This document shows positions 1 to 64,000 of a DNA stretch of 64,000 nt, piece after piece. The notes under the pieces are model-generated. The model was not told the origin of the DNA. It worked only from the letters and a program-made list of their open reading frames with translations, and ran no database searches. Within the stretch, counting starts at the first letter, position 1. The number at the start of each line of letters is the position of its first letter. The DNA lies in assembly GCF_000739695.1 (NCBI RefSeq), contig NZ_BBIO01000006.1:62001-126000 (forward strand), read 5' to 3'. This DNA is from Tepidicaulis marinus. Its GTDB lineage: Bacteria; Pseudomonadota; Alphaproteobacteria; Parvibaculales; Parvibaculaceae. Made by a program: the position numbers and the translations under genes.

Positions 1-588
1 GCAGGCGGAAATGATCACGCATTCGGCTTGACCCAGATTGCGGAAGCGGTGGGGCAGGCGGCTGTCGAAATAATAGGCCTCGCCGGGCCCGAGCACCCGG
101 GTCTCCCCGCCCACGGTCAGAACGATCTCGCCGGAAACGACGATCCCGGTTTCCTCGCCCATATGGGAGAGCATTTCCTCACCCGTATCCGCGCCCGGCT
201 CATAGCGCTCATGCATCATCTGGATCGAGCGGTCGCTCGTGTCCTTGCCCACGAGCTTGAAGGAAATCGGCGCGCCGCCCGCAATCTCCTTCAGGTCTTT
301 GCGCTCGTAAAAGACCGGGCGCTTGGGCTGAAGATCGACGGTCAGAAAATCGGTGAAGGAAATCGGGAAGCCGTCCAGCACCCGCTTTAAAGAGCCGATG
401 GAGGGGCTGATGCGCTCCTGCTCGATCAGCGAGATCGTGCCATTCGTCACCCCGGCCCTTTTGGCGAGCTCGCGCTGGGAGAAGCCGTACATTTTTCTCA
501 AAGCCCGAAGGCGGGGGCCGACTTCCGGAAGGGATACCTCTTCCCGGGCTTGCTGTGCGCCATGCGCGATACGGTGGTCTTTCTTCAT
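1..588 (-). CDS. PuuR-like transcriptional regulator, HTH plus cupin (3' end cut by window)
   Basis: Reading the minus strand from the ATG at 586-588 gives 196 codons with no stop before the window edge, so the C-terminus is missing. Residues about 21-75 form an XRE-type helix-turn-helix (FSQRELAKRAGVTNGTISLI followed by EQERISPS). The remainder is a cupin-type sensor domain ending in YYFDSRLPHRFRNLG and then VISAC. This is the architecture of PuuR, the putrescine-utilisation repressor. It is divergent from an omega-amino acid transaminase across 114 bp, which suggests it controls that gene and senses an amine-derived ligand. The family is clear; the ligand and the name PuuR itself are inferred. 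Confidence 0.88.
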   Translation of the reverse strand, partial: MKKDHRIAHGAQQAREEVSLPEVGPRLRALRKMYGFSQRELAKRAGVTNGTISLIEQERISPSIGSLKRVLDGFPISFTDFLTVDLQPKRPVFYERKDLKEIAGGAPISFKLVGKDTSDRSIQMMHERYEPGADTGEEMLSHMGEETGIVVSGEIVLTVGGETRVLGPGEAYYFDSRLPHRFRNLGQAECVIISAC

Positions 589-702
589 ACCGGTTAATAT
601 ACTAAGCGTTGCGGATAAATTTCCAGTCCCTTTTCCTTGCGGGAAGAGGAGCTGGGGCGTTCAATTGTTTAAGTTAACCTATCAGTCCAGGGAGCCTGCC
701 CC
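589..702. promoter_or_regulatory. Divergent promoter region, PuuR-like regulator / transaminase
   Basis: This 114-bp spacer is the only room for promoters of both divergent genes. It contains AT-rich near-palindromes at 594-605 (TTAATATACTAA) and 662-678 (CAATTG and GTTAAC). These are candidate operator or -10 elements for the adjacent PuuR-like regulator. No exact consensus site was recognised. Confidence 0.45.
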
Positions 703-2049
703 ATGTCCCAAACGGAGGCTGCGGCCAGCCACGCCAAAGCGCCGAACGATCTTGAATCGCTCTGGCTGCCATTCACCCCGAACCGCCATTTCAAGCGTGA
801 CCCGCGCCTCGTCGCCCGCGCCAAGGACATGCATTATTTCAAGCCGGACGGCACGCCGGTGCTGGACGGGACCGCAGGGCTTTGGTGCGCCAATGCCGGC
901 CATTGCCGGGACAAGATCGTCTCCGCCATTCAGGCCCAGGCCGCCGAGCTCGATTTCGCGCCCTCTTTCCAGTTCTCCCACCCGAAAGCCTTCGAGGTGG
1001 CGAACCAGCTCGTCGCGATGACGCCGGAGGGGCTCGATTACGCCTTCTTCTGTAATTCAGGCTCGGAGGCCGCCGACACCGCGCTGAAAATGGCGATCGC
1101 TTATCATAGGGCGAATGGCGAGGCCTCGCGTACGCGCCTTATCGGCCGGGAACGCGGCTATCACGGCGTCGGCTTCGGCGGCATTTCGGTGGGCGGCATG
1201 TCGCCCAACCGCAAATTCTACGGCTCGCTTCTGCCCGGCGTCGATCATCTGCCCCATACCTATAACCGCGCCGAGCAGGCCTTCACGCGGGGCGAGCCGG
1301 CATGGGGCGCGTATCTGGCCGACGAGCTGCAGCGGCTTGTCGATCTGCATGATGCCTCCACCATTGCCGCCGTTATCGTCGAGCCCATGGCCGGTTCCAC
1401 CGGCGCGCTGCCGCCGCCGCAGGGCTATTTGAAGCGCCTGCGCGAGCTTTGCGACAAGCACGGCATTCTTCTCATCTTCGATGAAGTGATCACGGGCTTC
1501 GGCCGTCTTGGCCATGCCACGGCGGCGGAGCGCTTCGGCGTCACGCCCGACATCATGACCTTTGCCAAGGGCGTCACGAGCGCTGCCGTGCCCATGGGCG
1601 GGGCGATGGTGGGCCGCCATGTCTATGAGGCGTTCCAGTCCGGCCCCGATCACATGATCGATCTTTTCCACGGCTACACTTATTCGGGCCACCCGCTGGC
1701 CATGGCCGCAGCGCTCGCCACGTTCGAGCTTTACCGCGAAGAGGGGCTCTTCGAGCGGGCGCGGGCGAACGAAGCGGCCTTTGCCGATGCCGCCTTCACG
1801 CTGAAAGGCCATCCCCTCGTGCTCGATATCCGCACCATCGGCATGGTTGCCGCGTTCGATCTTGCCCCTGTCGAAGGGCTGATGGGCAAGCGCGGCTATG
1901 ATGCGATGTGCAACGCCTTCCATGAGCAGAACATCATGGTGCGCGTTTCCGGCGACACGATCGCCTTCTCGCCGCCGCTCATCATCGAAGAAGCGCAGAT
2001 GGGCGAGCTTTTCGAGCGCTTTAAAAAGGCGCTCGACGCGGTGGCATAA
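703..2049 (+). CDS. Omega-amino acid--pyruvate aminotransferase (class III, PLP)
   Basis: A 448-residue class III aminotransferase, full length for the beta-alanine/omega-amino acid:pyruvate transaminase group. The GSEAAD motif of the cofactor phosphate site, the LIFDEVITGFGRLG block containing the PLP-ring aspartate, and the Schiff-base lysine K289 in TFAKGVTS are all visible. It moves an amino group from beta-alanine, polyamine-derived or other omega-amines to pyruvate in the cytoplasm. The divergent PuuR-like regulator suggests use in polyamine or amine breakdown. Substrate range cannot be read from sequence. The ATG follows a GGGAG ribosome binding site. Confidence 0.93.
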   Translation: MSQTEAAASHAKAPNDLESLWLPFTPNRHFKRDPRLVARAKDMHYFKPDGTPVLDGTAGLWCANAGHCRDKIVSAIQAQAAELDFAPSFQFSHPKAFEVANQLVAMTPEGLDYAFFCNSGSEAADTALKMAIAYHRANGEASRTRLIGRERGYHGVGFGGISVGGMSPNRKFYGSLLPGVDHLPHTYNRAEQAFTRGEPAWGAYLADELQRLVDLHDASTIAAVIVEPMAGSTGALPPPQGYLKRLRELCDKHGILLIFDEVITGFGRLGHATAAERFGVTPDIMTFAKGVTSAAVPMGGAMVGRHVYEAFQSGPDHMIDLFHGYTYSGHPLAMAAALATFELYREEGLFERARANEAAFADAAFTLKGHPLVLDIRTIGMVAAFDLAPVEGLMGKRGYDAMCNAFHEQNIMVRVSGDTIAFSPPLIIEEAQMGELFERFKKALDAVA

Positions 2050-2063
2050 CGCGGAAAAACCGG

Positions 2064-2100
2064 CCGCGCGGGCTGCGTCAACTTGTCATAGCCCGCGCGG
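2064..2100 (+). terminator. Hairpin after transaminase gene
   Basis: A perfect 11-bp stem, CCGCGCGGGCT (2064-2074) with AGCCCGCGCGG (2090-2100), has a 15-nt loop and is followed by TTTC. It lies 15 nt after the transaminase stop. The U-run is short, so it may be a weak terminator or an mRNA 3'-end protector. Confidence 0.6.
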
Positions 2101-2143
2101 TTTCAGCCGCTTGTAACGGCAATGGGAAACACCATATCGAAGG

Positions 2144-2271
2144 CGTTCCCGGAGACGGGGATAGACCGCAAAGATGCAGGCCCCCCTCCCTGCATATTCC
2201 CTCCCCCTCGATGCGCGGTCTTAAAAAGTCTTGAACCCCCGGTCATCTCCCCCCGCCGGGGGTTCTTTTTT
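2144..2271 (+). ncRNA. Candidate trans-acting sRNA with C-rich loops
   Basis: The non-coding stretch between the transaminase and DUF4424 genes folds into three elements. First is a hairpin with a GAGA tetraloop (TTCCCG 2146-2151 with CGGGGA 2156-2161). Second is a stem AGACCGC/GCGGTCT (2163-2169, 2215-2221) enclosing ATGCAGG/CCTGCAT with an unpaired CCCCCCTC loop (2181-2188). Third is the terminator at 2233-2271, whose loop contains CTCCCCCC. A further C-rich single strand lies at 2199-2209. Size (about 125 nt), three-hairpin layout and C/U-rich loops resemble alphaproteobacterial anti-Shine-Dalgarno sRNAs (suhB/alpha-r14-like, 'cuckoo' type). A weak promoter (TTGTAA 2111-2116, CATATC 2133-2138) precedes it. 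The 5' end is inferred. Confidence 0.5.
2233..2271 (+). terminator. Intrinsic terminator
   Basis: A perfect 10-bp stem GAACCCCCGG/CCGGGGGTTC (2233-2242 with 2256-2265), a 13-nt C-rich loop and six T residues (2266-2271). This is a textbook Rho-independent terminator. It sits 183 nt past the transaminase stop and after another hairpin, so it more likely ends a separate short transcript (the candidate sRNA). Confidence 0.85.
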
Positions 2272-2386
2272 GCCTGATTGGCCCTTCCCCGCGCAAAGAC
2301 GTATAAAGCCCGGCAACAATGCCTGCAGCTAACGGCCTCTTAGGCATGGAAGGTTATGTTGACCGGCAGGCAGCAGGGGAAGCGCA

Positions 2387-3358
2387 ATGGGCATCGGGCA
2401 GAGAAGTTACAAAGCGGCAAGGTTTTCACTCAGCCTGCTAAGCGCGGGCATTTTTTGCATTCTTGCAGCGGGCGCGCAGGCGCGCGCTGAAGCGCCGGTG
2501 CCGCTTGGCGGCATTGCCGTGGAGGAGCCGGGCCCGGTGCACCTTTCCCGTCTCGATCTCATTCTGACCCCCGCCATTATCGAAGCGCGCTACCAGTTCC
2601 AGAACATGAGCGGGGAGGCGGTGGAAAAGGATGTGCGCTTTTCCCTGCCGCCGCAGCCGGTGAAAGCAGCCCAAGGGCAAGGAGGGGCACTGAACCGGAA
2701 CGCCATCGGCTTTACGCTTTCGGCGGACAAACGCTTCCCAGACCTTGAAGCGCGCCCGAACGCCATCTTGAAAGACGTGGACGGCACCGTGCTCGATGTG
2801 ACGGACGATCTAACGCGCGCCGGAATTCCGCTGACCGCCGATCTTGCCGCGATCGGCAAGGCCGCCGAAAAACTGGACCCGTTGACGCGCAAGTCCCTGG
2901 TCTCGAGCGGCATTCTGGGCCGGGAAGGGACGGAAGATGCCGGGCCGCGCTGGTCGCTCGCGCGGCATTATGTTTACCGCCAGCGTTTTCCGGTCAATGA
3001 CATCGTCAAAATCGAGCACAGCTACCGGCCCATTAGCGCGCAAGGTTATTTCCAGGTCAGCGGCCTGCTGGCGGAAAAATACTGCATCAACGATGAAAGC
3101 ATGGGGATGCTGGAGGGCAAGAACACGCGCTCGCTGCGCAAGCGCCGCCGCCCGCTCTTTGCCCAGGAAATCGAATATGATCTTGAGACAGCCAATGCCC
3201 CCATCGCCATGTTCAATCTGGTGATGAACCCGGCCGACAATGAAGCGGCACTTTTCACCTGCATGAAAGGCGTGAAAGACAACGGCAAAGGCACCTATGC
3301 CGCTGCATATGAGAATTTCACGCCCTCAGGCCCCTTGAAGGTGCTGGTGGTCTACTGA
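2387..3358 (+). CDS. DUF4424 domain-containing exported protein
   Basis: A 323-residue protein starting with a signal peptide (basic start, hydrophobic core near residues 12-30, ending around AQARA). The body begins with the DUF4424 pattern, where an early IEARYQFQNMSGEAVEKDVR segment is followed by FSLPPQP. DUF4424 proteins are exported proteins of unknown function, mostly proteobacterial. No catalytic motif is visible. It stands alone between an sRNA-like region and a convergent SDR pair. The ATG at 2387 has AGGGGAAGC upstream. Confidence 0.75.
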   Translation: MGIGQRSYKAARFSLSLLSAGIFCILAAGAQARAEAPVPLGGIAVEEPGPVHLSRLDLILTPAIIEARYQFQNMSGEAVEKDVRFSLPPQPVKAAQGQGGALNRNAIGFTLSADKRFPDLEARPNAILKDVDGTVLDVTDDLTRAGIPLTADLAAIGKAAEKLDPLTRKSLVSSGILGREGTEDAGPRWSLARHYVYRQRFPVNDIVKIEHSYRPISAQGYFQVSGLLAEKYCINDESMGMLEGKNTRSLRKRRRPLFAQEIEYDLETANAPIAMFNLVMNPADNEAALFTCMKGVKDNGKGTYAAAYENFTPSGPLKVLVVY

Positions 3359-3377
3359 CGCGCCAGGATTTCACCTT

Positions 3378-4238
3378 TCAGGATTTTGCAGCGGGCGTGA
3401 GGCCGAGCTGCTTGGCGATCAGCTTGTCGAGCGCCCGGCGCGGCAACAGCGCGGTGACGAGCTTTTCCACAAAACGGCCTTTCACCGCCGCATAGCGGGT
3501 CTTGGGTTTCGGCGTCGTCAGCGCCTCGTGAATGAGCGCGCCGAGTTTTTCCGCGCTGAGACCGTTTCGCCCCTGGCCGATGAACATTTTCTGGAACTTC
3601 TGCAGGATCGGCAGATAGGGCGAGTTGCTGTAGGGGGTGATGTCGATTTCCTCGGCCTTGTCCCAGATCGCGGTTTTGACCGGCCCCGGCCCGATAATGA
3701 CGACATCGATGCCGAAGAGCATCATCTCCCGGCGCAGCGCTTCGGAATAGCCTTCGATGGCGAATTTCGAGGCCGAATAAGGCCCGAGGAAGGGCATGGC
3801 GCGCACGCCCGCCGCCGAGCTGATATTGACGATGCGCCCCGGCGCGCCTTTTAGCGTTGGATCGGCGCCGAGCAGCGGCGCGAAAGCCTGGGTGACGAGG
3901 AAGGGGCCGGTGACGTTGATTTCCATCTGCCGGCGCATTTCTTCCACATCGAGTTCCAGCAGCGGCCCGGAGACGGCAATGCCCGCATTGTTGACGAGCC
4001 CGGCAAGGGTCTCGCCTTTGAGCGCCGCGCGCACCTGATCGGCGGCCCGCCGGATGGCCGCTTCATCGCAGACATCGAAAATGAGCGGCGTCACCTTGTC
4101 GCCGAACTCGGCCTTCAGCGCCTCGGCATCGGCTTCCTTGCGAACCGAGCCGAAGACGTGAAAACCCTTTTGGGTGAGAACCCGCGTCGCCCCGCGGCCG
4201 ATGCCGGTGGAGACACCGGTGATAACGACAGATTTCAT
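3378..4238 (-). CDS. SDR family oxidoreductase
   Basis: A 286-residue short-chain dehydrogenase/reductase of the classical type. The N-terminal Rossmann cofactor motif is TGVSTGIG, NNAG (LVNNAGIA) follows, and the active site shows NISSAAG and YSASK (Tyr-x-x-x-Lys). The C-terminal tail is basic. Length and motifs fit the group that acts on hydroxy/keto substrates with NAD(P). It follows the SDR at 4297 on the same strand with a 58-nt gap, so the two are probably co-transcribed. The substrate is unknown. Confidence 0.85.
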   Translation of the reverse strand: MKSVVITGVSTGIGRGATRVLTQKGFHVFGSVRKEADAEALKAEFGDKVTPLIFDVCDEAAIRRAADQVRAALKGETLAGLVNNAGIAVSGPLLELDVEEMRRQMEINVTGPFLVTQAFAPLLGADPTLKGAPGRIVNISSAAGVRAMPFLGPYSASKFAIEGYSEALRREMMLFGIDVVIIGPGPVKTAIWDKAEEIDITPYSNSPYLPILQKFQKMFIGQGRNGLSAEKLGALIHEALTTPKPKTRYAAVKGRFVEKLVTALLPRRALDKLIAKQLGLTPAAKS

Positions 4239-4296
4239 TTCTCTTATCCTTGCTTTTAGTGCGCAAGCCGCGGCACGGCGGGAGGCGATGGCGGCG

Positions 4297-5061
4297 TCAG
4301 GAAATCATGACCCCGCCATCGATCACCATTTGCTGGCCGGTCATGAAGGCCCCGGCCTTGGAGGCAAGGAAGACGGCGGCGCCGGCAATCTCGTCCGGCT
4401 GGCCGATGCGCTTTAAGGGCGCGGAGGCGGTGGACTGTTTCAGGATATCCGGATCGTCCCAGAGCGCCTTGGCGAAATAGGTCTGGATGAGGCCGGGCGC
4501 GATGCAATTGACGCGGATATTGTCCTTGCCGAATTCCACGGAGAGATTGCGTGCGAGCTGGAAGTCGGCGGCCTTAGAAATGCAATAAGCGCCGATGATG
4601 GAAGAGCCGTGCAGCCCGCCGATCGACGAGATGATGATGATCGAGCCGTCTTTGCGCTCCTGCATCTGCGGCAGCACCATGTGGCAGAGCCAGTGATTGC
4701 TTTTCACGTTGGACGACATGATCCGGTCGAAAGCTTCATCGGGAATGTCTTTTGAAGGACCGAAATAAGGGTTCACCGCCGCGTTGCACACCAGCACATC
4801 GATCTTGCCGAAGGCTTCGTTGGTTTTATCGACGAGGTTCTGAAGCTGCGCCTTGTCGGCGATGTTGCAGGGGACGGCGATGGCCTGGCCCGGATATTTG
4901 GCGTTGATTTCGGCGGCCACCTCATCGCAGGCATCGGCCTTGCGGCTGGAGACGACGACCTTCGCGCCATGTTCGGCCATGCGCGTGACGATGGCTTTGC
5001 CGATGCCCTTGGTCGAGCCGGTGACGAGCGCGACCTTGCCCTTCAAATCGAAAAGTTCCAT
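4297..5061 (-). CDS. SDR family oxidoreductase (glucose/ribitol-type)
   Basis: A 254-residue classical SDR with TGSTKGIG cofactor binding, CNAAVNP in place of the usual NNAG, the catalytic ISSIGG serine and YCISK (Tyr-x-x-x-Lys), and the C-terminal GQQMVIDGG segment typical of FabG-like enzymes. It is promoter-proximal in a two-gene SDR operon. Members near acyl-CoA genes often reduce or oxidise 3-hydroxyacyl or alcohol intermediates; that role is inferred. The ATG follows a GGAGGATATC-type ribosome binding site. Confidence 0.86.
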   Translation of the reverse strand: MELFDLKGKVALVTGSTKGIGKAIVTRMAEHGAKVVVSSRKADACDEVAAEINAKYPGQAIAVPCNIADKAQLQNLVDKTNEAFGKIDVLVCNAAVNPYFGPSKDIPDEAFDRIMSSNVKSNHWLCHMVLPQMQERKDGSIIIISSIGGLHGSSIIGAYCISKAADFQLARNLSVEFGKDNIRVNCIAPGLIQTYFAKALWDDPDILKQSTASAPLKRIGQPDEIAGAAVFLASKAGAFMTGQQMVIDGGVMIS

Positions 5062-5288
5062 GAGATATCCTCCCTATCCGTTTGTTTATCCCGCGCCCCG
5101 CGCTTGCCCGTTACGGTGTTAAGTCCATGGAGAAAGCGCTGTTCTCCTGCACGGACTTATCTGCTAGGCTTTACGCAGGGTACGTGTTTGGGCTGTTTGT
5201 ACACCAGAATTGCCGCCGCTGACAGATTTTGCGTGGGCTGGATGGGGATGAGCGGCCCGGTTTTCAGAAAAAACCTGAGAGGGAAACA

Positions 5289-5954
5289 ATGAAGCGTTTG
5301 TCCATTATGCTGGTTGCGGCGGCTTTCGCCCTTACCGCGTGCACGTCCCAGGACCCTTATACCGGGGAAGAAGGCGTCAACAACACGACGATCGGCGCAG
5401 GCATCGGCGCGGTGGCAGGCGCCCTTGGCGGCTATCTCATCGGCAAAGGCAGCTCCGATGACCGGCGCAAGCGCGCGCTGATCGGCGCAGGTGTCGGCGC
5501 GCTCGGCGGCGGTGCGATCGGCTATTACATGGACCAGCAGGAAGCGGCGCTGCGCCAGAAGCTGCGCGCCTCCGGCGTCTCCGTCACGCGGGTGGGTGAG
5601 AACATCATTCTCAACATGCCCGGCAACGTCACCTTCGCCACCGATTCTTCGGATGTGAATGCGCGCTTCTATGAAGTGCTGAATTCCGTCGCCCTGGTGC
5701 TGCAGGAATATGACCGCACGCTGGTCGATATTTACGGTCACACGGACAGCACGGGCTCGGCGCAATATAACCAGCAGCTTTCCCAGCGCCGAGCGCAGTC
5801 GGTTGCGCAATATCTCGTCGGCCAGGGCGTGAACGGCCAGCGCTTGCTCGTGCAGGGCATGGGCGAAAGCCAGCCCATCGCCACCAACGACACGGCGGCG
5901 GGCCGGGAGCAGAACCGCCGCGTGGAAATCAAAATCTCTCCGCTGACGGCGTAA
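5289..5954 (+). CDS. OmpA family lipoprotein with glycine-zipper segment
   Basis: A 221-residue protein with a lipoprotein signal peptide (lipobox LTAC, Cys near residue 18). Two glycine-rich zipper stretches follow (GAGIGAVAGALGGYLIG and GAGVGALGGGAIG). The C-terminal OmpA peptidoglycan-binding domain contains YGHTDSTGSAQYNQQLSQRR and then NRRVEI. This is the YiaD/Pal-like architecture: anchored in the outer membrane and gripping peptidoglycan through diaminopimelate. The ATG at 5289 is chosen because it has GAGAGGGAAAC upstream and begins the signal peptide; a 20-codon in-frame extension is possible but lacks these. A strong terminator follows. Confidence 0.9.
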   Translation: MKRLSIMLVAAAFALTACTSQDPYTGEEGVNNTTIGAGIGAVAGALGGYLIGKGSSDDRRKRALIGAGVGALGGGAIGYYMDQQEAALRQKLRASGVSVTRVGENIILNMPGNVTFATDSSDVNARFYEVLNSVALVLQEYDRTLVDIYGHTDSTGSAQYNQQLSQRRAQSVAQYLVGQGVNGQRLLVQGMGESQPIATNDTAAGREQNRRVEIKISPLTA

Positions 5955-5986
5955 CGCCTCGCTCTCTGCTGACGGCGTAACGCCTC
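5942..5986. repeat. 19-bp direct duplication spanning the OmpA-lipoprotein stop codon
   Basis: The 19-mer that includes the last codons, TAA stop and start of the 3' UTR (5942-5960) recurs exactly at 5968-5986, offset by 26 bp. Each copy contains the small inverted repeat GGCGT/ACGCC around the TAA. Confidence 0.8.
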
Positions 5987-6002
5987 AGGGAAAGAACGGT
6001 TA

Positions 6003-6044
6003 AGGAAACCGGCGCCGCGCTTGCGGGGCCGGTTTCTTGCTTTT
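6003..6044 (+). terminator. Intrinsic terminator after OmpA-family lipoprotein gene
   Basis: GAAACCGGC (6005-6013) pairs with GCCGGTTTC (6028-6036), extended by G-T and A-T pairs at the base, followed by a T-rich TTGCTTTT run. It lies about 50 nt after the stop. Confidence 0.75.
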
Positions 6045-6152
6045 CGTTCATCTTTCTCACGGATTTTTCACCGAGGCTTGAACCGGTGTTAGCTGATCTT
6101 TCGGGCAGGAGGTTTATCTCAAGGGGGTCTTGAGAAAACCCATGGTGCCCCG

Positions 6153-7052
6153 ATGCAACGATCCGCCTTTGCGCTCCCCCGCACGAAACTTCTGGCAGCG
6201 CTGCCCTGGACGGAGCGCAATGGCAAACTGTCGCTCCTTAAGCTGACGGTCTTTCTCGGTCTTTGCGCGCCGGGGCTCTGGCTTGCCTTCGGGTTCTCGC
6301 AGGATCTTCTGGGCACGAAGCCGCTTTCCCATGTGCTCCATGAAACAGGGCTCTGGACGATCCGCTTTCTGTTTCTCTCGCTTCTCGTGACCCCCGCCCG
6401 GCGCATCTTTCATTATTCCAAGCTGATCAATCTGCGCCGTATGCTCGGTCTTGCCGCTTTGGCTTACGGGCTTGCGCATCTCGGGCTTTATGCGGCCGAT
6501 CAAGCCTTCGATCTGGGAAAGGTCGCAAGCGAGATCGTGCTGCGCATTTATCTCACCATCGGGTTTTTGGCGCTGCTCGCCATGGGCGCGCTGGGGCTCA
6601 CCTCGACCGATGCCATGATCAAGCGCATGGGCCCCAATTGGAACCGGCTCCACAAGCTTACTTACGCCATCGCCATTCTGGGCGGGCTGCATTTCTTCAT
6701 GCAGGCAAAGTCGGATGTGTCCGAAGCCGTGCTCATGGCCGGGTTCTTCGTGCTGCTGATGAGCTACCGCCAGGCGCTCAAATGGAAGTTCGATCTGACC
6801 TCGCCGCTTGTCCTTGCCGCGATTGCGCTTATCGGCGGGCTCGGCGCGGCGGCGTTGGAATTTGCCTGGTACGCGCTGGCAACGGGCATTCCGCCGCTGC
6901 GGGTGCTGGAAGCCAATCTCGACTTTACTTATTCGGTGCGCCCGGCCTGGTGGGTGGCGGCGACGGGGCTCGGTCTTGCCGCCGTGCCGCTTGTCCGCAA
7001 GCTTGACCGGCGCGCGGTGTTCGCGCGGCTGCGCGCCCGGCCTGCTGCTTAA
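6153..7052 (+). CDS. msrQ: MsrQ, heme-binding membrane subunit (YedZ/ferric reductase-like)
   Basis: A 299-residue integral membrane protein with about six hydrophobic segments and conserved histidines in membrane helices (HETGLW, LAHLGLY, LHKLTY, GGLHFF), as in the ferric-reductase-like heme b domain of MsrQ. MsrQ passes electrons from the quinone pool or flavin to the periplasmic methionine sulfoxide reductase MsrP. Unusually, no msrP lies immediately upstream or downstream. It is convergent with the glutathione peroxidase gene, 4 nt away. Another ATG at 6142 is out of frame. Confidence 0.86.
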   Translation: MQRSAFALPRTKLLAALPWTERNGKLSLLKLTVFLGLCAPGLWLAFGFSQDLLGTKPLSHVLHETGLWTIRFLFLSLLVTPARRIFHYSKLINLRRMLGLAALAYGLAHLGLYAADQAFDLGKVASEIVLRIYLTIGFLALLAMGALGLTSTDAMIKRMGPNWNRLHKLTYAIAILGGLHFFMQAKSDVSEAVLMAGFFVLLMSYRQALKWKFDLTSPLVLAAIALIGGLGAAALEFAWYALATGIPPLRVLEANLDFTYSVRPAWWVAATGLGLAAVPLVRKLDRRAVFARLRARPAA

Positions 7053-7056
7053 AGAT

Positions 7057-7533
7057 CTATTTCAGCAGCGCTTCGATTTCCTTGACAAGGGTCTCGCTAA
7101 GCGGGCTCACCTTGCTTGGATAGGACTGGGCCAAGCTGCCATCCGGCGCGATCAAATATTTGTGGAAATTCCATTTCGGCAGCGCGTCCTCGCCTGCCTG
7201 CTCGCGCACCCAATTGTAAAAGGGATGGGCATCGGCGCCGATAACGCTTTCCTTGGCGGTGAGCGGAAAGGTGATGGAATAATTCACTTCGCAGAAACTG
7301 GCGATCTCCCGCTCATTGCCCGGCTCCTGCCCGCCGAAATCGTTACACGGCACACCGATCACCGTCAGCCCGCGCCCCTGATAGCGCGACCACAGCCCTT
7401 CCAGCTCTCTATATTGCGGGGTAAAGCCGCATTGGCTTGCCGTGTTCACGATGAGGAGCACGTTGTCTGCATAATCCGAGAGCGGCAGGGCGGCGCCTGT
7501 AATGGTGCGGAATTCAAACTGATGGGCACTCAT
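7057..7533 (-). CDS. Glutathione peroxidase (thioredoxin/glutathione-dependent)
   Basis: A 158-residue non-seleno glutathione peroxidase, full length. The peroxidatic cysteine C35 lies in VNTASQCGFT, the family signature GVPCNDFGGQEPG supplies the catalytic Gln, and the Trp/Asn pair is in KWNFHK, completing the Cys-Gln-Trp-Asn site. It reduces hydrogen peroxide and organic hydroperoxides in the cytoplasm. It follows the gamma-glutamylcyclotransferase gene on the same strand by 67 nt, which links it to glutathione metabolism. Confidence 0.93.
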   Translation of the reverse strand: MSAHQFEFRTITGAALPLSDYADNVLLIVNTASQCGFTPQYRELEGLWSRYQGRGLTVIGVPCNDFGGQEPGNEREIASFCEVNYSITFPLTAKESVIGADAHPFYNWVREQAGEDALPKWNFHKYLIAPDGSLAQSYPSKVSPLSETLVKEIEALLK

Positions 7534-7600
7534 GGGAAGCCTCCTGATGACTTTTGATTGGGCCCAAGTCTAACAGGCGCGTGCCGGGAGGGAAGGGGGC

Positions 7601-8164
7601 TCAGCGGGGTCCGGCAAGGCGCGCCAAAAGCGCATGGGCGTCGGTGCGGCCATAGCCTTTGGAGGCGAGCTGGCGGGCGGTCTCTTCGATATAGAAGCGC
7701 GTGCTCCCAAGCGTGCCTTCCCCGGTCAGGTAGCGCCGGCGGGTTTCCTCAAGCGATAGATCGGGCAGAAAGGCGCCGGAATTCGGGTGGGCAATGTAAG
7801 TGAGGGCCCGGTAAAGCCGCCCGTCCTGCCCGTGCAGCGTCACCCAGCGGCGCAGGTAATGACGCTCGCGGTAATCGAGCGCGGCTTCCGCCTCCGCCCA
7901 GTCCTTCGCCGCAATTTTTATGCCGAAGCCGGTGGTAAAGCCGCCCGGATGAAGACCGGCAGCAAGGCCCGGTTTTTCCGGCGAGCCCCAGGTCGTGGTT
8001 TTGACCATGGAAAAGCGCCGGTGCCAGCCTTGCACGGTGCCGGCCAGCATTTTCTGCACCGGTACGCGCGGGTCCCACATCAAGGAGCCATAGCCGAAGA
8101 CCCAGTAGCTGCCGCTCTTTTCCGGTGGGCTTCCTGCCGCGCTATCTTCATTGTGTTGTCTCAT
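7601..8164 (-). CDS. ChaC-type gamma-glutamylcyclotransferase
   Basis: A 187-residue protein with the VFGYGSLMW substrate-loop signature near residue 22 and the catalytic glutamate in ALDYRERHYL. ChaC enzymes split glutathione (or gamma-glutamyl dipeptides) into 5-oxoproline and Cys-Gly. The downstream neighbour is a glutathione peroxidase, so the pair likely manages thiol pools. It is divergent from the C69 peptidase gene across 55 bp, which must hold both promoters. Confidence 0.88.
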   Translation of the reverse strand: MRQHNEDSAAGSPPEKSGSYWVFGYGSLMWDPRVPVQKMLAGTVQGWHRRFSMVKTTTWGSPEKPGLAAGLHPGGFTTGFGIKIAAKDWAEAEAALDYRERHYLRRWVTLHGQDGRLYRALTYIAHPNSGAFLPDLSLEETRRRYLTGEGTLGSTRFYIEETARQLASKGYGRTDAHALLARLAGPR

Positions 8165-8219
8165 GGCTTGCTCTTTGGCTCGTCCTGCAGTCTATCTATC
8201 CGGGGCAAGGGAGGATCTT

Positions 8220-9599
8220 ATGTGTGACACGATGGTAGCGCGCCCGCCAGTCACGAAAAACGGCACGCTGATATTCGCAAAAAACTCCGACAGGGAGGCG
8301 AACGAGGCGCAATATCTCTTTCATGCGCCCGCGCAAACCCACGCGCCGGGTAGCGAGCTTGCTTGCACCTATATTTCCATTCCCCAGGTGGAACGCACGA
8401 ATGCGGTGCTGCTCTCCCGGCCCTATTGGATGTGGGGCGCGGAAATGGGCGTCAATGAGCATGGGGTCCTGATCGGCAATGAGGCGGTCTTTTCCAAACT
8501 GAAACCGCAAAAGGAACCGGCGCTGATCGGCATGGATTTGCTGCGCCTTGGCCTCGAACGGGCGGCGAGCGCGCAAGAGGCGGTGGAGGTGATCACCTCG
8601 CTTCTTGCTCAATACGGTCAGGGCGGCAATTGCGGCCATAACGGCCATTTCGAATATCATAACGCGTTTTTGATCGCCGATGCCGGCGGCACCGCCTTCG
8701 TGCTGGAAACCGTAGGCCGCGAATATGTGCTGGAACGGGCAGGGGACGTGCGCACCATCTCCAATGCCTATACGGTCGGTACCGAATACGAGCGGGCAAG
8801 CGACGGGCTCATTCCCCAGGCCCGCGCCAAGGGCTGGGCCGGGGAAAAGGCCCCCTTCGATTTTGCCGAGGCTTATGGCGACCGGTTGCGCTCGCGTTTC
8901 GCGACGGGCTATGAGCGCGGCTGCCGCACCCGCGATCTCCTCGGCCCCAAGGCGCCCCATATCGAGGCCCGCCATGTGATGGGCGTGCTGCGCGATCACG
9001 GCCCCCGCGCCGCGCGCCAGCGCCACTGGCAGCCGGACGGGCTCTTGGGCGGCAGCGTCTGCGCCCATGCCTCTTTCGGGCCGGTGCGCAAATTCGGCCA
9101 GACCACGTCGTCCTGGATCACGGAAATCCGGAACGGGCGCATGCTGCATTGGGTGACGGGCACCTCCGCCCCCGACACGGGGATTTTCAAGCCGGTCTTT
9201 TTCGGTCCGGGCTGCGAAGGGATCGGCCTGCCGGATTTCGGCCCGGTGCCCGGCGGGCGTTATGAGGAAGCGGCGCTTTGGTGGCGGCATGAAAAGCTCC
9301 ACCGGGCGGTCCTGGAAAATTACGGTCCCCGCCTTGCCGCTTACGCCGGGGAGCGGGACCGGCTGGAAGAAAGTTTCATGACTGAGGTAGCCGGCGCGCT
9401 TGAGCGCGGGGCGGATGAGGGCGCTCTTGAAGTGTTAACGGGGCGGCATTGGCGCCGCGCGGAAGAGGCGGAAAAAGCCTGGCTGAAAGCGGCCCTCGCG
9501 GTGCCCGTAAATGCCCGCCAGATGCCGCCTCCGTCGCATTTTTACCGGTTTCACTGGAAGCGGCTCAACCGGCTCGCCCATATGCCGGAAATCTCTTAA
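8220..9599 (+). CDS. C69 family peptidase / secernin-like N-terminal nucleophile hydrolase
   Basis: A 459-residue protein. The start at 8220 is chosen because it places Cys2 (MCDTMVA) as the N-terminal nucleophile, a hallmark of the dipeptidase A/secernin family, and because GGGAGGAT sits just upstream; an in-frame start at 8151 would bury the cysteine. KNSDREANEAQ and later WGAEMGVNEHGVLIGNEAVF are the conserved blocks. Family members are dipeptidases or amide hydrolases. The substrate cannot be predicted. Confidence 0.85.
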   Translation: MCDTMVARPPVTKNGTLIFAKNSDREANEAQYLFHAPAQTHAPGSELACTYISIPQVERTNAVLLSRPYWMWGAEMGVNEHGVLIGNEAVFSKLKPQKEPALIGMDLLRLGLERAASAQEAVEVITSLLAQYGQGGNCGHNGHFEYHNAFLIADAGGTAFVLETVGREYVLERAGDVRTISNAYTVGTEYERASDGLIPQARAKGWAGEKAPFDFAEAYGDRLRSRFATGYERGCRTRDLLGPKAPHIEARHVMGVLRDHGPRAARQRHWQPDGLLGGSVCAHASFGPVRKFGQTTSSWITEIRNGRMLHWVTGTSAPDTGIFKPVFFGPGCEGIGLPDFGPVPGGRYEEAALWWRHEKLHRAVLENYGPRLAAYAGERDRLEESFMTEVAGALERGADEGALEVLTGRHWRRAEEAEKAWLKAALAVPVNARQMPPPSHFYRFHWKRLNRLAHMPEIS

Positions 9600-9699
9600 C
9601 CGGGCTTTAGGGTTAACTCTTTGTCAACCGGGTGCTGGCATCTTAGCTACAAGCGAAGTCCTTCTTGCCGCGACCCGTCTAACAGAGAGCCACACGCCC

Positions 9700-11064
9700 A
9701 TGCCCAGGTTTGTCGATGTGCTTTTGATCGCCATTTACGCGCTTGTTGCCGCAGCGTCTTCTGCCGCCCTTATTCAATATGGCGGGCTGCAGGGACCTTT
9801 CGCCTGGCTGGCGGGCTTTCAGGTGTTTCTGGTGATGGGGCTCATCCAGACCATGACCGCGCGCCGCGTCGAGCAGCGCCGGATGGACGAGCTTATCGCC
9901 TATACGAACAGCATCAGCCGCGATCTTGAAATCACCGAAGAAAAACTCGCCGAACTTCTGGAAGTAGGCGTCCATTCGGAAGAAGGCGAGGGCGAAGCCA
10001 TCAGCTTGAATGTGCGCGGGCTGCAGGAGCGTGTCGCCCAGCTTGCCGAAGAGCTTGAGCGCCGCCCTGCCGTGCAAAAGCCCGCCGCGCAAATGGAAGA
10101 GCGCGCGGAGGCGCAGGCCCCGGCCGAAGAAGCGGCCGGGAGCGCCGCGGTGCAGAAAAGCACCGGCCCCGATTTTTCCAAACTCGTGCCGGGCAAGCCG
10201 GAAGAATCCCAGACCCATTTCGATCTCGGCGCCAAACTGCAAGGGCATGAGCGTCCCTCGCTGCAGCTTGTCAGCAACGATACGCAGCCCCCGCTTTATA
10301 CGGATGCCGAACTGCTCGACGTCATCAAGGAAGCGCTGGAGAAAAACCGGCTCGATCTTTACCTCCAGCCCATCGTCAATCTGCCCCAGCGCCAGACCTG
10401 CCATTATGAAGGCCTGACGCGGCTGCGCGGCCCGCGCGGCGAAGTGATCATGCCGGCCGATTATATCCGCGTGGCAGCGCCTGCCGGTCTGATGCCGATC
10501 ATCGACAACATGCAGCTCTTGCGCTCCGTGCAGGTGGTGCGGCAAATGTCGAAGCGCGGCAAGGACACGCCCATCTTCTGCAACATTTCCTCCGACACGC
10601 TGTCGGATACGGAATTCTTCCCGCAATTCATCGACTATCTGCGCAGCACGCAGGAGCTGACCGGCAAGCTGGTCTTCGAGATTGCCCAGGACACGATGCT
10701 GAATGCCGGTGTCATGGAAATGGAAAATCTGCGCGATCTGGCAAGCGCCGGGTTCCACCTTTCCATGGATAAGATCGAGCATCTGCGCATGGATTTTCAC
10801 GAGTTGCACGGCCTCGGCTTCCGCTTCGTGAAAGTGGGCGCGGAGCTTCTCTTCAATGCCTCGATGAACGAGACGGAACTTTTGGGCGACATTCACCCGG
10901 AAGACCTGAAAGAGCTGCTGCGCCGCAACGGCCTCTCGCTCATCGCCGAGCGCATCGAGGACGAGCGCACGGTGATCGACCTGCTCGATTTCGATATCGA
11001 CTACGGCCAGGGCTATCTCTTCTCCCGTCCGCGCCCCGTGCGCCGGGACATGATCGCCGCTTAA
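9700..11064 (+). CDS. tipF: TipF-like flagellar polarity protein with degenerate EAL domain
   Basis: A 454-residue protein in the TipF layout: two N-terminal membrane helices (about residues 5-24 and 32-52), a coiled-coil/acidic linker, then an EAL domain from about residue 205. The signature is EGL rather than EAL (E237). The NIS asparagine, FEIAQ glutamate and AERIE glutamate are present, but the DDFGTG loop is replaced by SMDKIEHL, so phosphodiesterase activity is unlikely and c-di-GMP binding more plausible. Caulobacter TipF has this size and logic and places flagellar assembly at the new pole. The ATG at 9700 starts the first membrane helix. Confidence 0.82.
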   Translation: MPRFVDVLLIAIYALVAAASSAALIQYGGLQGPFAWLAGFQVFLVMGLIQTMTARRVEQRRMDELIAYTNSISRDLEITEEKLAELLEVGVHSEEGEGEAISLNVRGLQERVAQLAEELERRPAVQKPAAQMEERAEAQAPAEEAAGSAAVQKSTGPDFSKLVPGKPEESQTHFDLGAKLQGHERPSLQLVSNDTQPPLYTDAELLDVIKEALEKNRLDLYLQPIVNLPQRQTCHYEGLTRLRGPRGEVIMPADYIRVAAPAGLMPIIDNMQLLRSVQVVRQMSKRGKDTPIFCNISSDTLSDTEFFPQFIDYLRSTQELTGKLVFEIAQDTMLNAGVMEMENLRDLASAGFHLSMDKIEHLRMDFHELHGLGFRFVKVGAELLFNASMNETELLGDIHPEDLKELLRRNGLSLIAERIEDERTVIDLLDFDIDYGQGYLFSRPRPVRRDMIAA

Positions 11065-11094
11065 ACGCGGGCGTCCTAAAGGTTTCAGGAAAAG

Positions 11095-11115
11095 GGCGGG
11101 GATATCCCGCCTTTT
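11095..11115 (+). terminator. Intrinsic terminator after tipF-like gene
   Basis: GGCGGG (11095-11100) and CCCGCC (11106-11111) form a stem with a GATAT loop, flanked by AAAA upstream and TTTTCTCTTT downstream. Confidence 0.7.
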
Positions 11116-11169
11116 CTCTTTGGGCCTTTTCGGTTGACCTTTGGCCTTGGGCCGCTTAACTCCGGCGCC

Positions 11170-12048
11170 ATGAGCAGGCAGCACGCATCTTTATCCCTCA
11201 TTCCCGGGCTTTCGGCATTGGCCGGGCGCTACAGCGCCCTGCTCTGCGATGTCTGGGGTGTTCTTCACAATGGCCGCGCGCCCTATCCGGGCGTCTGCGA
11301 GGCGCTGGAGGCTTACCGGAAGGCGGGCGGCATCGTGCTCTTTCTCTCCAATGCCCCGCGCCCTCACGGGCCGGTCGTCAAGATGTTCGAGGCAATGGGC
11401 GTGCCGGACGCAGCTTACGATGGCATCCTGACCTCGGGCGATGCGACGCGCGAGGCGATGGCGAGCGGCGGTCTCGGCAAGCGGTTTTTCCATGTCGGCC
11501 CGGACCGCGACCATCCGCTTTTCGACGGGCTGGCGCTGGAAAAAACGACGCTGGAAGAGGCCGATTTTGTGCTGATGACGGGGCTCTGGGACGATGAGAC
11601 GGAGACCCCGGAGGATTATGCCGGGCTGATCGGCGAGATGAAGGCGCGCGGCCTTAAAGTCATCTGCGCCAATCCGGACATTATCGTCGACCGGGGCGAA
11701 AAGCAGATCTACTGCGCGGGCGCGGTGGCGGAGAAATACCGTAAGGCGGGCGGCGAAGTGCTTTATTTCGGCAAACCCCATCCGCCGATCTATGAGGCCG
11801 CGTTCCGGCATCTGGAAGAGCTGGCGGGCCGCGCGCTCGATAAAAGCGAGATCCTGGCGGTGGGCGACGGCATTCACACCGATGTCGCCGGCGCTAACAA
11901 GGCAGGGGTGGATGTGATTTACGTGACGGGCGGCATTGCTGCCTCGCGCTTCGGCGATGTCATGGAGCCGGAGCTTGCCCGCATCGCCGAATACATGGAA
12001 GAAGAGGGCACGCACGCCATCGGCGCCATGCCCCGCCTCATCTGGTAA
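11170..12048 (+). CDS. HAD superfamily class IIA hydrolase (TIGR01459-type)
   Basis: A 292-residue phosphatase of the HAD-IIA group. The nucleophile Asp27 is in LLCDVWGVLHNG, LSNAPRP contains the motif II serine, the lysine of FGKPHPPIY is motif III, and AVGDGIHTDVAGA supplies the magnesium aspartates. The ATG at 11170 leaves a normal N-terminus; an in-frame ATG at 11134 would add 12 residues and cannot be excluded. Such genes are often near ribF and ileS in alphaproteobacteria; here they are separated by the ECF sigma and cheYZ genes. The substrate is unknown, probably a small sugar or nucleotide phosphate. Confidence 0.86.
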   Translation: MSRQHASLSLIPGLSALAGRYSALLCDVWGVLHNGRAPYPGVCEALEAYRKAGGIVLFLSNAPRPHGPVVKMFEAMGVPDAAYDGILTSGDATREAMASGGLGKRFFHVGPDRDHPLFDGLALEKTTLEEADFVLMTGLWDDETETPEDYAGLIGEMKARGLKVICANPDIIVDRGEKQIYCAGAVAEKYRKAGGEVLYFGKPHPPIYEAAFRHLEELAGRALDKSEILAVGDGIHTDVAGANKAGVDVIYVTGGIAASRFGDVMEPELARIAEYMEEEGTHAIGAMPRLIW

Positions 12049-12135
12049 TGCGCAAAGCCATGCCCGGCCCCGGAGGGAGGCAGGGCTCGGACATGGCGGG
12101 GCCCGCAGGCGGGAGGCCGTGACTTAAGCAGCGTC

Positions 12136-12537
12136 CTAGCGTCCGGAATGCTGCGCAAGATGATCCAAAATTCTTTGATTCAATCCCTGGTCTTGCTGGG
12201 CGGCCATGGTGATGGCGTTGTATTCTTCCACGCTCAGGCCGTTGTTCTGCACGATGGTTTCCATTTCACCGAATGATTTTTTGCGGATCTCGTCGGCTTC
12301 CGCCTGAGTTCCGGCTTCGCCCATTTTCGATTGCCATTTTTCGTTGGCTTGCCGGATCTCCGTGACCGTTTTGGCATAGGCTTGCAATTGCGCCTCGCTA
12401 TATTCAGCGGCCTTTTGCTGCTGCGCCATTTTCTGATGCGGCTCTGCAGCCATGGCGCCAGCGCCCATGGGCGCTGCAGCAAGAAGGCTTGCAAGGGCGA
12501 GGTGAAGGGTGGTTTTGGCGCGTAGCTTTGTCAGCAT
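12136..12537 (-). CDS. DUF4168 domain-containing exported protein
   Basis: A 133-residue protein with a cleavable signal peptide (hydrophobic core about residues 11-28, AMAA cleavage region), followed by a helical DUF4168-type domain (YSEAQLQAYAKTVTEIRQ near the start, GLSVEEYNAI near the end). DUF4168 proteins are exported or periplasmic and of unknown function. The ATG at 12537 is preferred over longer in-frame starts because it follows GATAGGGAC and begins the signal peptide. Its promoter matches that of the divergent ECF sigma operon, which suggests it is an envelope-stress effector or sensor of that regulon. Confidence 0.75.
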   Translation of the reverse strand: MLTKLRAKTTLHLALASLLAAAPMGAGAMAAEPHQKMAQQQKAAEYSEAQLQAYAKTVTEIRQANEKWQSKMGEAGTQAEADEIRKKSFGEMETIVQNNGLSVEEYNAITMAAQQDQGLNQRILDHLAQHSGR

Positions 12538-12599
12538 GTCGTCCCTATCCTTTTCCGTTTTCGCATTTTGCCCATCTCGCAGATGGACATTCGGAGAAA

Positions 12600-12626
12600 A
12601 GACAGCGCGGCGCAGGTGGAAGTTCC
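12600..12626 (-). promoter_or_regulatory. ECF-type promoter for DUF4168 gene
   Basis: On the minus strand GGAACTT (12620-12626) and TGTCT (12600-12604) are separated by 15 nt. This is the -35/-10 pattern of RpoE-like ECF promoters (GGAAC with a GTCT-type -10). It lies about 65 nt upstream of the DUF4168 start. The divergent sigma gene has the same elements, so both are probably read by that sigma factor. Confidence 0.62.
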
Positions 12627-12630
12627 CCGA

Positions 12631-12691
12631 GCCTCCAAAAAAAGTCGCCTCCAAAAAATTCGTCTCCAAAAAATTCGCCCCCAAAAAATTC
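12631..12691. repeat. Four-copy 15-bp tandem repeat between divergent ECF promoters
   Basis: Four near-identical units: a 16-bp unit at 12631-12646, then 15-bp units at 12647-12661, 12662-12676 and 12677-12691. The consensus is GCCTCCAAAAAATTC. They fill the space between the two divergent -35 elements. The A6 tracts recur every 15 bp, about one and a half helical turns, so bends would alternate faces. They could be protein-binding iterons or simple slippage products. Confidence 0.85.
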
Positions 12692-12716
12692 GACCGAGAA
12701 TATTTCTCTTTCCGTT

Positions 12717-12743
12717 GGAACTTTTTTCCGGCGGAGGTGTCTC
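12717..12743 (+). promoter_or_regulatory. ECF-type promoter for sigma factor operon
   Basis: GGAACTT (12717-12723) and TGTCTC (12738-12743) are separated by 14 nt, mirroring the divergent promoter at 12600-12626. It lies about 36 nt upstream of the sigma factor ATG, consistent with autoregulation. Confidence 0.62.
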
Positions 12744-12778
12744 TTGAAGGTAAGGAGAATTGCGGCCAGGGTGATCGG

Positions 12779-13297
12779 ATGGACGAATTGAAATGGCGGG
12801 TCGCCCGCGAGGTGCCGCATTTGCGCCGCTTTGCTTTTGCGCTGACGGGAAGGCGGGAGGCCGCGGATGATCTTGTGCAGGATGCTCTGGAGCGTGCCTG
12901 GAAGAAACGGCATCTGCGGCGGCAGGGCGGGGCGCTGCGCCCCTGGCTCTTTAAAATTATGTACCGTGTTTTTTTGAACGGACGGCGCCGCGCAGTAGTG
13001 GCGCAGGAAGAATTTCAGGACGAGGTGCACGGGCTGGAAGAATGCAGCGGCCTGCCCGCGCAGGAAATGAGATTGCGCATGGATGATATGCGCCGCGCGC
13101 TCGATGCATTACCCGGCGAACAACGCGCAGCTGTGGTGCTGGTGGCACTGGAAGGGGTCAGTTACGATCAGGCGGCGAATATGATCGGCGTTCCGGTCGG
13201 CACCTTGCGCTCCCGGCTTTTCCGAGGCCGGGAAAAGTTGCAAGGCTTGATGCGCGGAGAAGGCCGGATGGCGCCGCGCCTGAGGAGAGTGAAATGA
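12779..13297 (+). CDS. ECF RNA polymerase sigma factor
   Basis: A 172-residue sigma-70 family factor with only regions 2 and 4. Region 2 shows DDLVQDALERAWKK, and region 4 shows LDALPGEQRAAVVL and GVSYDQAANMIGVPVGTLRS. It directs RNA polymerase to GGAAC-type promoters in response to an inactivating partner. The stop overlaps the start of the next gene by 4 bp (ATGA), the usual sigma/anti-sigma coupling. The ATG at 12779 is chosen from domain boundaries; the open frame continues upstream only through the 15-bp repeats. Confidence 0.93.
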   Translation: MDELKWRVAREVPHLRRFAFALTGRREAADDLVQDALERAWKKRHLRRQGGALRPWLFKIMYRVFLNGRRRAVVAQEEFQDEVHGLEECSGLPAQEMRLRMDDMRRALDALPGEQRAAVVLVALEGVSYDQAANMIGVPVGTLRSRLFRGREKLQGLMRGEGRMAPRLRRVK

Positions 13298-14175
13298 CCG
13301 GCAGGGACGAGATGACGATGATCGATCTGCATGCCTATGCGGATGAGCTGCTGGAGTTGGAGCCTGAGCGTAAGGCGCGGGTGGAGGCTTGGTTGGAAAG
13401 CAACCCGCAGAAACGGGCTTTGGTGCAAGCGATCAGGCGGCAGAATGAGGAAATCGCCGCTCTGTTCGATGCCGGTGATGAGCGGGCATCGGCGCGCCTG
13501 TCTGAGGCATTCGGTCCGCGTGAAAGCGGAAAGAAGTTGAGGCCCGCCAGCGCAGGCATGATCGCTGCTTCACTGGCCGCCGGGGTGCTGGGAGGATATC
13601 TTTTCGCCGGGGTTGTGGAGCAAGACGCCCCCCGGGCGGTGAGCAAGGCGGAGACGGGCGCGCAACTTTCCGTCAGCGCGGCGGAAGGCGCATCTGCGGC
13701 GATGCAAGGGGCGCCCGCATTCGAGCTTTCCCGGCTTGCGCCGGATTTATCGGCGGCCGGTTTTATGTATGAAGGGCATGAAGCCCGGCGGGACACCAGC
13801 GGCGCGCTGCGGGAACTGCGTCTCCTTTATAGAGCGCGCCAGGGAACTGTCGCCGAGCTTTCCGTGAAAGCCCGCGCGGTCCCGGCGGAGAGAAAAGTGA
13901 CGGAGACCGGGATTGGCGGCAGAACCCGGCTCGAATGGACGGACGGCGTATTCGACTACCGGCTCGTTTCCAATGCCGCGGCCGCTGAGCTGGAAAACGT
14001 AAAGCGCACTCTGGGCACACAGCCTGCGGGCATTCAATTGCATCTGGATGCGCCCGAAACCATGCAGCAGGTCGATGCGCAGGAGCCGCCTGTAACCCAA
14101 GGCGCCCCAACCGCACCTGAACTTCTGCCTGAGGCCGTACCGCAGCCGGTCAACAATTTCAGCTCACAAGGATAG
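13294..14175 (+). CDS. Transmembrane anti-sigma factor-like protein
   Basis: A 293-residue protein translationally coupled to the ECF sigma gene. The N-terminal cytoplasmic part (about 1-80) starts with DLHAYADELLELEPERKARV, resembling the helical anti-sigma domain, although no zinc HxxxCxxC motif is present. A single membrane helix spans about residues 86-108, and the rest is a predicted periplasmic domain with an Ala/Pro-rich tail. Position and topology make it the membrane anti-sigma factor of this module. The stress signal is unknown. An alternative start 6 codons in (13312) is possible. Confidence 0.78.
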   Translation: MTGRDEMTMIDLHAYADELLELEPERKARVEAWLESNPQKRALVQAIRRQNEEIAALFDAGDERASARLSEAFGPRESGKKLRPASAGMIAASLAAGVLGGYLFAGVVEQDAPRAVSKAETGAQLSVSAAEGASAAMQGAPAFELSRLAPDLSAAGFMYEGHEARRDTSGALRELRLLYRARQGTVAELSVKARAVPAERKVTETGIGGRTRLEWTDGVFDYRLVSNAAAAELENVKRTLGTQPAGIQLHLDAPETMQQVDAQEPPVTQGAPTAPELLPEAVPQPVNNFSSQG

Positions 14176-14201
14176 GCCGAATATCGGGCTGACCAGGCAA
14201 T

Positions 14202-14888
14202 TCAGTCGAAAAGCGAGTCGATATCTTCCTGGCTCACGCCACTTTCATTGAGGAGCTCGTCGACCGACGACTGGTCGATGCCTTCCCCCTCGAGCGCGGG
14301 GCCGTTAAGCAGCAATTCGCGTTTGCGTCGCTCCGCCGCCGTTTCTTCATGCGGCTCGCTCTCGCTCATGGCGGAGCCGAGCGTGGTGGAAAGCGCGCCG
14401 ATTTTTTCTTCGATGATGTTCAGCGTTTCCACGACCTTGCTGATGCGCTGGCCGGTAATATCCTGGAACGAGCAGGACTGGATGATTTCCATCATCGCAT
14501 TGGTCACGGTTTCCGAATAAGCATCCGCGTCCGACGGATCGGCGGCCAGCACCGCTTCGGCATTTTCCATGATGGAATTCGTGGCATCTTCCGTGGCGCG
14601 CACGATCGCCTCGAGCTCGCGCCCGGCCTGCGGAATATGCGTGCTTTGCAGATGCGCGGGCTGCAGCCGGCTGATCTCGGTCTTGGCATTGTCGATGAAG
14701 GCGGCAATGTCCTTCAGCTCGCGGTAGATCGCCGTGTCGAGATGGGCAAAAAAGCCCTGCATCGAGCCGACCATGATTTCAGCAAGCTTGATAACGTCGG
14801 TAAGCCCGGCCGTATCGGGCCGGACGCGTTTGATCTCTTCGACGAGCTTGTCGAAGGTTTCATCCGCCAGGCGCGCGGTCTTCGCCAT
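14202..14888 (-). CDS. cheZ: CheZ-family phosphatase
   Basis: A 228-residue helical protein with the CheZ catalytic signature SFQDITGQRI (catalytic Gln142, in the segment that corresponds to QDLTGQ of E. coli CheZ). It dephosphorylates CheY-P to reset flagellar switching. The C-terminus holds two CheY-binding-like peptides, DQSSVDELLN (204-213) and SQEDIDSLFD (219-228), similar to the CheZ tail and FliM N-terminus. The start at 14888 follows GAGGAGGGGGC; an upstream extension is unlikely. It is downstream of cheY by 78 nt on the same strand. Confidence 0.86.
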   Translation of the reverse strand: MAKTARLADETFDKLVEEIKRVRPDTAGLTDVIKLAEIMVGSMQGFFAHLDTAIYRELKDIAAFIDNAKTEISRLQPAHLQSTHIPQAGRELEAIVRATEDATNSIMENAEAVLAADPSDADAYSETVTNAMMEIIQSCSFQDITGQRISKVVETLNIIEEKIGALSTTLGSAMSESEPHEETAAERRKRELLLNGPALEGEGIDQSSVDELLNESGVSQEDIDSLFD

Positions 14889-14966
14889 AACGAAGCCCCC
14901 TCCTCTTATGTAAGCAACTACTCCCCTCCCAAACCTTCCGGCCCGGAAAACCGGGCCGGTCAAGGT

Positions 14967-15353
14967 TTAGAAGTCGCCGAGAACGGCGGCGATTTTCGTC
15001 TTCAGCGTGGCCGCGTTGAACGGCTTGACGATGTAGTTGTTCACACCAGCCTTTTTGGCGGCGATCACGTTTTCCGTCTTGGATTCGGCGGTGATCATGA
15101 TGAAAGGCACCGCGGACAGATCGCCGTCGGCGCGCACTTCCTTCAAGAGCTCATAACCGGTCATGGGTTCCATGTTCCAGTCGGAAATCACGAGCCCGTA
15201 TTTCTTGGAGCGCAGCTTGGCGAGCGCTTCGGAGCCGTCGGCAGCATCGTCCACATTTGTGAAGCCCAGCTGCTTGAGCAGGTTGCGAATGATGCGGATC
15301 ATGGTCTTGTAATCGTCGACCACGAGAACAGGCATCGACAGGTCCACGGCCAT
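14967..15353 (-). CDS. cheY: CheY chemotaxis response regulator
   Basis: A 128-residue stand-alone receiver domain. The acidic pair is D13/D14, the phosphorylated residue is D58 (LVISDWNME), the switch residue is T88 (MITAES) and the conserved lysine is K110 (IVKPFN). The WNMEPMTG stretch and overall length are typical of CheY that binds the flagellar switch. It is first gene of a cheY-cheZ pair, about 310 bp from the divergent ribF gene. Only these two chemotaxis genes are here, so this is not the main che operon. Confidence 0.93.
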
Positions 15354-15663
15354 GTCTGTACTCCGTTAATTCGGGGCAGACCCATTCCAAGCCCCGCAGT
15401 AATCCCTCAAGAAAGCGGATGGCCGAGCGGCCTGCCGTTTTCTCTCTTGAGCCTGAAAGTAGAGAAGGCCCCCTAAAACTTGGTTAAGTGGCGCCGCTCT
15501 GGCGCGCGGGACATTGCAGGCGCGGGCAAAGCGGCGCGAATTTGCGATAAGTTTTGCGCAAAAACCCTTGTTTACGGGCCTTGACGGGTGCGGCGGGATG
15601 GGTAACACCCATGAGCAGCCAGTTATTATTATAGTTGATCCTGGGTTAAAAGGCGCCGCTCCG

Positions 15664-16602
15664 ATGCATATCCTCCGCCATTTCGATGACATTGCCCCCG
15701 CCCTGAAAGGGGCGGTCTATGCCATCGGCAATTTCGACGGGGTGCATATCGGCCATCAGCAGGTGATCGCCCGCACCGCAGCGATCGCCAAGGAGCTGGG
15801 CGCACCGACCGGGGTTTTGATGTTCGAGCCGCATCCAAGGCAGTATTTCTTCCCCGATCAGCCCTTCTTCCGCCTCATGTCCTTCCGCGCGAAGACCCGC
15901 ACATTGGGCGAAATCGGCGTCGACCAGATCGCCGCGCTCCCCTTCGACAAGCGCATGGCGACGATGGAGGCGGAAGATTTCGTGCGCAACGTGCTGGTGG
16001 AGGGCCTGGGGGCGGCCCATGTCGTGGTCGGCTATGATTTCTGCTTCGGCAAAGGAAGGCGCGGGGACGGGGCGCTTTTACGCCGGATGGGCGAGGAGCT
16101 CGGCTTTGGGGTGACGATCGTGGACGAAGTCAAAAAAGGCGGCGATACCTATTCCTCCACCCGCATCCGCGAATTGCTGGCCAAAGGCGACCCGCGCGGG
16201 GCGGCGGACCTGCTCGGCCATTGGTGGACCATCGAGACCCATGTGATCAAGGGCGACCAGCGCGGGCGCACCATCGGCTTTCCGACCGCCAATCTGTCGT
16301 TGGAAGGGCATCTGGAGCCCGCTTTCGGGGTCTATGCGGTGAAGGTGGAAATCGAGGACGGGCCCCATAAAGGCACTTATGACGGGGTGGCGAATGTCGG
16401 CCGCCGCCCGACTTTCGACAAAGAGGACGTGCTGCTGGAAGTGCATATTTTCGGCTTCGAGGGGGATATTTACGGCGCCCATCTTGCCGTTTCCTTCATC
16501 GATTTCCTGCGCCCGGAGCAGAAATTCGACGGGCTGGAGAGCCTGAAGGCCCAGATCGCCGCCGATAGCGACAAAGCGCGCACGCTGCTGGCCGCCCTTT
16601 GA
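15664..16602 (+). CDS. ribF: Bifunctional riboflavin kinase / FMN adenylyltransferase
   Basis: A 312-residue RibF of normal length. The N-terminal nucleotidyltransferase shows GNFDGVHIGHQQ and STRIRELL; the C-terminal riboflavin kinase shows GRTIGFPTANL and GVANVGRRPTF. It converts riboflavin to FMN and then FAD in the cytoplasm. The ATG at 15664 is preferred because the adenylyltransferase fold begins soon after; the frame is open 50 codons upstream without a better start. It heads the ribF-ileS-lspA neighbourhood, with a 289-bp spacer before ileS. Confidence 0.95.
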   Translation: MHILRHFDDIAPALKGAVYAIGNFDGVHIGHQQVIARTAAIAKELGAPTGVLMFEPHPRQYFFPDQPFFRLMSFRAKTRTLGEIGVDQIAALPFDKRMATMEAEDFVRNVLVEGLGAAHVVVGYDFCFGKGRRGDGALLRRMGEELGFGVTIVDEVKKGGDTYSSTRIRELLAKGDPRGAADLLGHWWTIETHVIKGDQRGRTIGFPTANLSLEGHLEPAFGVYAVKVEIEDGPHKGTYDGVANVGRRPTFDKEDVLLEVHIFGFEGDIYGAHLAVSFIDFLRPEQKFDGLESLKAQIAADSDKARTLLAAL

Positions 16603-16891
16603 GGGCGGCGGGCCCCGGCAATGGCGTGCCGGGCGAACTGGACGGCGCTTTAAGCCCCTGATATGAAACGCCCATGAAACGGACGCATACCATACTCATC
16701 GCCAGGGCGATTGGCGGGCGGCTTATAGGCGGGCGAATTACCGGCCCGGCTTGCCGTTAGCGCCGGCCCTGAGATAAGGGGCCGAACGGTAAGAACCGGG
16801 TAAGAACACCGCCGGGAGCTCCCCGAAAGGCCCCATGAGAGGCCGGTGCGGCTCCTACCGTTAAAAGAGACGTCCGAGGACCCCTAAGATC

Positions 16892-19828
16892 ATGTCCAGC
16901 GATAGCAACAGCAAAACCTCTTCTGCCAGCGGCGCCCAGGATGAGGGCGGGCGCGATTACCGCGAGACCCTGTTCCTGCCCGAAACCGACTTTCCCATGC
17001 GCGCGGGCCTTCCCCAGCGCGAGCCGGAATGGCTGGAGCGCTGGAACAAGATGGACCTATACGCCCGCCTGCGCGAGGAAGCGAAGGACCGGCCAACCTT
17101 CACGCTGCATGACGGCCCGCCTTATGCGAATGGCGACATTCATATCGGCCATGCGCTCAACAAGACGCTGAAAGATATTGTCGTCAAATCCCAGCAGATG
17201 ATGGGCAAGAACGCCGCTTACGTGCCCGGCTGGGACTGCCACGGCCTGCCCATCGAATGGAAGATCGAAGAAAAATACCGCAAGAAGGGCAAGAACAAGG
17301 ACGAGGTGCCGCCGCTCGACTTCCGCCGCGAGTGCCGCGAGTTTGCACAAGCCTGGGTGGATGTGCAGCGCGAACAGTTCAAGCGCCTCGGCATCATGGG
17401 CGATTGGGACAATCCCTACCTCACCATGTCCTTCGATGCGGAAGCGGGCATCGTGCGCGAGTTTCAGAAATTCCTGATGAACGGCTCGCTCTATAGAGGC
17501 TCGAAGCCGGTCATGTGGTCGGTGGTGGAAAAGACCGCGCTCGCCGAAGCCGAGGTCGAATATCAGGACCACACCTCGCCGACGATCTGGGTGAAGTTTC
17601 CGGTGCGCAAGGGATCGGCGGCTCTTGAAGGGGCGTTCATCGTCATCTGGACGACGACGCCCTGGACCATTCCGGGCAACCGCGCCGTCGCTTTTTCCAA
17701 AGACATTGCCTACGGGCTTTATGAAGTCACCGATGCAGGCGAGGCGCATGGCGCAAAAGCCGGCGACAAGCTGGTGCTGGCCGATGCGCTGGCCGAAAGC
17801 GTCTTCGCCTCCGCCAAGGTCGCTGCTTTCGAGCGCAAGGGTGATGTAAAGGCAGACGATCTTGAAGGGCTTGTCTGCGCGCACCCTTTTGCAGGACAGG
17901 GCTACGAATTCGACGTGCCGGTACTGGCGGGCGATTTCGTCACCGACGATACGGGCACGGGCTTCGTGCATATCGCGCCGGGCCACGGCCAGGACGACTA
18001 TATGCTCTGGGTGCAGAATTTCGGCTATAAGGGCATTCCCGAAACGGTGAACGAAGAAGGCACCTATTATGACGACGTGCCGCTTTTCGCCGGCTGTTTC
18101 GTGCTCAACCGCCAGGGCAAGGACGGCAATGCCAATAAGCGCGTCATCGAAGAGCTGATGAATGCGGGCCGGCTGCTGGCGCGCGGCAAGCTCAATCACT
18201 CCTATCCCCATTCCTGGCGCTCGAAAGCGCCGCTCATCTTCCGCAACACCGCGCAGTGGTTCGTCTCCATGGATGCGCAAATCGAGGCGGCGGGCGGCAA
18301 GAAACTGCGTGAGGTGGCGCTTGCCGAAATCGACAAGACGCGCTTTGTGCCCGCGCGCGGGCACAACCGTATCTATTCCATGGTGGAAGGGCGCCCGGAC
18401 TGGGTGCTCTCGCGCCAGCGCGCCTGGGGTGTGCCGCTCACGCTTTTCGTGAAAAAGGACGACGGCTCGCTTCTGCGCGATGAAAAGGTGAATGAGCGCA
18501 TTGCCCTTGCGGTGGAAAAAGAAGGCGCGGATGCCTGGTTCGAGCGCCCGGCCGAAGATTTCCTCGGCAATGATTACAAGGCCGAAGACTATGAGAAAGT
18601 GACGGACATTCTCGATGTCTGGTTCGATTCCGGCTCGACCCACGCTTTCGTGCTGGAAGCGCGCGGCATGCCCGTGCCCGCCGATCTTTATCTCGAAGGC
18701 TCCGACCAGCACCGCGGCTGGTTCCAGTCCTCGCTTTTGGAAAGCTGCGCAACGCGCGGCCATGCGCCTTACAAACAGGTGCTCACCCACGGCATGACCT
18801 TGACCGAGCAGGGACACAAAATGTCCAAATCGCTCGGCAATGCCGTGGAGCCGGAAAAAATCTTCAAGCAGAACGGCGCCGACATTCTGCGCCTTTGGGT
18901 GGCGAGCACCGATTATTGGGATGATCACGGCATCGGCGACACGATCATCAAGTCGAATGTCGAAGCCTACCGCAAGCTGCGCAACACGTTCCGCTATCTG
19001 CTCGGCAATCTCTCCGGCTTCAGCGAGGAAGAGCGCGTTGCACCGGACGATATGCCCGAGCTCGAACGGGTGATCTTGCATAGGCTTGCCGAACTCGATG
19101 AACTGGTGCGCCGCGCTTACAATGAGTACGATTTCAAACGAGTCGTTCATCAGCTTACGAATTTCATGAATGTGGAACTTTCCGCCTTCTATTTCGATAT
19201 CCGCAAGGACACGCTTTATTGCGATGCGCCCTCCTCGCTGCGCCGGCGCGCCTGCCGAACGGTGCTGGATGCGCTCTTCATGCGCCTGACGGTCTGGCTG
19301 GCGCCGGTGCTGTGCTTTACGGCGGAGGAAGTCTGGCTCTCGCGCTTCCCCTCCGAAACGGATTCGGTGCATTTGCAGCTTTTCCCCGAAACGCCGGAAG
19401 GCTGGCGCGATGAAGCCTTGGCGGAAAAGTGGAAAAAAATCCGCGAGCTGCGCCGCGCGGTAACGGGCGCGCTCGAGGTCGAGCGGCGCGAGAAGCGTAT
19501 CGGCGCGAGCCTGGAGGCGGCTCCGGATGTCTATGTCTCCCGCCCCGAACTTATCGAGGCGATGAAGGGCATCGATCTTGCCGAAATCTCCATCACCTCC
19601 CAGGCCCGGCTTCTGGAAGGCGAAGGCCCGGCGGAGGCGTTCCGGCTCGAGGACGTGCCCGGCGTTGCCGTGGTGCCGAAACGGGCGGAGGGGAAAAAAT
19701 GCCAGCGCTCCTGGAAGATCCTGCCCGAAGTCGGCTCCGTGCCGGGCTATCCCGATCTCAGCCCCCGCGATGCCGAAGCCGTGCGCGAATATGATGCGCG
19801 GGCGCAAGGCAAGAAGGTCGAGGCATGA
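16892..19828 (+). CDS. ileS: Isoleucyl-tRNA synthetase
   Basis: A 978-residue class Ia synthetase. The HIGH motif is residues 84-87 (DIHIGHALN), KMSKS is residues 643-647, and the long CP1 editing insertion lies between. It charges tRNA-Ile and edits Val-tRNA-Ile. The C-terminal region that in many bacteria forms a four-cysteine zinc finger has only one cysteine here (KKCQRSWK), so zinc is probably not bound there. Its stop overlaps the lspA start (ATGA). A 289-nt leader with GC-rich hairpins (for example around 16815-16855) precedes it; no T-box was recognised. Confidence 0.97.
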
Positions 19829-20346
19829 AGCTGCCGCAAATTAGGCCCCTTTGGGGCCGGCTCTCCGCCCTCGGCTTTGCCGTGGCTATTGCCGGGTTTC
19901 TGAGCGACCGGCTCTCCAAATGGTGGCTGCTCGATGTTTACGGCATCGGAGAGCGCGGCATCGTCGAGATAACGCCTTTTTTCAATCTGGTCATGGCCTG
20001 GAACAAGGGCGTGAGCTACGGGCTTTTTACGGCGGAAACGGCGGCAGGGCGGGCGATTCTCATCGGCTTTGCGCTGCTCGTCACGGTGCTGCTTGGCCTG
20101 TGGCTTGCCCGCGTCACCAAGCCTTATATGGCCGTGGCGCTCGGCCTGATCATCGGCGGGGCGGTGGGCAACGTCTATGACCGGGTGAAATTCGGCGCGG
20201 TGGCGGATTTCTTCAGTTTTCATATCGATGACGTTTTCTACTGGTATATTTTCAATATTGCCGATGTCTGGATTGTCGCCGGTGTGGGGCTTATGCTTGT
20301 GGACGCCGTTTTTCCCGGCAAGGAGCCGGATTCGGCGCAAAAATAG
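19825..20346 (+). CDS. lspA: Lipoprotein signal peptidase (signal peptidase II)
   Basis: A 173-residue polytopic membrane aspartyl protease with four hydrophobic segments. The catalytic aspartates are D128 (GAVADFFSF) and D147 (FNIADVWI), with the conserved GNVYDR between membrane helices. It removes signal peptides of lipoproteins, several of which are encoded in this window. It is translationally coupled to ileS by a 4-bp overlap, the usual ileS-lspA arrangement. Confidence 0.96.
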
Positions 20347-20455
20347 CCGCGGCATGTGGCGCGTTGCCGTAAAGCCGCCACTCTTATAGGGTTAGTCTGT
20401 ATTGAGGGGGAACCGGCGGGCCCGAAGGGCTGCCGGAAATAATTGGAAGACAGTG

Positions 20456-21040
20456 ATGATGCTTATCTCGAAATCCCGTCTTTTCAGCTTGAGCCTGGTG
20501 AGCGGCTTGGCGCTTGCGCTTGGCGGCTGCGGCGGCTCGTCGATCACCGAGGCGCTCGGCTATTCGAAAGACGCGCCGGACGAATTTTCCATCGTCACGA
20601 AAGCCCCGCTTTCCATCCCGCCGGATTTTTCGCTGCGTCCGCCGCGCCCCGGCGCCCAGCGCCCGCAGGAACTGCGCCCGACGGAAGCGGCCGAACGGGC
20701 CGTTTTCGGGCGGACGACGGTTTCCGCCGATGAGCTGAGCGGCGGGCTGCGCTCTACGGGCGAGCAGGCGCTGCTGCAGCGCGCCGATGCGGTGGATGCC
20801 AGCTCCGAAGTGCGCCAGCTGATTGCCGAGGAAGGCCGCGCGCTGGTCGCCAAGAACGAAACCTTCGTCGATCAGGTGGTTTTCTGGCAGGAAAACCCGG
20901 CCCCCGATGAACGCCTGGTGGATGCCGCCGAAGAAAGCCGCCGCTTGCAGCAGAACGAAGCGCTGGGCAAGCCGGTGACGGAGGGGGAAACCGCCGATAT
21001 CGAACCGCGCAAAAAAGGCTGGCTGGAAGGCATTTTCTAA
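20456..21040 (+). CDS. DUF3035 domain-containing lipoprotein
   Basis: A 194-residue lipoprotein with signal peptide and lipobox-like ALGGC (Cys near residue 27). The mature part carries KDAPDEFSIVTKAPLSIPPD followed by FSLRPPRPG, the DUF3035 signature. The protein is alphaproteobacterial, envelope-located and of unknown function, and commonly sits between lspA and the M16 proteases as here. Two adjacent ATGs (20456, 20459) are equally possible starts. It is followed by a terminator. Confidence 0.85.
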   Translation: MMLISKSRLFSLSLVSGLALALGGCGGSSITEALGYSKDAPDEFSIVTKAPLSIPPDFSLRPPRPGAQRPQELRPTEAAERAVFGRTTVSADELSGGLRSTGEQALLQRADAVDASSEVRQLIAEEGRALVAKNETFVDQVVFWQENPAPDERLVDAAEESRRLQQNEALGKPVTEGETADIEPRKKGWLEGIF

Positions 21041-21056
21041 GCCGCCACGTCTATCG

Positions 21057-21110
21057 AAGCCGCGTGTCCCTCTCTCCCGATCTGGGCTTAAGGGCGGGCC
21101 GCGGCTTTTT
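21057..21110 (+). terminator. Intrinsic terminator after DUF3035 gene
   Basis: AAGCCGCG (21057-21064) pairs with CGCGGCTT (21100-21107), with a 35-nt loop that can form an inner CCC/GGG pairing, ending in TTTTT. Confidence 0.6.
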
Positions 21111-21236
21111 CGTGCCCATTTTATGGCCCAGTATTTTTGGTATCGTGCTGCGGCAGCTATCTTTCCTAATGTTCATTTGCTGTGAGGGGCAGAATCCGGG
21201 CATCCTCACGGGCATGCAAGGAAATGGAGTTTCCCA

Positions 21237-22730
21237 ATGACAAACGGGGCCTTGACGCCCGCGCGCGCCGCACGGTTTTTAACGGCCCCTGCCGTTAGAC
21301 ATGCAGGCGCTGCGCTTCTTCTCGCCTTTGCGCTGAGCGCATGTGACGAGGCGCCGGAAGAAAAGGCTGAAGCCCCGGCGCAAAGCGAGGAAACGGGCGC
21401 TGCCGAAAGCGCGGCGCAGCCGCTACCGGCGAGTACCGAGCCCCGCCGGGCGGGCGAGGGCCCGCTTGCCCCTGAAATTTTCACGCTGGCCAATGGGCTC
21501 GATGTGGTGGTCATTACCGACACGCGCGCCCCCGTCGTCACGCATATGGTCTGGTACCGGGTGGGCGCGGCGGATGAAGCGCCGGGCAAATCCGGCATCG
21601 CGCATTTCCTCGAGCATCTGATGTTCAAGGGCACGGACGAATTGCAGCCCGGCGAGTTTTCCCAGATCGTTGCGCGCAATGGCGGCCAGGAAAACGCCTT
21701 TACCTCTTCCGATTACACCGCTTATTACCAGCGTGTCGCCAAGGACCGTCTGCCCATCGTCATGAAGATGGAAGCGGACCGGATGAGCGATTTGCAGCTT
21801 TCCGACAATGTGGTCATGCCCGAGCGGCGCGTCATTCTGGAGGAGCGCCGGGCGCGGATCGAAAACAATCCGCAAAGCATTCTGACCGAGCAGATGGAAG
21901 CGGCGCTCTACCAGTCCCATCCTTATGGCATTCCCGTGATCGGCTGGCGCCATGAAATCGCCAAGCTGACGACGGAAGACGCGATCAATTTCTACAATCA
22001 ATATTACAGTCCCGATAATGCCATTCTGATCGTCGCAGGCGACATCACCGCGCAAGAGCTGCGCCCGCTCGCCGAGAAATATTATGGCGCGGTCGCCTCG
22101 CGCGGCCTGCGGTCCGAGCGCGTGCGCCCCGGCGAGCCGCAACCTGTCGCCGCCCGCCGCGTCGATCTGGTGGATGAGCGCGCAAGCCAGCCGGTGCTGC
22201 AGCGCTATTATCTGGCCCCTTCCTATGCGCGGGCCGAAAAGCGCACGGGGCCTGCCATCGAGTTGCTGAGCACCTTGCTCGGCGGCGGCACGACGAGCCG
22301 GCTTTACAAAAATCTCGTGGTCGAACAGGGCATCGCCGCTTCGGCGGGGGCCTGGTATGTGGGCTCGACCCTCGATGACGGGCGCTTCGGCCTTTATGTT
22401 TCCCCGCGCCCCGGCGCCTCGCTGGAAGAGGCCGAAGCCGCGCTCGATGCGGAGATCGAACGGCTCTTTGCCGAGGGCTTTAGCGATGAGGAGCTGGAGC
22501 GGGCGCGCACCTTGCTGCTTGCCGAGGCGACCTATGCCCGTGACAGCCAGGAAGATATGGCCCGCATTTTCGGCACGGCTCTGACCACGGGCGGCACGGT
22601 GGAAGACGTCATCGACTGGCCGGCACGCGTGCGCGGGGTCACGAAGGAAGACGTCATGGCGGCAGCCCGCCTCATTTTCGATAAACGCCGGTCCGTTACG
22701 GGCACGTTGCGGCCGGGGAGTGATACATGA
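21237..22730 (+). CDS. M16 family zinc metalloprotease, catalytic subunit (lipoprotein)
   Basis: A 497-residue processing-protease-like peptidase. It begins with a lipoprotein signal (LSAC, Cys36) and a Glu/Ala/Pro-rich linker. The inverted zinc motif HFLEH is at residues 123-127 and a downstream glutamate lies in ILEERR. It is probably a periplasmic protease anchored in a membrane. It overlaps the next M16 gene by 4 bp, forming the common catalytic/non-catalytic pair. The substrate is unknown. Confidence 0.9.
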   Translation: MTNGALTPARAARFLTAPAVRHAGAALLLAFALSACDEAPEEKAEAPAQSEETGAAESAAQPLPASTEPRRAGEGPLAPEIFTLANGLDVVVITDTRAPVVTHMVWYRVGAADEAPGKSGIAHFLEHLMFKGTDELQPGEFSQIVARNGGQENAFTSSDYTAYYQRVAKDRLPIVMKMEADRMSDLQLSDNVVMPERRVILEERRARIENNPQSILTEQMEAALYQSHPYGIPVIGWRHEIAKLTTEDAINFYNQYYSPDNAILIVAGDITAQELRPLAEKYYGAVASRGLRSERVRPGEPQPVAARRVDLVDERASQPVLQRYYLAPSYARAEKRTGPAIELLSTLLGGGTTSRLYKNLVVEQGIAASAGAWYVGSTLDDGRFGLYVSPRPGASLEEAEAALDAEIERLFAEGFSDEELERARTLLLAEATYARDSQEDMARIFGTALTTGGTVEDVIDWPARVRGVTKEDVMAAARLIFDKRRSVTGTLRPGSDT

Positions 22731-24097
22731 TCCAGGTTTTTTCCCGGCTGCTGCCGGCGCTTGGCGCGCTGGCGCTGCTTCTTGCCTATGCGGTTCCGGC
22801 ATCCGCCCTCGATATTCAGCGCGTCGTCAGCGACAAAGGCATCGAGGCCTGGCTCGTGGAAGAACATGCGGTGCCGCTGATCGTCATGGAAGCGGCCTGG
22901 GACGCTGGTTCCGCCCAGGACCCGAAAGGCAAGGAAGGTCTTTCGGTGATGCTTGCCTCGCTCATGGATGAAGGGGCGGGGGAACTGGACAGCCAGGCCT
23001 ATCAGCGCGCCTTGGCCGAACTTGCCGTGCAGCTTGGCTTCAATGCCAACCGAGACACGTTGGATGTGAAGCTGAAAACGCTGAGCGAGCACCGGGACGC
23101 GGCTTTCGCCCTGCTCAAAAAAGCGCTGGAAGAACCGCGCTTCGATGAAGATGCGGTGGCGCGCATTCGCGATCAGCTGAAAGTCGCGGTCGCCCGCGAT
23201 CTCGATAATCCGGGCGATATTGCCTCGCGCGCCTGGTATGAAGCAGCGCTCGGCGGTCATCCTTATGCCCGCCCCACCAAGGGCACGGAAGAAACGCTTT
23301 CCACCATTACCCGCGCGGATATTGCGGATGCCCATAAAAGGCTTCTTGCGCGCGGCAATCTGCATGTCGCCGTTGTGGGTGATATCGATGCGGAAACGCT
23401 GAAAAAGCTGCTCGATGACACGTTCGGCAATCTGCCCGAAAGCCGTGACGGGCGCGAGATTGCCGATGTGAAAGTGAACGCGGAAGGGCGCACGGAAGTC
23501 ATCCGCCGGGACATTCCCCAAAGCGTGGCGATCTTCGGTCATGGCGGGATCAAGCGGGACGACCCGGATTTCATTCCCGCCTTCATCATGAACCACATTC
23601 TGGGCGGTGGCAGCTTTACCTCGCGGCTGATGACGGAAGTGCGCGAGAAGCGCGGCCTTGCCTATTCCGTGGTCAGTTACTTCTACCCGCTCGATCATAC
23701 CGGCCTCTTTGTCGGGCAGGTGGCGACGGAAAACGCCCGCGTTGCCGAATCTTTGGACATTATTCGCGCCGAAATCGCGCGGATGGCCGAAGAAGGCGTC
23801 AGCGAAGCGGAACTGGAAGATGCCAAGACCTATCTGACGGGCTCTTATCCGCTGCGCTTCGATTCGAACGAAAAGATTGCCGCGCAGCTTATCGGCCTGC
23901 AGCTTGGCGGCCTGCCCATCACTTATGTCGATGAGCGCAATGAGATGATCAACGCGGTGACGAAAGAGGATATTGCCCGCGTCGCAGAGCGTCTCTTACA
24001 TCCGGGCGAGCTTATCGTGACGGTGGTCGGCCAGCCTGAAGGCATCGAGCCTGCGGCTGCTACCAGCGCACCCGCTGCCGGGGCGGCGGCCGAGTAA
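22727..24097 (+). CDS. M16 family peptidase-like protein, non-catalytic partner
   Basis: A 456-residue exported protein with signal peptide (to about ASA, residue 26). It has the two M16 domains, including GGGSFTSRLMTEVREKRG in the second half, but the HxxEH site is replaced (GLSVMLASLMDEG), so it cannot bind catalytic zinc. It presumably forms a heterodimer with the preceding active subunit, like the alpha/beta subunits of mitochondrial processing peptidase. It is translationally coupled by ATGA. Confidence 0.9.
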   Translation: MIQVFSRLLPALGALALLLAYAVPASALDIQRVVSDKGIEAWLVEEHAVPLIVMEAAWDAGSAQDPKGKEGLSVMLASLMDEGAGELDSQAYQRALAELAVQLGFNANRDTLDVKLKTLSEHRDAAFALLKKALEEPRFDEDAVARIRDQLKVAVARDLDNPGDIASRAWYEAALGGHPYARPTKGTEETLSTITRADIADAHKRLLARGNLHVAVVGDIDAETLKKLLDDTFGNLPESRDGREIADVKVNAEGRTEVIRRDIPQSVAIFGHGGIKRDDPDFIPAFIMNHILGGGSFTSRLMTEVREKRGLAYSVVSYFYPLDHTGLFVGQVATENARVAESLDIIRAEIARMAEEGVSEAELEDAKTYLTGSYPLRFDSNEKIAAQLIGLQLGGLPITYVDERNEMINAVTKEDIARVAERLLHPGELIVTVVGQPEGIEPAAATSAPAAGAAAE

Positions 24098-24186
24098 AGC
24101 GTCTGTTCCGGGCTGGTTGCGCGCGGGTCTTTTGGGTAGGATTTTGAGGAGCGGCGTCTGGGGCCGTTGCGCAAGATCATACCGGG

Positions 24187-25512
24187 ATGAGTTTTTTGCC
24201 ATATCATCATGAGATCACTCGCTGCCTTGAAAGCGCAGGCCTGCCGGAAATCGTTTTCAAGGATCATCTGGCGCGGGCAAGCGAGGCTGCCAAGCGGCTG
24301 CGCGCCGAGGTAAAGCAGGGCGGCCTTGCCATGCTGACCATCGCGCGCGAAAGCACCGATCTTGCCGCGATGGAAGAGGTGGCCGCCCATCTTTTGAAAA
24401 ACACCTCCGATCTTGTGGTGCTGGGCACCGGCGGCTCCAGCCTCGGGGCGCAGGCGCTGGCGCAGCTAACGGGCTGGAATGTTGCTGGGCACTTGCCTGC
24501 GGCCAGCGGCGGCGAGGCGCCGCCGCGGTTTCATTTTCCCGACAATCTCGATGCCGGGTCCATGGAGGCGGTGCTTAGCGGGCTCGATTTGCGCAGCACG
24601 CGGTTTCTCGTTATCTCCAAATCGGGCGGCACCGCCGAAACGCTGATGCAGATGCTTGCCGCCATGAGCGCCATCGAAGCGGCAGGCGGCGGCAAATATA
24701 TGAGCCAGCATTTTGCAGTGCTGACGGAGCCGGCGAAACCCGGCAAGGAAAACCCGCTGCGTAAAATTGCCGAAGCGCGGGGCTTTCCGCTTCTGGATCA
24801 TCACACCGGCATTGGCGGGCGCTTTTCGGTTCTCTCCAATGTTGGGCTTCTGCCCGCGCAGCTTATGGGCCTCGATGGGGCCAAGGTGCGCGAAGGGGCA
24901 CTTGGCGTGCTGAACGGTGTGCTTGAAAGCGATGACGCCGCGCCCGTTCAAGGCGCCGCGCTTTGCGATGCGCAGGTTTCCTTTCAGAAAACCGCGATCC
25001 ATATTCTCTGGCCCTATGTCTCCCGGCTTGAAAAATTCGGCCTCTGGTACCGCCAGCTTTGGGGAGAGAGCCTTGGCAAGGAAAGCTGCGGCACATTGCC
25101 GGCCTTCGGCCTCGGCCCGGTCGATCAGCACAGCCAGCTTCAGCTTTATCTGGCAGGCCCGAAAGACAAGGCCTTCACGATCATCACCGCCCCGGCGGCA
25201 GGCACAGGGCCTGAGGTTTCTGCCGCCCTTGCCAGGGAGTGCGGGCTTGAGCTTTTTGCCGGGCGCCGGATCGGCGATTTGGTGGAGGCCGAGCAGCGCG
25301 CCACCATAGAAACCCTGTCGCGGGCAGGGTGTCCGGTGCGCGAAATCGCGCTTTCCGCCCTCGATGAGCGCGGGCTCGGCGCGCTTTTCATGCATTTCAT
25401 GATTGAGACGATCTTGACCGGCTATATGTGGGGCGTCGATCCCTTCGATCAGCCGGCTGTGGAAGAAGGAAAGGTTCTGGCGCGCGAATATCTGGCTACA
25501 ATGGCCACATGA
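24187..25512 (+). CDS. pgi: Glucose-6-phosphate isomerase
   Basis: A 441-residue phosphoglucose isomerase of the shorter bacterial type. The SIS fold is seen with [15 protein letters not shown], the phosphate-binding [11 protein letters not shown], the [15 protein letters not shown] block and the catalytic glutamate of LWGESLGKE. It interconverts glucose-6-P and fructose-6-P. It overlaps mutL by 4 bp (ATGA), so the two are translated together. Confidence 0.93.
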
Positions 25513-27374
25513 GTCGCATCCGCAAGCTTTCAGAAGGCACGATCAACCGCATTGCCGCGGGGGAGGTCGTCGAGCGCCCGGCCAGCGCCGTCAAGGAGCT
25601 GACCGAAAACGCCATCGACGCCGGCGCGCGCCATATCGACATCACCATTTCGGCAGGCGGCAAAAACCTCATCCAGATCAGCGACGATGGCTGCGGCATG
25701 AATGCGGAGGAACTCACGCTTGCCGTGCAGCGCCATGCGACTTCCAAGCTGAAACTGGACGGGGCGGGCCGCGAGGATTTGCTCAATATCGCAAGCCTCG
25801 GCTTCAGGGGCGAGGCCCTGCCTTCCATCGGCGCGGTGGCCCGGCTTGCCATTACCTCGCGCCCGAGCGCGGATGAAACCGCCTGCCGCATCGAGGTGGA
25901 AGGCGGCACGGTGGGGGAGGCCGAACCGGCTGCAGGGCCCATCGGCACGCGGGTGGAAGTGCGCGATCTTTTCTTTGCCACGCCCGCCCGGCTGAAATTC
26001 CTGAAGTCGGACAGGGCCGAGACCCAGGCCGTTTCCGACGTGGTGAAACGCCTTGCCATGGCGCATCCGGAAATCGGCTTCACCCTCGTCAGCGAAGGGC
26101 GCCATTTGCTGCGCCTGCCTGCCGAAGCGCCGGGCAAGGAGGGCTGGCTTGCCCGGCTTGCCGGGATCATGGGCGAGGAATTCCGTCTCAACGCGCTGCC
26201 CATCGAGGCGGTGCGCGAAGGGGTGCGGCTGGAAGGCTTTGCGGGTTTGCCGACATTCAACCGCGGCACGGCTCAGCATCAATATCTCTTCGTCAATGGC
26301 CGCCCGGTGCGCGACAAGCTGCTTGTGGGCGCGGTGCGCGGGGCCTATGCGGATTTTCTTGCCCGCCAGCGCCATCCCGTCGTCGCGCTTTTCGTCGATA
26401 TCGACACGGCGGAAGTGGATGTGAACGTTCATCCCGCGAAAACCGAAGTCCGCTTCCGCGATGCAGGCCTGGTGCGCGGGCTGATCGTGGGCGCCTTGCG
26501 CCTGGCGCTCACCGAAGCCGGCCATCGCGCCTCCACCACCGTTGCTGAGACCGCGCTTTCGGCGCTGCGCCCGGAGCCATTGGCGCGCGATGACGCGGGC
26601 TTCAATGCGCCGGGGGCGGCGCCCTGGCAGGGCCATCCGCTCTCGCCCTCCTCTTTTTCCGTGCCGCCTGCCTCTTACGCCTATGCCGGCCGGCCGGGCG
26701 CTGAGGCGCAAGCCGGTTTTGCCGGGCTCGGCCAGAGCGCCCGGGTGGAGCCCGCCCTGGCGCAAGAACAGCAGCAAGTGCCCGGCAGCGCAGATTATCC
26801 GCTTGGGGTGGCGCGCGGCCAGCTCCACGCCACTTACGTGATTTCCCAGACGGCGGATGGCATTGTCATTGTCGATCAGCATGCCGCCCATGAACGCCTT
26901 GTCTATGAGCGGATGAAAAAGGCCATGGCGGCGCGGGGCATTCCGCGCCAATTGCTGCTCATTCCCGAAGTCGTCGATCTCGACGGGAACGGCGCCGAGC
27001 GCCTTTGTGCGCGGGCCGAAGAGCTTGCCGAACTTGGCTTTGTATTGGAACCGTTCGGCGAGGGGGCGGTCGTGGTGCGCGAGGTGCCGGGCATTCTCGG
27101 CAAGCTCGATGTGCAGGCGCTGGTGCGCGACCTTGCAGACGATCTGACCGAACTTGATGAGGCGCTTTCCCTTAAAGAGCGGCTGGAAGATGTCTGCGGC
27201 ACTATTGCCTGCCACGGCTCGGTGCGGGCCGGGCGGCGGCTGAGCGGGGAAGAGATGAATGCGCTCTTGCGGGAGATGGAGGAAACACCCCATTCCGGTC
27301 AGTGCAACCATGGCAGACCGACCTATGTCGAACTTAAACTATCCGATATTGAACGGCTTTTCGGGCGGCGCTGA
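25509..27374 (+). CDS. mutL: DNA mismatch repair protein MutL (endonuclease type)
   Basis: A 621-residue MutL. The N-terminal GHKL ATPase has NAIDAGA, DDGCGM, TSKL and GFRGEAL. A Pro/Ala-rich linker is followed by the C-terminal dimerisation domain with the metal site [12 protein letters not shown] (D456), ACHGSVRAG and the terminal QCNHGRPT. The DQHAxxExxxxE motif means it carries its own nicking endonuclease, typical of bacteria without MutH. The ATG at 25509 overlaps the pgi stop; the longer in-frame extension lies inside pgi. Confidence 0.96.
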
Positions 27375-27539
27375 AACCCAGACCCGGCAAGGATTTCCCA
27401 TCGATCCGTAATCGGATCACGTTTCTGTTATGCCTCCTCAAAATTTACGAAAGGACAAGAACCCCCGGCGGAAGCTGGCGGCTAGAGGTTCTGCCTTGCC
27501 GTCTTTCCAGGCGCGCAGGGCACAAGGGTGGGGGTTTTG

Positions 27540-28562
27540 ATGCCAGGAAAATTTCTGACACGTCTTCTTGTGGCGGTAGCCATGGTCTGCGCTGGCGCGG
27601 GCGCGCTTCAGGCGCAAGAGGCAGCCGTGCCGGAGGCGCTCAAGGCGCAATATAAGCGCCCGGAGGCCATTCCTTTTCCGGCCCGCGCGCCTTACAGCCC
27701 GCAGCTGGCAACGCTCGGCAAGATGCTGTTCTTCGATCCGCGCCTTTCCGGCGCGAAGAACATGAACTGCGCGACCTGCCACAACCCTTCTTTTGGCTAT
27801 GAAGCGCCGGTGGACCTGTCGGTCGGGGCGCTGCGCACGAAATTGCCGCGCCATTCCCCGACGATTTTGAACGCCGCCTGGGTGAGCCCCAATTTCTGGG
27901 ACGGGCGCGCGGCGAGCCTTGAAGAGCAGGCCGCCGGGCCCATCAGCACACCGGCGGAAATGGACGGCAAGTTTCACGACATCGTGCCGGATCTTGAAGC
28001 AGTGCCTGAATATCAGCATTGGTTCGGCGTGCTTTTCCCGAATGAGGGCGTGACCCGCGAGAATATTCTCACCGCCATCGCCACCTATGAGCGCACGGTT
28101 GTCTCCGGCTGGGCGCCTTTCGACCGCTGGGTGGACGGCGAGGAAAATGCCATCAGCGAAGAGGCGAAGCGCGGCTTCCTGCTTTTCACCGGCAAAGCCA
28201 ATTGCGCGGCTTGCCATACGGGATGGAATTTCACCGACAACAAGTTTCACGATATCGGTCTGCCGACGGAAGATGAAGGCCGCGCGGCGCTCGAGCCGGC
28301 AAATTTGAAAGCCAAGCATGCGTTCAAGACGCCGGGCCTGCGCAACCTGACCTACCGCGCGCCCTTCATGCATAACGGCTCTGTGCCGGACCTTGAAAGC
28401 GTCATCATTCATTACATGTCCGGCGGTATTCCCCGGCCTTCGCTTGCCAATGAAATGCAGCCTGTTGACCTCAGCGAGGACGAACAGAAAGAGCTCATTG
28501 CCTTTCTGCTTTCGCTCACCGCCGACCGTACGGTCAACACAACCCCGCTTCTGCCGAATTGA
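27540..28562 (+). CDS. Diheme cytochrome c peroxidase / MauG family protein
   Basis: A 340-residue periplasmic protein with a signal peptide (cleavage near LQAQ). Two c-heme motifs are C77-A-T-C-H and C222-A-A-C-H. The family blocks [24 protein letters not shown] and [13 protein letters not shown] are present. Such proteins reduce hydrogen peroxide with electrons from cytochromes, or oxidise protein side chains (MauG). The ATG at 27540 is preferred to the GTG at 27528. The chemoreceptor gene begins 8 nt after the stop, so the two form an operon. Confidence 0.92.
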
Positions 28563-28570
28563 GGTCTGCC

Positions 28571-30238
28571 ATGCTGGACACGAAATCCGTTCGATTTAAA
28601 ATTCTGATGCCCGTTCTCGCGGTCATCGCGCTGGCGGTCGTCTCCGCCGCAGCTCTCGTCTGGACGGCGCAAAGCGGCTTTTCGAGCCTGGCTGAAACGG
28701 CGGAGAAGGGGCTTTCGAGCTCCCGCCAGAGCCTTTCCCTGCTCGGCCAGTTCGAGCGCGCGGATGCGACGGTCGCCGATGTGCTGGCCATGAACACGAT
28801 CCAGAGCGCGCAGACGATCCGGCAGAATTACGAGACGAAAATCGCGCCCTTGAGCGGTGCCATCGACGCGCTCAAAGCTTTGACGGTCTCCAGTGAGGCG
28901 CGCGCAAAGGCGGATGTGCTGGCCGGTCTTGTTTCTGCCTGGCAGGCCAATGTGCGCATCGTGCTCGGGCTCGATCAGAGCGGGCAGGTGCCGACCTCGC
29001 ATCTCATCGACCGGCAGCGCGGCGAGATTCATACCGCCATTGAAGAGTTCCGCCAGTTGATTGCCGCCGACGTGACAGACGAAATGAGTGCGGCGGAAAG
29101 CGCCTTTACCCGCTCCATTCTGATTGCGCTGGGGCTCGGCGGTCTTCTCTCGCTCGGCTGCGGCGTCATGGCCTGGCGCACGGCCCATAATATTTCCTCG
29201 CCCCTTATTGCACTTGGCCGGGACGCTGACGCGCTTTCCAAGGGCGATCTTAATGTAGCGGTAGGCACGCTCAAACGCGACGATGAGATCGGCCTTCTCG
29301 ATGGGGCGATGGGCCGCTTCAAGGCGGCGCTTGTCGAGCAGCGCGAGATGCGGGAGGAGGCGGACCGCGAGCGCGCGCAGAAGGAAAAACGCGCCAATCA
29401 GATGGACGCGCTCATCAAGGATTTCCATGGGCAGATTGCCGATGTCCTGAAATCGCTGTCCTCCGCCGTTCATGAAATGGAGGCAACGGCGCAGGATATG
29501 TCCCATTCGGTGGGCGATGCGAAAGGGCGTTCGGAAGAAGTCGTCTCCGCCGCGCGCGCGGCGGGCGATAATGTGCGGGAGATTTCAAGCTCCTCGGACG
29601 AGCTTTTGACCTCCATCACCAATATCGGCAATCTGATGCGCGGCACCAACGAGACCGTGCGCAAGGCCGATGCGCGCACCCGGGAAATGGAAGAGCAGGT
29701 GGAAGAGCTCACCCGCGCGGTGGACCGGATTTCCGAAGCGATGGGGCTCATCACCGAAATCGCGAATCAGACGAACCTTCTGGCGCTCAACGCCACGATC
29801 GAAGCGGCGCGGGCGGGCGAGCTCGGCAAGGGCTTTGCCGTCGTCGCCTCCGAGGTAAAAGCGCTTTCGACACAGACGCAGAATGCGTCCGATGAAGTGC
29901 GCGCGGTGATCGACCAATTGCAGAAGGTGCTCGGTTCTTCCGTCACCAAGATCACCGAAAGCCGCGAGGCGATGCAGGAGCTTGGCAAGGTCTCGACGGA
30001 GGTCGAGGCGGCCATCGAGCAGCAATCGACCTTCACGAGCCATATCACGAGCTCCGTGCATGATGTGGCGCGCGGCACGCAGCAGGTCGTCAGCGATCTT
30101 GCGCAAGTCAATGACAGCGCTTCGAAAGCAACCGACCTTGCCGGGCGCACCCATGAAAGCGCGCGCCAGCTCATGGTCCGCTCCGAGGAGATCGATCAAT
30201 TCGTGAAAGTCTTCTTGGACAAGATCCGCGCGGCTTAA
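28571..30238 (+). CDS. Methyl-accepting chemotaxis protein
   Basis: A 555-residue chemoreceptor. TM1 is about residues 13-35, a helical periplasmic domain is about 36-178, TM2 is about 180-203, a HAMP domain follows ([12 protein letters not shown] region), and a long coiled-coil signalling domain has the hairpin tip [20 protein letters not shown] with [14 protein letters not shown]. There is no CheR-binding pentapeptide at the C-terminus. It is co-transcribed with the diheme peroxidase gene, hinting at sensing of peroxide or redox state. The ATG at 28571 is chosen over a TTG at 28559. Confidence 0.93.
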
Positions 30239-30241
30239 AGG

Positions 30242-30829
30242 TTAGTCGCCGCCGCCGGGATCAAGAGGCGCGCGCAAAAAGAAGAGCGACGTGTCGCCGT
30301 AATCGCGCCGGTCGAGAAACGTGAAGGGGGCGGGCGGGCTAAAATCCGCCCGCTTGGCTTCCTCCAAAACGATGAGCGCGCCGGGGGCGAGCCAGCCGCC
30401 TTCCAGGGCGCTTAGAAGGGCCTCTTCGCCAAGCCCCTTGCCATAAGGCGGGTCGGCGAAAACGATATGAAAGGCCGGGCCCACGCTGCCGGGCCGGGGG
30501 CCGAGCTTTGTGGCATCGCGCCTATAAATCTTCGAGCAGCCCATCAGGCCGAGCGTATCCGCGTTCTCGCGGATGAGGCCGCGCGAGGCGGGGTGATCGT
30601 CCACGAAAAGCGCGAAAGCCGCCCCGCGTGACAGGGCCTCGAAGCCGAGCGCGCCGGTGCCGGCAAAAAGATCTAGCACCCGTAATTCCTCGAAATCGGT
30701 TTCGATCGCTTCGGCATGGGCGAGGATGTTGAACAGGGATTCGCGGGTGCGGTCCGTGGTCGGGCGGATACGCGTGTCTTTCGGCGCCGCCAGGGACCGG
30801 CCCTTAAGGGCGCCGCCGACGATGCGCAT
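30242..30829 (-). CDS. rsmD: 16S rRNA (guanine966-N2)-methyltransferase
   Basis: A 195-residue Rsm[11 protein letters not shown] at the N-terminus, [15 protein letters not shown], the SAM-binding [18 protein letters not shown] and the catalytic ADPPYG (125-130) are all present. It methylates G966 of 16S rRNA during 30S assembly. It overlaps the upstream rluB gene by 26 bp on the same strand, a common alphaproteobacterial pairing, and ends 3 nt from the convergent chemoreceptor gene. Confidence 0.95.
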
Positions 30830-32069
30830 CCGGGCGTCCTTTCTTATCGCTGCCGCCTTGCCCGTCTTTGGCTCTGGCCGGGGCTCTCGCCGGGCGTTTG
30901 GCTTGCGGCTTGCCTTGAGATTTCAGGCGGGATGGGGACTTGCCGCGCGGGGTTTCCTCCAAAAGCGCATCCATCACATGAGAAGGCTTGGAGGCGCGGC
31001 GCGGGCGCCCTTGCCCTGCCGGTTTGCCCGTGTCTTTACCCGGTGCATTTTTTGCGGGGGCTTTACCGGCAGCCGCCGGATTCTTGCCCTTATAGCCGAT
31101 GCGGTAAGGCTTGCCTTTGGAGGGCGCGCGGGCGGGCATGCCGGGACGGTGGGCGGCGCGGGTGGCGGCAGGTTCCTCGTCCTGGATCATGGAGACATCC
31201 GCCCCTTCCGCGCCCATCTGCTCGCGCAGCACCTTGGCGGGGATTTGGCGCACCGTGCCTTCTTCCAGATCGCCGAGTTGGAAAGGGCCGTAGGAAAGGC
31301 GGATCAGCCGGTTCACGGTGAGGCCGAGGGCGCCGAGAACGTTTTTCACTTCCCGGTTCTTACCCTCCTTCAGCTTCATGGTGATCCAGACGTTGGAGCC
31401 TTTTTGCCTGTCGAGCACCGCCTCGATAGGCCCGTAGCGCACGCCTTCCACCTCGATGCCGTCTTTGAGCGCATCGAGGGCCACCTGATCGATCTTGCCG
31501 AAGGCGCGCACCCGGTAGCGCCGTGTCCAGCCGGTCGAGGGCAGTTCCAGGTGGCGGGCAAGCTCGCCGTCATTCGTCAGAAGCAGAAGGCCTTCGGTGT
31601 TCACATCGAGCCGGCCGACGGAGATGACGCGCGGCAGCGTTTTGGGCAGCGCGTCGAAAACGGTGGGCCGTCCTTGCGGATCTTTGTGGGTCGTCACGAG
31701 GCCGCGGGGCTTGTGATAGCGCCAGACCTTGGTGGGCTCGGCGCCCGCGATGGGCTTGCCGTCGACCTCGATGTTGTCGCGCCGGGTGACATTGATCGCG
31801 GGGCTTGCCAGCTTTTGCCCGTTCAAGGACACTCGCCCCGCCTCGATCAGCCGTTCCGCTTCCCGGCGCGAGGCAATGCCGGCACGGGCCAGCACCTTGG
31901 CGATGCGTTCACTCTTCGGAGCGCCTTTTGCGGCGGTGGAGGCGGCAGCGGCAGGCGCGCCTTTGGCCGAAGCCGCTTTGGGCCCTGCTTTGGATGCGGG
32001 GCTGGACGCAGCAGGGCGGCTGGAGAATGTGCGGGGGCTGCCCCGGGAAAAGCGCTTCTTGTCTGTCAT
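30804..32069 (-). CDS. rluB: Pseudouridine synthase RluB family with long disordered tails
   Basis: A 421-residue protein. An Ala/Lys-rich disordered N-terminus (1-50) is followed by an S4 RNA-binding domain ([16 protein letters not shown]) and a RsuA/RluB-type catalytic domain with [18 protein letters not shown] (catalytic Asp). The last ~120 residues are a basic Lys/Pro/Arg-rich tail. It modifies U2605-region uridine in 23S rRNA, inferred from family. The start at 32069 is the ATG just before the basic N-terminus; an open frame upstream overlaps the tadA leader on the other strand. Confidence 0.9.
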
Positions 32070-32158
32070 GGGCTCTTCATAGCAGGAAGCTTGACGCCAG
32101 ACGAGAGAGGACGGCAGGGTCTTTGAATGTTTCGTATCGTGAAAAAGAAGGTGCGCGC

Positions 32159-32650
32159 GTGAAGCCTCCGGTAAGCCCCCCGGTAAGCCCCCCGGTAAGC
32201 CCCCCGGTAAGCCCCATGCAACGGGCCCTTCAAGAGGCAAGGGCGGCGGCGGCGCGCGGCGAGGTGCCGGTGGGCGCCGTTATCCTGGGGCCGGAGGGCG
32301 AGGTTCTGGCGGCGGCAGGCAACCGCACGCTGGAAGACAAGGACCCGACCGCTCATGCCGAAATTCTAGCCATCCGGGCGGCGGCCCGCGCGCTCAGCTC
32401 CGAGCGGCTGACCGGCTGCGATCTTTATGTGACGCTGGAGCCCTGCGCCATGTGCGCGGGCGCGATTTCCTTCGCCCGTATCCGCCGGCTTTATTACGGC
32501 GCCGAGGACCCCAAAGGCGGCGGCGTCGACCACGGGCCCCGGTTTTTCACCCAAGCGACCTGCCATCACCGCCCGGATGTTTATGGCGGGATCGGCGAGC
32601 GGGAGGCGGCGGAGCTCCTTAAGGCGTTTTTTGCGGATAAACGGGGCTGA
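32159..32650 (+). CDS. tadA: tRNA-specific adenosine deaminase
   Basis: A 163-residue enzyme if started at the GTG at 32159, which has AGAAGG seven nt upstream. The zinc deaminase site is H66-A-E68 and P-C96-A-M-C99. It converts A34 of tRNA-Arg(ACG) to inosine. The first 19 residues are MKPPVS followed by PPVS repeats, encoded by a 12-bp tandem repeat that ends exactly at an in-frame ATG (32216). Starting there gives 144 residues and a normal TadA N-terminus but has a poorer ribosome binding site. Function is certain; the start is not. Confidence 0.9.
32168..32215. repeat. Four-copy 12-bp tandem repeat at tadA 5' end
   Basis: Four exact copies of CCGGTAAGCCCC (32168-32179, 32180-32191, 32192-32203, 32204-32215). 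Read in the tadA frame they encode Pro-Val-Ser-Pro units; the last ends immediately before an ATG. A change in copy number keeps frame because the unit is 12 bp. Confidence 0.9.
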
Positions 32651-32787
32651 AATCTGCCTTTTTTGCCCTTTTCCACAAGGATTGAATCCGCCTTTTGCGT
32701 GATTTGGCCGGGCAGAAGGAGTATGGTCGGCCCATCGACATTAGCAACAGGGCGGGTAACGCCCGCCATAACCAAAGGGGAGACGGA

Positions 32788-34020
32788 ATGGAATTCGCTT
32801 ATTCCGATAAAACCAAGGAACTTCAGGACCGGTTGAACCGGTTCATGGATCAATACGTCTATCCGAACGAGAAGACGTATAACGAGCAGATGGAAGCTTT
32901 CGGCCAGAACCGCTGGCAGGTGCCGCAGATCATCGAAGATCTGAAGGTCAAGGCGAAGGAAGAGGGCCTGTGGAACCTGTTCCTGCCCGAATCCGAGCGT
33001 GGCGGCGGGCTGACGAACCTCGAATACGCGCCGCTTTGCGAAATCATGGGCCGTGTCGGCTGGGCGTCCGAAGTTTTCAACTGCGCCGCGCCCGACACCG
33101 GCAACATGGAAGTGATCGAGCGTTACGGCAACGACCGCCACAAGAAAGAATGGCTGGAGCCGCTGCTCGAAGGCAAGATCCGCTCCGCCTTCCTGATGAC
33201 GGAACCGGCTGTGGCTTCTTCGGACGCCACCAACATCGAAACCCGCATCGAGCGGGACGGCGATGAATATGTCATCAATGGCCGCAAATGGTGGTCCTCG
33301 GGCGTCGGCGATCCGCGCTGCAAAATCGCCATCGTGATGGGCAAGACCGACCCGAATGCCGAAAAGCACCGTCAGCAGTCGCAGATTCTGGTGCCGCTCG
33401 ACACGCCGGGCATCAAGATCGTTCGTATGCTGCCGGTCTTCGGCTATGACGATGCCCCGCACGGCCATGCCGAAGTGATCCTGGAAAATGTTCGCGTGCC
33501 GGCAGAAAACCTGCTGCTCGGCGAAGGCCGCGGCTTCGAGATCGCGCAAGGCCGCCTTGGACCAGGCCGTATTCACCACTGCATGCGCACCATCGGCGTT
33601 GCCGAGCGCGCGCTGGAGAAAATGTGCCAGCGCCTTCTCACCCGTACCGCTTTCGGCAAGAAGATCGCCGATCACTCGGTTTGGGAGCAGCGCGTTGCCG
33701 AAGCCCGTATCGACATCGAAATGGCCCGTCTTCTGACGCTGAAAGCGGCCTATATGATGGACACGGTGGGCAATAAGGTGGCCCGCGCCGAAATCGCCAT
33801 GATCAAGGTGGCCGCGCCGCGCGTGGCGCTGAAAGTCATCGACGATGCGATCCAGGCCCATGGCGGCGGCGGCGTCACCTCCGACTTCGGCCTTGCCAAG
33901 ATGTATGCGGGCATGCGCACGCTGCGTCTGGCTGACGGTCCGGATGAAGTGCATAACCGCACGATCGCACAGCTTGAATTCAAGAAATTCCGTGAGCAGC
34001 TGAAAGCCGCTGCCGAGTGA
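32788..34020 (+). CDS. Acyl-CoA dehydrogenase family protein
   Basis: A 410-residue flavoprotein with the acyl-CoA dehydrogenase fold: [15 protein letters not shown] (FAD/substrate segment), [14 protein letters not shown], and the C-terminal [14 protein letters not shown] block with ADGPDEVHN. It belongs to the ACAD10/11-like subgroup, often partnered with aminoglycoside-phosphotransferase-fold proteins that phosphorylate hydroxyacyl-CoAs; two such genes are nearby (36856, 44519). The ATG at 32788 follows GGGGAGACGG; an upstream in-frame start lacks such a site. A strong terminator follows. Confidence 0.92.
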
Positions 34021-34045
34021 GTGCGGATTGCTATTGAATGACAGG

Positions 34046-34076
34046 ACGGCCGGGCCCACATAAGCCCGGCCGTTTT
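34046..34076 (+). terminator. Intrinsic terminator after acyl-CoA dehydrogenase gene
   Basis: A perfect 10-bp stem ACGGCCGGGC/GCCCGGCCGT (34046-34055, 34064-34073) with an 8-nt loop and TTTT at the end. Confidence 0.85.
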
Positions 34077-34160
34077 GGCGTCAGGCTGTATTCGGGGATA
34101 ATGCAGCGCTCTTGAGGAACGAGCCGGCACAAGCCCTGCCGCGCCGTTCAGGAGGACCCG

Positions 34161-34808
34161 ATGATCCTTAAACTATACAATGCCCAGCTCTCGCCTTATG
34201 CCGCGCGCTGCCGTATGCAGATTTATGCGAAAAATCTGGACGTGGAATTGCTGGAAATGCCGGGCACCATCCCGCCCGAGGAATTCGCCAAGCTGACGCC
34301 GATGCATAAAGTGCCGGCGCTTGATGCGGATGGAAAAATCATCCCGGAAAGCCAGATCATCTGTGAATATCTGGAAGGCAAGTTTCCCGAGCCGCCGCTT
34401 CTGCCGGCGGCGCTCGAGGCAAGGGTGGAAATGAGCCTTCTGTGCCGCCTTGCCGATCTTTATGTCATGACCCCGATGGGTCATCTCTTCGGGCAAATCA
34501 ATCCGCAGGCGCGCGATGAATGCGTATGCGATCAGTTCTGCGGCGATCTGGAAAAAGGGCTCGGCTGGCTGGATGCCTATCTCGACGGCAGCGCCTATGC
34601 CGTGGGCGACACGTTGACGCTTGCCGATTGCGCGCTGGTGCCCGTACTGTTCTTTGCCGAGCGCATCAGTCCGATGTTCGGTTATGAGGATATTCTGGCG
34701 CGCGCTCCGAACATCAAAGCCTATTATCAGGCAATGCAGAAAGACCCGATTGCCGCCCGCGTCATCGGTGAGCTCGACAGCGCGCTCAATCAGATGCAGG
34801 GACGCTGA
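34161..34808 (+). CDS. Glutathione S-transferase family protein
   Basis: A 215-residue GST. The thioredoxin-like N-terminal domain has the AQLSPYAARCRMQIYAK helix start, the cis-Pro loop HKVPAL and the glutathione gamma-Glu site PESQIICEYLE. The helical C-terminal domain contains YAVGDTLTLADCALVP. It conjugates or reduces electrophiles with glutathione. Its end overlaps the convergent histidine kinase gene by 23 bp. A GGAGGACCCG ribosome binding site precedes the ATG. Confidence 0.9.
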   Translation: MILKLYNAQLSPYAARCRMQIYAKNLDVELLEMPGTIPPEEFAKLTPMHKVPALDADGKIIPESQIICEYLEGKFPEPPLLPAALEARVEMSLLCRLADLYVMTPMGHLFGQINPQARDECVCDQFCGDLEKGLGWLDAYLDGSAYAVGDTLTLADCALVPVLFFAERISPMFGYEDILARAPNIKAYYQAMQKDPIAARVIGELDSALNQMQGR

Positions 34809-36735
34809 TCCCCAATTCCTCAAGGAGATCGAGCTGGCCGGTCGGCGCGAGCGGCAGTGTCACGCGCACTTTCGTGCCTGCGCCTTCCTCGCTTTCGATG
34901 GAAAGTTTCCCGCCATGCAGATCGGTCAGCGCTTTGACGAGCGCAAGGCCGAGGCCGGACCCTTCATGGCTGATATGGGATTCGGAGGCGACCTGCTCGA
35001 AGGGCCGCGTCAGGCGCGGCAATTGCTCCTGAGGAATACCGATGCCGCTATCGGCGACTTCGATGGCGATGGAGGAACCTTCCCGCACCACCTCAACGGC
35101 GATATTCCCGCCTTCCGGCGTGAATTTCACGGCGTTCGAGAGAAGATTGAGCAAAATTTGCTTCACCGCCCGCTCGTCGCAGACAAACGGCGTTTCTTCA
35201 ACCACCGGGTGAATGGTCAGCGTGACGTTCTGTCCTTTTTCCTCTGCCCGCGCGCTGATGATGCGGATGGAGGCTTCCGCCAGATCGGTGATCGAGGTGG
35301 ACTGCATATGAAGCTGCATCTTGCCCGCTTCGATCTTGGACATGTCGAGAATGTCGCTGATCAGCTCCAAAAGCAGTGAGCCGCTATCATGAATGAGGTC
35401 GATATATTCGCGGTATTTTTCGTTTTCGATGGGCCCGAAAAGCTGCTGACGGATGATATCCGAGAAGCCGATAATGGCGTTGAGCGGGGTGCGCAGCTCA
35501 TGGCTCATATTGGCCAGAAACTGTGATTTCGTGCGGCTGGCCGCTTCCGCCCGCTCGCGGGCGCGCAAAAGCTCGCTTTCATAGCGCTTGCGCTCGCTCA
35601 CATCGCGGGAAATGGCCAGCACTTCATGAAGTTTCCCGCTTTTGGTGTCGCGCAGCGGCTGGAGCGTCGTTTCCAGCCAGACATAGTGACCGTTCTTATG
35701 GGGCAGGCGGAACGTCAATGTGACGCTCTTGTCGGACTTCGTCATCTCCTCCAGCCCGGCAAAGAAAGACGCCCTGTCATCGGGATGCACTTTGGCCAGA
35801 ATGTTGTGCTGAACGGCCTCTTCCGGCGTAAAGCCGAGCGTGCGCTCGACGGAAGGGGAAATAAACGTCAGCGCGCCTGATGGGGCATGGCGCGCAATCA
35901 TGTCGATGGCGTGCTGGGCAATGAGCTGGTTCTGCTGCTCGTTTCGCAGCAGCGCTTCTTCTTTGCCCACCATGTCGGTCGCGTCGGTAATGACGCCGGC
36001 CGCCGCCACCACCTCGCCGGTCAGGTCGCTTTCATAATAGGTATGAATATCGAAATAGCGGTAAGTGCCGTCCGCGCAGAGCATACGCTGGCGCACGAAC
36101 CAGGCGCGTTTTTCTTCTGCCGCTGCTTGGTATTGCGCGAGCGAGCTTTCCCGGTCTTCGGGGTGAATGAGGTGGATATTCCAGCGCCCATCCGCGAAAT
36201 AGGGCGGCTTTTCATAACCGAACATACGCGCCAAGGTCGGGGTCCAGAAAGGGGCGGGGTTGCCCTTCTCCCAGCGCCATAAAGCGATTTGCGCTTCCGA
36301 CTCGATATGCTCGATATGATCGCGCAGGCGCACAAGTTCGTTGACATCCCGCGAGACGATCAACAAGCCCTGAATATTCGGCTCATGCATCAGGTTACGG
36401 GCACGCCCTTCCAGCCAGTGCCATTGGCCATTGGCATGGCGCAGGCGGAAGCGTTCGATAAAAGTGCTATGAGGCGTGGCCAGGCATTCTTGTATGCGGG
36501 TCTCTATCTTTTTCCGGTCGTCTTTGTGCACGATGTCGGCAACGGCGACGCCAAGCCCCGCGTTTTGCGGATAACCGAGAATTTCCGCTATGGCCGGGCT
36601 GTGATAGCGGATGACACCGTCCTCATCGAGGATGGTGCACACGTCGCCGCTATTGGCCACGAGGGTTTCATGGAACCCGGTTTGCCGCCGGCGCTCCTTA
36701 CCGTCCGGCGGTATGGGAAAATTCCTCCGCGACAC
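34786..36735 (-). CDS. PAS-domain sensor histidine kinase (orphan, soluble)
   Basis: A 649-residue kinase with three PAS/PAC sensor modules (about 25-135, 150-255, 270-385), then HisKA with the phospho-acceptor H412 in MSHELRTPLNAIIGFSD, and a HATPase domain with NLLSNAVKF, DSGIGIP and GSGLGLALVK. No membrane helix is predicted, so it senses a cytoplasmic or bound ligand. There is no response regulator beside it. The start is a GTG at 36735 preceded by AAGGGG; no ATG is available in frame upstream. Confidence 0.92.
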   Translation of the reverse strand: MSRRNFPIPPDGKERRRQTGFHETLVANSGDVCTILDEDGVIRYHSPAIAEILGYPQNAGLGVAVADIVHKDDRKKIETRIQECLATPHSTFIERFRLRHANGQWHWLEGRARNLMHEPNIQGLLIVSRDVNELVRLRDHIEHIESEAQIALWRWEKGNPAPFWTPTLARMFGYEKPPYFADGRWNIHLIHPEDRESSLAQYQAAAEEKRAWFVRQRMLCADGTYRYFDIHTYYESDLTGEVVAAAGVITDATDMVGKEEALLRNEQQNQLIAQHAIDMIARHAPSGALTFISPSVERTLGFTPEEAVQHNILAKVHPDDRASFFAGLEEMTKSDKSVTLTFRLPHKNGHYVWLETTLQPLRDTKSGKLHEVLAISRDVSERKRYESELLRARERAEAASRTKSQFLANMSHELRTPLNAIIGFSDIIRQQLFGPIENEKYREYIDLIHDSGSLLLELISDILDMSKIEAGKMQLHMQSTSITDLAEASIRIISARAEEKGQNVTLTIHPVVEETPFVCDERAVKQILLNLLSNAVKFTPEGGNIAVEVVREGSSIAIEVADSGIGIPQEQLPRLTRPFEQVASESHISHEGSGLGLALVKALTDLHGGKLSIESEEGAGTKVRVTLPLAPTGQLDLLEELGISVPASD

Positions 36736-36855
36736 GCGATTGCCCCTTTCCGCGCGATGCCCGAATAATTCCGGGTCTCATGGAAGCTTACGGAAAGAGC
36801 GGTAAAGGAATCTTGAAAACTTCGTGAGCGGCATTAACGCGGTTTTAACGCTCCT

Positions 36856-37926
36856 CTAGCGTTTGGCTAAATCCCAGGCCGTGCGGGCGAGATAGCCTGC
36901 AACTTCGCCATATTGGGTGGCTTTATCCGAGCTCGCATTGCCGTCGAGGCCGCGCTTGTAGACCCCCTGGACGATGGAGGCGAGGCGGAAAATCGAGAAG
37001 GCGAGGTAAAAATTCCAGTTCTCGATGCCCTCCCGGCCCGTGCGGCGGCAATAATCGGCGACATAGTCTTGCTCCGCCGGGATGCCGCTTTCGGCAAAAT
37101 TCACATTCATCAGCGTGCCCTGGGAAAACGTCTCCATGTGATAGAGCATACAATTATAGGCAAGATCGGCCAGCGGATGGCCGATGGTGGCCAGTTCCCA
37201 ATCGAGCACGGCGATCATGCGCGGCTCTGTCTTGTGGAACATCGTGTTTTCGAGCCGGTAATCGCCATGGGCGATACTCACGCTGTCATCGGCGGGGATG
37301 TTTTGCGGCAGCCAGTCGATGAGATGTTCCATCTCTTCGATATTGTCCGTCTGAGCGGCGCGGTATTGTTTCGTCCAGCGCCCGATTTGGCGTTCGAAAT
37401 AATTGCCGGGCTTGCCGAAATCCTCAAGCCCCGCCGCTTTCAGATCGACGCTGTGAAGGCGCGCCAGCACATCGTTCATCTGGTCGTAAATGGCCGCCCG
37501 TTCACCCGCGCTCATGCCGGGCAGCGTCGGGTCACGCAGCACGCGCCCGTCAAGATGTTCCATGATGTAGAAATCGGTGCCGATGACCTCCGAGTCCTGG
37601 CAGAGCGCATACATTTTCGGCACCGGCACATCGGTGGCGGCGAGTGCTTTCATGACTTTGTATTCGCGGTCCACCTGATGGGCGCTGGCAAGCAGTTTGC
37701 CCGGCGGCTTTTTCCGCAAGACATATTTTTTGCCGCCGCCGGTGCCGCTGGTTTCCAGCAGAAAGGTCGGATTGGATTGGCCGCCCTGGAATTGGCGCAC
37801 GCTTAGCTCGCCGCCGAAGCCTTCCACATTCTCCCGGCAATAGGCCTCCAGTTTCTTTTCGTCGAAACGGTGCGCCTCGCGCACCTCGACGATTTCACCG
37901 GCGGCGGCCTGACCCTTTTGCGTCAT
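36856..37926 (-). CDS. Phosphotransferase family protein (APH fold, ACAD10/11-like)
   Basis: A 356-residue protein of the aminoglycoside phosphotransferase fold. QFQGGQSNPTFLLET and YVLRKKPPGKLL form the ATP site, SIAHGDYRLENTMF is the catalytic loop (HGDxxxxN), and AVLDWELATIGHPLADL holds the metal Asp. This subgroup occurs with acyl-CoA dehydrogenases and probably phosphorylates 4-hydroxyacyl-CoAs or similar rather than antibiotics. A close paralogue lies at 44519. It is divergent from the MscS gene across 187 bp. Confidence 0.9.
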   Translation of the reverse strand: MTQKGQAAAGEIVEVREAHRFDEKKLEAYCRENVEGFGGELSVRQFQGGQSNPTFLLETSGTGGGKKYVLRKKPPGKLLASAHQVDREYKVMKALAATDVPVPKMYALCQDSEVIGTDFYIMEHLDGRVLRDPTLPGMSAGERAAIYDQMNDVLARLHSVDLKAAGLEDFGKPGNYFERQIGRWTKQYRAAQTDNIEEMEHLIDWLPQNIPADDSVSIAHGDYRLENTMFHKTEPRMIAVLDWELATIGHPLADLAYNCMLYHMETFSQGTLMNVNFAESGIPAEQDYVADYCRRTGREGIENWNFYLAFSIFRLASIVQGVYKRGLDGNASSDKATQYGEVAGYLARTAWDLAKR

Positions 37927-38113
37927 AGTCTCATCTCCAAGGCTGAAATATCGTTAGGGGACAATTAGCACGCGCGAGGACGAGGCGAAAGCCGTTCGCC
38001 GGAACCGGCCCCGCGCTTTTGCGCGAAACGAGGGCGCCCTTGCGGCAGGAAGAGCCCGGCCTGGCGGCGGTGAAGGGCTCGACAGTGCCCTTTTCTCATG
38101 CTCGACTGGAGCT

Positions 38114-39478
38114 ATGGAAAATATCGACCAGGAAACCTTGAACGCATTCGCGGGTAAGGCAGAGACGTGGCTGGAGCGCCTGTTGCTTTGGGGGCGGGAG
38201 GAATTTCTCAGTCTCGATATGGCCGCCGCGCTCGGCGCCGTGGCCGTGGCCGCAGCCGTTTTCTGGGCCATGCGCAAATGGGCGCTGCCGCTGCTTTATA
38301 CCGCCGCCGGAAAGATCAAAGCCGGGTACTGGGTTCATATGCGCTTGCAGCGGCTTGCCGAACTTACGCCCGCTCTTGCCGCCTTGCTGTTGCTGGGAAC
38401 CATGAATGCCGGCCTGTTGCAGGCCGGTTTCTCACCCGATGTCTCGCGCATCGCCGCCCAGCTCTTGACGGCGTGGATCATCATCAAATTCGCCGTCCTG
38501 ATCCTGAAGGATTCCGCCTGGACGCCGGTGCTGGCAGGCTTCGTGTGGACAGTGACGGCGCTGGCCATTGTCGGCTGGCTCGATCCTCTGATGATGGTTA
38601 TGGACCAGGTGGGATTTTCGATGGGCGAGTTCCGCCTGTCGCTGCTGGGCGTGGTGCAGGCAGCGCTGCTCTTTGCCGTTTTGATGTGGGTGGCCGCGCT
38701 GATTTCCCGCGTCTTGGAAAACCGTCTCGGCCGGCTTGCCGGGGTGACGCCCTCCGCGCGTGTGCTGGTCGGCAAGATCATCCATATTCTTTTCCTGGCT
38801 TTCGCCGTGATGGTGGCGCTGACCAGTGTCGGCATCGATTTTACCGCCATCGCCGTCTTTTCCGGGGCTGTTGGCGTTGGCATCGGCTTTGGCTTGCAGA
38901 AAGTCGTTTCCAACCTCATCAGCGGGATCATTCTGCTACTCGACCGCTCCATCAAACCGGGCGATGTAATCGAGATCGGTGACGCCTATGGCTGGATCGA
39001 AAAACTGGGCGCGCGCCATGTCGCGATCATCACCCGTGACGGCAAGGAATTTCTCATTCCCAATGAAGATCTGATCACCCAGCAGGTAATCAACTGGTCT
39101 TATACGGACAAGATCGTGCGCTTTAAAATCGGGGTCGGTATTTCCTACCGCTCCGATGTGCGCAAAGCCATGGACTTGATGCTGGAGGCGGCAGACGGGA
39201 TCGACCGGATATTGAAAGACCCGCCGCCGGCCGTGCGCCTTGTCGGTTTCGGGGACAGCTCCGTCGATCTGGAACTGCGCATTTGGCTGAAAGATCCGGA
39301 AAGCGGCACGGTCAACGCGATGAGCGACGCGCGGCTGCGCATCTGGGATCTTTTTCATGAAAACGGGATCGAGTTTCCGTTTCCGCAGCGCGATTTGCAT
39401 ATCGTGTCTGCCGAAGGACTGGAGACGATCATGCAGCGCGCCAGGCCCAGTGCCGGAGAAGATGCCGGAAAGCGCTAG
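38114..39478 (+). CDS. Mechanosensitive ion channel family protein (MscS-like)
   Basis: A 454-residue membrane protein with about five helices followed by the MscS core. The pore helix is rich in Gly/Ala (FSGAVGVGIGFGLQKVVSNL), with the beta domain IKPGDVIEIGDAYGWIEKLG and a C-terminal alpha/beta domain. It is larger than E. coli MscS because of extra N-terminal helices. It relieves osmotic downshock by opening under membrane tension. Its TAG stop shares the palindromic CTAG with the stop of the convergent TpsB gene. Confidence 0.92.
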   Translation: MENIDQETLNAFAGKAETWLERLLLWGREEFLSLDMAAALGAVAVAAAVFWAMRKWALPLLYTAAGKIKAGYWVHMRLQRLAELTPALAALLLLGTMNAGLLQAGFSPDVSRIAAQLLTAWIIIKFAVLILKDSAWTPVLAGFVWTVTALAIVGWLDPLMMVMDQVGFSMGEFRLSLLGVVQAALLFAVLMWVAALISRVLENRLGRLAGVTPSARVLVGKIIHILFLAFAVMVALTSVGIDFTAIAVFSGAVGVGIGFGLQKVVSNLISGIILLLDRSIKPGDVIEIGDAYGWIEKLGARHVAIITRDGKEFLIPNEDLITQQVINWSYTDKIVRFKIGVGISYRSDVRKAMDLMLEAADGIDRILKDPPPAVRLVGFGDSSVDLELRIWLKDPESGTVNAMSDARLRIWDLFHENGIEFPFPQRDLHIVSAEGLETIMQRARPSAGEDAGKR

Positions 39479-41217
39479 GTGTTGAAATTCCAGCTGAGGC
39501 GGATATTGATCCGCCCGTCCCGCGTGCCCGTTTCGATATCGGCATCGCCCAGCGGATAGGCATATTCGATCCCGAGCCGGTAGTGCTTCGTGTCGGATAT
39601 CTCGAAACCGGCAACCGCGGATGTCAGATCGTGCTCGATCGAGATGTCGTTGAAGCGTGTATGAGCGGTATCGGCCAGGACATAAGGTTCGAACGTTTGC
39701 AGCCAGGCGATACCGAGCGGCTGGATATAGCGCAGCTCGAGATCGCCCGCATAACCGTAATCCCCTTCCGCCTGACCGTCCGGATAAGCGCGGCCGAAAC
39801 GGGCGCCGCCATAATTGCCCCGTTCCGGGCTCGGTAGCCTGTCATTCGACCAGAACCCAGCCGCCCGCGCCGTCACGCGCCAGCGCTCGGCAATTTGCTC
39901 GGCCCAGCGGCTATTGGCGGCAAGGCGGGTAAACTCCGTGTCCTCTGCCTGCTGACTGGTGACGCCGCCAAGGGAGACCGTGTTGCGGTTCTCGCCGAGA
40001 TCGACGCCTTGGCGGATTTCCCCGCGCAGTTCCACCAGCCGCTCCTTACTGATGAGGCGCAGCGCGCTGTTGAGTTCCGCGGCGGTATACCGCAGCTCCT
40101 GCTGCGCGCGCACCGATGGCTGGCCGGGAAGCGAGAACGTGTAATTCGATTCTTCATCGTAATAATCGATACCGCCTGCTACGTCCCAGGTCTTCTCGCG
40201 CCTAAGGACCAGGGGATAAGCAAGGCCGATATGATATTTGTTGCGGACCTTATCTTCATTGACGTTGATGGCCTGTCCCAGCACGAAAACCTGATCGTCG
40301 TCCTCGCCTTCAAAGCGGTTGGCATTGAGCGTGATGCGCAGCCCGTCCGTACCGATTTCCTGTTGGTATTCGGCGGCGTAATATTCTTCGTCTTCAATAG
40401 GGGCGAGCGCGGCGAGCGACAACTGCTCCCCGAAAGGTGTGTGCCCTTGCGTGCTGACATTGGCAAGCAGAAGAAAGTCGTCTTCATCCCCGCCATCGAG
40501 CGAGCCGCCGAATCCGAAGCGCTCGATCTCTTTTTCTTCCACCCTTAAGGTTGTCGCGCCATTGGCCGTGCGGGGAACCGGCGCGCGCATGGTCAGCTTT
40601 GCGCCGGGAATACGCTCCATAAGCTGGGTATAGCGCTCGAAAGTGGCGCGGGTGAGCGGCACTTCGCCGATCAGCCGGTCCGCAAGATCGGCGACACGCT
40701 CTGCCACCGCTTCGTTTTCGATCTCGATTTCCGTGCGCACGATATGGCCTTCGACAATGACGATGGTGACGACACCGTCGGCAAAATTGTTTTCAGGCAG
40801 ATAAGCGTAGGAGAGCGGGTAGCCGGCTTCCTGATAGCGCTGCGTGATTTTGCGCGCGGCAAGGGCGAGGTCCGCCAGCCGGGCTTCTTGCCCCACCAGG
40901 TGCTTGAGGTCCTGGGCAAGCAGTTCGAGATCGAACACGCTGCCGCCGAGAAACTTGATATGAGAAACGGGGATAACCGTGTCTGGATCGAGCCCTCCTT
41001 GGGCATCCGGCAGATTGATTTCGGCTCCCTCGCGGTCGAGCGGAATATCGAGCGCATCGCGCAATTGCGGCGATGTCGTCGGCTGTTTCTCATCGATGAC
41101 GGCGGGCAGGTCGTCGGCAAGAACGGGCGTGTTCAACCCGCTAAGCAGCAATCCTGCAATGACGGTGCGCGCGCTTGCATTGACTGCGCCGCGCAGTTTC
41201 ATAGGCCTATTTGGCAT
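39475..41217 (-). CDS. ShlB/FhaC/HecB-type two-partner secretion transporter (TpsB)
   Basis: A 580-residue outer-membrane protein. A signal peptide (to about VLADD) is followed by POTRA-type repeats (ISHIKFLGG-like segment and then NNFADGVVTIVIVEGHIV) and a C-terminal beta-barrel ending in RINIRLSWNF. TpsB proteins export large TpsA exoproteins across the outer membrane. No TpsA with a TPS domain is visible; instead two Gly/Leu-repeat lipoprotein genes lie upstream on the same strand. The ATG at 41217 is chosen because GGGAGGGGGGACC precedes it. Confidence 0.88.
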   Translation of the reverse strand: MPNRPMKLRGAVNASARTVIAGLLLSGLNTPVLADDLPAVIDEKQPTTSPQLRDALDIPLDREGAEINLPDAQGGLDPDTVIPVSHIKFLGGSVFDLELLAQDLKHLVGQEARLADLALAARKITQRYQEAGYPLSYAYLPENNFADGVVTIVIVEGHIVRTEIEIENEAVAERVADLADRLIGEVPLTRATFERYTQLMERIPGAKLTMRAPVPRTANGATTLRVEEKEIERFGFGGSLDGGDEDDFLLLANVSTQGHTPFGEQLSLAALAPIEDEEYYAAEYQQEIGTDGLRITLNANRFEGEDDDQVFVLGQAINVNEDKVRNKYHIGLAYPLVLRREKTWDVAGGIDYYDEESNYTFSLPGQPSVRAQQELRYTAAELNSALRLISKERLVELRGEIRQGVDLGENRNTVSLGGVTSQQAEDTEFTRLAANSRWAEQIAERWRVTARAAGFWSNDRLPSPERGNYGGARFGRAYPDGQAEGDYGYAGDLELRYIQPLGIAWLQTFEPYVLADTAHTRFNDISIEHDLTSAVAGFEISDTKHYRLGIEYAYPLGDADIETGTRDGRINIRLSWNFNT

Positions 41218-41302
41218 ACCGGTCCCCCCTCCCAAGGTCGCCGCGTCCAGACCATTGTGCCGGTTATGGCTGGATTTACAACAATACAGATTTTACGAAA
41301 GG

Positions 41303-41332
41303 GGCGCCGGCTCCGCATGCAGAGCCGGCGCC
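41303..41332 (-). terminator. Terminator-like hairpin after collagen-like gene 1
   Basis: A perfect 11-bp inverted repeat GGCGCCGGCTC/GAGCCGGCGCC (41303-41313, 41322-41332). On the minus strand it is followed by CCTTTC. It separates the glycine-rich lipoprotein gene from the TpsB gene. Confidence 0.55.
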
Positions 41333-41365
41333 TTCAGGATGTGTGATACGGAGAGCGTCACGCGT

Positions 41366-42621
41366 TTAAAGCCCGCCGGTAAGACCGCCGAGCAGGCCGC
41401 CAAGCAACCCGCCAACGGCGCCACCGTCTTCACCGTCTCCTGTGCCGGTGTCGCCGGCAAGGCCGCCATCGAGCCCGCCGCCGAGCAGCCCGCCGCTCTC
41501 ATCGCCGCTGCCGCCGGTTAGGGCCCCGGTGAGCCCGCCGGTAAGACCGCCAAGCAGTTGCGTGCCGCCATCGAGCCCTGTGCCGCCGCCCGAATCACCG
41601 CCGGATAGGCCGCCAGTCAGGCCGCTCGTCAGATTGCCGGCCAGGTCGCCCGAAAGCCCATCGGAGAGCCCGCCGGAGAGCAGGCCGCCGCCGCTCTCCC
41701 CGCTGCTCAGCAAGCCGCCGGTTGCCGAGACAAGCTGGCCGCTGCTCTCAAGCGTGGTCCCCAGACCTGAAAGCGCTGCATGCTGGCTACCCAGTTCGCC
41801 GCCAAGCGCAACGACCGCGCCGCCGCTTTTATCGAGAAGGCCGCCAAGCGCAGGGCCGATGACCAAAGCGTCGCCGACCGACTGCGTGGTGTCTTCCGTT
41901 TTGATGACAAGCGGGCGGACAACGCCGGTCAGCTCGGTTGTCAGGCCGGCAAGCTGTGCATCTTCGGCGGTGAACTCCAGCGCGAGACCATTGCCGGTCT
42001 GCGTGATCTTGCCGCCCAGATCGCCGACCGTGCCGCCGAGTTTGGTGAGCGCGCCGGTTGTCTCATCGACTTGCATGAAGACGGGCAGGGTGTTGAGCGC
42101 AGTCACGGTGTTGCCTGCTTCGCTTACCGCTTCGCCGGTTTCGGCGACGGTGCCAGCCGCGCCGGCAAGTGTTGTACCGATTGCGTTGTCGTTCTCGCTG
42201 AGGTTTCCAAGGCCGTCATTGAGACCGGTGCTCAGCGCGTTGATGCCTTCGCCAAGCTCGATAATGATGCCGCCCGTGCCGCTTGTTACGGCGCCGATTA
42301 GCGGAACTTCCTGCTGGCTGATGCCTTCGCCGATCACCGTAACCGTATCGCCGATGCTTCCCGTCGTGTCGCCCGCAGATTGGATAAGGTTTTCGGTGGC
42401 GAGTGTCTCAGCTTCCGCGCCGCCGGATCCGCCGTCTGGCAGACCGCCGGACCCATCACCGGACCCGCTGCCATTGTTGTTTGACCCGCTGCTGTCCGTA
42501 CCAGATCCGCCCAGGGCGTGGCTTGAATCGGTACTGCCAGCGCAGCCTGCAAGAAGAAAAGGCAGGCTGCATAAAGCAGCAAGAAGGGGGAAGATCGGAA
42601 AACTTGCTTTCGTTCAATCAT
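41366..42621 (-). pseudogene. Glycine-rich 'collagen-like' lipoprotein, frameshifted near its start
   Basis: The long frame (41366 up to about 42616) encodes a lipoprotein: hydrophobic segment, lipobox LAGC, a Gly/Ser/Asp linker, a conserved ATENLIQSAGD region and a C-terminus of GGLTGGL-type repeats. However, the only ribosome binding site (GCAGGAG) and ATG (42619-42621) lie in a different frame, and a TGA blocks the lipobox frame just upstream with no ATG/GTG/TTG between. A one-base indel between about 42598 and 42616 would join them. The intact part starting at a GTG (42337) would lack a signal. The paralogue at 42921 has a normal start. This may be a real mutation, slippage or sequence error. 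Confidence 0.72.
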
Positions 42622-42739
42622 GGCCGACTCCTGCATCACTAATGATCAGAACAATCAGCATCCGGAGCAGAGCACTTGCTTGCCGGTGCTGACCCCCTAA
42701 CCGCCTCAACAGAAGCAGCCGAACCCGGAAAAATCGTGC

Positions 42740-42779
42740 GGTGATAAATCGCGAAGATCAATCTCTTTGATAAATCACC
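42740..42779. promoter_or_regulatory. Possible operator with GATAAATC direct repeats
   Basis: GATAAATC occurs at 42743-42750 and 42769-42776, spaced by 26 bp, within an inverted GGTGAT/ATCACC pair (42740-42745, 42774-42779). It lies about 120-160 bp upstream of collagen-like gene 1. No known consensus was recognised. Confidence 0.3.
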
Positions 42780-42884
42780 TGTTTCATTTTTGCAAATGGC
42801 AAAACCCGAGCGCTCAATGCCTGGTTTTGCCGGAACGCCTTCTACTGATTTGCAACCGGGTACAACGGGAAGGGGCAGGCAGGC

Positions 42885-42913
42885 GGTGCAGGCGGCGTAT
42901 CGCCGCCTGCACC
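42885..42913 (-). terminator. Perfect 13-bp hairpin after collagen-like gene 2
   Basis: GGTGCAGGCGGCG (42885-42897) and CGCCGCCTGCACC (42901-42913) form a 13-bp stem with a 3-nt loop, 7 nt past the stop codon. No U-run follows, so it may be an RNA-end stabiliser or a Rho-assisted terminator. Confidence 0.5.
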
Positions 42914-42920
42914 ATCTTCA

Positions 42921-44141
42921 TTATTGGTCGCTGCCGCTAAGTCCGCCGGTCAGCCCGCCGATCAGACGGGTCACCGGATTGGCTTCCTCACCGTCTTCGC
43001 TGCCGCCGCTGAGGCCGCCCGTCAGTCCGCCGACGAGGCCGGTAACAGGATCAGCGCCTTCGCCGCCGACAAGGCCGGTCAGCTGGTCGGTGGGAAGACC
43101 GCCTTCCGTCAGGCTGCCCAAGAGATCGTCCGTCGGCAAGCCGCTATCCGTCAGCTGGCCGAGCACGGCGTCGGTGGGTAGGCCCGCACCCTCCCCGCCG
43201 CTCAGCGCGGCCAACAGCGTATCGGTCGGCAAGCCGCCGCCGGTCAGTCCGCCGCCCGATCCCTCGCCGGAGGAGATGAGGCCGCCTGTGTCACGGACCA
43301 ACGCGCCGGCACCACCGACGGACCGCGCGACGCCCGTGAAGGCTGCATTTTGATCGGCAAGTTCATCACCCGCCATTGTGATTGCGCTGCCAGCTTCGGA
43401 AAGAAGCTCACTACCCATGGGACCAATGACGATTGCATCCCCGACTTTCCGCGTAGTGCCTTCCACGTTCGCCACTATCGGACGAATGGCAAGCGTGAGC
43501 TGTCTGCTTGCGCTGCCGAGGGGGCTATCGGGGTCTTCAAATTGCAGGGCGACACCTTCTGCGCCTTCCGATATCTGAAGACCGAGTTTACCGATATTCT
43601 CACCTACCATCGTTAACGCGCCGGAGTTTTCCTCAACTTGCAGAAAAACGGGCAGGCTATCGAGTGCGGCAACGGCTCTCCCAGACGCGGACACAGCATC
43701 GCCTGTGCTCGAAACGGCTTTAGAAGTTCCTGCCGCGGTAGTACCGACCGCATTATCGTTTGTTCCCAGAGAACCCAGTCCGTCATCCAGCCCCTTGCTG
43801 ACTTGGTAAACGCCCGAACCCGTCGAACCGAGCATATGGATTGTGTGGTCTTGCAGTTCCTGATCGAGTGGCAGATCTTCCTGGCTGACGGCTATTCCCG
43901 CAAGGAATAGGGTTTGGCCAACGCCTTGAGTTATGGTCGCTGCATCCTGAACGATATTCTCTGTCGCTTGCGTTTCACTCGCAGGCTCGGCACTGCCACC
44001 GCCGCCCCCGCCACCATCGCCAAGTCCAGCGCCGGGGCCGTCGGAGCTGCTGCCGCAGGCGGCAAGCGTAAATGAAATTGCAAAGGCCAATGGCGCGGCG
44101 CGCCAGAAAGGGTGCCCAAGTGGGGTAAAGGTCGTGCGCAT
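42921..44141 (-). CDS. Glycine-rich 'collagen-like' repeat lipoprotein
   Basis: A 406-residue lipoprotein. The signal peptide ends in the lipobox LAAC (Cys near residue 29), followed by a poly-Gly linker (GDGGGGGGGS), a conserved helical-looking middle (ATENIVQDAATITQGVGQT through PVFLQVEENSGALTMVGENI), and a repeat tail of GLPTD-x-LL units and GGLTGGLSGG. It is homologous to the frameshifted gene at 41366. Such proteins are often labelled collagen-like triple helix repeat proteins, although strict Gly-x-y periodicity is not kept. Probably surface-exposed; the nearby TpsB may act on it, which is inference. Confidence 0.78.
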   Translation of the reverse strand: MRTTFTPLGHPFWRAAPLAFAISFTLAACGSSSDGPGAGLGDGGGGGGGSAEPASETQATENIVQDAATITQGVGQTLFLAGIAVSQEDLPLDQELQDHTIHMLGSTGSGVYQVSKGLDDGLGSLGTNDNAVGTTAAGTSKAVSSTGDAVSASGRAVAALDSLPVFLQVEENSGALTMVGENIGKLGLQISEGAEGVALQFEDPDSPLGSASRQLTLAIRPIVANVEGTTRKVGDAIVIGPMGSELLSEAGSAITMAGDELADQNAAFTGVARSVGGAGALVRDTGGLISSGEGSGGGLTGGGLPTDTLLAALSGGEGAGLPTDAVLGQLTDSGLPTDDLLGSLTEGGLPTDQLTGLVGGEGADPVTGLVGGLTGGLSGGSEDGEEANPVTRLIGGLTGGLSGSDQ

Positions 44142-44147
44142 GGTAAT

Positions 44148-44274
44148 CTCCTCCGCTGCGTACCGTGAGTTCGCCGTGCCTCATGGCAGGGCGGTCCCGT
44201 ACGCCTCACGTTACGCTTCCATCTCTGGAAGCTTTTCCATGCCCCAGCTGCACCGTGCAGCTCCCCTCATGGAA
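44148..44274 (-). promoter_or_regulatory. Structured 5' leader upstream of collagen-like lipoprotein gene
   Basis: On the minus strand three hairpins stack before the start codon. First: TTCCATG/CATGGAA (44268-44274 with 44235-44241) enclosing a GGGG/GGGG internal loop and an 8-bp AGCTGCAC/GTGCAGCT stem. Second: GCTTCCA-GAGA-TGGAAGC with a GNRA tetraloop (44215-44232). Third: a 12-bp stem with one mismatch (44205-44216 with 44158-44169) enclosing a smaller hairpin. The ribosome binding site GGAGGAG (44148-44154) starts 3 nt after the last stem. The layout suggests a riboswitch, thermosensor or protein-bound leader; no known class was recognised. Confidence 0.5.
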
Positions 44275-44301
44275 GACTCTTTAGCAGGAAAATTTTGTTG
44301 G

Positions 44302-44315
44302 CTACAAGATTGTAG
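44302..44315. promoter_or_regulatory. 14-bp palindrome upstream of the leader
   Basis: CTACAAGATTGTAG is a perfect inverted repeat with 6-bp arms, inside a wider imperfect dyad (GGAA near 44288 to TTCC near 44331). It is about 160 bp upstream of the collagen-like lipoprotein start, a reasonable operator position. Confidence 0.4.
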
Positions 44316-44346
44316 GTGCCGAAAAAATTCCCTGTGCGGAGGGTCT

Positions 44347-44371
44347 GGAACTTTCGCGGATTTGCGGCGTT
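44347..44371 (+). promoter_or_regulatory. GGAAC-N16-CGTT promoter (general stress EcfG/SigT type)
   Basis: GGAAC (44347-44351) and CGTT (44368-44371) are separated by 16 nt, matching the alphaproteobacterial general-stress sigma (EcfG) promoter pattern. It points into a region with no protein gene on the plus strand but an intrinsic terminator about 125 nt on. Confidence 0.5.
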
Positions 44372-44377
44372 TGTTGC

Positions 44378-44498
44378 GTCTTGCAAATTTTCAGATCGCA
44401 AACTAAATGTCTGATTTTTATTACAGATTCAGAATCTATTAATCTTTGTAGAGATGAAAAAATGCCCTCGAAACGCACGCTTCGAGGGCAAATTTTTT
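44378..44498 (+). ncRNA. Candidate stress-induced small RNA
   Basis: About 120 nt between an EcfG-type promoter and a strong intrinsic terminator, with no plus-strand reading frame of significance. The body is AT-rich and contains a hairpin AGATTC/GAATCT (about 44426-44438) and then the terminator stem. The arrangement recalls stress-sigma-dependent sRNAs such as Caulobacter GsrN, without visible sequence identity. Ends are inferred from promoter and terminator only. Confidence 0.35.
44457..44498. terminator. Bidirectional intrinsic terminator
   Basis: A perfect 10-bp stem TGCCCTCGAA/TTCGAGGGCA (44463-44472, 44481-44490) is flanked by A6 on the left (T6 on the minus strand) and AA-T6 on the right. 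It can end the minus-strand phosphotransferase transcript (stop at 44519) and any plus-strand transcript from 44378. Confidence 0.85.
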
Positions 44499-44518
44499 GC
44501 GATCTGCGATTTTTGGTT

Positions 44519-45613
44519 TTACTTTGCGCCGGCTCGCTGCGCGTAATGCCAGCCAAGTTCGGCAAGCGGGCGCACCTGCGCCGCATTCTGCGCGGCGTTC
44601 TCATTCGAGGCCGTGCCGTCGCGCACGCGCCCGACAATGCCCTGCAGGATGCCCGCAAGGCGGAAGAAGTTATACGCGAAGTAATAATCGATATTCTCGA
44701 TATTCTTGCGGCCCGTGCGCTCGCAATACATCTGCGTATATTCCTCGCGTGTGGGAATACCGAGCGCGGGCAGGTCCGCATTCGAAAGGCTCTGTGTGCC
44801 GGGGCTGTTGCCGCCGCTTGGCATCACCCATTGCATCAGGTGATAGGTGAAGTCACCCAGCGGATGGCCGAGCGTCGAAAGCTCCCAGTCCAGAACGGCG
44901 ATCACTTTCGGCTCGGTCGGATGCAGGATCATATTGTCGAGCCGGTAATCGCCATGGACGATGCTGGTTGCATCGTCATTGGGGATGTTCTCCGGCAACC
45001 ATTCCATCAGCTTGTTCATCTCCGTCACCGTTTCGGTTTCGGAGGCGACATATTGTTTGGACCAGCGGGAAATCTGCCGGGCGAAGTAATTGCCGGGTTT
45101 GCCGAAATCGCCAAGGCCGATCGCTTCGTAGTCGATCATGTGCAGCTTGGCGAGCGTGTCGATCTTGGCTTCGTAAATGGCGCGCCGCTCAGAAGGCTCA
45201 TAGCCCGGCAGAAGCGGTTCCCAGAGGATGCGCCCTTCCACCATGTCCATAATGTAGAACATCGTGCCGATGACGCTTTCATCTTCACAAAGGCAATAGG
45301 TGCGCGCGACGGGAAAGCCTGCGCCGTAAAGCGCGCTGATGACTTTATATTCCCGGTCCACGGCATGGGCGGAAGGAAGCAGCTTGCCCGGCGGCTTGCG
45401 GCGCAGCACATATTTCTTTTTCGGTGTGACGAGCTGATAGGTCGGGTTCGATTGCCCGCCCTTGAACTGGCGCACCTCAAGCGGCCCTTCATAGCCCTCT
45501 ACATGGGCCTCCATGTAATCAGCCAGGCGCTTTTCATCGAACTTGTGTTTGTCCAGTACTTCCTTCGTGCCGGAAAACATTTCCTGACGGCTTGCTGCCC
45601 CTTGCTCGCTCAT
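44519..45613 (-). CDS. Phosphotransferase family protein (APH fold, ACAD10/11-like), paralogue 2
   Basis: A 364-residue aminoglycoside-phosphotransferase-fold protein. QFKGGQSNPTYQL and YVLRRKPPGKLLPSAHAVDR form the nucleotide site, SIVHGDYRLDNMIL the catalytic loop, AVLDWELSTLGHPLGDF the metal site. It is clearly paralogous to the gene at 36856 over its whole length. Its role is likely in hydroxyacyl-CoA or related metabolism with acyl-CoA dehydrogenases. GGGAGAGAGAC precedes the ATG. It lies 32 nt downstream of purD on the same strand, so it may be co-transcribed with it. Confidence 0.9.
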   Translation of the reverse strand: MSEQGAASRQEMFSGTKEVLDKHKFDEKRLADYMEAHVEGYEGPLEVRQFKGGQSNPTYQLVTPKKKYVLRRKPPGKLLPSAHAVDREYKVISALYGAGFPVARTYCLCEDESVIGTMFYIMDMVEGRILWEPLLPGYEPSERRAIYEAKIDTLAKLHMIDYEAIGLGDFGKPGNYFARQISRWSKQYVASETETVTEMNKLMEWLPENIPNDDATSIVHGDYRLDNMILHPTEPKVIAVLDWELSTLGHPLGDFTYHLMQWVMPSGGNSPGTQSLSNADLPALGIPTREEYTQMYCERTGRKNIENIDYYFAYNFFRLAGILQGIVGRVRDGTASNENAAQNAAQVRPLAELGWHYAQRAGAK

Positions 45614-45645
45614 GTCTCTCTCCCTGATGTAAGCGTGACGTATTT

Positions 45646-46932
45646 TTATTTATTGGATGCTTTTTCCCGTTCGATGGCCCGCCAGCCGATGTCGCGCCGG
45701 CAAAAACCGTCCGGCCAATCGATCTTGCCGATGGCTTCATAGGCCTTGTCCCGCGCCTGCGAGACGCTTTGCCCGCGCGCGGTGACGTTGAGCACGCGTC
45801 CGCCGTTCGCCAGGATCTTGCCGTCCTTCAACTGCGTGCCCGCGTGGAAAATCTCGACATCCTTTTCCGCGCCCGCTTCGCTCAGCCTGCGGATTTCCGT
45901 TCCCTTGGCATAATCGCCCGGATAGCCCTTGGCCGCCATCACCACGGTCAGCGCCGCTTCATCATGCCAGTCGAGCGAGATACCGCCCAGTGTGCCGTCA
46001 TGGCAGGCGATAAGTGCGCGCAGAATGTCGGATTTCAGACGCAGCATCAGTACTTGCGTTTCCGGGTCGCCGAAGCGGGCATTATATTCGACGAGTTTCG
46101 GACCTTCATCGGTCAGCATCAGGCCGGCGAAAAGCACGCCTTTGAAGGGCGTGCCGCGCTTGGCCATCGCATCGAGGGTCGGTTGCACGATCTCGCGCAT
46201 CACCCGCTCGCACATCTCAGGCGTCATGATGGGGGCGGGGGAATAAGCGCCCATGCCGCCGGTATTGGGACCGGTGTCGCCGTCGCCCACGCGCTTGTGG
46301 TCCTGAGCGGTGGCAAGCGGCAGCGCCACAGTCCCGTCCGCGAGGACAAAAAAGCTCGCCTCCTCGCCGGTCATGAATTCCTCGATCACGACCTGCGCGC
46401 CCGCGTCGCCAAACTTGCCGCCGAAAATTTCTTCCAGCGCCTGTTCCGCCTCTTCCATGGTCTCAGGAATGATCACGCCTTTGCCCGCGGCCAGTCCGTC
46501 CGCCTTGATGACGATGGGAAGACCTTTTTCTTTGAGATAAGTACGGGCAGGTTCCAGCGCCTCGAAGCGCGCATAGGCGGCGGTGGGGATGCCGAACTCC
46601 GCGCAAAGGTCCTTCGTATAGCTTTTCGACGCTTCAAGCTGGGCGGCCGCCTTGCTGGGGCCGAAGCTTTTGATCCCGGCCTCATTCAGTACATCCACCA
46701 GCCCGCCGGCAAGCGGGTCTTCCGGGCCCACCACCACGAAGTCGATCGCCTCTGCCCGGCAGAAATCTAAAATGGCGGTAAAGTCCATCGGCTTCAGGTC
46801 CACGCATTCGCCGACCCCGGCCATGCCGCCATTGCCCGGCGCGCAATAGAGTTTGGTCAGGAGGGGGCTTTTGGCAATCGCCCAGCTAAGCGCGTGCTCC
46901 CGCCCGCCGGAACCGATAACGAGGACCTTCAT
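45646..46932 (-). CDS. purD: Phosphoribosylamine--glycine ligase
   Basis: A 428-residue GAR synthetase of normal length. The N-terminus is [14 protein letters not shown], the ATP-grasp domain includes [14 protein letters not shown] and [20 protein letters not shown], and [11 protein letters not shown] is the family signature. It catalyses the second step of purine biosynthesis. It is divergent from xseA across 140 bp. Confidence 0.96.
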
Positions 46933-47072
46933 CTAAGGGACCTTTTCTTCTTGAAGGAAGGCGCGGAGCCTCTTCTTTTTGGCTTCTGTGGGCTTCCTTG
47001 TAACATGGGGTGCGATTCCGGCAAACAAACCAGCCGGTATCATGTAAGAATCTGATAATATTAGGATTTTCC

Positions 47073-48533
47073 GTGTCTCAAGCCTCCGGCCCGCCGCCCG
47101 CCAGCAACCTGCTCGAATTGACAATCTCCGAGCTTTCGGCCGCCATCAAGCGGACGGTGGAAGACACGTTCGGCCATGTGCGCGTGCGCGGCGAGGTGGG
47201 CCGGGTCAGCCGGCCGGGCTCCGGCCATGTTTATCTGGACCTGAAGGACGACAGGGCGGTGCTGTCCGCCGTCATCTGGAAGGGTGTGGTGCCGGGGCTC
47301 AAAATCAAGCCGGAGCAGGGGCTGGAGGTGATCGTTACGGGCCGGCTCACAACCTTCCCCGGCCAGTCGCGCTATCAGATCGTGATCGAGCAGATGGAAC
47401 CGGCTGGTGTCGGCGCGCTTATGGCGCTGCTGGAAGAGCGCAAGAAAAAGCTCGGCGCCGAAGGGCTCTTTGCGCCGGAACGCAAGAAACCGCTGCCCTT
47501 TTTGCCGGATGTGATCGGCGTAGTGACGAGCCCATCGGGCGCGGTGATCCGGGACATTCTCCACCGGCTGAACGACCGCTTTCCCCGCCATGTGCTGATC
47601 TGGCCGGTGCGTGTGCAGGGCGAGCAGTCGGCAGGGGAAGTGGCGGCGGCGATTGAAGGTTTCAACAAGCTGGAACCCGGAGGCCCCGTGCCACGGCCCG
47701 ATCTTTTGATCGTCGCGCGCGGCGGCGGCTCGATCGAGGATCTGTGGTCGTTCAATGAGGAAAATGTGGTGCGCGCGGCAGCGGCAAGCCGCATTCCGCT
47801 GATTTCTGCCGTCGGCCATGAGACGGATACGACGCTGATCGACTATGCCGCCGACCGGCGCGCGCCGACCCCGACGGCAGCGGCGGAAATGGCCGTGCCC
47901 GTGCGCGCGGAGCTTCAGGCACAGGTGATGGAGCGGGCGCAGCGGCTTTTTCGCGCGCAGACGCGCATTCTCGAACAAGGCCGCGCACAAGTGGAAGGGC
48001 TTGCCCGCGGGCTGCCCCGTCTGCAGGACCTTTTTGCATTGCCCGAACAGCGCCTCGATCATGCAAGCGAGCGCCTGACCCGCAGCCTGATGAGTGCAGT
48101 GGCCGCCAAAGAGGCGCTGTTTCACAAGACCGAAGGACGGCTCACGGGCAAGCTCATCGAGATGCGGCTTCTGGAAGGCACGCGCCGCACGGCAGATATG
48201 AGCCAGCGGCTGCAAAATGCCGAGACGCGGCGGCTGGAAGACCTGCGCCGCAAGCTGGATCAGACGGGACGGCTGCTTGAGTCCTTTAGCTATAAGAATG
48301 TGCTCGGCCGCGGCTTCGCGCTGGTGCGCGACGGGGAGGGCAAGCCCGTGCGCGGCTCCGCCGGGTTGAGTAGCGGCGTGCCGCTCGAGCTTGAATTTGC
48401 AGGTGATGACCGCCTCGGCGTGATCGTGGCGGGCGAGGGGGCGGCGCCCAAAGTGAAAAAGGCGCCGGCTCAGAAGAAATCCCCGCCCAAAAAGCCGGAA
48501 CCCAAAAAGCCGGAACAGGGCTCGTTGCTTTGA
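47073..48533 (+). CDS. xseA: Exodeoxyribonuclease VII large subunit
   Basis: A 486-residue XseA. The N-terminal OB fold starts ELTISELSAAIKRTVEDTFG, the catalytic region has GVVTSPSGAVIRDIL, ARGGGSIEDLWSFNEE and SAVGHETDTTLID, and the coiled-coil and basic Lys/Pro tail complete it. With XseB it degrades single-stranded DNA. The GTG at 47073 (AGGA upstream) gives a normal N-terminus; an in-frame ATG at 47010 would add 21 residues. xseB is not in this window. Confidence 0.94.
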   Translation: MSQASGPPPASNLLELTISELSAAIKRTVEDTFGHVRVRGEVGRVSRPGSGHVYLDLKDDRAVLSAVIWKGVVPGLKIKPEQGLEVIVTGRLTTFPGQSRYQIVIEQMEPAGVGALMALLEERKKKLGAEGLFAPERKKPLPFLPDVIGVVTSPSGAVIRDILHRLNDRFPRHVLIWPVRVQGEQSAGEVAAAIEGFNKLEPGGPVPRPDLLIVARGGGSIEDLWSFNEENVVRAAAASRIPLISAVGHETDTTLIDYAADRRAPTPTAAAEMAVPVRAELQAQVMERAQRLFRAQTRILEQGRAQVEGLARGLPRLQDLFALPEQRLDHASERLTRSLMSAVAAKEALFHKTEGRLTGKLIEMRLLEGTRRTADMSQRLQNAETRRLEDLRRKLDQTGRLLESFSYKNVLGRGFALVRDGEGKPVRGSAGLSSGVPLELEFAGDDRLGVIVAGEGAAPKVKKAPAQKKSPPKKPEPKKPEQGSLL

Positions 48534-48610
48534 CGGCGCCTCTCATGGGATAGAGGTTGAGTTATATTAAGGAGTGCGTATGAGCGGCGCGCCGGACAGG
48601 AGATGAAGAG

Positions 48611-48817
48611 ATGGACACGCAAGGCGAAGCGGAACTGGTTTACGGCGACGGTGAATTCCGGATCGTGCGGCGCGGCGCATTCGTCACCTGCAAGGTGACG
48701 GGCCGGAAAATTCCCTTGTCCGAATTGAAGTACTGGAGCGTGGCGCTGCAGGAACCTTATGCCGATGCCGAAGCCTCGCTGAAACGGCATCTGGAAGTGG
48801 CAGGCACCGAAAAATGA
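48611..48817 (+). CDS. DUF2093 domain-containing protein
   Basis: A 68-residue protein matching DUF2093: AELVYGDGEFRIVRRGAFVT, CKVTGRKIPLSELKYWSVAL and a Pro-Tyr-rich end. Small alphaproteobacterial proteins of unknown function with a CxxTG-like turn, regularly found just after xseA. It overlaps the M23 gene by 4 bp (ATGA). GGAGATGAAG precedes the ATG. Confidence 0.9.
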   Translation: MDTQGEAELVYGDGEFRIVRRGAFVTCKVTGRKIPLSELKYWSVALQEPYADAEASLKRHLEVAGTEK

Positions 48818-49653
48818 GCCGCACTGCGCTCTTGCCCAAAATCCTGCTTGCTACGCTTTACGCTTTGGCCGGCATGTCCTCTGCGGGTGTTGCCGGTGAG
48901 CTGACTTTACGCGGTGAACGGATGCAGGGTGGGCTCATTGTCGGACAAGCGCCGGCGGGCACCATGCTCAGCCTTGACGGGAACCCCATCCCCATAACAC
49001 CGGACGGCAAATTCGTTTTCGGTTTCGACCGGGACCGGACGGAACCTGCGATATTGGAAGCCAGTTTTGCCGACGGCACCGCCGCGCGTGAAGAGATTGC
49101 CGTCGCGCCGCGCGATTATGACATCCAGCATGTAAACGGCGTGGCGCGCAAATATGTGAGCCCGCCGCCCGAAACGCTGGCCCGCATTCGCGCCGATGCC
49201 GTGAAGAAGCGCAAGGCGCGGGTCAAGGACACGCCGCTCGATTATTTTGCCGGAGATTTCATCTGGCCGGTGACCGGGCCCATTAGCGGGGTCTATGGCA
49301 GCCAGCGCTTTTATAATGGTGAGCCGCGCCGTCCCCATTACGGGCTGGACATTGCGGCGGGCGAGGGGGCGCTGGTGCGCGCACCGCAGGCCGGTACCGT
49401 GCGCCTAGCCGAACCTGATATGTATTTTGAAGGCGGGCTTATCTTCATCGACCATGGCCATTCGCTCATTTCCGTGCTCATGCATTTAAGCAGCGTCGAT
49501 GTGAAGACCGGCATGAAGGTCGAGCGGGGCGACGTGGTCGGCAGGGTCGGCGCGACGGGGCGCGTGACGGGCCCGCATCTTGATTGGCGCATGTATTGGC
49601 GCAATGCCCATGTGGACCCGCAGCTGCTTTTGGGTCCGCAGCCGGAAGAATAA
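48814..49653 (+). CDS. M23 family (LytM-type) peptidase-like protein
   Basis: A 279-residue exported protein with a signal peptide (hydrophobic to about residue 27), a beta-rich linker domain, and a C-terminal M23 domain. H175 and D179 (HYGLDIA) are the first zinc ligands and H224 lies in LMHLS. The final HxH motif is H255-L-D257, so an expected zinc histidine is aspartate. It may have altered or no endopeptidase activity and act as an amidase activator, as with some LytM factors. Translationally coupled to the DUF2093 gene. Confidence 0.88.
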   Translation: MSRTALLPKILLATLYALAGMSSAGVAGELTLRGERMQGGLIVGQAPAGTMLSLDGNPIPITPDGKFVFGFDRDRTEPAILEASFADGTAAREEIAVAPRDYDIQHVNGVARKYVSPPPETLARIRADAVKKRKARVKDTPLDYFAGDFIWPVTGPISGVYGSQRFYNGEPRRPHYGLDIAAGEGALVRAPQAGTVRLAEPDMYFEGGLIFIDHGHSLISVLMHLSSVDVKTGMKVERGDVVGRVGATGRVTGPHLDWRMYWRNAHVDPQLLLGPQPEE

Positions 49654-49659
49654 ACGCCT

Positions 49660-50556
49660 TTAAGCTTTGGGGTGTTTCGGCCAGCGGTTATGCAGCCAGA
49701 ACCATTGCTCGGGATGCGCGCGGATTTCCCCTTCCAGAAAATCGTTCATGGCCTGCGTGATGCGGGCGATCTCCTCGAACGTGTCGGCTTTTTCATCGGC
49801 AAGGATCGGCGGGTTAACCTTCATGGCAAAACCCGTGCTCTCGCCCAACCGGCGGAAAGAGATGGGATAGATCGGCACGCCGTAGCGCACGGCAAGCCCG
49901 GCCGGCGCGGCGGTGGTCATGGCTTTGTGCCCGAAAAACGTCGTCTCCAGGCCTTCGTTCATTTTCTGATCGACGAGCATGTAGAGCGACTTCTTTTCTT
50001 TCAGCGCTTTCAGGATTTCCCGCGCGCCTTTCGCGCCTTTGGGAATTTGCAGCGGCGTAATGGCGCGCGCTCTTAAACCGACCATCCATTCATCGACATA
50101 AGGATTGTTGGCGTGACGGTAAATCTCCGCCCCTTCCAGCCCGTAAAGCCGGCCGATCAGGGGGGCGATTTCCCAATTGCCGAAATGGCCGGAAATGAAA
50201 ATCGCGCCTTTGCCGCGCTCTTCCATGACGGAAAGGTTTTCCGTGCCCGAAAGGCCGAGCTTGTCGCGGCGGGCGGGCAGCTGAAATTCATGCAGATGCG
50301 CGTATTCACCGATCGTGCGCCCGAGATTGCGCCACATCTTTTTGATGATCACCTCGCGCTCGGCAGGCTCAAGCTCCGGCATGGCGCGGGCCATATTAGC
50401 GCGGGCGCGGTTCGTCACGCCGAGCCTCGGGCCAAGCGTACCGGCAATGAAGGCGCCTAAACCCGAAGCGCGTTCAAGCGGCAGGGCGCCGAAAAGCCCG
50501 AGCGCGGCTTTCAGTGCCAACGCTTCCAATTTATGCCTGAATGCCTTGCCTGCCAC
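49660..50556 (-). CDS. lpxL: Lipid A acyltransferase (LpxL/HtrB family)
   Basis: A 298-residue lysophospholipid/lipid A acyltransferase. A short hydrophobic N-terminus and the catalytic HFGNWE (HxxxxE) near residue 123 are present, with VDQKMNEG and a second conserved RLGESTGF block. It adds a secondary acyl chain to Kdo2-lipid A at the inner membrane. It is the last gene of the lipid A/Kdo block; start is a GTG at 50556 with GGAGGAGC upstream. Confidence 0.9.
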   Translation of the reverse strand: MAGKAFRHKLEALALKAALGLFGALPLERASGLGAFIAGTLGPRLGVTNRARANMARAMPELEPAEREVIIKKMWRNLGRTIGEYAHLHEFQLPARRDKLGLSGTENLSVMEERGKGAIFISGHFGNWEIAPLIGRLYGLEGAEIYRHANNPYVDEWMVGLRARAITPLQIPKGAKGAREILKALKEKKSLYMLVDQKMNEGLETTFFGHKAMTTAAPAGLAVRYGVPIYPISFRRLGESTGFAMKVNPPILADEKADTFEEIARITQAMNDFLEGEIRAHPEQWFWLHNRWPKHPKA

Positions 50557-50628
50557 GCGGGCGCTCCTCCTCTTTCCTGGTGAATGAGAGCTTATAGCAA
50601 GTTCGCCAAGCGAAGGCGATTGTCCGCG

Positions 50629-51675
50629 TTAAGCCGGATCGCCAGGCGCGGCGAAAGGCACGTAAGTGTGATCGGTGCGCGCCTTCTTCAGCGCCGCGTC
50701 GAGCAGCGCGTCGATGCCGTCTTCGCCCGCCACTTCAAGCCGGACGGGCAAGGTCATGAGCCGGGAAAGGGAAAGGCCGCGGCAGCGCACGGCGTCTTTC
50801 TCCGTCGTCACCAGCACGGCCTCGAGGCGCGCGGCTTCCTTAGAAAGCCCGTCCAGGTCTTTCTGGCTGTAGGGCGCGTGATCGGGAAAGCCATGCCGGC
50901 TCTGAATGTCCGCGCCGATTTCCTCCAGGGTGCGGAAGAATTTTTCCGGCCGCCCGATCCCGGCAAAGGCGACGGTTTTTTGGCCCCGAAGCGCGGCGGC
51001 TTCTGCCTTGCCCGGCTGCAGCTTTGCGCTGAAAACGGCAAGGCCCGCACGTTCCGCTATTTCTGCCGGGCCTCTGCCGGGCTCGCCTGCGCCGATGATG
51101 ATGACGGCTTCGGCGCGCGCGAGCGCCGCTTCATAGGTTTCGCGTAAGGGACCGGCGGGCATCACCTTGCCGTTGCCAAGGCCTGCGTCCCCGTCGATGA
51201 CGAGAAAGGAAAGGTCTTTTTGGAGAGAGGGATTTTGAAAGCCGTCATCCATGATGAGGACGCTTGCACCTTGCTCTTCGGCGGCCCGCGCGCCCTTCAC
51301 CCGGTCGGCGGAGATCCAGCAGGGTGCTTCGTTTGCAAGGAGCAGCGGCTCATCGCCCACCTCCGCTGCATTGTGGCGGGCAGGATCGACGCGGAGCGGG
51401 CCTTCAAGCGTGCCGCCATAGCCCCGGCTGAGAAAATGCGGGTGCTCGCCCATGGCTTTCAGCCGTTCGGCGAGAAAAAGCGCTGCCGGTGTTTTGCCCG
51501 CCCCGCCCGCCGTGACATTGCCGACGCAAATAACCGGAATGCCGATGCGCTCACCCGCGCTGAAACGCTGTTTGAAAAAGGCGGCGCGGGCGTAAAGCCA
51601 GCCGAGCGGGGAAAGAAGCCGGGCGGCAAGAGGCGTAGCGCCCTTCGGCGGATACCAGAAGGAGGGGCTACGCAT
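50629..51675 (-). CDS. lpxK: Tetraacyldisaccharide 4'-kinase
   Basis: A 348-residue LpxK. A membrane-associated N-terminus is followed by the P-loop VGNVTAGGAGKTPAAL, LSRGYGG, the catalytic DDGFQNPSLQKDL block and VTTEKDAVRC. It phosphorylates the 4' position of lipid A precursor. It overlaps waaA by 8 bp and lies in the lpxL-lpxK-waaA-DUF374-ABC operon. Confidence 0.96.
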   Translation of the reverse strand: MRSPSFWYPPKGATPLAARLLSPLGWLYARAAFFKQRFSAGERIGIPVICVGNVTAGGAGKTPAALFLAERLKAMGEHPHFLSRGYGGTLEGPLRVDPARHNAAEVGDEPLLLANEAPCWISADRVKGARAAEEQGASVLIMDDGFQNPSLQKDLSFLVIDGDAGLGNGKVMPAGPLRETYEAALARAEAVIIIGAGEPGRGPAEIAERAGLAVFSAKLQPGKAEAAALRGQKTVAFAGIGRPEKFFRTLEEIGADIQSRHGFPDHAPYSQKDLDGLSKEAARLEAVLVTTEKDAVRCRGLSLSRLMTLPVRLEVAGEDGIDALLDAALKKARTDHTYVPFAAPGDPA

Positions 51676-52969
51676 GAGGCCGCTCCCGCGCCGACCCCTC
51701 CGGCATCAAGGCAAGTAACTGGTGCGCGACCCGCATGCTTGCCCCGCCCAGAAGCGAAGCGGCATTATGCGCCTGCTCGGCCCGCGCGCCGACTTCATCC
51801 GGCGCTTGCAAAAGATTTCCGAGTGTCTCCGTCAGCGCCGTGCGGTCTTGGACTTCGAGCGCCCCGCCTTGCGCCAGCAAATGCCCGGCGAGCACCGTGA
51901 AGTTGAACATATGCGGGCCGAAGAGCAGCGCCGCGCCGAGGCGCGCCGGCTCCAGCGGATTGTGTCCGCCATGGGGGATTAAAGAGCCGCCCATAAAGAC
52001 GAGCGGGCAGAGCCGGTAAAACAGCCCGAGCTCGCCCATCGTATCGGCGAGATAAATGTCGGTTTCCTCGCGCGGCAGCCGCTCGAGGCTGCGCTGGGCA
52101 ACGCTGAGCCCAAGCGCTTCAAGCTGGGCGCGGATCTCATGGGCGCGGGCGGGATGACGCGGCGCGATGATGGTCAAAAGATCCGGGAAAGCGGCTTTCA
52201 AATCGAGATGCGTTTGCCCGGCTTGAAGCTCTTCATCCTCATGGGTGCTGGAGGCGAGCCAAAGCGGGCGCTCGCGGGTTGCCTCCTGCAGTTTTTCCAG
52301 CTTCTTTTCATCGAAGGGCAGGGGCTGCGCATCGAACTTCAGATTGCCGGGCTGCGTGACATTCCCCGCGCCAAGAGCGGCGAAGCGTTCCTCGCTTTTT
52401 TCATCCTGCGCCATGATGGCGGCAAAGGCGCCAAGCAGCGTTTCGGCGCTTTGCGGCGCGCGCTGCCAGCCTTCCAGCGACTTCTGCGACAGCCGCCCGT
52501 TGACCAGGGCGAGCGGAATGTCGCGTTTTGCCGCTTCGCGGATGAGGTTCGGCCAAAGCTCCGATTCGACGAACGCCGCAAGATCCGGCTTCCAATGATC
52601 GAGAAACCGGCGTGCATAGGCCGGGGCATCGAGCGGCACGAATTGATGGATCGCCCGTTCCGGCAACCGCTCGGCCAGCAGCTGCGCGGAGGTCAGCGTG
52701 CCGGAGGTCACAAGGATTGTGAGATCCGCGCGGCTTGCGAGAAGAATGTCGATCAGCGGCAGAATGGAAAGAGATTCGCCGACGCTTGCCCCATGCAGCC
52801 AAAGCAATGTGCCCTCGGGCCGCTTCGCCGATGCGCGTCCGCGCCGCTCGCCGATGCGCGTGCTGTCTTCCTTGCCGCGCGCGGCCCGGCGCGCCAGTAA
52901 AAGCGGGGCGGCAGGACGCAGGGCGGTTGCAGCGGCGCTGTAGAGCCTGAGCGGAAAAGGTGTCGTCAT
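51668..52969 (-). CDS. waaA: 3-deoxy-D-manno-octulosonic acid transferase
   Basis: A 433-residue Kdo transferase (WaaA/KdtA). The catalytic-base segment LLWLHGASVGES, WPNLIREAAKRDIPLALVNG, IIAPRHPARA and MGGSLIPHGGHNPLEPA are diagnostic. It adds Kdo to lipid IVA. It lies between DUF374 and lpxK with tight spacing on both sides, indicating one operon. Confidence 0.96.
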   Translation of the reverse strand: MTTPFPLRLYSAAATALRPAAPLLLARRAARGKEDSTRIGERRGRASAKRPEGTLLWLHGASVGESLSILPLIDILLASRADLTILVTSGTLTSAQLLAERLPERAIHQFVPLDAPAYARRFLDHWKPDLAAFVESELWPNLIREAAKRDIPLALVNGRLSQKSLEGWQRAPQSAETLLGAFAAIMAQDEKSEERFAALGAGNVTQPGNLKFDAQPLPFDEKKLEKLQEATRERPLWLASSTHEDEELQAGQTHLDLKAAFPDLLTIIAPRHPARAHEIRAQLEALGLSVAQRSLERLPREETDIYLADTMGELGLFYRLCPLVFMGGSLIPHGGHNPLEPARLGAALLFGPHMFNFTVLAGHLLAQGGALEVQDRTALTETLGNLLQAPDEVGARAEQAHNAASLLGGASMRVAHQLLALMPEGSARERPHA

Positions 52970-52975
52970 GGGCAG

Positions 52976-53746
52976 CTATCCGGCGCTGCGCGGGGAAGAG
53001 GGCGCGCCGGCCGCGGGCTGTGTTTCGCTGCGGCGGCCGACCAGTCTGTCCGCTTCTTCGGTGACGGCATTCAGCGCTTCTTCCACTTTCTTTCTGGCCT
53101 CTTCCAAAGCCTCGCCGCTCGCATCGCCCGGCACATAGATCGGCTCGCCCCACACAAAAGCGCCTTTGGAAAAAGGCAGGTTGATCTGATAGCGGTCCCA
53201 ATTGTTGAGCACGATGCGCGCTTTTGTCGTAACGGCGATGGGCACGATGGGCCGGCCGGAAAGCCGTGCCAGCGCCACGATCCCTTCGCCTGCGCGGCGG
53301 GCGGGTCCGGGCGGCAGGTCCGCCGTCATGCCGATGGAAACATCGTTTTGCAGCGCCCGCACCATGCCGCGCAAGGCAACCGCGCCGCCTTTGTCTTTGT
53401 TCTTAGGTTTTTTCTTTGCGCCTTTCGGCACGCCCGCCCCGCGAATGGTCGAAAGGCCGAGGCGGTGCATCAGCCGGGCGATAATTTCCCCGTCGCTGGA
53501 GCGGGAGACGAGGATCGCAAGCTCGCGCCAATTGTGCCAGAAGGGCGGCGTGAGCATGTTCTGCCCGTGCCAGGTGGTGCAGATAAAGCTCTCATTGTTC
53601 TTCCAGAAGCGTTCGGGCACATCCGGGCGGCGGATGATGAAGCGGCTCGTATAGCGCACGAGGCGGATATAGAACGCGGCGATAAAGGCCGCCGTGCTTT
53701 GGAAGGCACTGCTTTTTACAAGGCGCTTCAAGGGAGACATGCTCAT
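52976..53746 (-). CDS. DUF374 lysophospholipid acyltransferase-like protein
   Basis: A 256-residue protein of the DUF374 group. ICTTWHGQNMLTPPFW carries the acyltransferase-like H, VSRSSDGEIIA follows, and GMTADLPPGPARRAGEGI is the family hallmark. Members are predicted membrane-associated acyltransferases found with waaA and lpxK in alphaproteobacteria. Acceptor lipid unknown. It overlaps the ABC transporter gene by 4 bp. Confidence 0.87.
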   Translation of the reverse strand: MSMSPLKRLVKSSAFQSTAAFIAAFYIRLVRYTSRFIIRRPDVPERFWKNNESFICTTWHGQNMLTPPFWHNWRELAILVSRSSDGEIIARLMHRLGLSTIRGAGVPKGAKKKPKNKDKGGAVALRGMVRALQNDVSIGMTADLPPGPARRAGEGIVALARLSGRPIVPIAVTTKARIVLNNWDRYQINLPFSKGAFVWGEPIYVPGDASGEALEEARKKVEEALNAVTEEADRLVGRRSETQPAAGAPSSPRSAG

Positions 53747-55692
53747 TCTCCGGCAGCAGCTTGTTCTGTGCCTTTCAGCGGCACGTCTGCGGGCGTTTGC
53801 GTTTCACTGCCGTCATCCTGCGCGAATTGCGTCTGATAAAGCTCCGCATAAAGCCCGCCTTTGGCAAGCAGCTCGCTATGGGTGCCTTGCTCGAGCACGC
53901 GCCCGCCATCGATCACATAAATCCGGTCCGCATGCATGATGGTGGAAAGCCGGTGCGCGATGACGAGCGTCGTGCGCCCTTTCATCAGCGTGCTCAAGGC
54001 TTCCTGCACTTGCTGCTCGGAGGCGGTGTCGAGTGAGGAGGTTGCTTCATCGAGCAGCAGAATGGGCGCATTTTTGAGCATGGCGCGGGCAATGGCGATG
54101 CGCTGGCGCTGGCCGCCGGAAAGTTTCAAGCCGCCTTCGCCGACCACGGTGTCATAGCCGTCTTTGAGGGCGAGAATGAACTCATGGGCGGCGGCGGCGC
54201 GGGCAGCGGCCTCGATCGCCTCTTGTGAAGTATCCGGCACGCCGTAAGCGATATTGGCGCGGATCGTATCGTCGAAGAGGAAGGGTTCCTGCGTGACGAG
54301 CGCGCTCGCGTCCCGCAGGCTTGAAAGCGTCACATCGCGCACATGCTGCCCGTCGATGAGAACCCGCCCGCTTGAGGTGTCATAAAAGCGCGGCACGAGA
54401 TTGAGGATCGTGCTTTTGCCCGCCCCCGAGGGGCCGACAAGCGCGACGGTTTTGCCATGGGGCACGTCGATATCGACGGCGTGAAGCGCCTCGGTCCCGT
54501 CCCGGTAATGAAAGGAGACATTCTCGAAGCGGATTTCCCCGGAGCTGACTTTCAACGGCGCCGCGCCCGGCATATCGGCGATTTCGGCTTTTTCATCAAG
54601 CACGGGGAAGATGCGCGAGGCAGCCGCCGCCCCTTCCTGCATCACGGTGCCCTGGTTCGCCACGGCTTTGAGCGGCTGATAGGCGAGCAGCAGCGCCGAG
54701 CCGAAACCCATGAACTCGCCCGAGGTCATGGCGCCCGTGCCGCCCTGATAGCCCGCATAATAAATGACGGCGGCAAAGCCGAGACCGGAAAAGGCTTCCG
54801 TCAGCGGGCTTGCGGCGGCGCGCGCGCGTACCGCTTTCATCCGGTGTTCGAGGACTTTGAGGATCGTTGCCTGCGCCCGGTCCGTCTCATGACTTTCCTG
54901 GCCATAGGCTTTCACCACGCGGATGCCTTTCAAGGCTTCGGAAATCAGCGAGGAAAGCGTTGCCGTCTCATTGAGGTTCTTCGTCGTCGCTTTGCGCGTG
55001 CGTTTGCCGATGCGGCGCAGGAAGACGACTATGAGCGGGCCGACGCAGGTGGCAAGAATGGTAAGCAGCCAGTCGAGATAGATCATGTAGGCCAGAAGGC
55101 CGACAAGCATGATCAGATGGCGCGTCATGTTGACGATGGTCTGCGACATGGCGGACTCAAGCCGCGTCACATCGTTCAGGAAGATCGAGATGAAACGGCC
55201 CGAATGGGTTTGCTGCACCCAGCCGAGATCGGACCAGACGAGCTTTTGAAAAAGATTGCGCTGCAAAGCGGCAATCATGTTCTGGCTCATCGTCGCCATG
55301 AAGATGTTGGAGATGTAGGTCGCAAAGGCGCGCACCACCATGATGAGAGCGGCGGCCCCGGCGATATAGGGAAGCACATCCATCGAGGAGCCGAAGGACA
55401 TATCCTCCGTCAGCCCGCTATCTGCGAAAGGCACGTCGATCTTCAGATCGGTGGAAGGATCGGCGACGAAAAGCAGATCGATGGTCTGCTGCAGGAGAAA
55501 GGGCAGGGCCGGGCCGACGGCGCCCACCACGATATTGGCGGCAACGGCGGTCAGGATGTGCCAGCGGTAGGGGTAAAGATACTGGGCCGCGACCCGGCGG
55601 GCGGCGGCGAAAGCCGAAAGCTCTTTTGCCTCGTCCCTGCCTGCCGTCTTGCCGGCATTCTGGCCCGCATTCTCAACCACGTCGTTACCCAC
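53743..55692 (-). CDS. ABC transporter, fused permease/ATPase (MsbA-like lipid exporter)
   Basis: A 649-residue half-transporter. An N-terminal Gly/Ala/Asn stretch precedes six membrane helices, then the ATPase with Walker A GPSGAGKST, signature LSGGQRQRIAIARAM, Walker B ILLLDEATSSLD and H-loop VIAHRL. Its position at the head of a lipid A operon suggests flipping of lipid A-core across the inner membrane. Start is a GTG at 55692; upstream starts cannot be excluded. Confidence 0.92.
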   Translation of the reverse strand: MGNDVVENAGQNAGKTAGRDEAKELSAFAAARRVAAQYLYPYRWHILTAVAANIVVGAVGPALPFLLQQTIDLLFVADPSTDLKIDVPFADSGLTEDMSFGSSMDVLPYIAGAAALIMVVRAFATYISNIFMATMSQNMIAALQRNLFQKLVWSDLGWVQQTHSGRFISIFLNDVTRLESAMSQTIVNMTRHLIMLVGLLAYMIYLDWLLTILATCVGPLIVVFLRRIGKRTRKATTKNLNETATLSSLISEALKGIRVVKAYGQESHETDRAQATILKVLEHRMKAVRARAAASPLTEAFSGLGFAAVIYYAGYQGGTGAMTSGEFMGFGSALLLAYQPLKAVANQGTVMQEGAAAASRIFPVLDEKAEIADMPGAAPLKVSSGEIRFENVSFHYRDGTEALHAVDIDVPHGKTVALVGPSGAGKSTILNLVPRFYDTSSGRVLIDGQHVRDVTLSSLRDASALVTQEPFLFDDTIRANIAYGVPDTSQEAIEAAARAAAAHEFILALKDGYDTVVGEGGLKLSGGQRQRIAIARAMLKNAPILLLDEATSSLDTASEQQVQEALSTLMKGRTTLVIAHRLSTIMHADRIYVIDGGRVLEQGTHSELLAKGGLYAELYQTQFAQDDGSETQTPADVPLKGTEQAAAGE

Positions 55693-55861
55693 GTTCGTAC
55701 CTGCGTCTTTGCCCGTTCGCGCTCTCTGCCGGGCCGGAAAAGAGCCCTTTCAAGGTGCGCGCGACCATATCACGGGGCTTTGGGGCCGTCACCCGGCATG
55801 GACCTTAAGATCAGGCAGCATAATCACTTTTTGGTGCCGCCGCTTGTCAGTGCCGGGCGGT

Positions 55862-56092
55862 TTAATGGTCGTTTTCCGGATCGAGCAGCTTATGCAGATG
55901 CACGATGAAATAGCGGGTGCGGGCGCTGTCCACGTTTTTCTGGGAAACGTCCTTCCAGGCGTTATAGGCGCTGGCATAATCGGGATAGATGCCCACCACA
56001 TCGAGCTTGTTCACATCCTCGAACGTCACCCCTTGCAGGTCCGACAACTCGCCGCCGAAGACGAGATGGAGAAGCTGTTTGTCGTCGCTCAT
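55862..56092 (-). CDS. DUF4170 domain-containing protein
   Basis: A 76-residue protein beginning MSDDKQLLHLVFGGEL, with GIYPDYASAYNAWKDVSQKN and a histidine-rich end, matching DUF4170. Small alphaproteobacterial protein of unknown function that routinely sits upstream of the MsbA-like/DUF374/waaA block. It may be co-transcribed with the ABC transporter (169-nt gap). Confidence 0.88.
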   Translation of the reverse strand: MSDDKQLLHLVFGGELSDLQGVTFEDVNKLDVVGIYPDYASAYNAWKDVSQKNVDSARTRYFIVHLHKLLDPENDH

Positions 56093-56205
56093 GAAAGAAC
56101 CTCGCCGGTCATCTTAAGGGGAGCGCTGAATTTACCATGTTTGCGCGGGACTGGCATCCGGCATTCGCCTGAGCCTTGCACTCTTGGAGGGATAAGCCCT
56201 TCGCC

Positions 56206-57024
56206 TTAAGGAAGCGTGATCTTGCCGGTCCGCGCGATGATCGCCTGATAAAGGGCGGGGCCCGCGGCAATGAAGCTGCGGTGCTTCGTGTCTTCCCGGT
56301 TATAGATGAGCGGGGCGCCCTGATGATCGGTGACCTTGCCGCCTGCTTCGTGGATCAAGAGATCGGCGGCGGCAATGTCCCAGTCGTTCTTGCGGTTGAG
56401 CGCCATGGCGGCATCCGCCTGCCCGCAGGCGACAAGCGCGAGGCGGTAGGCAACGGAATTGCGGTCCACGATCTCCATCTCCGGCCAGGGCTCGCGCCAG
56501 GCCGGGTGCTTGAACATCGGTCCGAAGGCGGCCATGCGGCAGCCATCTATCGCGTCGCAGGCGCTCACCTGAATGGGCGCGCCGTTGAGCCGCGCACCGC
56601 CGCCCGACACCGCTTCGAAAAACTCGTCCATCGCCGGATTGAAGACCGCGCCGAGAACGGGCCGGCCTTCTTCCACCAGCGCGCCGCAAATCGTGAAATG
56701 CGGTTTGCCTTTGATGAAGGCGCGGGTGCCGTCGATGGGATCGATGACCCAGACGCGGGTCCGCGTCAGGCGGCGCGCATCGTCTTCGGTTTCCTCCGAG
56801 AGCCAGCCGTAACCCGGCCGTGCGTCTTGCAGCCGCTCGGCAAGGAGCGCATTGACCGCAAGATCGGCCTCGCTGACCGGATCGCCCTTGCTCTTTTCCC
56901 AATGCTTGGCATCGGCCTTGTAATAGGTCAGCGCCAAGGCGCCGGCCTCGCGCACGGCCTTGCATAAAAGCGCGTGATCCTCCGCCCGCTCATTAGGGGC
57001 GGTGTGCTGATCAGTTCCCGGCAA
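56206..57024 (-). CDS. Inositol monophosphatase family / 3'(2'),5'-bisphosphate nucleotidase (CysQ-like)
   Basis: A 272-residue magnesium-dependent phosphatase. The metal site WVIDPIDGTRAFIKG (DPxDGT), SEETEDD for the first metal and the C-terminal WDIAAADLLIHEAGG block are present. Members hydrolyse inositol phosphates, PAP or similar. CysQ-type function (PAP to AMP) is likely for a gene in this neighbourhood but not proved. It overlaps pmbA by 14 bp on the same strand. Confidence 0.9.
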   Translation of the reverse strand: MPGTDQHTAPNERAEDHALLCKAVREAGALALTYYKADAKHWEKSKGDPVSEADLAVNALLAERLQDARPGYGWLSEETEDDARRLTRTRVWVIDPIDGTRAFIKGKPHFTICGALVEEGRPVLGAVFNPAMDEFFEAVSGGGARLNGAPIQVSACDAIDGCRMAAFGPMFKHPAWREPWPEMEIVDRNSVAYRLALVACGQADAAMALNRKNDWDIAAADLLIHEAGGKVTDHQGAPLIYNREDTKHRSFIAAGPALYQAIIARTGKITLP

Positions 57025-58348
57025 CGGTCATTCCTTCGATGCGCAGAGTCGGCGCGTTCATGCCGTAGCGGAAGGTGAGATCACTGGCAAGGGTAAGGTG
57101 CGCGAACATCTCTTTCAGATTGCCGGCAACGGTGATCTCGCTCACCGGATAGGCAAGCTTGCCTTTCTCGATCCAGAAGCCCGACGCGCCGCGGCTATAA
57201 TCGCCGGTGACGCCATTGACGCCCATGCCGATCATCTCGGTCACATAAAGCCCGTTTTCGATATCGCCGATCAGCTCTTCGGGCGAAAGCGTGCCCGCTT
57301 CCATATAAAGATTGGTGGGGCCGGGGGACGGCGGGGCGCCCGTGCCGCGGCTTGCATGGCCCGTGCTTTTCAGCCCGAGCTGCTTGGCGGTGGAAATGTC
57401 GAGCAGCCAGGTTTTCAAAACCCCGTCTTCGACAATGGCCTGCCGCGTGGTTTGAACGCCTTCACCGTCGAAAGGCTTGGAGCGCAACCCGCGTTTTTTC
57501 AAGGGATCGTCGATAATGCGCACACCCTTGGCAAATACCGCCTCGCCCATCTTCTTTTGCAAAAAGCTCGTGCCGCGCGCAACGCTTGCCCCGGAAATCG
57601 CCCCGGCGAAATGGCTGAGCAAACCGTTGCTGACGCGCGGATCGTAGATGATGGGCACGGCTTGTGATTTGACCTTGCGCGCACCGAGCCGACGCACGGC
57701 TTTTTCACCCGCGCGCCTGCCGATTTCTTCTGCCGCTTCCAGGTCTTCCAGAAACCGGGCGGAGGAAAAATCATAATCCCGCTCCATCGCCGTGCCTTCC
57801 CCGGCAAGGACGGAAGCGGAAAGCGAATGCGTGCTGCCCGTATAAGAGCCGGTGAAACCCGCGCTTGTCGCAAGATAGACGGAGCCGCGCCCGAAGCTTG
57901 CCCCGGCGCCGCTCGAATTCGTCACGCCTTTTACGGCAAGGGCGGCCTCTTCCGCGCGCAGCGCCGTCTCCATCAAGGTTTCGGCGGGCACATCGCTGCC
58001 ATCGTCAAGCTCGAGATCGGGAAAGGCGGTGGCCAGAAGCTCCTTGCCCGCAAGCCCGCAATAAGGATCGGGCGGGGCGACCTTGGCCATGGCGACGGCG
58101 CGCTCGGTCAGCGCGCTCAAGGTCTCGGGCAGAAAGTCGGTGGAGGAGACAACCGCCTGGCGCTCGCCCACGAAAACCCGAAGACCGAGATCGCGCCCTT
58201 CCGAACGCTCGATGTCTTCTGCCTTGCCGAGACGGCAGGAGGCGGAAAGAGATGTGCTTTCGAAGAGAACGGCCTCGGCGGCATCCGCGCCGGCCGCGCG
58301 GGCGGCTTTGACCAGATGGTGAACGATGTCGAGAGGTTGTGTGGACAT
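57011..58348 (-). CDS. pmbA: TldD/PmbA family metallopeptidase component (PmbA)
   Basis: A 445-residue protein of the PmbA half of the TldD/PmbA complex. The GLRVFVGERQAVVSSTD block, the central GLLSHFAGAISGAS segment, RIIDDPLKKRGLRSKPFDGE and GASGFWIEKGKLAYPVSEI are conserved. Unlike TldD it lacks the HExxxH zinc motif. With TldD it degrades unfolded or modified peptides. tldD itself is not in the window. Confidence 0.92.
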   Translation of the reverse strand: MSTQPLDIVHHLVKAARAAGADAAEAVLFESTSLSASCRLGKAEDIERSEGRDLGLRVFVGERQAVVSSTDFLPETLSALTERAVAMAKVAPPDPYCGLAGKELLATAFPDLELDDGSDVPAETLMETALRAEEAALAVKGVTNSSGAGASFGRGSVYLATSAGFTGSYTGSTHSLSASVLAGEGTAMERDYDFSSARFLEDLEAAEEIGRRAGEKAVRRLGARKVKSQAVPIIYDPRVSNGLLSHFAGAISGASVARGTSFLQKKMGEAVFAKGVRIIDDPLKKRGLRSKPFDGEGVQTTRQAIVEDGVLKTWLLDISTAKQLGLKSTGHASRGTGAPPSPGPTNLYMEAGTLSPEELIGDIENGLYVTEMIGMGVNGVTGDYSRGASGFWIEKGKLAYPVSEITVAGNLKEMFAHLTLASDLTFRYGMNAPTLRIEGMTVAGN

Positions 58349-58380
58349 GAAAGCTCCTGAGAAGGGGGCCGGACGAAATA

Positions 58381-58407
58381 GCCCCCGTCCTTATATAGGG
58401 CGGGGGC
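58381..58407 (-). terminator. GC-rich hairpin after MAPEG gene
   Basis: GCCCCCGTCCT (58381-58391) and AGGGCGGGGGC (58397-58407) form an 11-bp stem with one G-U pair and a 5-nt loop. On the minus strand it is followed by TATTTC. It lies between the MAPEG stop and the pmbA start. Confidence 0.5.
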
Positions 58408-58455
58408 CGGGTTTCAAAATCGGGCGCTTGAAATGCCGCTATTGCGCGCTGGTAC

Positions 58456-58854
58456 TCAAATAAAAGCGTAATAAAGGCAGCCGAGCCCGGCGACGAGCAG
58501 CGCCACCCAGGTCAAAAGCGTGCCGACAAGGCGCGGCGGCGAGCTGTCGGAGGTGCGCGAGACGCCGATTGCGTGAAGAAGACGGCCGAGGGTCAACAGC
58601 ACGCCGATCCCGTGAATGACCCAGATCGAGGCGCCGAGCGAGGCGACGACGAGAAGGCCGATCAGGCCGATAGGCGTATATTCCACATTCGTGATGTGGG
58701 CGCGGCTGGCATTGTAAAGCCCGCTATCCTCGCCCGTGCCGGTCATGACTTTCGCGCGCACCCGGTTCGATGAAACGCGGTAGGCCAGAATGAGATTGAG
58801 AAGAATGTTGAGCCCGGCATAAAGGCCGAGCATCTGCAATGCATAAGCTGTCAT
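58456..58854 (-). CDS. MAPEG family membrane protein
   Basis: A 132-residue protein with four hydrophobic helices and the MAPEG-type segment NASRAHITNVEYTPIGLIGL, plus GVLLTLGRLLHAIGV. MAPEG proteins are membrane glutathione transferases or peroxidases; bacterial members are mostly uncharacterised. Its upstream region carries an 11-bp tandem repeat shared with the divergent gene at 59124. Confidence 0.87.
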   Translation of the reverse strand: MTAYALQMLGLYAGLNILLNLILAYRVSSNRVRAKVMTGTGEDSGLYNASRAHITNVEYTPIGLIGLLVVASLGASIWVIHGIGVLLTLGRLLHAIGVSRTSDSSPPRLVGTLLTWVALLVAGLGCLYYAFI

Positions 58855-59005
58855 TTTGTCCCTCCCGGAGAAATCTCCGTCCCCTTGCGCCCGGCGCTTT
58901 CACCGGGCTGATTCGTTTGTGCCGGATAAAAGTTTATCACGGCCCGGCCCGGGGCGGGGCGGCGGACGATGGCGCGGCTGTTTTCCAGGTTCCCGGCAGG
59001 CTCCC

Positions 59006-59049
59006 GGCAAATCCCCGGCAAATCCCCGGCAAATCCCCGGCAAATCCCC
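59006..59049. repeat. Four-copy 11-bp tandem repeat in a divergent promoter region
   Basis: Four exact units GGCAAATCCCC at 59006-59016, 59017-59027, 59028-59038 and 59039-59049, followed by a partial GGAAAATC and preceded by related CCCGGCAGG text. The 11-bp period puts each unit on the same DNA face. It lies between the divergent MAPEG and DUF6101-like genes, about 75 bp from the latter's start. Confidence 0.88.
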
Positions 59050-59123
59050 GGAAAATCGGGAGAAATTTGCAAAGCGGCGAAAAAGTTAACTCCTCGCAAA
59101 CCTTGCCCGCCTAGGCTGGAGGC

Positions 59124-59729
59124 ATGAGCGATTGGTGGACGAAAAACATGACACGGGCCGGGGCCCGCCGGAATTGGCGCGATGGCGAAATCGACGCCGA
59201 TCCCTATCTCATGCCCGCTTACACGGCAGGGCCCGCGCAGGATCTGCCGCGCCGCGCCGCCGGCTTCATCCGCTATGCCGCGATCTACCGGGACATGGTG
59301 GTGGTGAACGATTCATCGCCGCTTTTCGGTGTCTGGACCTGGCGGGAAAGCACCCGCGGCTATAAGGGCGTCTCCATCCGCGTGGCCTACCGGCGCGGGG
59401 AGACGAAAGAGCCCGTCATCATCGTCGAGCTTATTCATCCCGATGCCGCCAAAAACGTGCTGCTTCATGTGTCTTTCGACGGGGCCGACGCTTCGGCGCG
59501 CTGGCGTTCCTGGTCGAAGGAGCTCGGCCTTCCCGCCCTCGTGGAAGACAGAAGCGGGGAAACCCGCCTGGCCGATCCCAAACTCGGGGGCGTCTTTCTC
59601 GGCGAGCCCCAGCCGCATAAAAGGGCAAGCGCGCTTTCCGCCCGCCGCCCCCTTTCCTTCGGCTATACCGGCCGCGGGCGCTATTGGCCCGACCGTTTGG
59701 TGACCGGCACCCGCCCGCACGCTTACTGA
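59124..59729 (+). CDS. Hypothetical protein, DUF6101-like
   Basis: A 201-residue protein without signal peptide or membrane helix. The C-terminal half has IHPDAAKNVLLHVSFDG, RWRSWSKELGLPALVEDRSG and a basic LSARRPLSF end, a pattern I associate with DUF6101 proteins of Rhizobiales-type bacteria (soluble, PilZ-like size). No enzyme motif is visible. It is convergent with the enoyl-CoA hydratase gene (13 nt). The assignment is from memory of the pattern, so moderate. Confidence 0.55.
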   Translation: MSDWWTKNMTRAGARRNWRDGEIDADPYLMPAYTAGPAQDLPRRAAGFIRYAAIYRDMVVVNDSSPLFGVWTWRESTRGYKGVSIRVAYRRGETKEPVIIVELIHPDAAKNVLLHVSFDGADASARWRSWSKELGLPALVEDRSGETRLADPKLGGVFLGEPQPHKRASALSARRPLSFGYTGRGRYWPDRLVTGTRPHAY

Positions 59730-59742
59730 GCCGATTTGCGCC

Positions 59743-60525
59743 TTACGCGACCTTCGTGAAATCCGGCGCGCGTTTTTCCGCGAAGGCTAAGGCCGCTTCG
59801 GCGAATTCGGCCGTTTGCAGCTGCGCGCCGAATATCTTGCTTTCGCCGTCCATGCGCGCGGCGATTTCAGCCAGTTCGCCGCGGGCAAGTTTCTTTGTGG
59901 CTTTGACCGCGCCCGGCGCTTTGGCGGCAAGAGCGCTGGCGGCGGCGCGGGCGGTTTTCATCAGCTCCGCGTCCGGCACCGTGGCCGCGACAAGGCCGAT
60001 GCGCTCGGCTTCTTCCGCCCCGACTTTGCGCCCGAGAAGGAACATCTCATTTGCCTTTTGCGTGCCGATGGCGCGCGGCAAGAGGAGGCTGGAGGCCGCT
60101 TCCGGCACAAGGCCGAGATTGACGAAAGGCGTCTGGAACGTCGCAGCTTCACCTGCATAAACAAGATCGCAGTGCAAAAGCATGGTCACGCCGACGCCGA
60201 TGGCAAGCCCGTTCACTGCGGCGATGAGCGGCTTTTCACAATAAAGAATGGCCTTGAGATACCGCGCGACCGGCGGCTCGCCGTCGCGCGGCGCGCTGCC
60301 CGCGCCGGCAAAATCGGCAATGTCGTTGCCGGCCGTAAAGGCATCGCCCGCGCCGGTCAGCAGAATGACACGCACATTCTTGTCGTCCTGCGCGGCGTTG
60401 ATGGCATCGGCGGCCGCGCCATACATCGCCTGCGTCAAAGCGTTTTTCTTTTCCGGCCGATTGAAGGTCAGGGTCAAAATGCCGTCGCTGAGCTCCTGGC
60501 TCAAATGCTCGCAAGCCTGTGTCAT
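59743..60525 (-). CDS. Enoyl-CoA hydratase/isomerase family protein
   Basis: A 260-residue crotonase-fold enzyme. The CoA-binding RPEKKNALTQAMY, the oxyanion GNDIADF and AAVNGLAIGVGVTML, and the position of the acidic residue in GLVPEAAS (Glu) fit the family. It hydrates or isomerises acyl-CoAs in beta-oxidation-type pathways. It starts 12 nt after the marR stop on the same strand and is therefore probably under MarR control. Confidence 0.88.
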   Translation of the reverse strand: MTQACEHLSQELSDGILTLTFNRPEKKNALTQAMYGAAADAINAAQDDKNVRVILLTGAGDAFTAGNDIADFAGAGSAPRDGEPPVARYLKAILYCEKPLIAAVNGLAIGVGVTMLLHCDLVYAGEAATFQTPFVNLGLVPEAASSLLLPRAIGTQKANEMFLLGRKVGAEEAERIGLVAATVPDAELMKTARAAASALAAKAPGAVKATKKLARGELAEIAARMDGESKIFGAQLQTAEFAEAALAFAEKRAPDFTKVA

Positions 60526-60537
60526 GGGGCGTACTCC

Positions 60538-61017
60538 TTAAGCTGAGGGGGAAGAGAGAGCGGCAGGCAGCGGCGCGCTTTTGCCGCCGCTCCCGCGTTC
60601 GATGATGGACAGAAGAAAGGTTTCGATGAGCCGGGCTTCCTCGGCGCTGAGGCCTGCCAGAAGCTCCGCATTGGCTTTTTGAACTTCCGGCCCGCCTTTT
60701 TTCACGAGCCGCTTTCCTTCGGCGGTGATGAAAAGCCGCGTGGCGCGCCCGTCTTCGGTATCCGCCATACGCCGCACGAGGCCGGCTTTTTCCAGCCGCT
60801 GCGCGAGTGTCGTTACCGCCGAGCGGTTCATGCGCATGGCACCCGCCAGATAGCTCATCAGGCAGCCATCGTTTGCCTTGATGATGAAAAGCGCGCTCAT
60901 CTGCACCGAACTGATGCCGAGCTTTTCCATCAGCTTTCGGTCCGCTTCCTTGAAAAGCGTGTGATGGGCGAGATGCATCAGATGAAACAGGCGGGGCGGG
61001 CTCAACCGGCGCTCCAT
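60538..61017 (-). CDS. MarR family transcriptional regulator
   Basis: A 159-residue MarR-type winged helix protein. VQMSALFIIKANDGCLMSYL and MNRSAVTTLAQRLEKAGLVR form the recognition region, and MADTEDGRATRLFITAEGKR the wing. It forms an operon with the enoyl-CoA hydratase gene. A 13-bp perfect inverted repeat overlaps its start codon, a likely autoregulatory operator. Ligand is probably an acyl-CoA or aromatic acid (inference). Confidence 0.9.
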   Translation of the reverse strand: MERRLSPPRLFHLMHLAHHTLFKEADRKLMEKLGISSVQMSALFIIKANDGCLMSYLAGAMRMNRSAVTTLAQRLEKAGLVRRMADTEDGRATRLFITAEGKRLVKKGGPEVQKANAELLAGLSAEEARLIETFLLSIIERGSGGKSAPLPAALSSPSA

Positions 61018-61061
61018 TTAATTCACGTATGAAGTAAATTGTACATAGGTGAATTAAATGG
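61014..61061. promoter_or_regulatory. Large inverted repeat over the marR start (operator)
   Basis: CCATTTAATTCAC (61014-61026) and GTGAATTAAATGG (61049-61061) are perfect 13-bp arms separated by 22 bp. The left arm contains the marR start codon (61015-61017). The spacer holds the half-palindromes CACGTATG and GTACATAG. Position and symmetry indicate a MarR binding region that would block marR translation and transcription start. Confidence 0.72.
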
Positions 61062-61104
61062 AGGAGTCAATGGGCGCCGAAAAGATCAGGGGGAGCAGAA
61101 TGAA

Positions 61105-62196
61105 TCAGTTCCACCGCACCCAGCGCCCGTGGAAATCGGCGCGGCCGATTTCGGTGTCGGTACCCTGCGGCCAGAGGCGGAGGCGAAGGGCGGCGGAGCT
61201 TGCGTCTTTCGCATCGGCTTCCATGGAAAACCAGGCAAGAGGCGCGTCATTACTTGTCTGCTCTGCGGCGCCTTTCATGATCTTTTCGATCTCAGCTTTC
61301 GTTTTCTGCGGCAGGTATTGCCAGACAATGGTGTGAAAGAGAAGCCGCACGCGGCCGCTCTCACCGGGCGTTGAAAAATACTCTGCGATCCATGCCGCTG
61401 CATCCGCTCTGTCCGCCTCAAGGCCCGCTTCAGCGGTCGCTTTCAGCGCGGCTTCTATCCGTGCAAGGCGTGCCGTCTGATCCGGCCAAATGTAGGAGAG
61501 CAGGCGTTCGCGCGCCTTAACATCCGAGGCGGGCAGGGGATTGAGATCGCAGCCCCGGCGCGCGCCGATTTTAAGCGGGGCGCCGAGCGGCGGCAGCGGT
61601 CCTTCCCAGCGCGAGGTGATGGTAACGGGCAAGGCGCCGTCCCGGCGGTGCATGCCTTCCGGCGTTTCAAGCTCGTAAGCATAGCGGTCGAAGGAAAGAT
61701 TGAGCGACGCGCTGGCACCGATCTCGTAAATGTCGAGGGGCAGGCGGGTTTTCTCGGCGATATGAAGCGCCCCGCCAAGCAGCGCGCTCGACCGGGAGAC
61801 TTCATTCGTCTGCGGCGCGCTTTCGAGCCAGGCCGTGAGGAAAGCGTCTTCCGCTTCTATCGCCGCCTCAAGCGCGGACTTGAGCGCGGCATCGTCCGCG
61901 CTCTTCGGCGGATAGACCTCTTGCAGCACGGCGCTGCCCGCCCGCCGCAGCGCATGGAAAGCCCCTGCCGCGCGCAGCGCCAGAGCATCGGCGGCAGGAT
62001 CGCGTCCTTCTTCCGCGCTCCAGCCCAGCACTTTAGTGCCAAAGGCGCTCTTGCGGCTCAAAAGAGAAGGGAGCAGGCGGCAGACCCGCCCGGTGAAGGG
62101 CGAGCCCAGCGCCTCGCAAGCCGCGGCCTGCTTGGCAAAATGTTCCGGCACGGAAAGGCGCTCTTTGTTTTTGTTGGTTTCCAAAGCCGTACTCAT
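61105..62196 (-). CDS. DUF2332 family protein
   Basis: A 363-residue protein matching DUF2332: FAKQAAACEALGSPFTGRVC at the N-terminus, NEVSRSSALLGGALHI, EIGASASLNLSFDRYAYEL and FHTIVWQYLP. The EIGASASLN segment resembles an SAM-type Gly-rich loop, but function is unknown. Its start overlaps the citrate synthase stop by 4 bp, so it is translationally coupled to it. Confidence 0.88.
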   Translation of the reverse strand: MSTALETNKNKERLSVPEHFAKQAAACEALGSPFTGRVCRLLPSLLSRKSAFGTKVLGWSAEEGRDPAADALALRAAGAFHALRRAGSAVLQEVYPPKSADDAALKSALEAAIEAEDAFLTAWLESAPQTNEVSRSSALLGGALHIAEKTRLPLDIYEIGASASLNLSFDRYAYELETPEGMHRRDGALPVTITSRWEGPLPPLGAPLKIGARRGCDLNPLPASDVKARERLLSYIWPDQTARLARIEAALKATAEAGLEADRADAAAWIAEYFSTPGESGRVRLLFHTIVWQYLPQKTKAEIEKIMKGAAEQTSNDAPLAWFSMEADAKDASSAALRLRLWPQGTDTEIGRADFHGRWVRWN

Positions 62197-63302
62197 GCGG
62201 CCTCCTCTGGTTCCCGGCCGGTGTAAAGCGAGGCGGGGCGGATGAGGCGGCCGATGCGCTGCTGCTCCATCGCATGGGCCGTCCAGCCGACGATCCGGCC
62301 CATGGCAAAGAGGGGCGTGAAGGCGCTGCGCGGCATGGCAAGCCCGTCGAGCAGCATGGCCGTGTAGAACTCCACATTCGTTTCAAGCGGCCTGTCAGGC
62401 TTGCGCGCTTTGAGGGCGGCAAGGGCGGCTTTTTCGACGGCCCGGGCGAGCGCCAGTTTCTCGCCCGATGGTTTGAGTTTTTCAAGCGCGGCTTTCAGCA
62501 CATCGGCGCGCGGGTCGCGCACTTTATAGATGCGGTGGCCGAAGCCCATCAGCCGTCCGCCCTTGCCAAGGGCCTCCGCGATCCAGCTTTCCGCCCGCTC
62601 CGGCGTGCCGATCGCATCGAGCATATTGAGAACGGGTTCGGGCGCCCCGCCGTGAAGCGGCCCGGTGAGCGCGGCATAAGCGCCGAGCGCGGCCCAGTCG
62701 ATGCCGGCCTGTGTGGAGGCGATGACGCGGGCGGTGAAGGTCGAAGCATTCATGCCGTGATCCATCACCGTGACGAGATAGGTGGTGAGCGCTTCTTCTC
62801 TCGCAGGCGCGGGTGTCTCCCCTGTCAGCATACGGAGGAAATCGGCGACATGGCCGCTACCCGCATCGGGGGCAAGCGGGGCTTTGCCTTCCTGCAGACG
62901 CAAAGCGGCGGCAAGAATGACGGGCACCGCGCCGGTGACGGCAAGATGCGGCGCGCTCTTTTCGCTGCCTTTCATCGCGGCAAGGCCGAGGCGCAGCGCT
63001 TCAGAGGTGCTCAAGCCTTCAAAGGCGGGAAGGAACGGGGCAAGGCGCGTGAAAGCCTCCTCCCGCGCGCGTCCAAGCGCGGCGCGGACGGCTTCGGCGC
63101 TTTCCGCCGGGCGGGCCTGAGCCTCCCCCCAGAAAGTTGCTGCCGCGCTTTCGAATGTGTGGGCGGCGGTGAAATCCTTCAGATGCGCGCCGCAGAGAAT
63201 GAGCCGGCCCGCCTGGCCGTCGACGCGGCTCAGCGCCGTTTCGGCGGCGGGAATACCTTCAAGCCCGGTAAGGGGGGAGGCAGATGAGAGGTGCGTGTTC
63301 AT
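62193..63302 (-). CDS. Citrate synthase / methylcitrate synthase family protein
   Basis: A 369-residue citrate synthase-type enzyme with DHGMNASTF (H182), GPLHGGAPE (H217), and GFGHRIYKVRDPRAD (H256). The catalytic aspartate of the usual NVDFYS motif is glutamate (NVEFYTAML, E311). The C-terminal GWTAHAMEQ and RLIRPASLY are conserved. It condenses acetyl- or propionyl-CoA with oxaloacetate, or has a related role. The start at 63302 has GGAGGG upstream. It is divergent from an HTH-citrate synthase. Confidence 0.88.
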   Translation of the reverse strand: MNTHLSSASPLTGLEGIPAAETALSRVDGQAGRLILCGAHLKDFTAAHTFESAAATFWGEAQARPAESAEAVRAALGRAREEAFTRLAPFLPAFEGLSTSEALRLGLAAMKGSEKSAPHLAVTGAVPVILAAALRLQEGKAPLAPDAGSGHVADFLRMLTGETPAPAREEALTTYLVTVMDHGMNASTFTARVIASTQAGIDWAALGAYAALTGPLHGGAPEPVLNMLDAIGTPERAESWIAEALGKGGRLMGFGHRIYKVRDPRADVLKAALEKLKPSGEKLALARAVEKAALAALKARKPDRPLETNVEFYTAMLLDGLAMPRSAFTPLFAMGRIVGWTAHAMEQQRIGRLIRPASLYTGREPEEAA

Positions 63303-63400
63303 GAAACCCTCCATAAGTGGCGATGTGGCGAGGTGTTGGGGCGCCGGAAAGACCGGCCGCTTGCCATCGAATCTGGGAGGGTTTATGGGTATGATCAATC

Positions 63401-63417
63401 TTGATTAAGCTAATCAA
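63401..63417. promoter_or_regulatory. TTGATTA-AGC-TAATCAA palindrome in divergent citrate synthase promoter
   Basis: A perfect inverted repeat with 7-bp arms and a 3-bp centre, 16 bp upstream of the HTH-citrate synthase start and about 100 bp from the other gene. TGATCAATC just to the left (63392-63400) is a related half. It is a strong operator candidate. Confidence 0.6.
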
Positions 63418-63433
63418 TATAAAGATTTCTGCG

Positions 63434-64000
63434 ATGAGCGCTGACAGCTCGGAAGACTCGGTCCTTTATCTCTCTGCCCGCGAGGCGGCGGCGGAGCTCG
63501 GCGTCTCACCCGCCACGCTTTACGCTTATGTGAGCCGGGGGATGATCCGCTCCGAGCCCGTGCCCGGCGCCCGGGCGAAGCGCTACCGCGCCGAGGATGT
63601 GCGCGCCCTTGCCGAGCGGCGCGCCCCGCCCGGCAAGGCGGAAAAGCGCCCGCGCCATGTCACAGCTTTCTCCGCGGCCCAGCCGGTGCTCGCCTCCGAC
63701 ATTTCGCTCATCGCGGAAGGCGGGCTTTATTACCGGGGCGTCGATGCGGGCGAGCTTGCCCGCCATGCGAGCCTTGAAAGCGCGGCGGGCCTTCTCTGGC
63801 AGACAGCGGATTACGATGCTTTTGCCAAAGACAATCTGCCGCCGCAGGTGCCGGTGCTGAAGCTGCTGGCCGATGAAGCAAAAGACGCTCATCCCATCGA
63901 CCGCTGCATGGCGGTGCTGGCGCTGGCCGGCGCGGCGGATGAAGGGGCCTATAACCGCACCGACCAGGGTCTTGCCCTTGCCGCCGCCCGTATCACGCGG
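63434..64000 (+). CDS. HTH-citrate synthase family protein (N-terminal part, cut by window end)
   Basis: 189 codons open to the edge. Residues about 11-62 are an excisionase/MerR-type helix-turn-helix (LSAREAAAELGVSPATLYAY, then VSRGMIRSEP and RYRAEDV). From about residue 85 the citrate synthase fold begins (DISLIAEGGLYYRGVDAGEL). HTH-linked citrate synthases form a distinct alphaproteobacterial and actinobacterial group. Catalytic residues are beyond the window. The DNA-binding domain suggests it could regulate its own divergent promoter. Confidence 0.87.
   Translation, partial: MSADSSEDSVLYLSAREAAAELGVSPATLYAYVSRGMIRSEPVPGARAKRYRAEDVRALAERRAPPGKAEKRPRHVTAFSAAQPVLASDISLIAEGGLYYRGVDAGELARHASLESAAGLLWQTADYDAFAKDNLPPQVPVLKLLADEAKDAHPIDRCMAVLALAGAADEGAYNRTDQGLALAAARITR

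What the first reader, a model, noticed from the sequence alone, without database searches (positions are those of the whole stretch)
44148..44274. Multi-hairpin 5' leader with a GNRA tetraloop before the collagen-like lipoprotein gene
Three stacked hairpins with long near-perfect stems, including a GCTTCCA-GAGA-TGGAAGC hairpin and a symmetric GGGG/GGGG internal loop, end 3 nt before the Shine-Dalgarno sequence. The order and tightness go beyond random GC-rich folding and suggest a ligand, temperature or protein-sensing leader. I could not match it to c-di-GMP, cobalamin, SAM or ROSE elements.
Basis: partly seen in the sequence, partly recalled or inferred. Interest (0 to 1): 0.62.

Follow-up and report, generated by a model that had tools for sequence, protein, structure and literature searches.

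The report
Hairpin-rich mRNA leader, one genus
The start of the messenger RNA for a collagen-like surface lipoprotein folds into three strong hairpins that are kept in the one available sister species and found nowhere else we looked; it is probably an ordinary structured leader that tunes expression of one gene, and nothing yet shows that it senses anything.

Summary
The hairpins are real. On the minus strand, 44274-44158 holds H1 (7+7 bp, AGGGG/GGGG internal loop), H2 (GCUUCCA-GAGA-UGGAAGC) and H3, ending 3 nt before the Shine-Dalgarno sequence (SD). The leader folds better than all 200 dinucleotide shuffles (z = -3.9), but about 1.3% of 150-nt stretches in this window do as well. New here: conserved AAUUUUCCUGCU (44294-44283) can pair with AGCGG-a-GGAGAUU (44157-44145), closing H1-H3 into a four-way junction that covers the SD. 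This stem is weak evidence: chance complementarity is common, and it loses to other folds once about 40 nt of coding sequence are included. Rfam matches nothing. A covariance model finds the leader only in this genome and its single sister species (UBA4490), not in 40 family/order or 385 class genomes. Between the two species, 8 of 9 changes avoid the stems (1/94 paired vs 8/60 unpaired columns), but no stem shows a compensatory change, so covariation is untested. Other Collagen_mid genes mostly lack such leaders. Computed SD accessibility barely changes with temperature. Best reading: a genus-restricted structured 5' UTR that sets mRNA stability and translation. A ligand riboswitch is possible but unsupported.

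The parts
44309..44314 (-). possible -10 element TACAAT; would place the RNA start near 44302
   Evidence: read from sequence and identical in the sister species; the sigma-70 scan calls no promoter here because no good -35 exists; inference
44283..44294 (-). 5' strand of possible closing stem P1, AAUUUUCCUGCU (anti-SD)
   Evidence: MFE and centroid in both species; probability 0.90-0.96 with at most 12 nt of coding sequence, 0.06-0.34 with 41-90 nt
44235..44274 (-). H1: UUCCAUG-AGGGG-AGCUGCA-CGG-UGCAGCU-GGGG-CAUGGAA
   Evidence: no paired base changed between the two species
44215..44232 (-). H2: GCUUCCA-GAGA-UGGAAGC, GNRA-type tetraloop
   Evidence: pair probability 0.95-1.0 in both species in all contexts tried; unchanged in the sister species
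44158..44210 (-). H3: inner stem CGCC.UGCC/GGCA.GGCG plus competing outer stems A (CGUGAG/CUCACG) and B (GCGUAC/GUACGC)
44145..44157 (-). 3' strand of possible P1, AGCGG-a-GGAGAUU, containing the SD GGAGGAG (44154-44148)
42921..44141 (-). gene 1: collagen-like lipoprotein (lipobox LAAC), PF15984 Collagen_mid
   Evidence: Pfam 98.6 bits against cut-off 31.1
44345..44447 (-). 103-bp block without any substitution against the sister species, upstream of the possible promoter; candidate activator-binding region
   Evidence: runs of at least this length occur nine times in 35 kb, and the intergenic region as a whole is not exceptional
44463..44490 (-). intrinsic terminator of the upstream phosphotransferase gene; separates it from the leader
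   Evidence: 12-pair stem with T-run; one compensatory and two wobble-preserving changes between the species

Best explanation
A lineage-specific structured 5' UTR of about 155-160 nt that works in cis on the mRNA of the collagen-like lipoprotein. Inferred steps: transcription starts near 44302, after the upstream terminator. H1, H2 and H3 form as the RNA emerges and leave little single-stranded RNA for RNase entry, and the SD is partly covered by the 5' anti-SD strand, so the leader fixes mRNA stability and a moderate translation rate without a dedicated ligand. Shown: the hairpins (computed), their retention in a second species, and the concentration of changes in unpaired positions. Not shown: the transcript itself, the start site, SD covering in cells, and any effect on expression.
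For: Fold better than 200/200 shuffles here and 199/200 in the sister species. 1/94 paired against 8/60 unpaired columns changed, Fisher p 0.0024; with the structure taken from this genome alone, 2/108 against 6/59 substituted, p 0.024. H2 and the inner stem of H1 are robust in every context tried. The terminator at 44490-44463 separates it from the gene upstream. Single copy in the genome, so not a repeat element. No conserved leader peptide: the small ORF at the H1 AUG has two stops here and runs out of frame in the sister species. Computed SD accessibility hardly responds to temperature.
Against: No expression data. Only two sequences, about 95% identical, and no compensatory change. The whole intergenic region is conserved like other intergenic regions of this segment (93.4%, range 84-94.5%). 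P1 is near what chance complementarity gives: 3.5% of shuffled flanks and 16% of random 28-mers pair as well with the SD. The mechanism (stability against translation) is not distinguished by sequence.
Confidence: 0.45

Rival explanations
1. A regulated switch: a ligand-, protein- or sRNA-responsive four-way junction in which P1 covers or frees the SD (an orphan translational riboswitch or similar).
For: P1 closes H1-H3 and contains the SD in both species, with all 12 pairs unchanged. H3 has two competing outer stems. GNRA loop unchanged. Precedent for riboswitch control of a surface adhesin: C. difficile CD2831, c-di-GMP (PMC6447587).
Against: No Rfam match. Not found outside two sister species, in one copy, before one gene. 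P1 is mostly lost with 40 nt of coding sequence. The A/B choice in H3 is not shared by the two species.
Confidence: 0.2
2. An RNA thermometer (ROSE- or fourU-like) covering the SD by U-rich pairing.
For: UUUU lies opposite GAGA of the SD in P1.
Against: Computed SD openness stays 0.53-0.61 (own) and 0.43-0.55 (sister) from 10 to 60 C. The anti-SD is more than 120 nt from the SD rather than in one hairpin with it. The gene is not a heat-shock gene. No Rfam ROSE or fourU match.
Confidence: 0.05
3. No RNA function: chance folding of a GC-rich intergenic region, or DNA-level sites (inverted repeats bound by a regulator) that happen to fold.
For: About 1.3% of windows here fold as well. Region conservation is ordinary for intergenic DNA of this pair. 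No covariation. Related genes do without it.
Against: Changes avoid the paired columns. The fold is retained with a similar z in the sister species.
Confidence: 0.25

Closest known systems
E. coli ompA 5' UTR mRNA stabiliser
   Same: Structured leader of an envelope-protein gene, with hairpins before a strong SD (ompA facts: own knowledge; works cited in PMC7509114)
   Different: No sequence relation claimed; no half-life data here; the SD here may be partly covered
Translational riboswitches with the SD in the closing stem
   Same: Multi-helix junction closed by a stem that contains the SD (possible)
   Different: No ligand, no family match, no distribution across genes or genera, weak P1
C. 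difficile c-di-GMP riboswitch before the adhesin gene CD2831
   Same: RNA leader before a surface adhesin gene (PMC6447587)
   Different: No c-di-GMP riboswitch model matches this leader
ROSE / fourU RNA thermometers
   Same: U-rich pairing with the SD is possible
   Different: Different layout, no match, no computed temperature response
Collagen_mid lipoproteins of Burkholderia (BCAL1523/BCAL1524/BCAM0695)
   Same: Same protein family as gene 1; these genes are reported as strongly induced on host-membrane contact (PMC10224339)
   Different: That report concerns the proteins; among the family members examined here most leaders are not structured

Membership tests
Any Rfam 15 family | score at or above the gathering cut-off | tested here: not met
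   0 matches in the window at gathering; best at E 10 is Mu-gpT-DE, 13.4 bits against 49
c-di-GMP, cobalamin, SAM and other known riboswitches | conserved aptamer core recognised by the covariance model | tested here: not met
Riboswitch (any) | ligand binding that changes expression | not testable with these tools
   needs in-line probing and reporters
Riboswitch (any) | covarying conserved structure across species | tested here: inconclusive
   two sequences only; 0 compensatory pairs, 46 of 47 pairs invariant
Riboswitch (any) | expression platform (terminator or SD covering) | tested here: inconclusive
   no minus-strand terminator in the leader; SD-covering P1 depends on the fold context
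RNA thermometer (ROSE/fourU) | SD in a stem that melts in the physiological range | tested here: not met
   flat computed SD accessibility, 10-60 C; computation only
Leader-peptide attenuator | conserved short ORF with diagnostic codons | tested here: not met
   ORF MRGAARCSWGMEKLPEMEA* here; stop lost and frame shifted in the sister species
ompA-type mRNA stabiliser | hairpin at or very near the 5' end of the transcript | not testable with these tools
   transcription start unknown; the possible -10 would leave about 27 nt before H1
ompA-type mRNA stabiliser | leader prolongs mRNA half-life | not testable with these tools
   needs half-life measurements
PF15984 Collagen_mid (downstream gene) | Pfam score above the cut-off | tested here: met
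   98.6 bits against 31.1

The most novel reading that the evidence does not exclude
A narrow, previously undescribed cis-regulatory RNA: a four-way junction (P1, H1, H2 with GNRA loop, two-state H3) whose closing stem contains the ribosome-binding site of a collagen-like adhesin-type lipoprotein, switched by a ligand or RNA-binding protein.
Probability: 0.12. Interest if true: 0.55.

Novelty: new member of a known kind. Interest (0 to 1): 0.25.

Why it matters
If the leader regulates, it would add an RNA layer to control of Collagen_mid lipoproteins, a family linked to host-membrane contact in Burkholderia (PMC10224339), and would be a test case for very narrowly distributed structured leaders that family-based RNA discovery misses. 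If it is only a stabilising or tuning 5' UTR, it is of local interest.

Tried and rejected
Rfam at gathering and E 10: nothing. Second copies of the leader in the genome by BLAST and covariance model: none. Weak model hit in G011 (E 0.01): it lies inside the C-terminal coding part of an SRP-type GTPase gene, rejected as chance. Class and order searches and R1 on 22 relatives' loci: none. Plasmid and phage collections: none. Structured leader as a trait of the Collagen_mid family: rejected, most relatives have z between -2 and +1.5; L042 (-6.0) and L044 (-3.5) are exceptions not followed up, and the start used for L036 (-2.8) is not reliable. Leader peptide: rejected. Shared promoter motif elsewhere in the genome: the best hit lies in coding-like repetitive sequence, rejected. 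Alternative pairing of the repeated UUCCA/UGGAA segments (first with last, second with third): probability 0. Thermometer: no computed response.

Full report
What is there. The GAGA loop fits GNRA. The internal loop of H1 is 5 nt against 4 nt, so it is almost but not strictly symmetric. The fold beats 200 of 200 dinucleotide shuffles (z -3.89). A scan of the whole window on both strands puts this at about the best 1.3% of 150-nt stretches; it is unusual, not extraordinary.

Folding from about 44308 adds a 12-pair closing stem, P1, between AAUUUUCCUGCU (44294-44283) and AGCGG-a-GGAGAUU (44157-44145), which contains the Shine-Dalgarno sequence. H1, H2 and H3 would then sit in a four-way junction. 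All 12 pairs are the same in the sister species. Two cautions apply. A 28-nt flank pairs this well with the SD in 3.5% of shuffles and 16% of random window 28-mers. P1 probability drops from 0.9 or more to 0.06-0.34 when 41-90 nt of coding sequence are included. H3 itself has two competing outer stems; the two species prefer different ones.

Evolution. The genus holds only one other available species, represented by the MAG Rhodobiaceae bacterium UBA4490. The leader is 95% identical there. Nine columns differ (8 substitutions, 1 insertion): one in a paired column, where this genome has a C-C mismatch and the sister a G-C pair, and eight in unpaired columns (Fisher p 0.0024; for the structure from this genome alone p 0.024). 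Because the structure was chosen on these same sequences, the first p-value is optimistic. No pair shows a compensatory change. As a positive control, the 12-pair terminator upstream shows one compensatory and two wobble-preserving changes over the same divergence. The intergenic region as a whole is not more conserved than others in the 35-kb aligned segment.

Distribution. A covariance model finds the leader once in each of the two genomes and nowhere else in the 40 family/order genomes or 385 class genomes. The one weak hit is inside a coding sequence. It is absent from plasmid and phage records. The gene family is scattered (13 of 399 phylum genomes over the cut-off) and within this taxonomic family passes the cut-off only in this genus. 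Upstream regions of 22 relatives' loci give no match to the model and are mostly not more folded than shuffles. The leader therefore belongs to this lineage, not to the protein family. The model was built from two near-identical sequences, so very divergent homologues could be missed.

Mechanism. There is no minus-strand terminator within the leader, so control by termination is unlikely. The short ORF beginning at the H1 AUG is in frame with gene 1 but has two stops here; in the sister species both stops are sense codons and an insertion shifts the frame, so it is neither a conserved leader peptide nor an N-terminal extension. Computed SD accessibility is nearly constant from 10 to 60 C, which argues against a thermometer. 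What remains is a structured 5' UTR affecting mRNA stability and translation (favoured, 0.45), a regulated SD-covering switch (0.2), or no RNA function (0.25). The favoured mechanism is an inference by analogy with structured leaders such as that of ompA (own knowledge; works cited in PMC7509114).

Comparison and novelty. Nothing in Rfam matches. The leader is filed only as a further structured 5' UTR, a known kind; membership in riboswitches or thermometers is not claimed. The protein family has been described as adhesin-like lipoproteins induced on host-membrane contact in Burkholderia (PMC10224339), and a c-di-GMP riboswitch controls a C. difficile adhesin gene (PMC6447587). These make regulation plausible but are not evidence for it here.

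Noticed in passing
window 42586-42590 (minus strand): The second Collagen_mid gene (about 42621-41366, minus) is frameshifted in its signal peptide: CCCCC here against CCCCCC in the sister species, where the lipoprotein signal peptide (LLLAGC) is intact. It could be an assembly error, a pseudogene, or short-tract phase variation.
   Followed up: partly
window 39475-41235 (minus strand): A ShlB/FhaC-type two-partner-secretion transporter gene (POTRA_2 and ShlB matches) follows the two collagen-like genes directly; a possible secretion partner.
   Followed up: no
window 44345-44447: A 103-bp intergenic block without a substitution against the sister species, near short palindromes such as AGATTCTGAATCT and TTGC-AAGAC-GCAA; candidate binding sites for an activator of a promoter that lacks a good -35.
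   Followed up: partly
L042, 150 nt upstream of the Collagen_mid gene: A strongly folding leader (z -6.0) before a distant relative of the gene in another family; no match to the model R1.
   Followed up: no
window 42885-42913 (minus strand): Long inverted repeat GGTGCAGGCGGCG-ATA-CGCCGCCTGCACC just after gene 1, without a T-run; possibly a transcript-end or mRNA-protecting hairpin.
   Followed up: no
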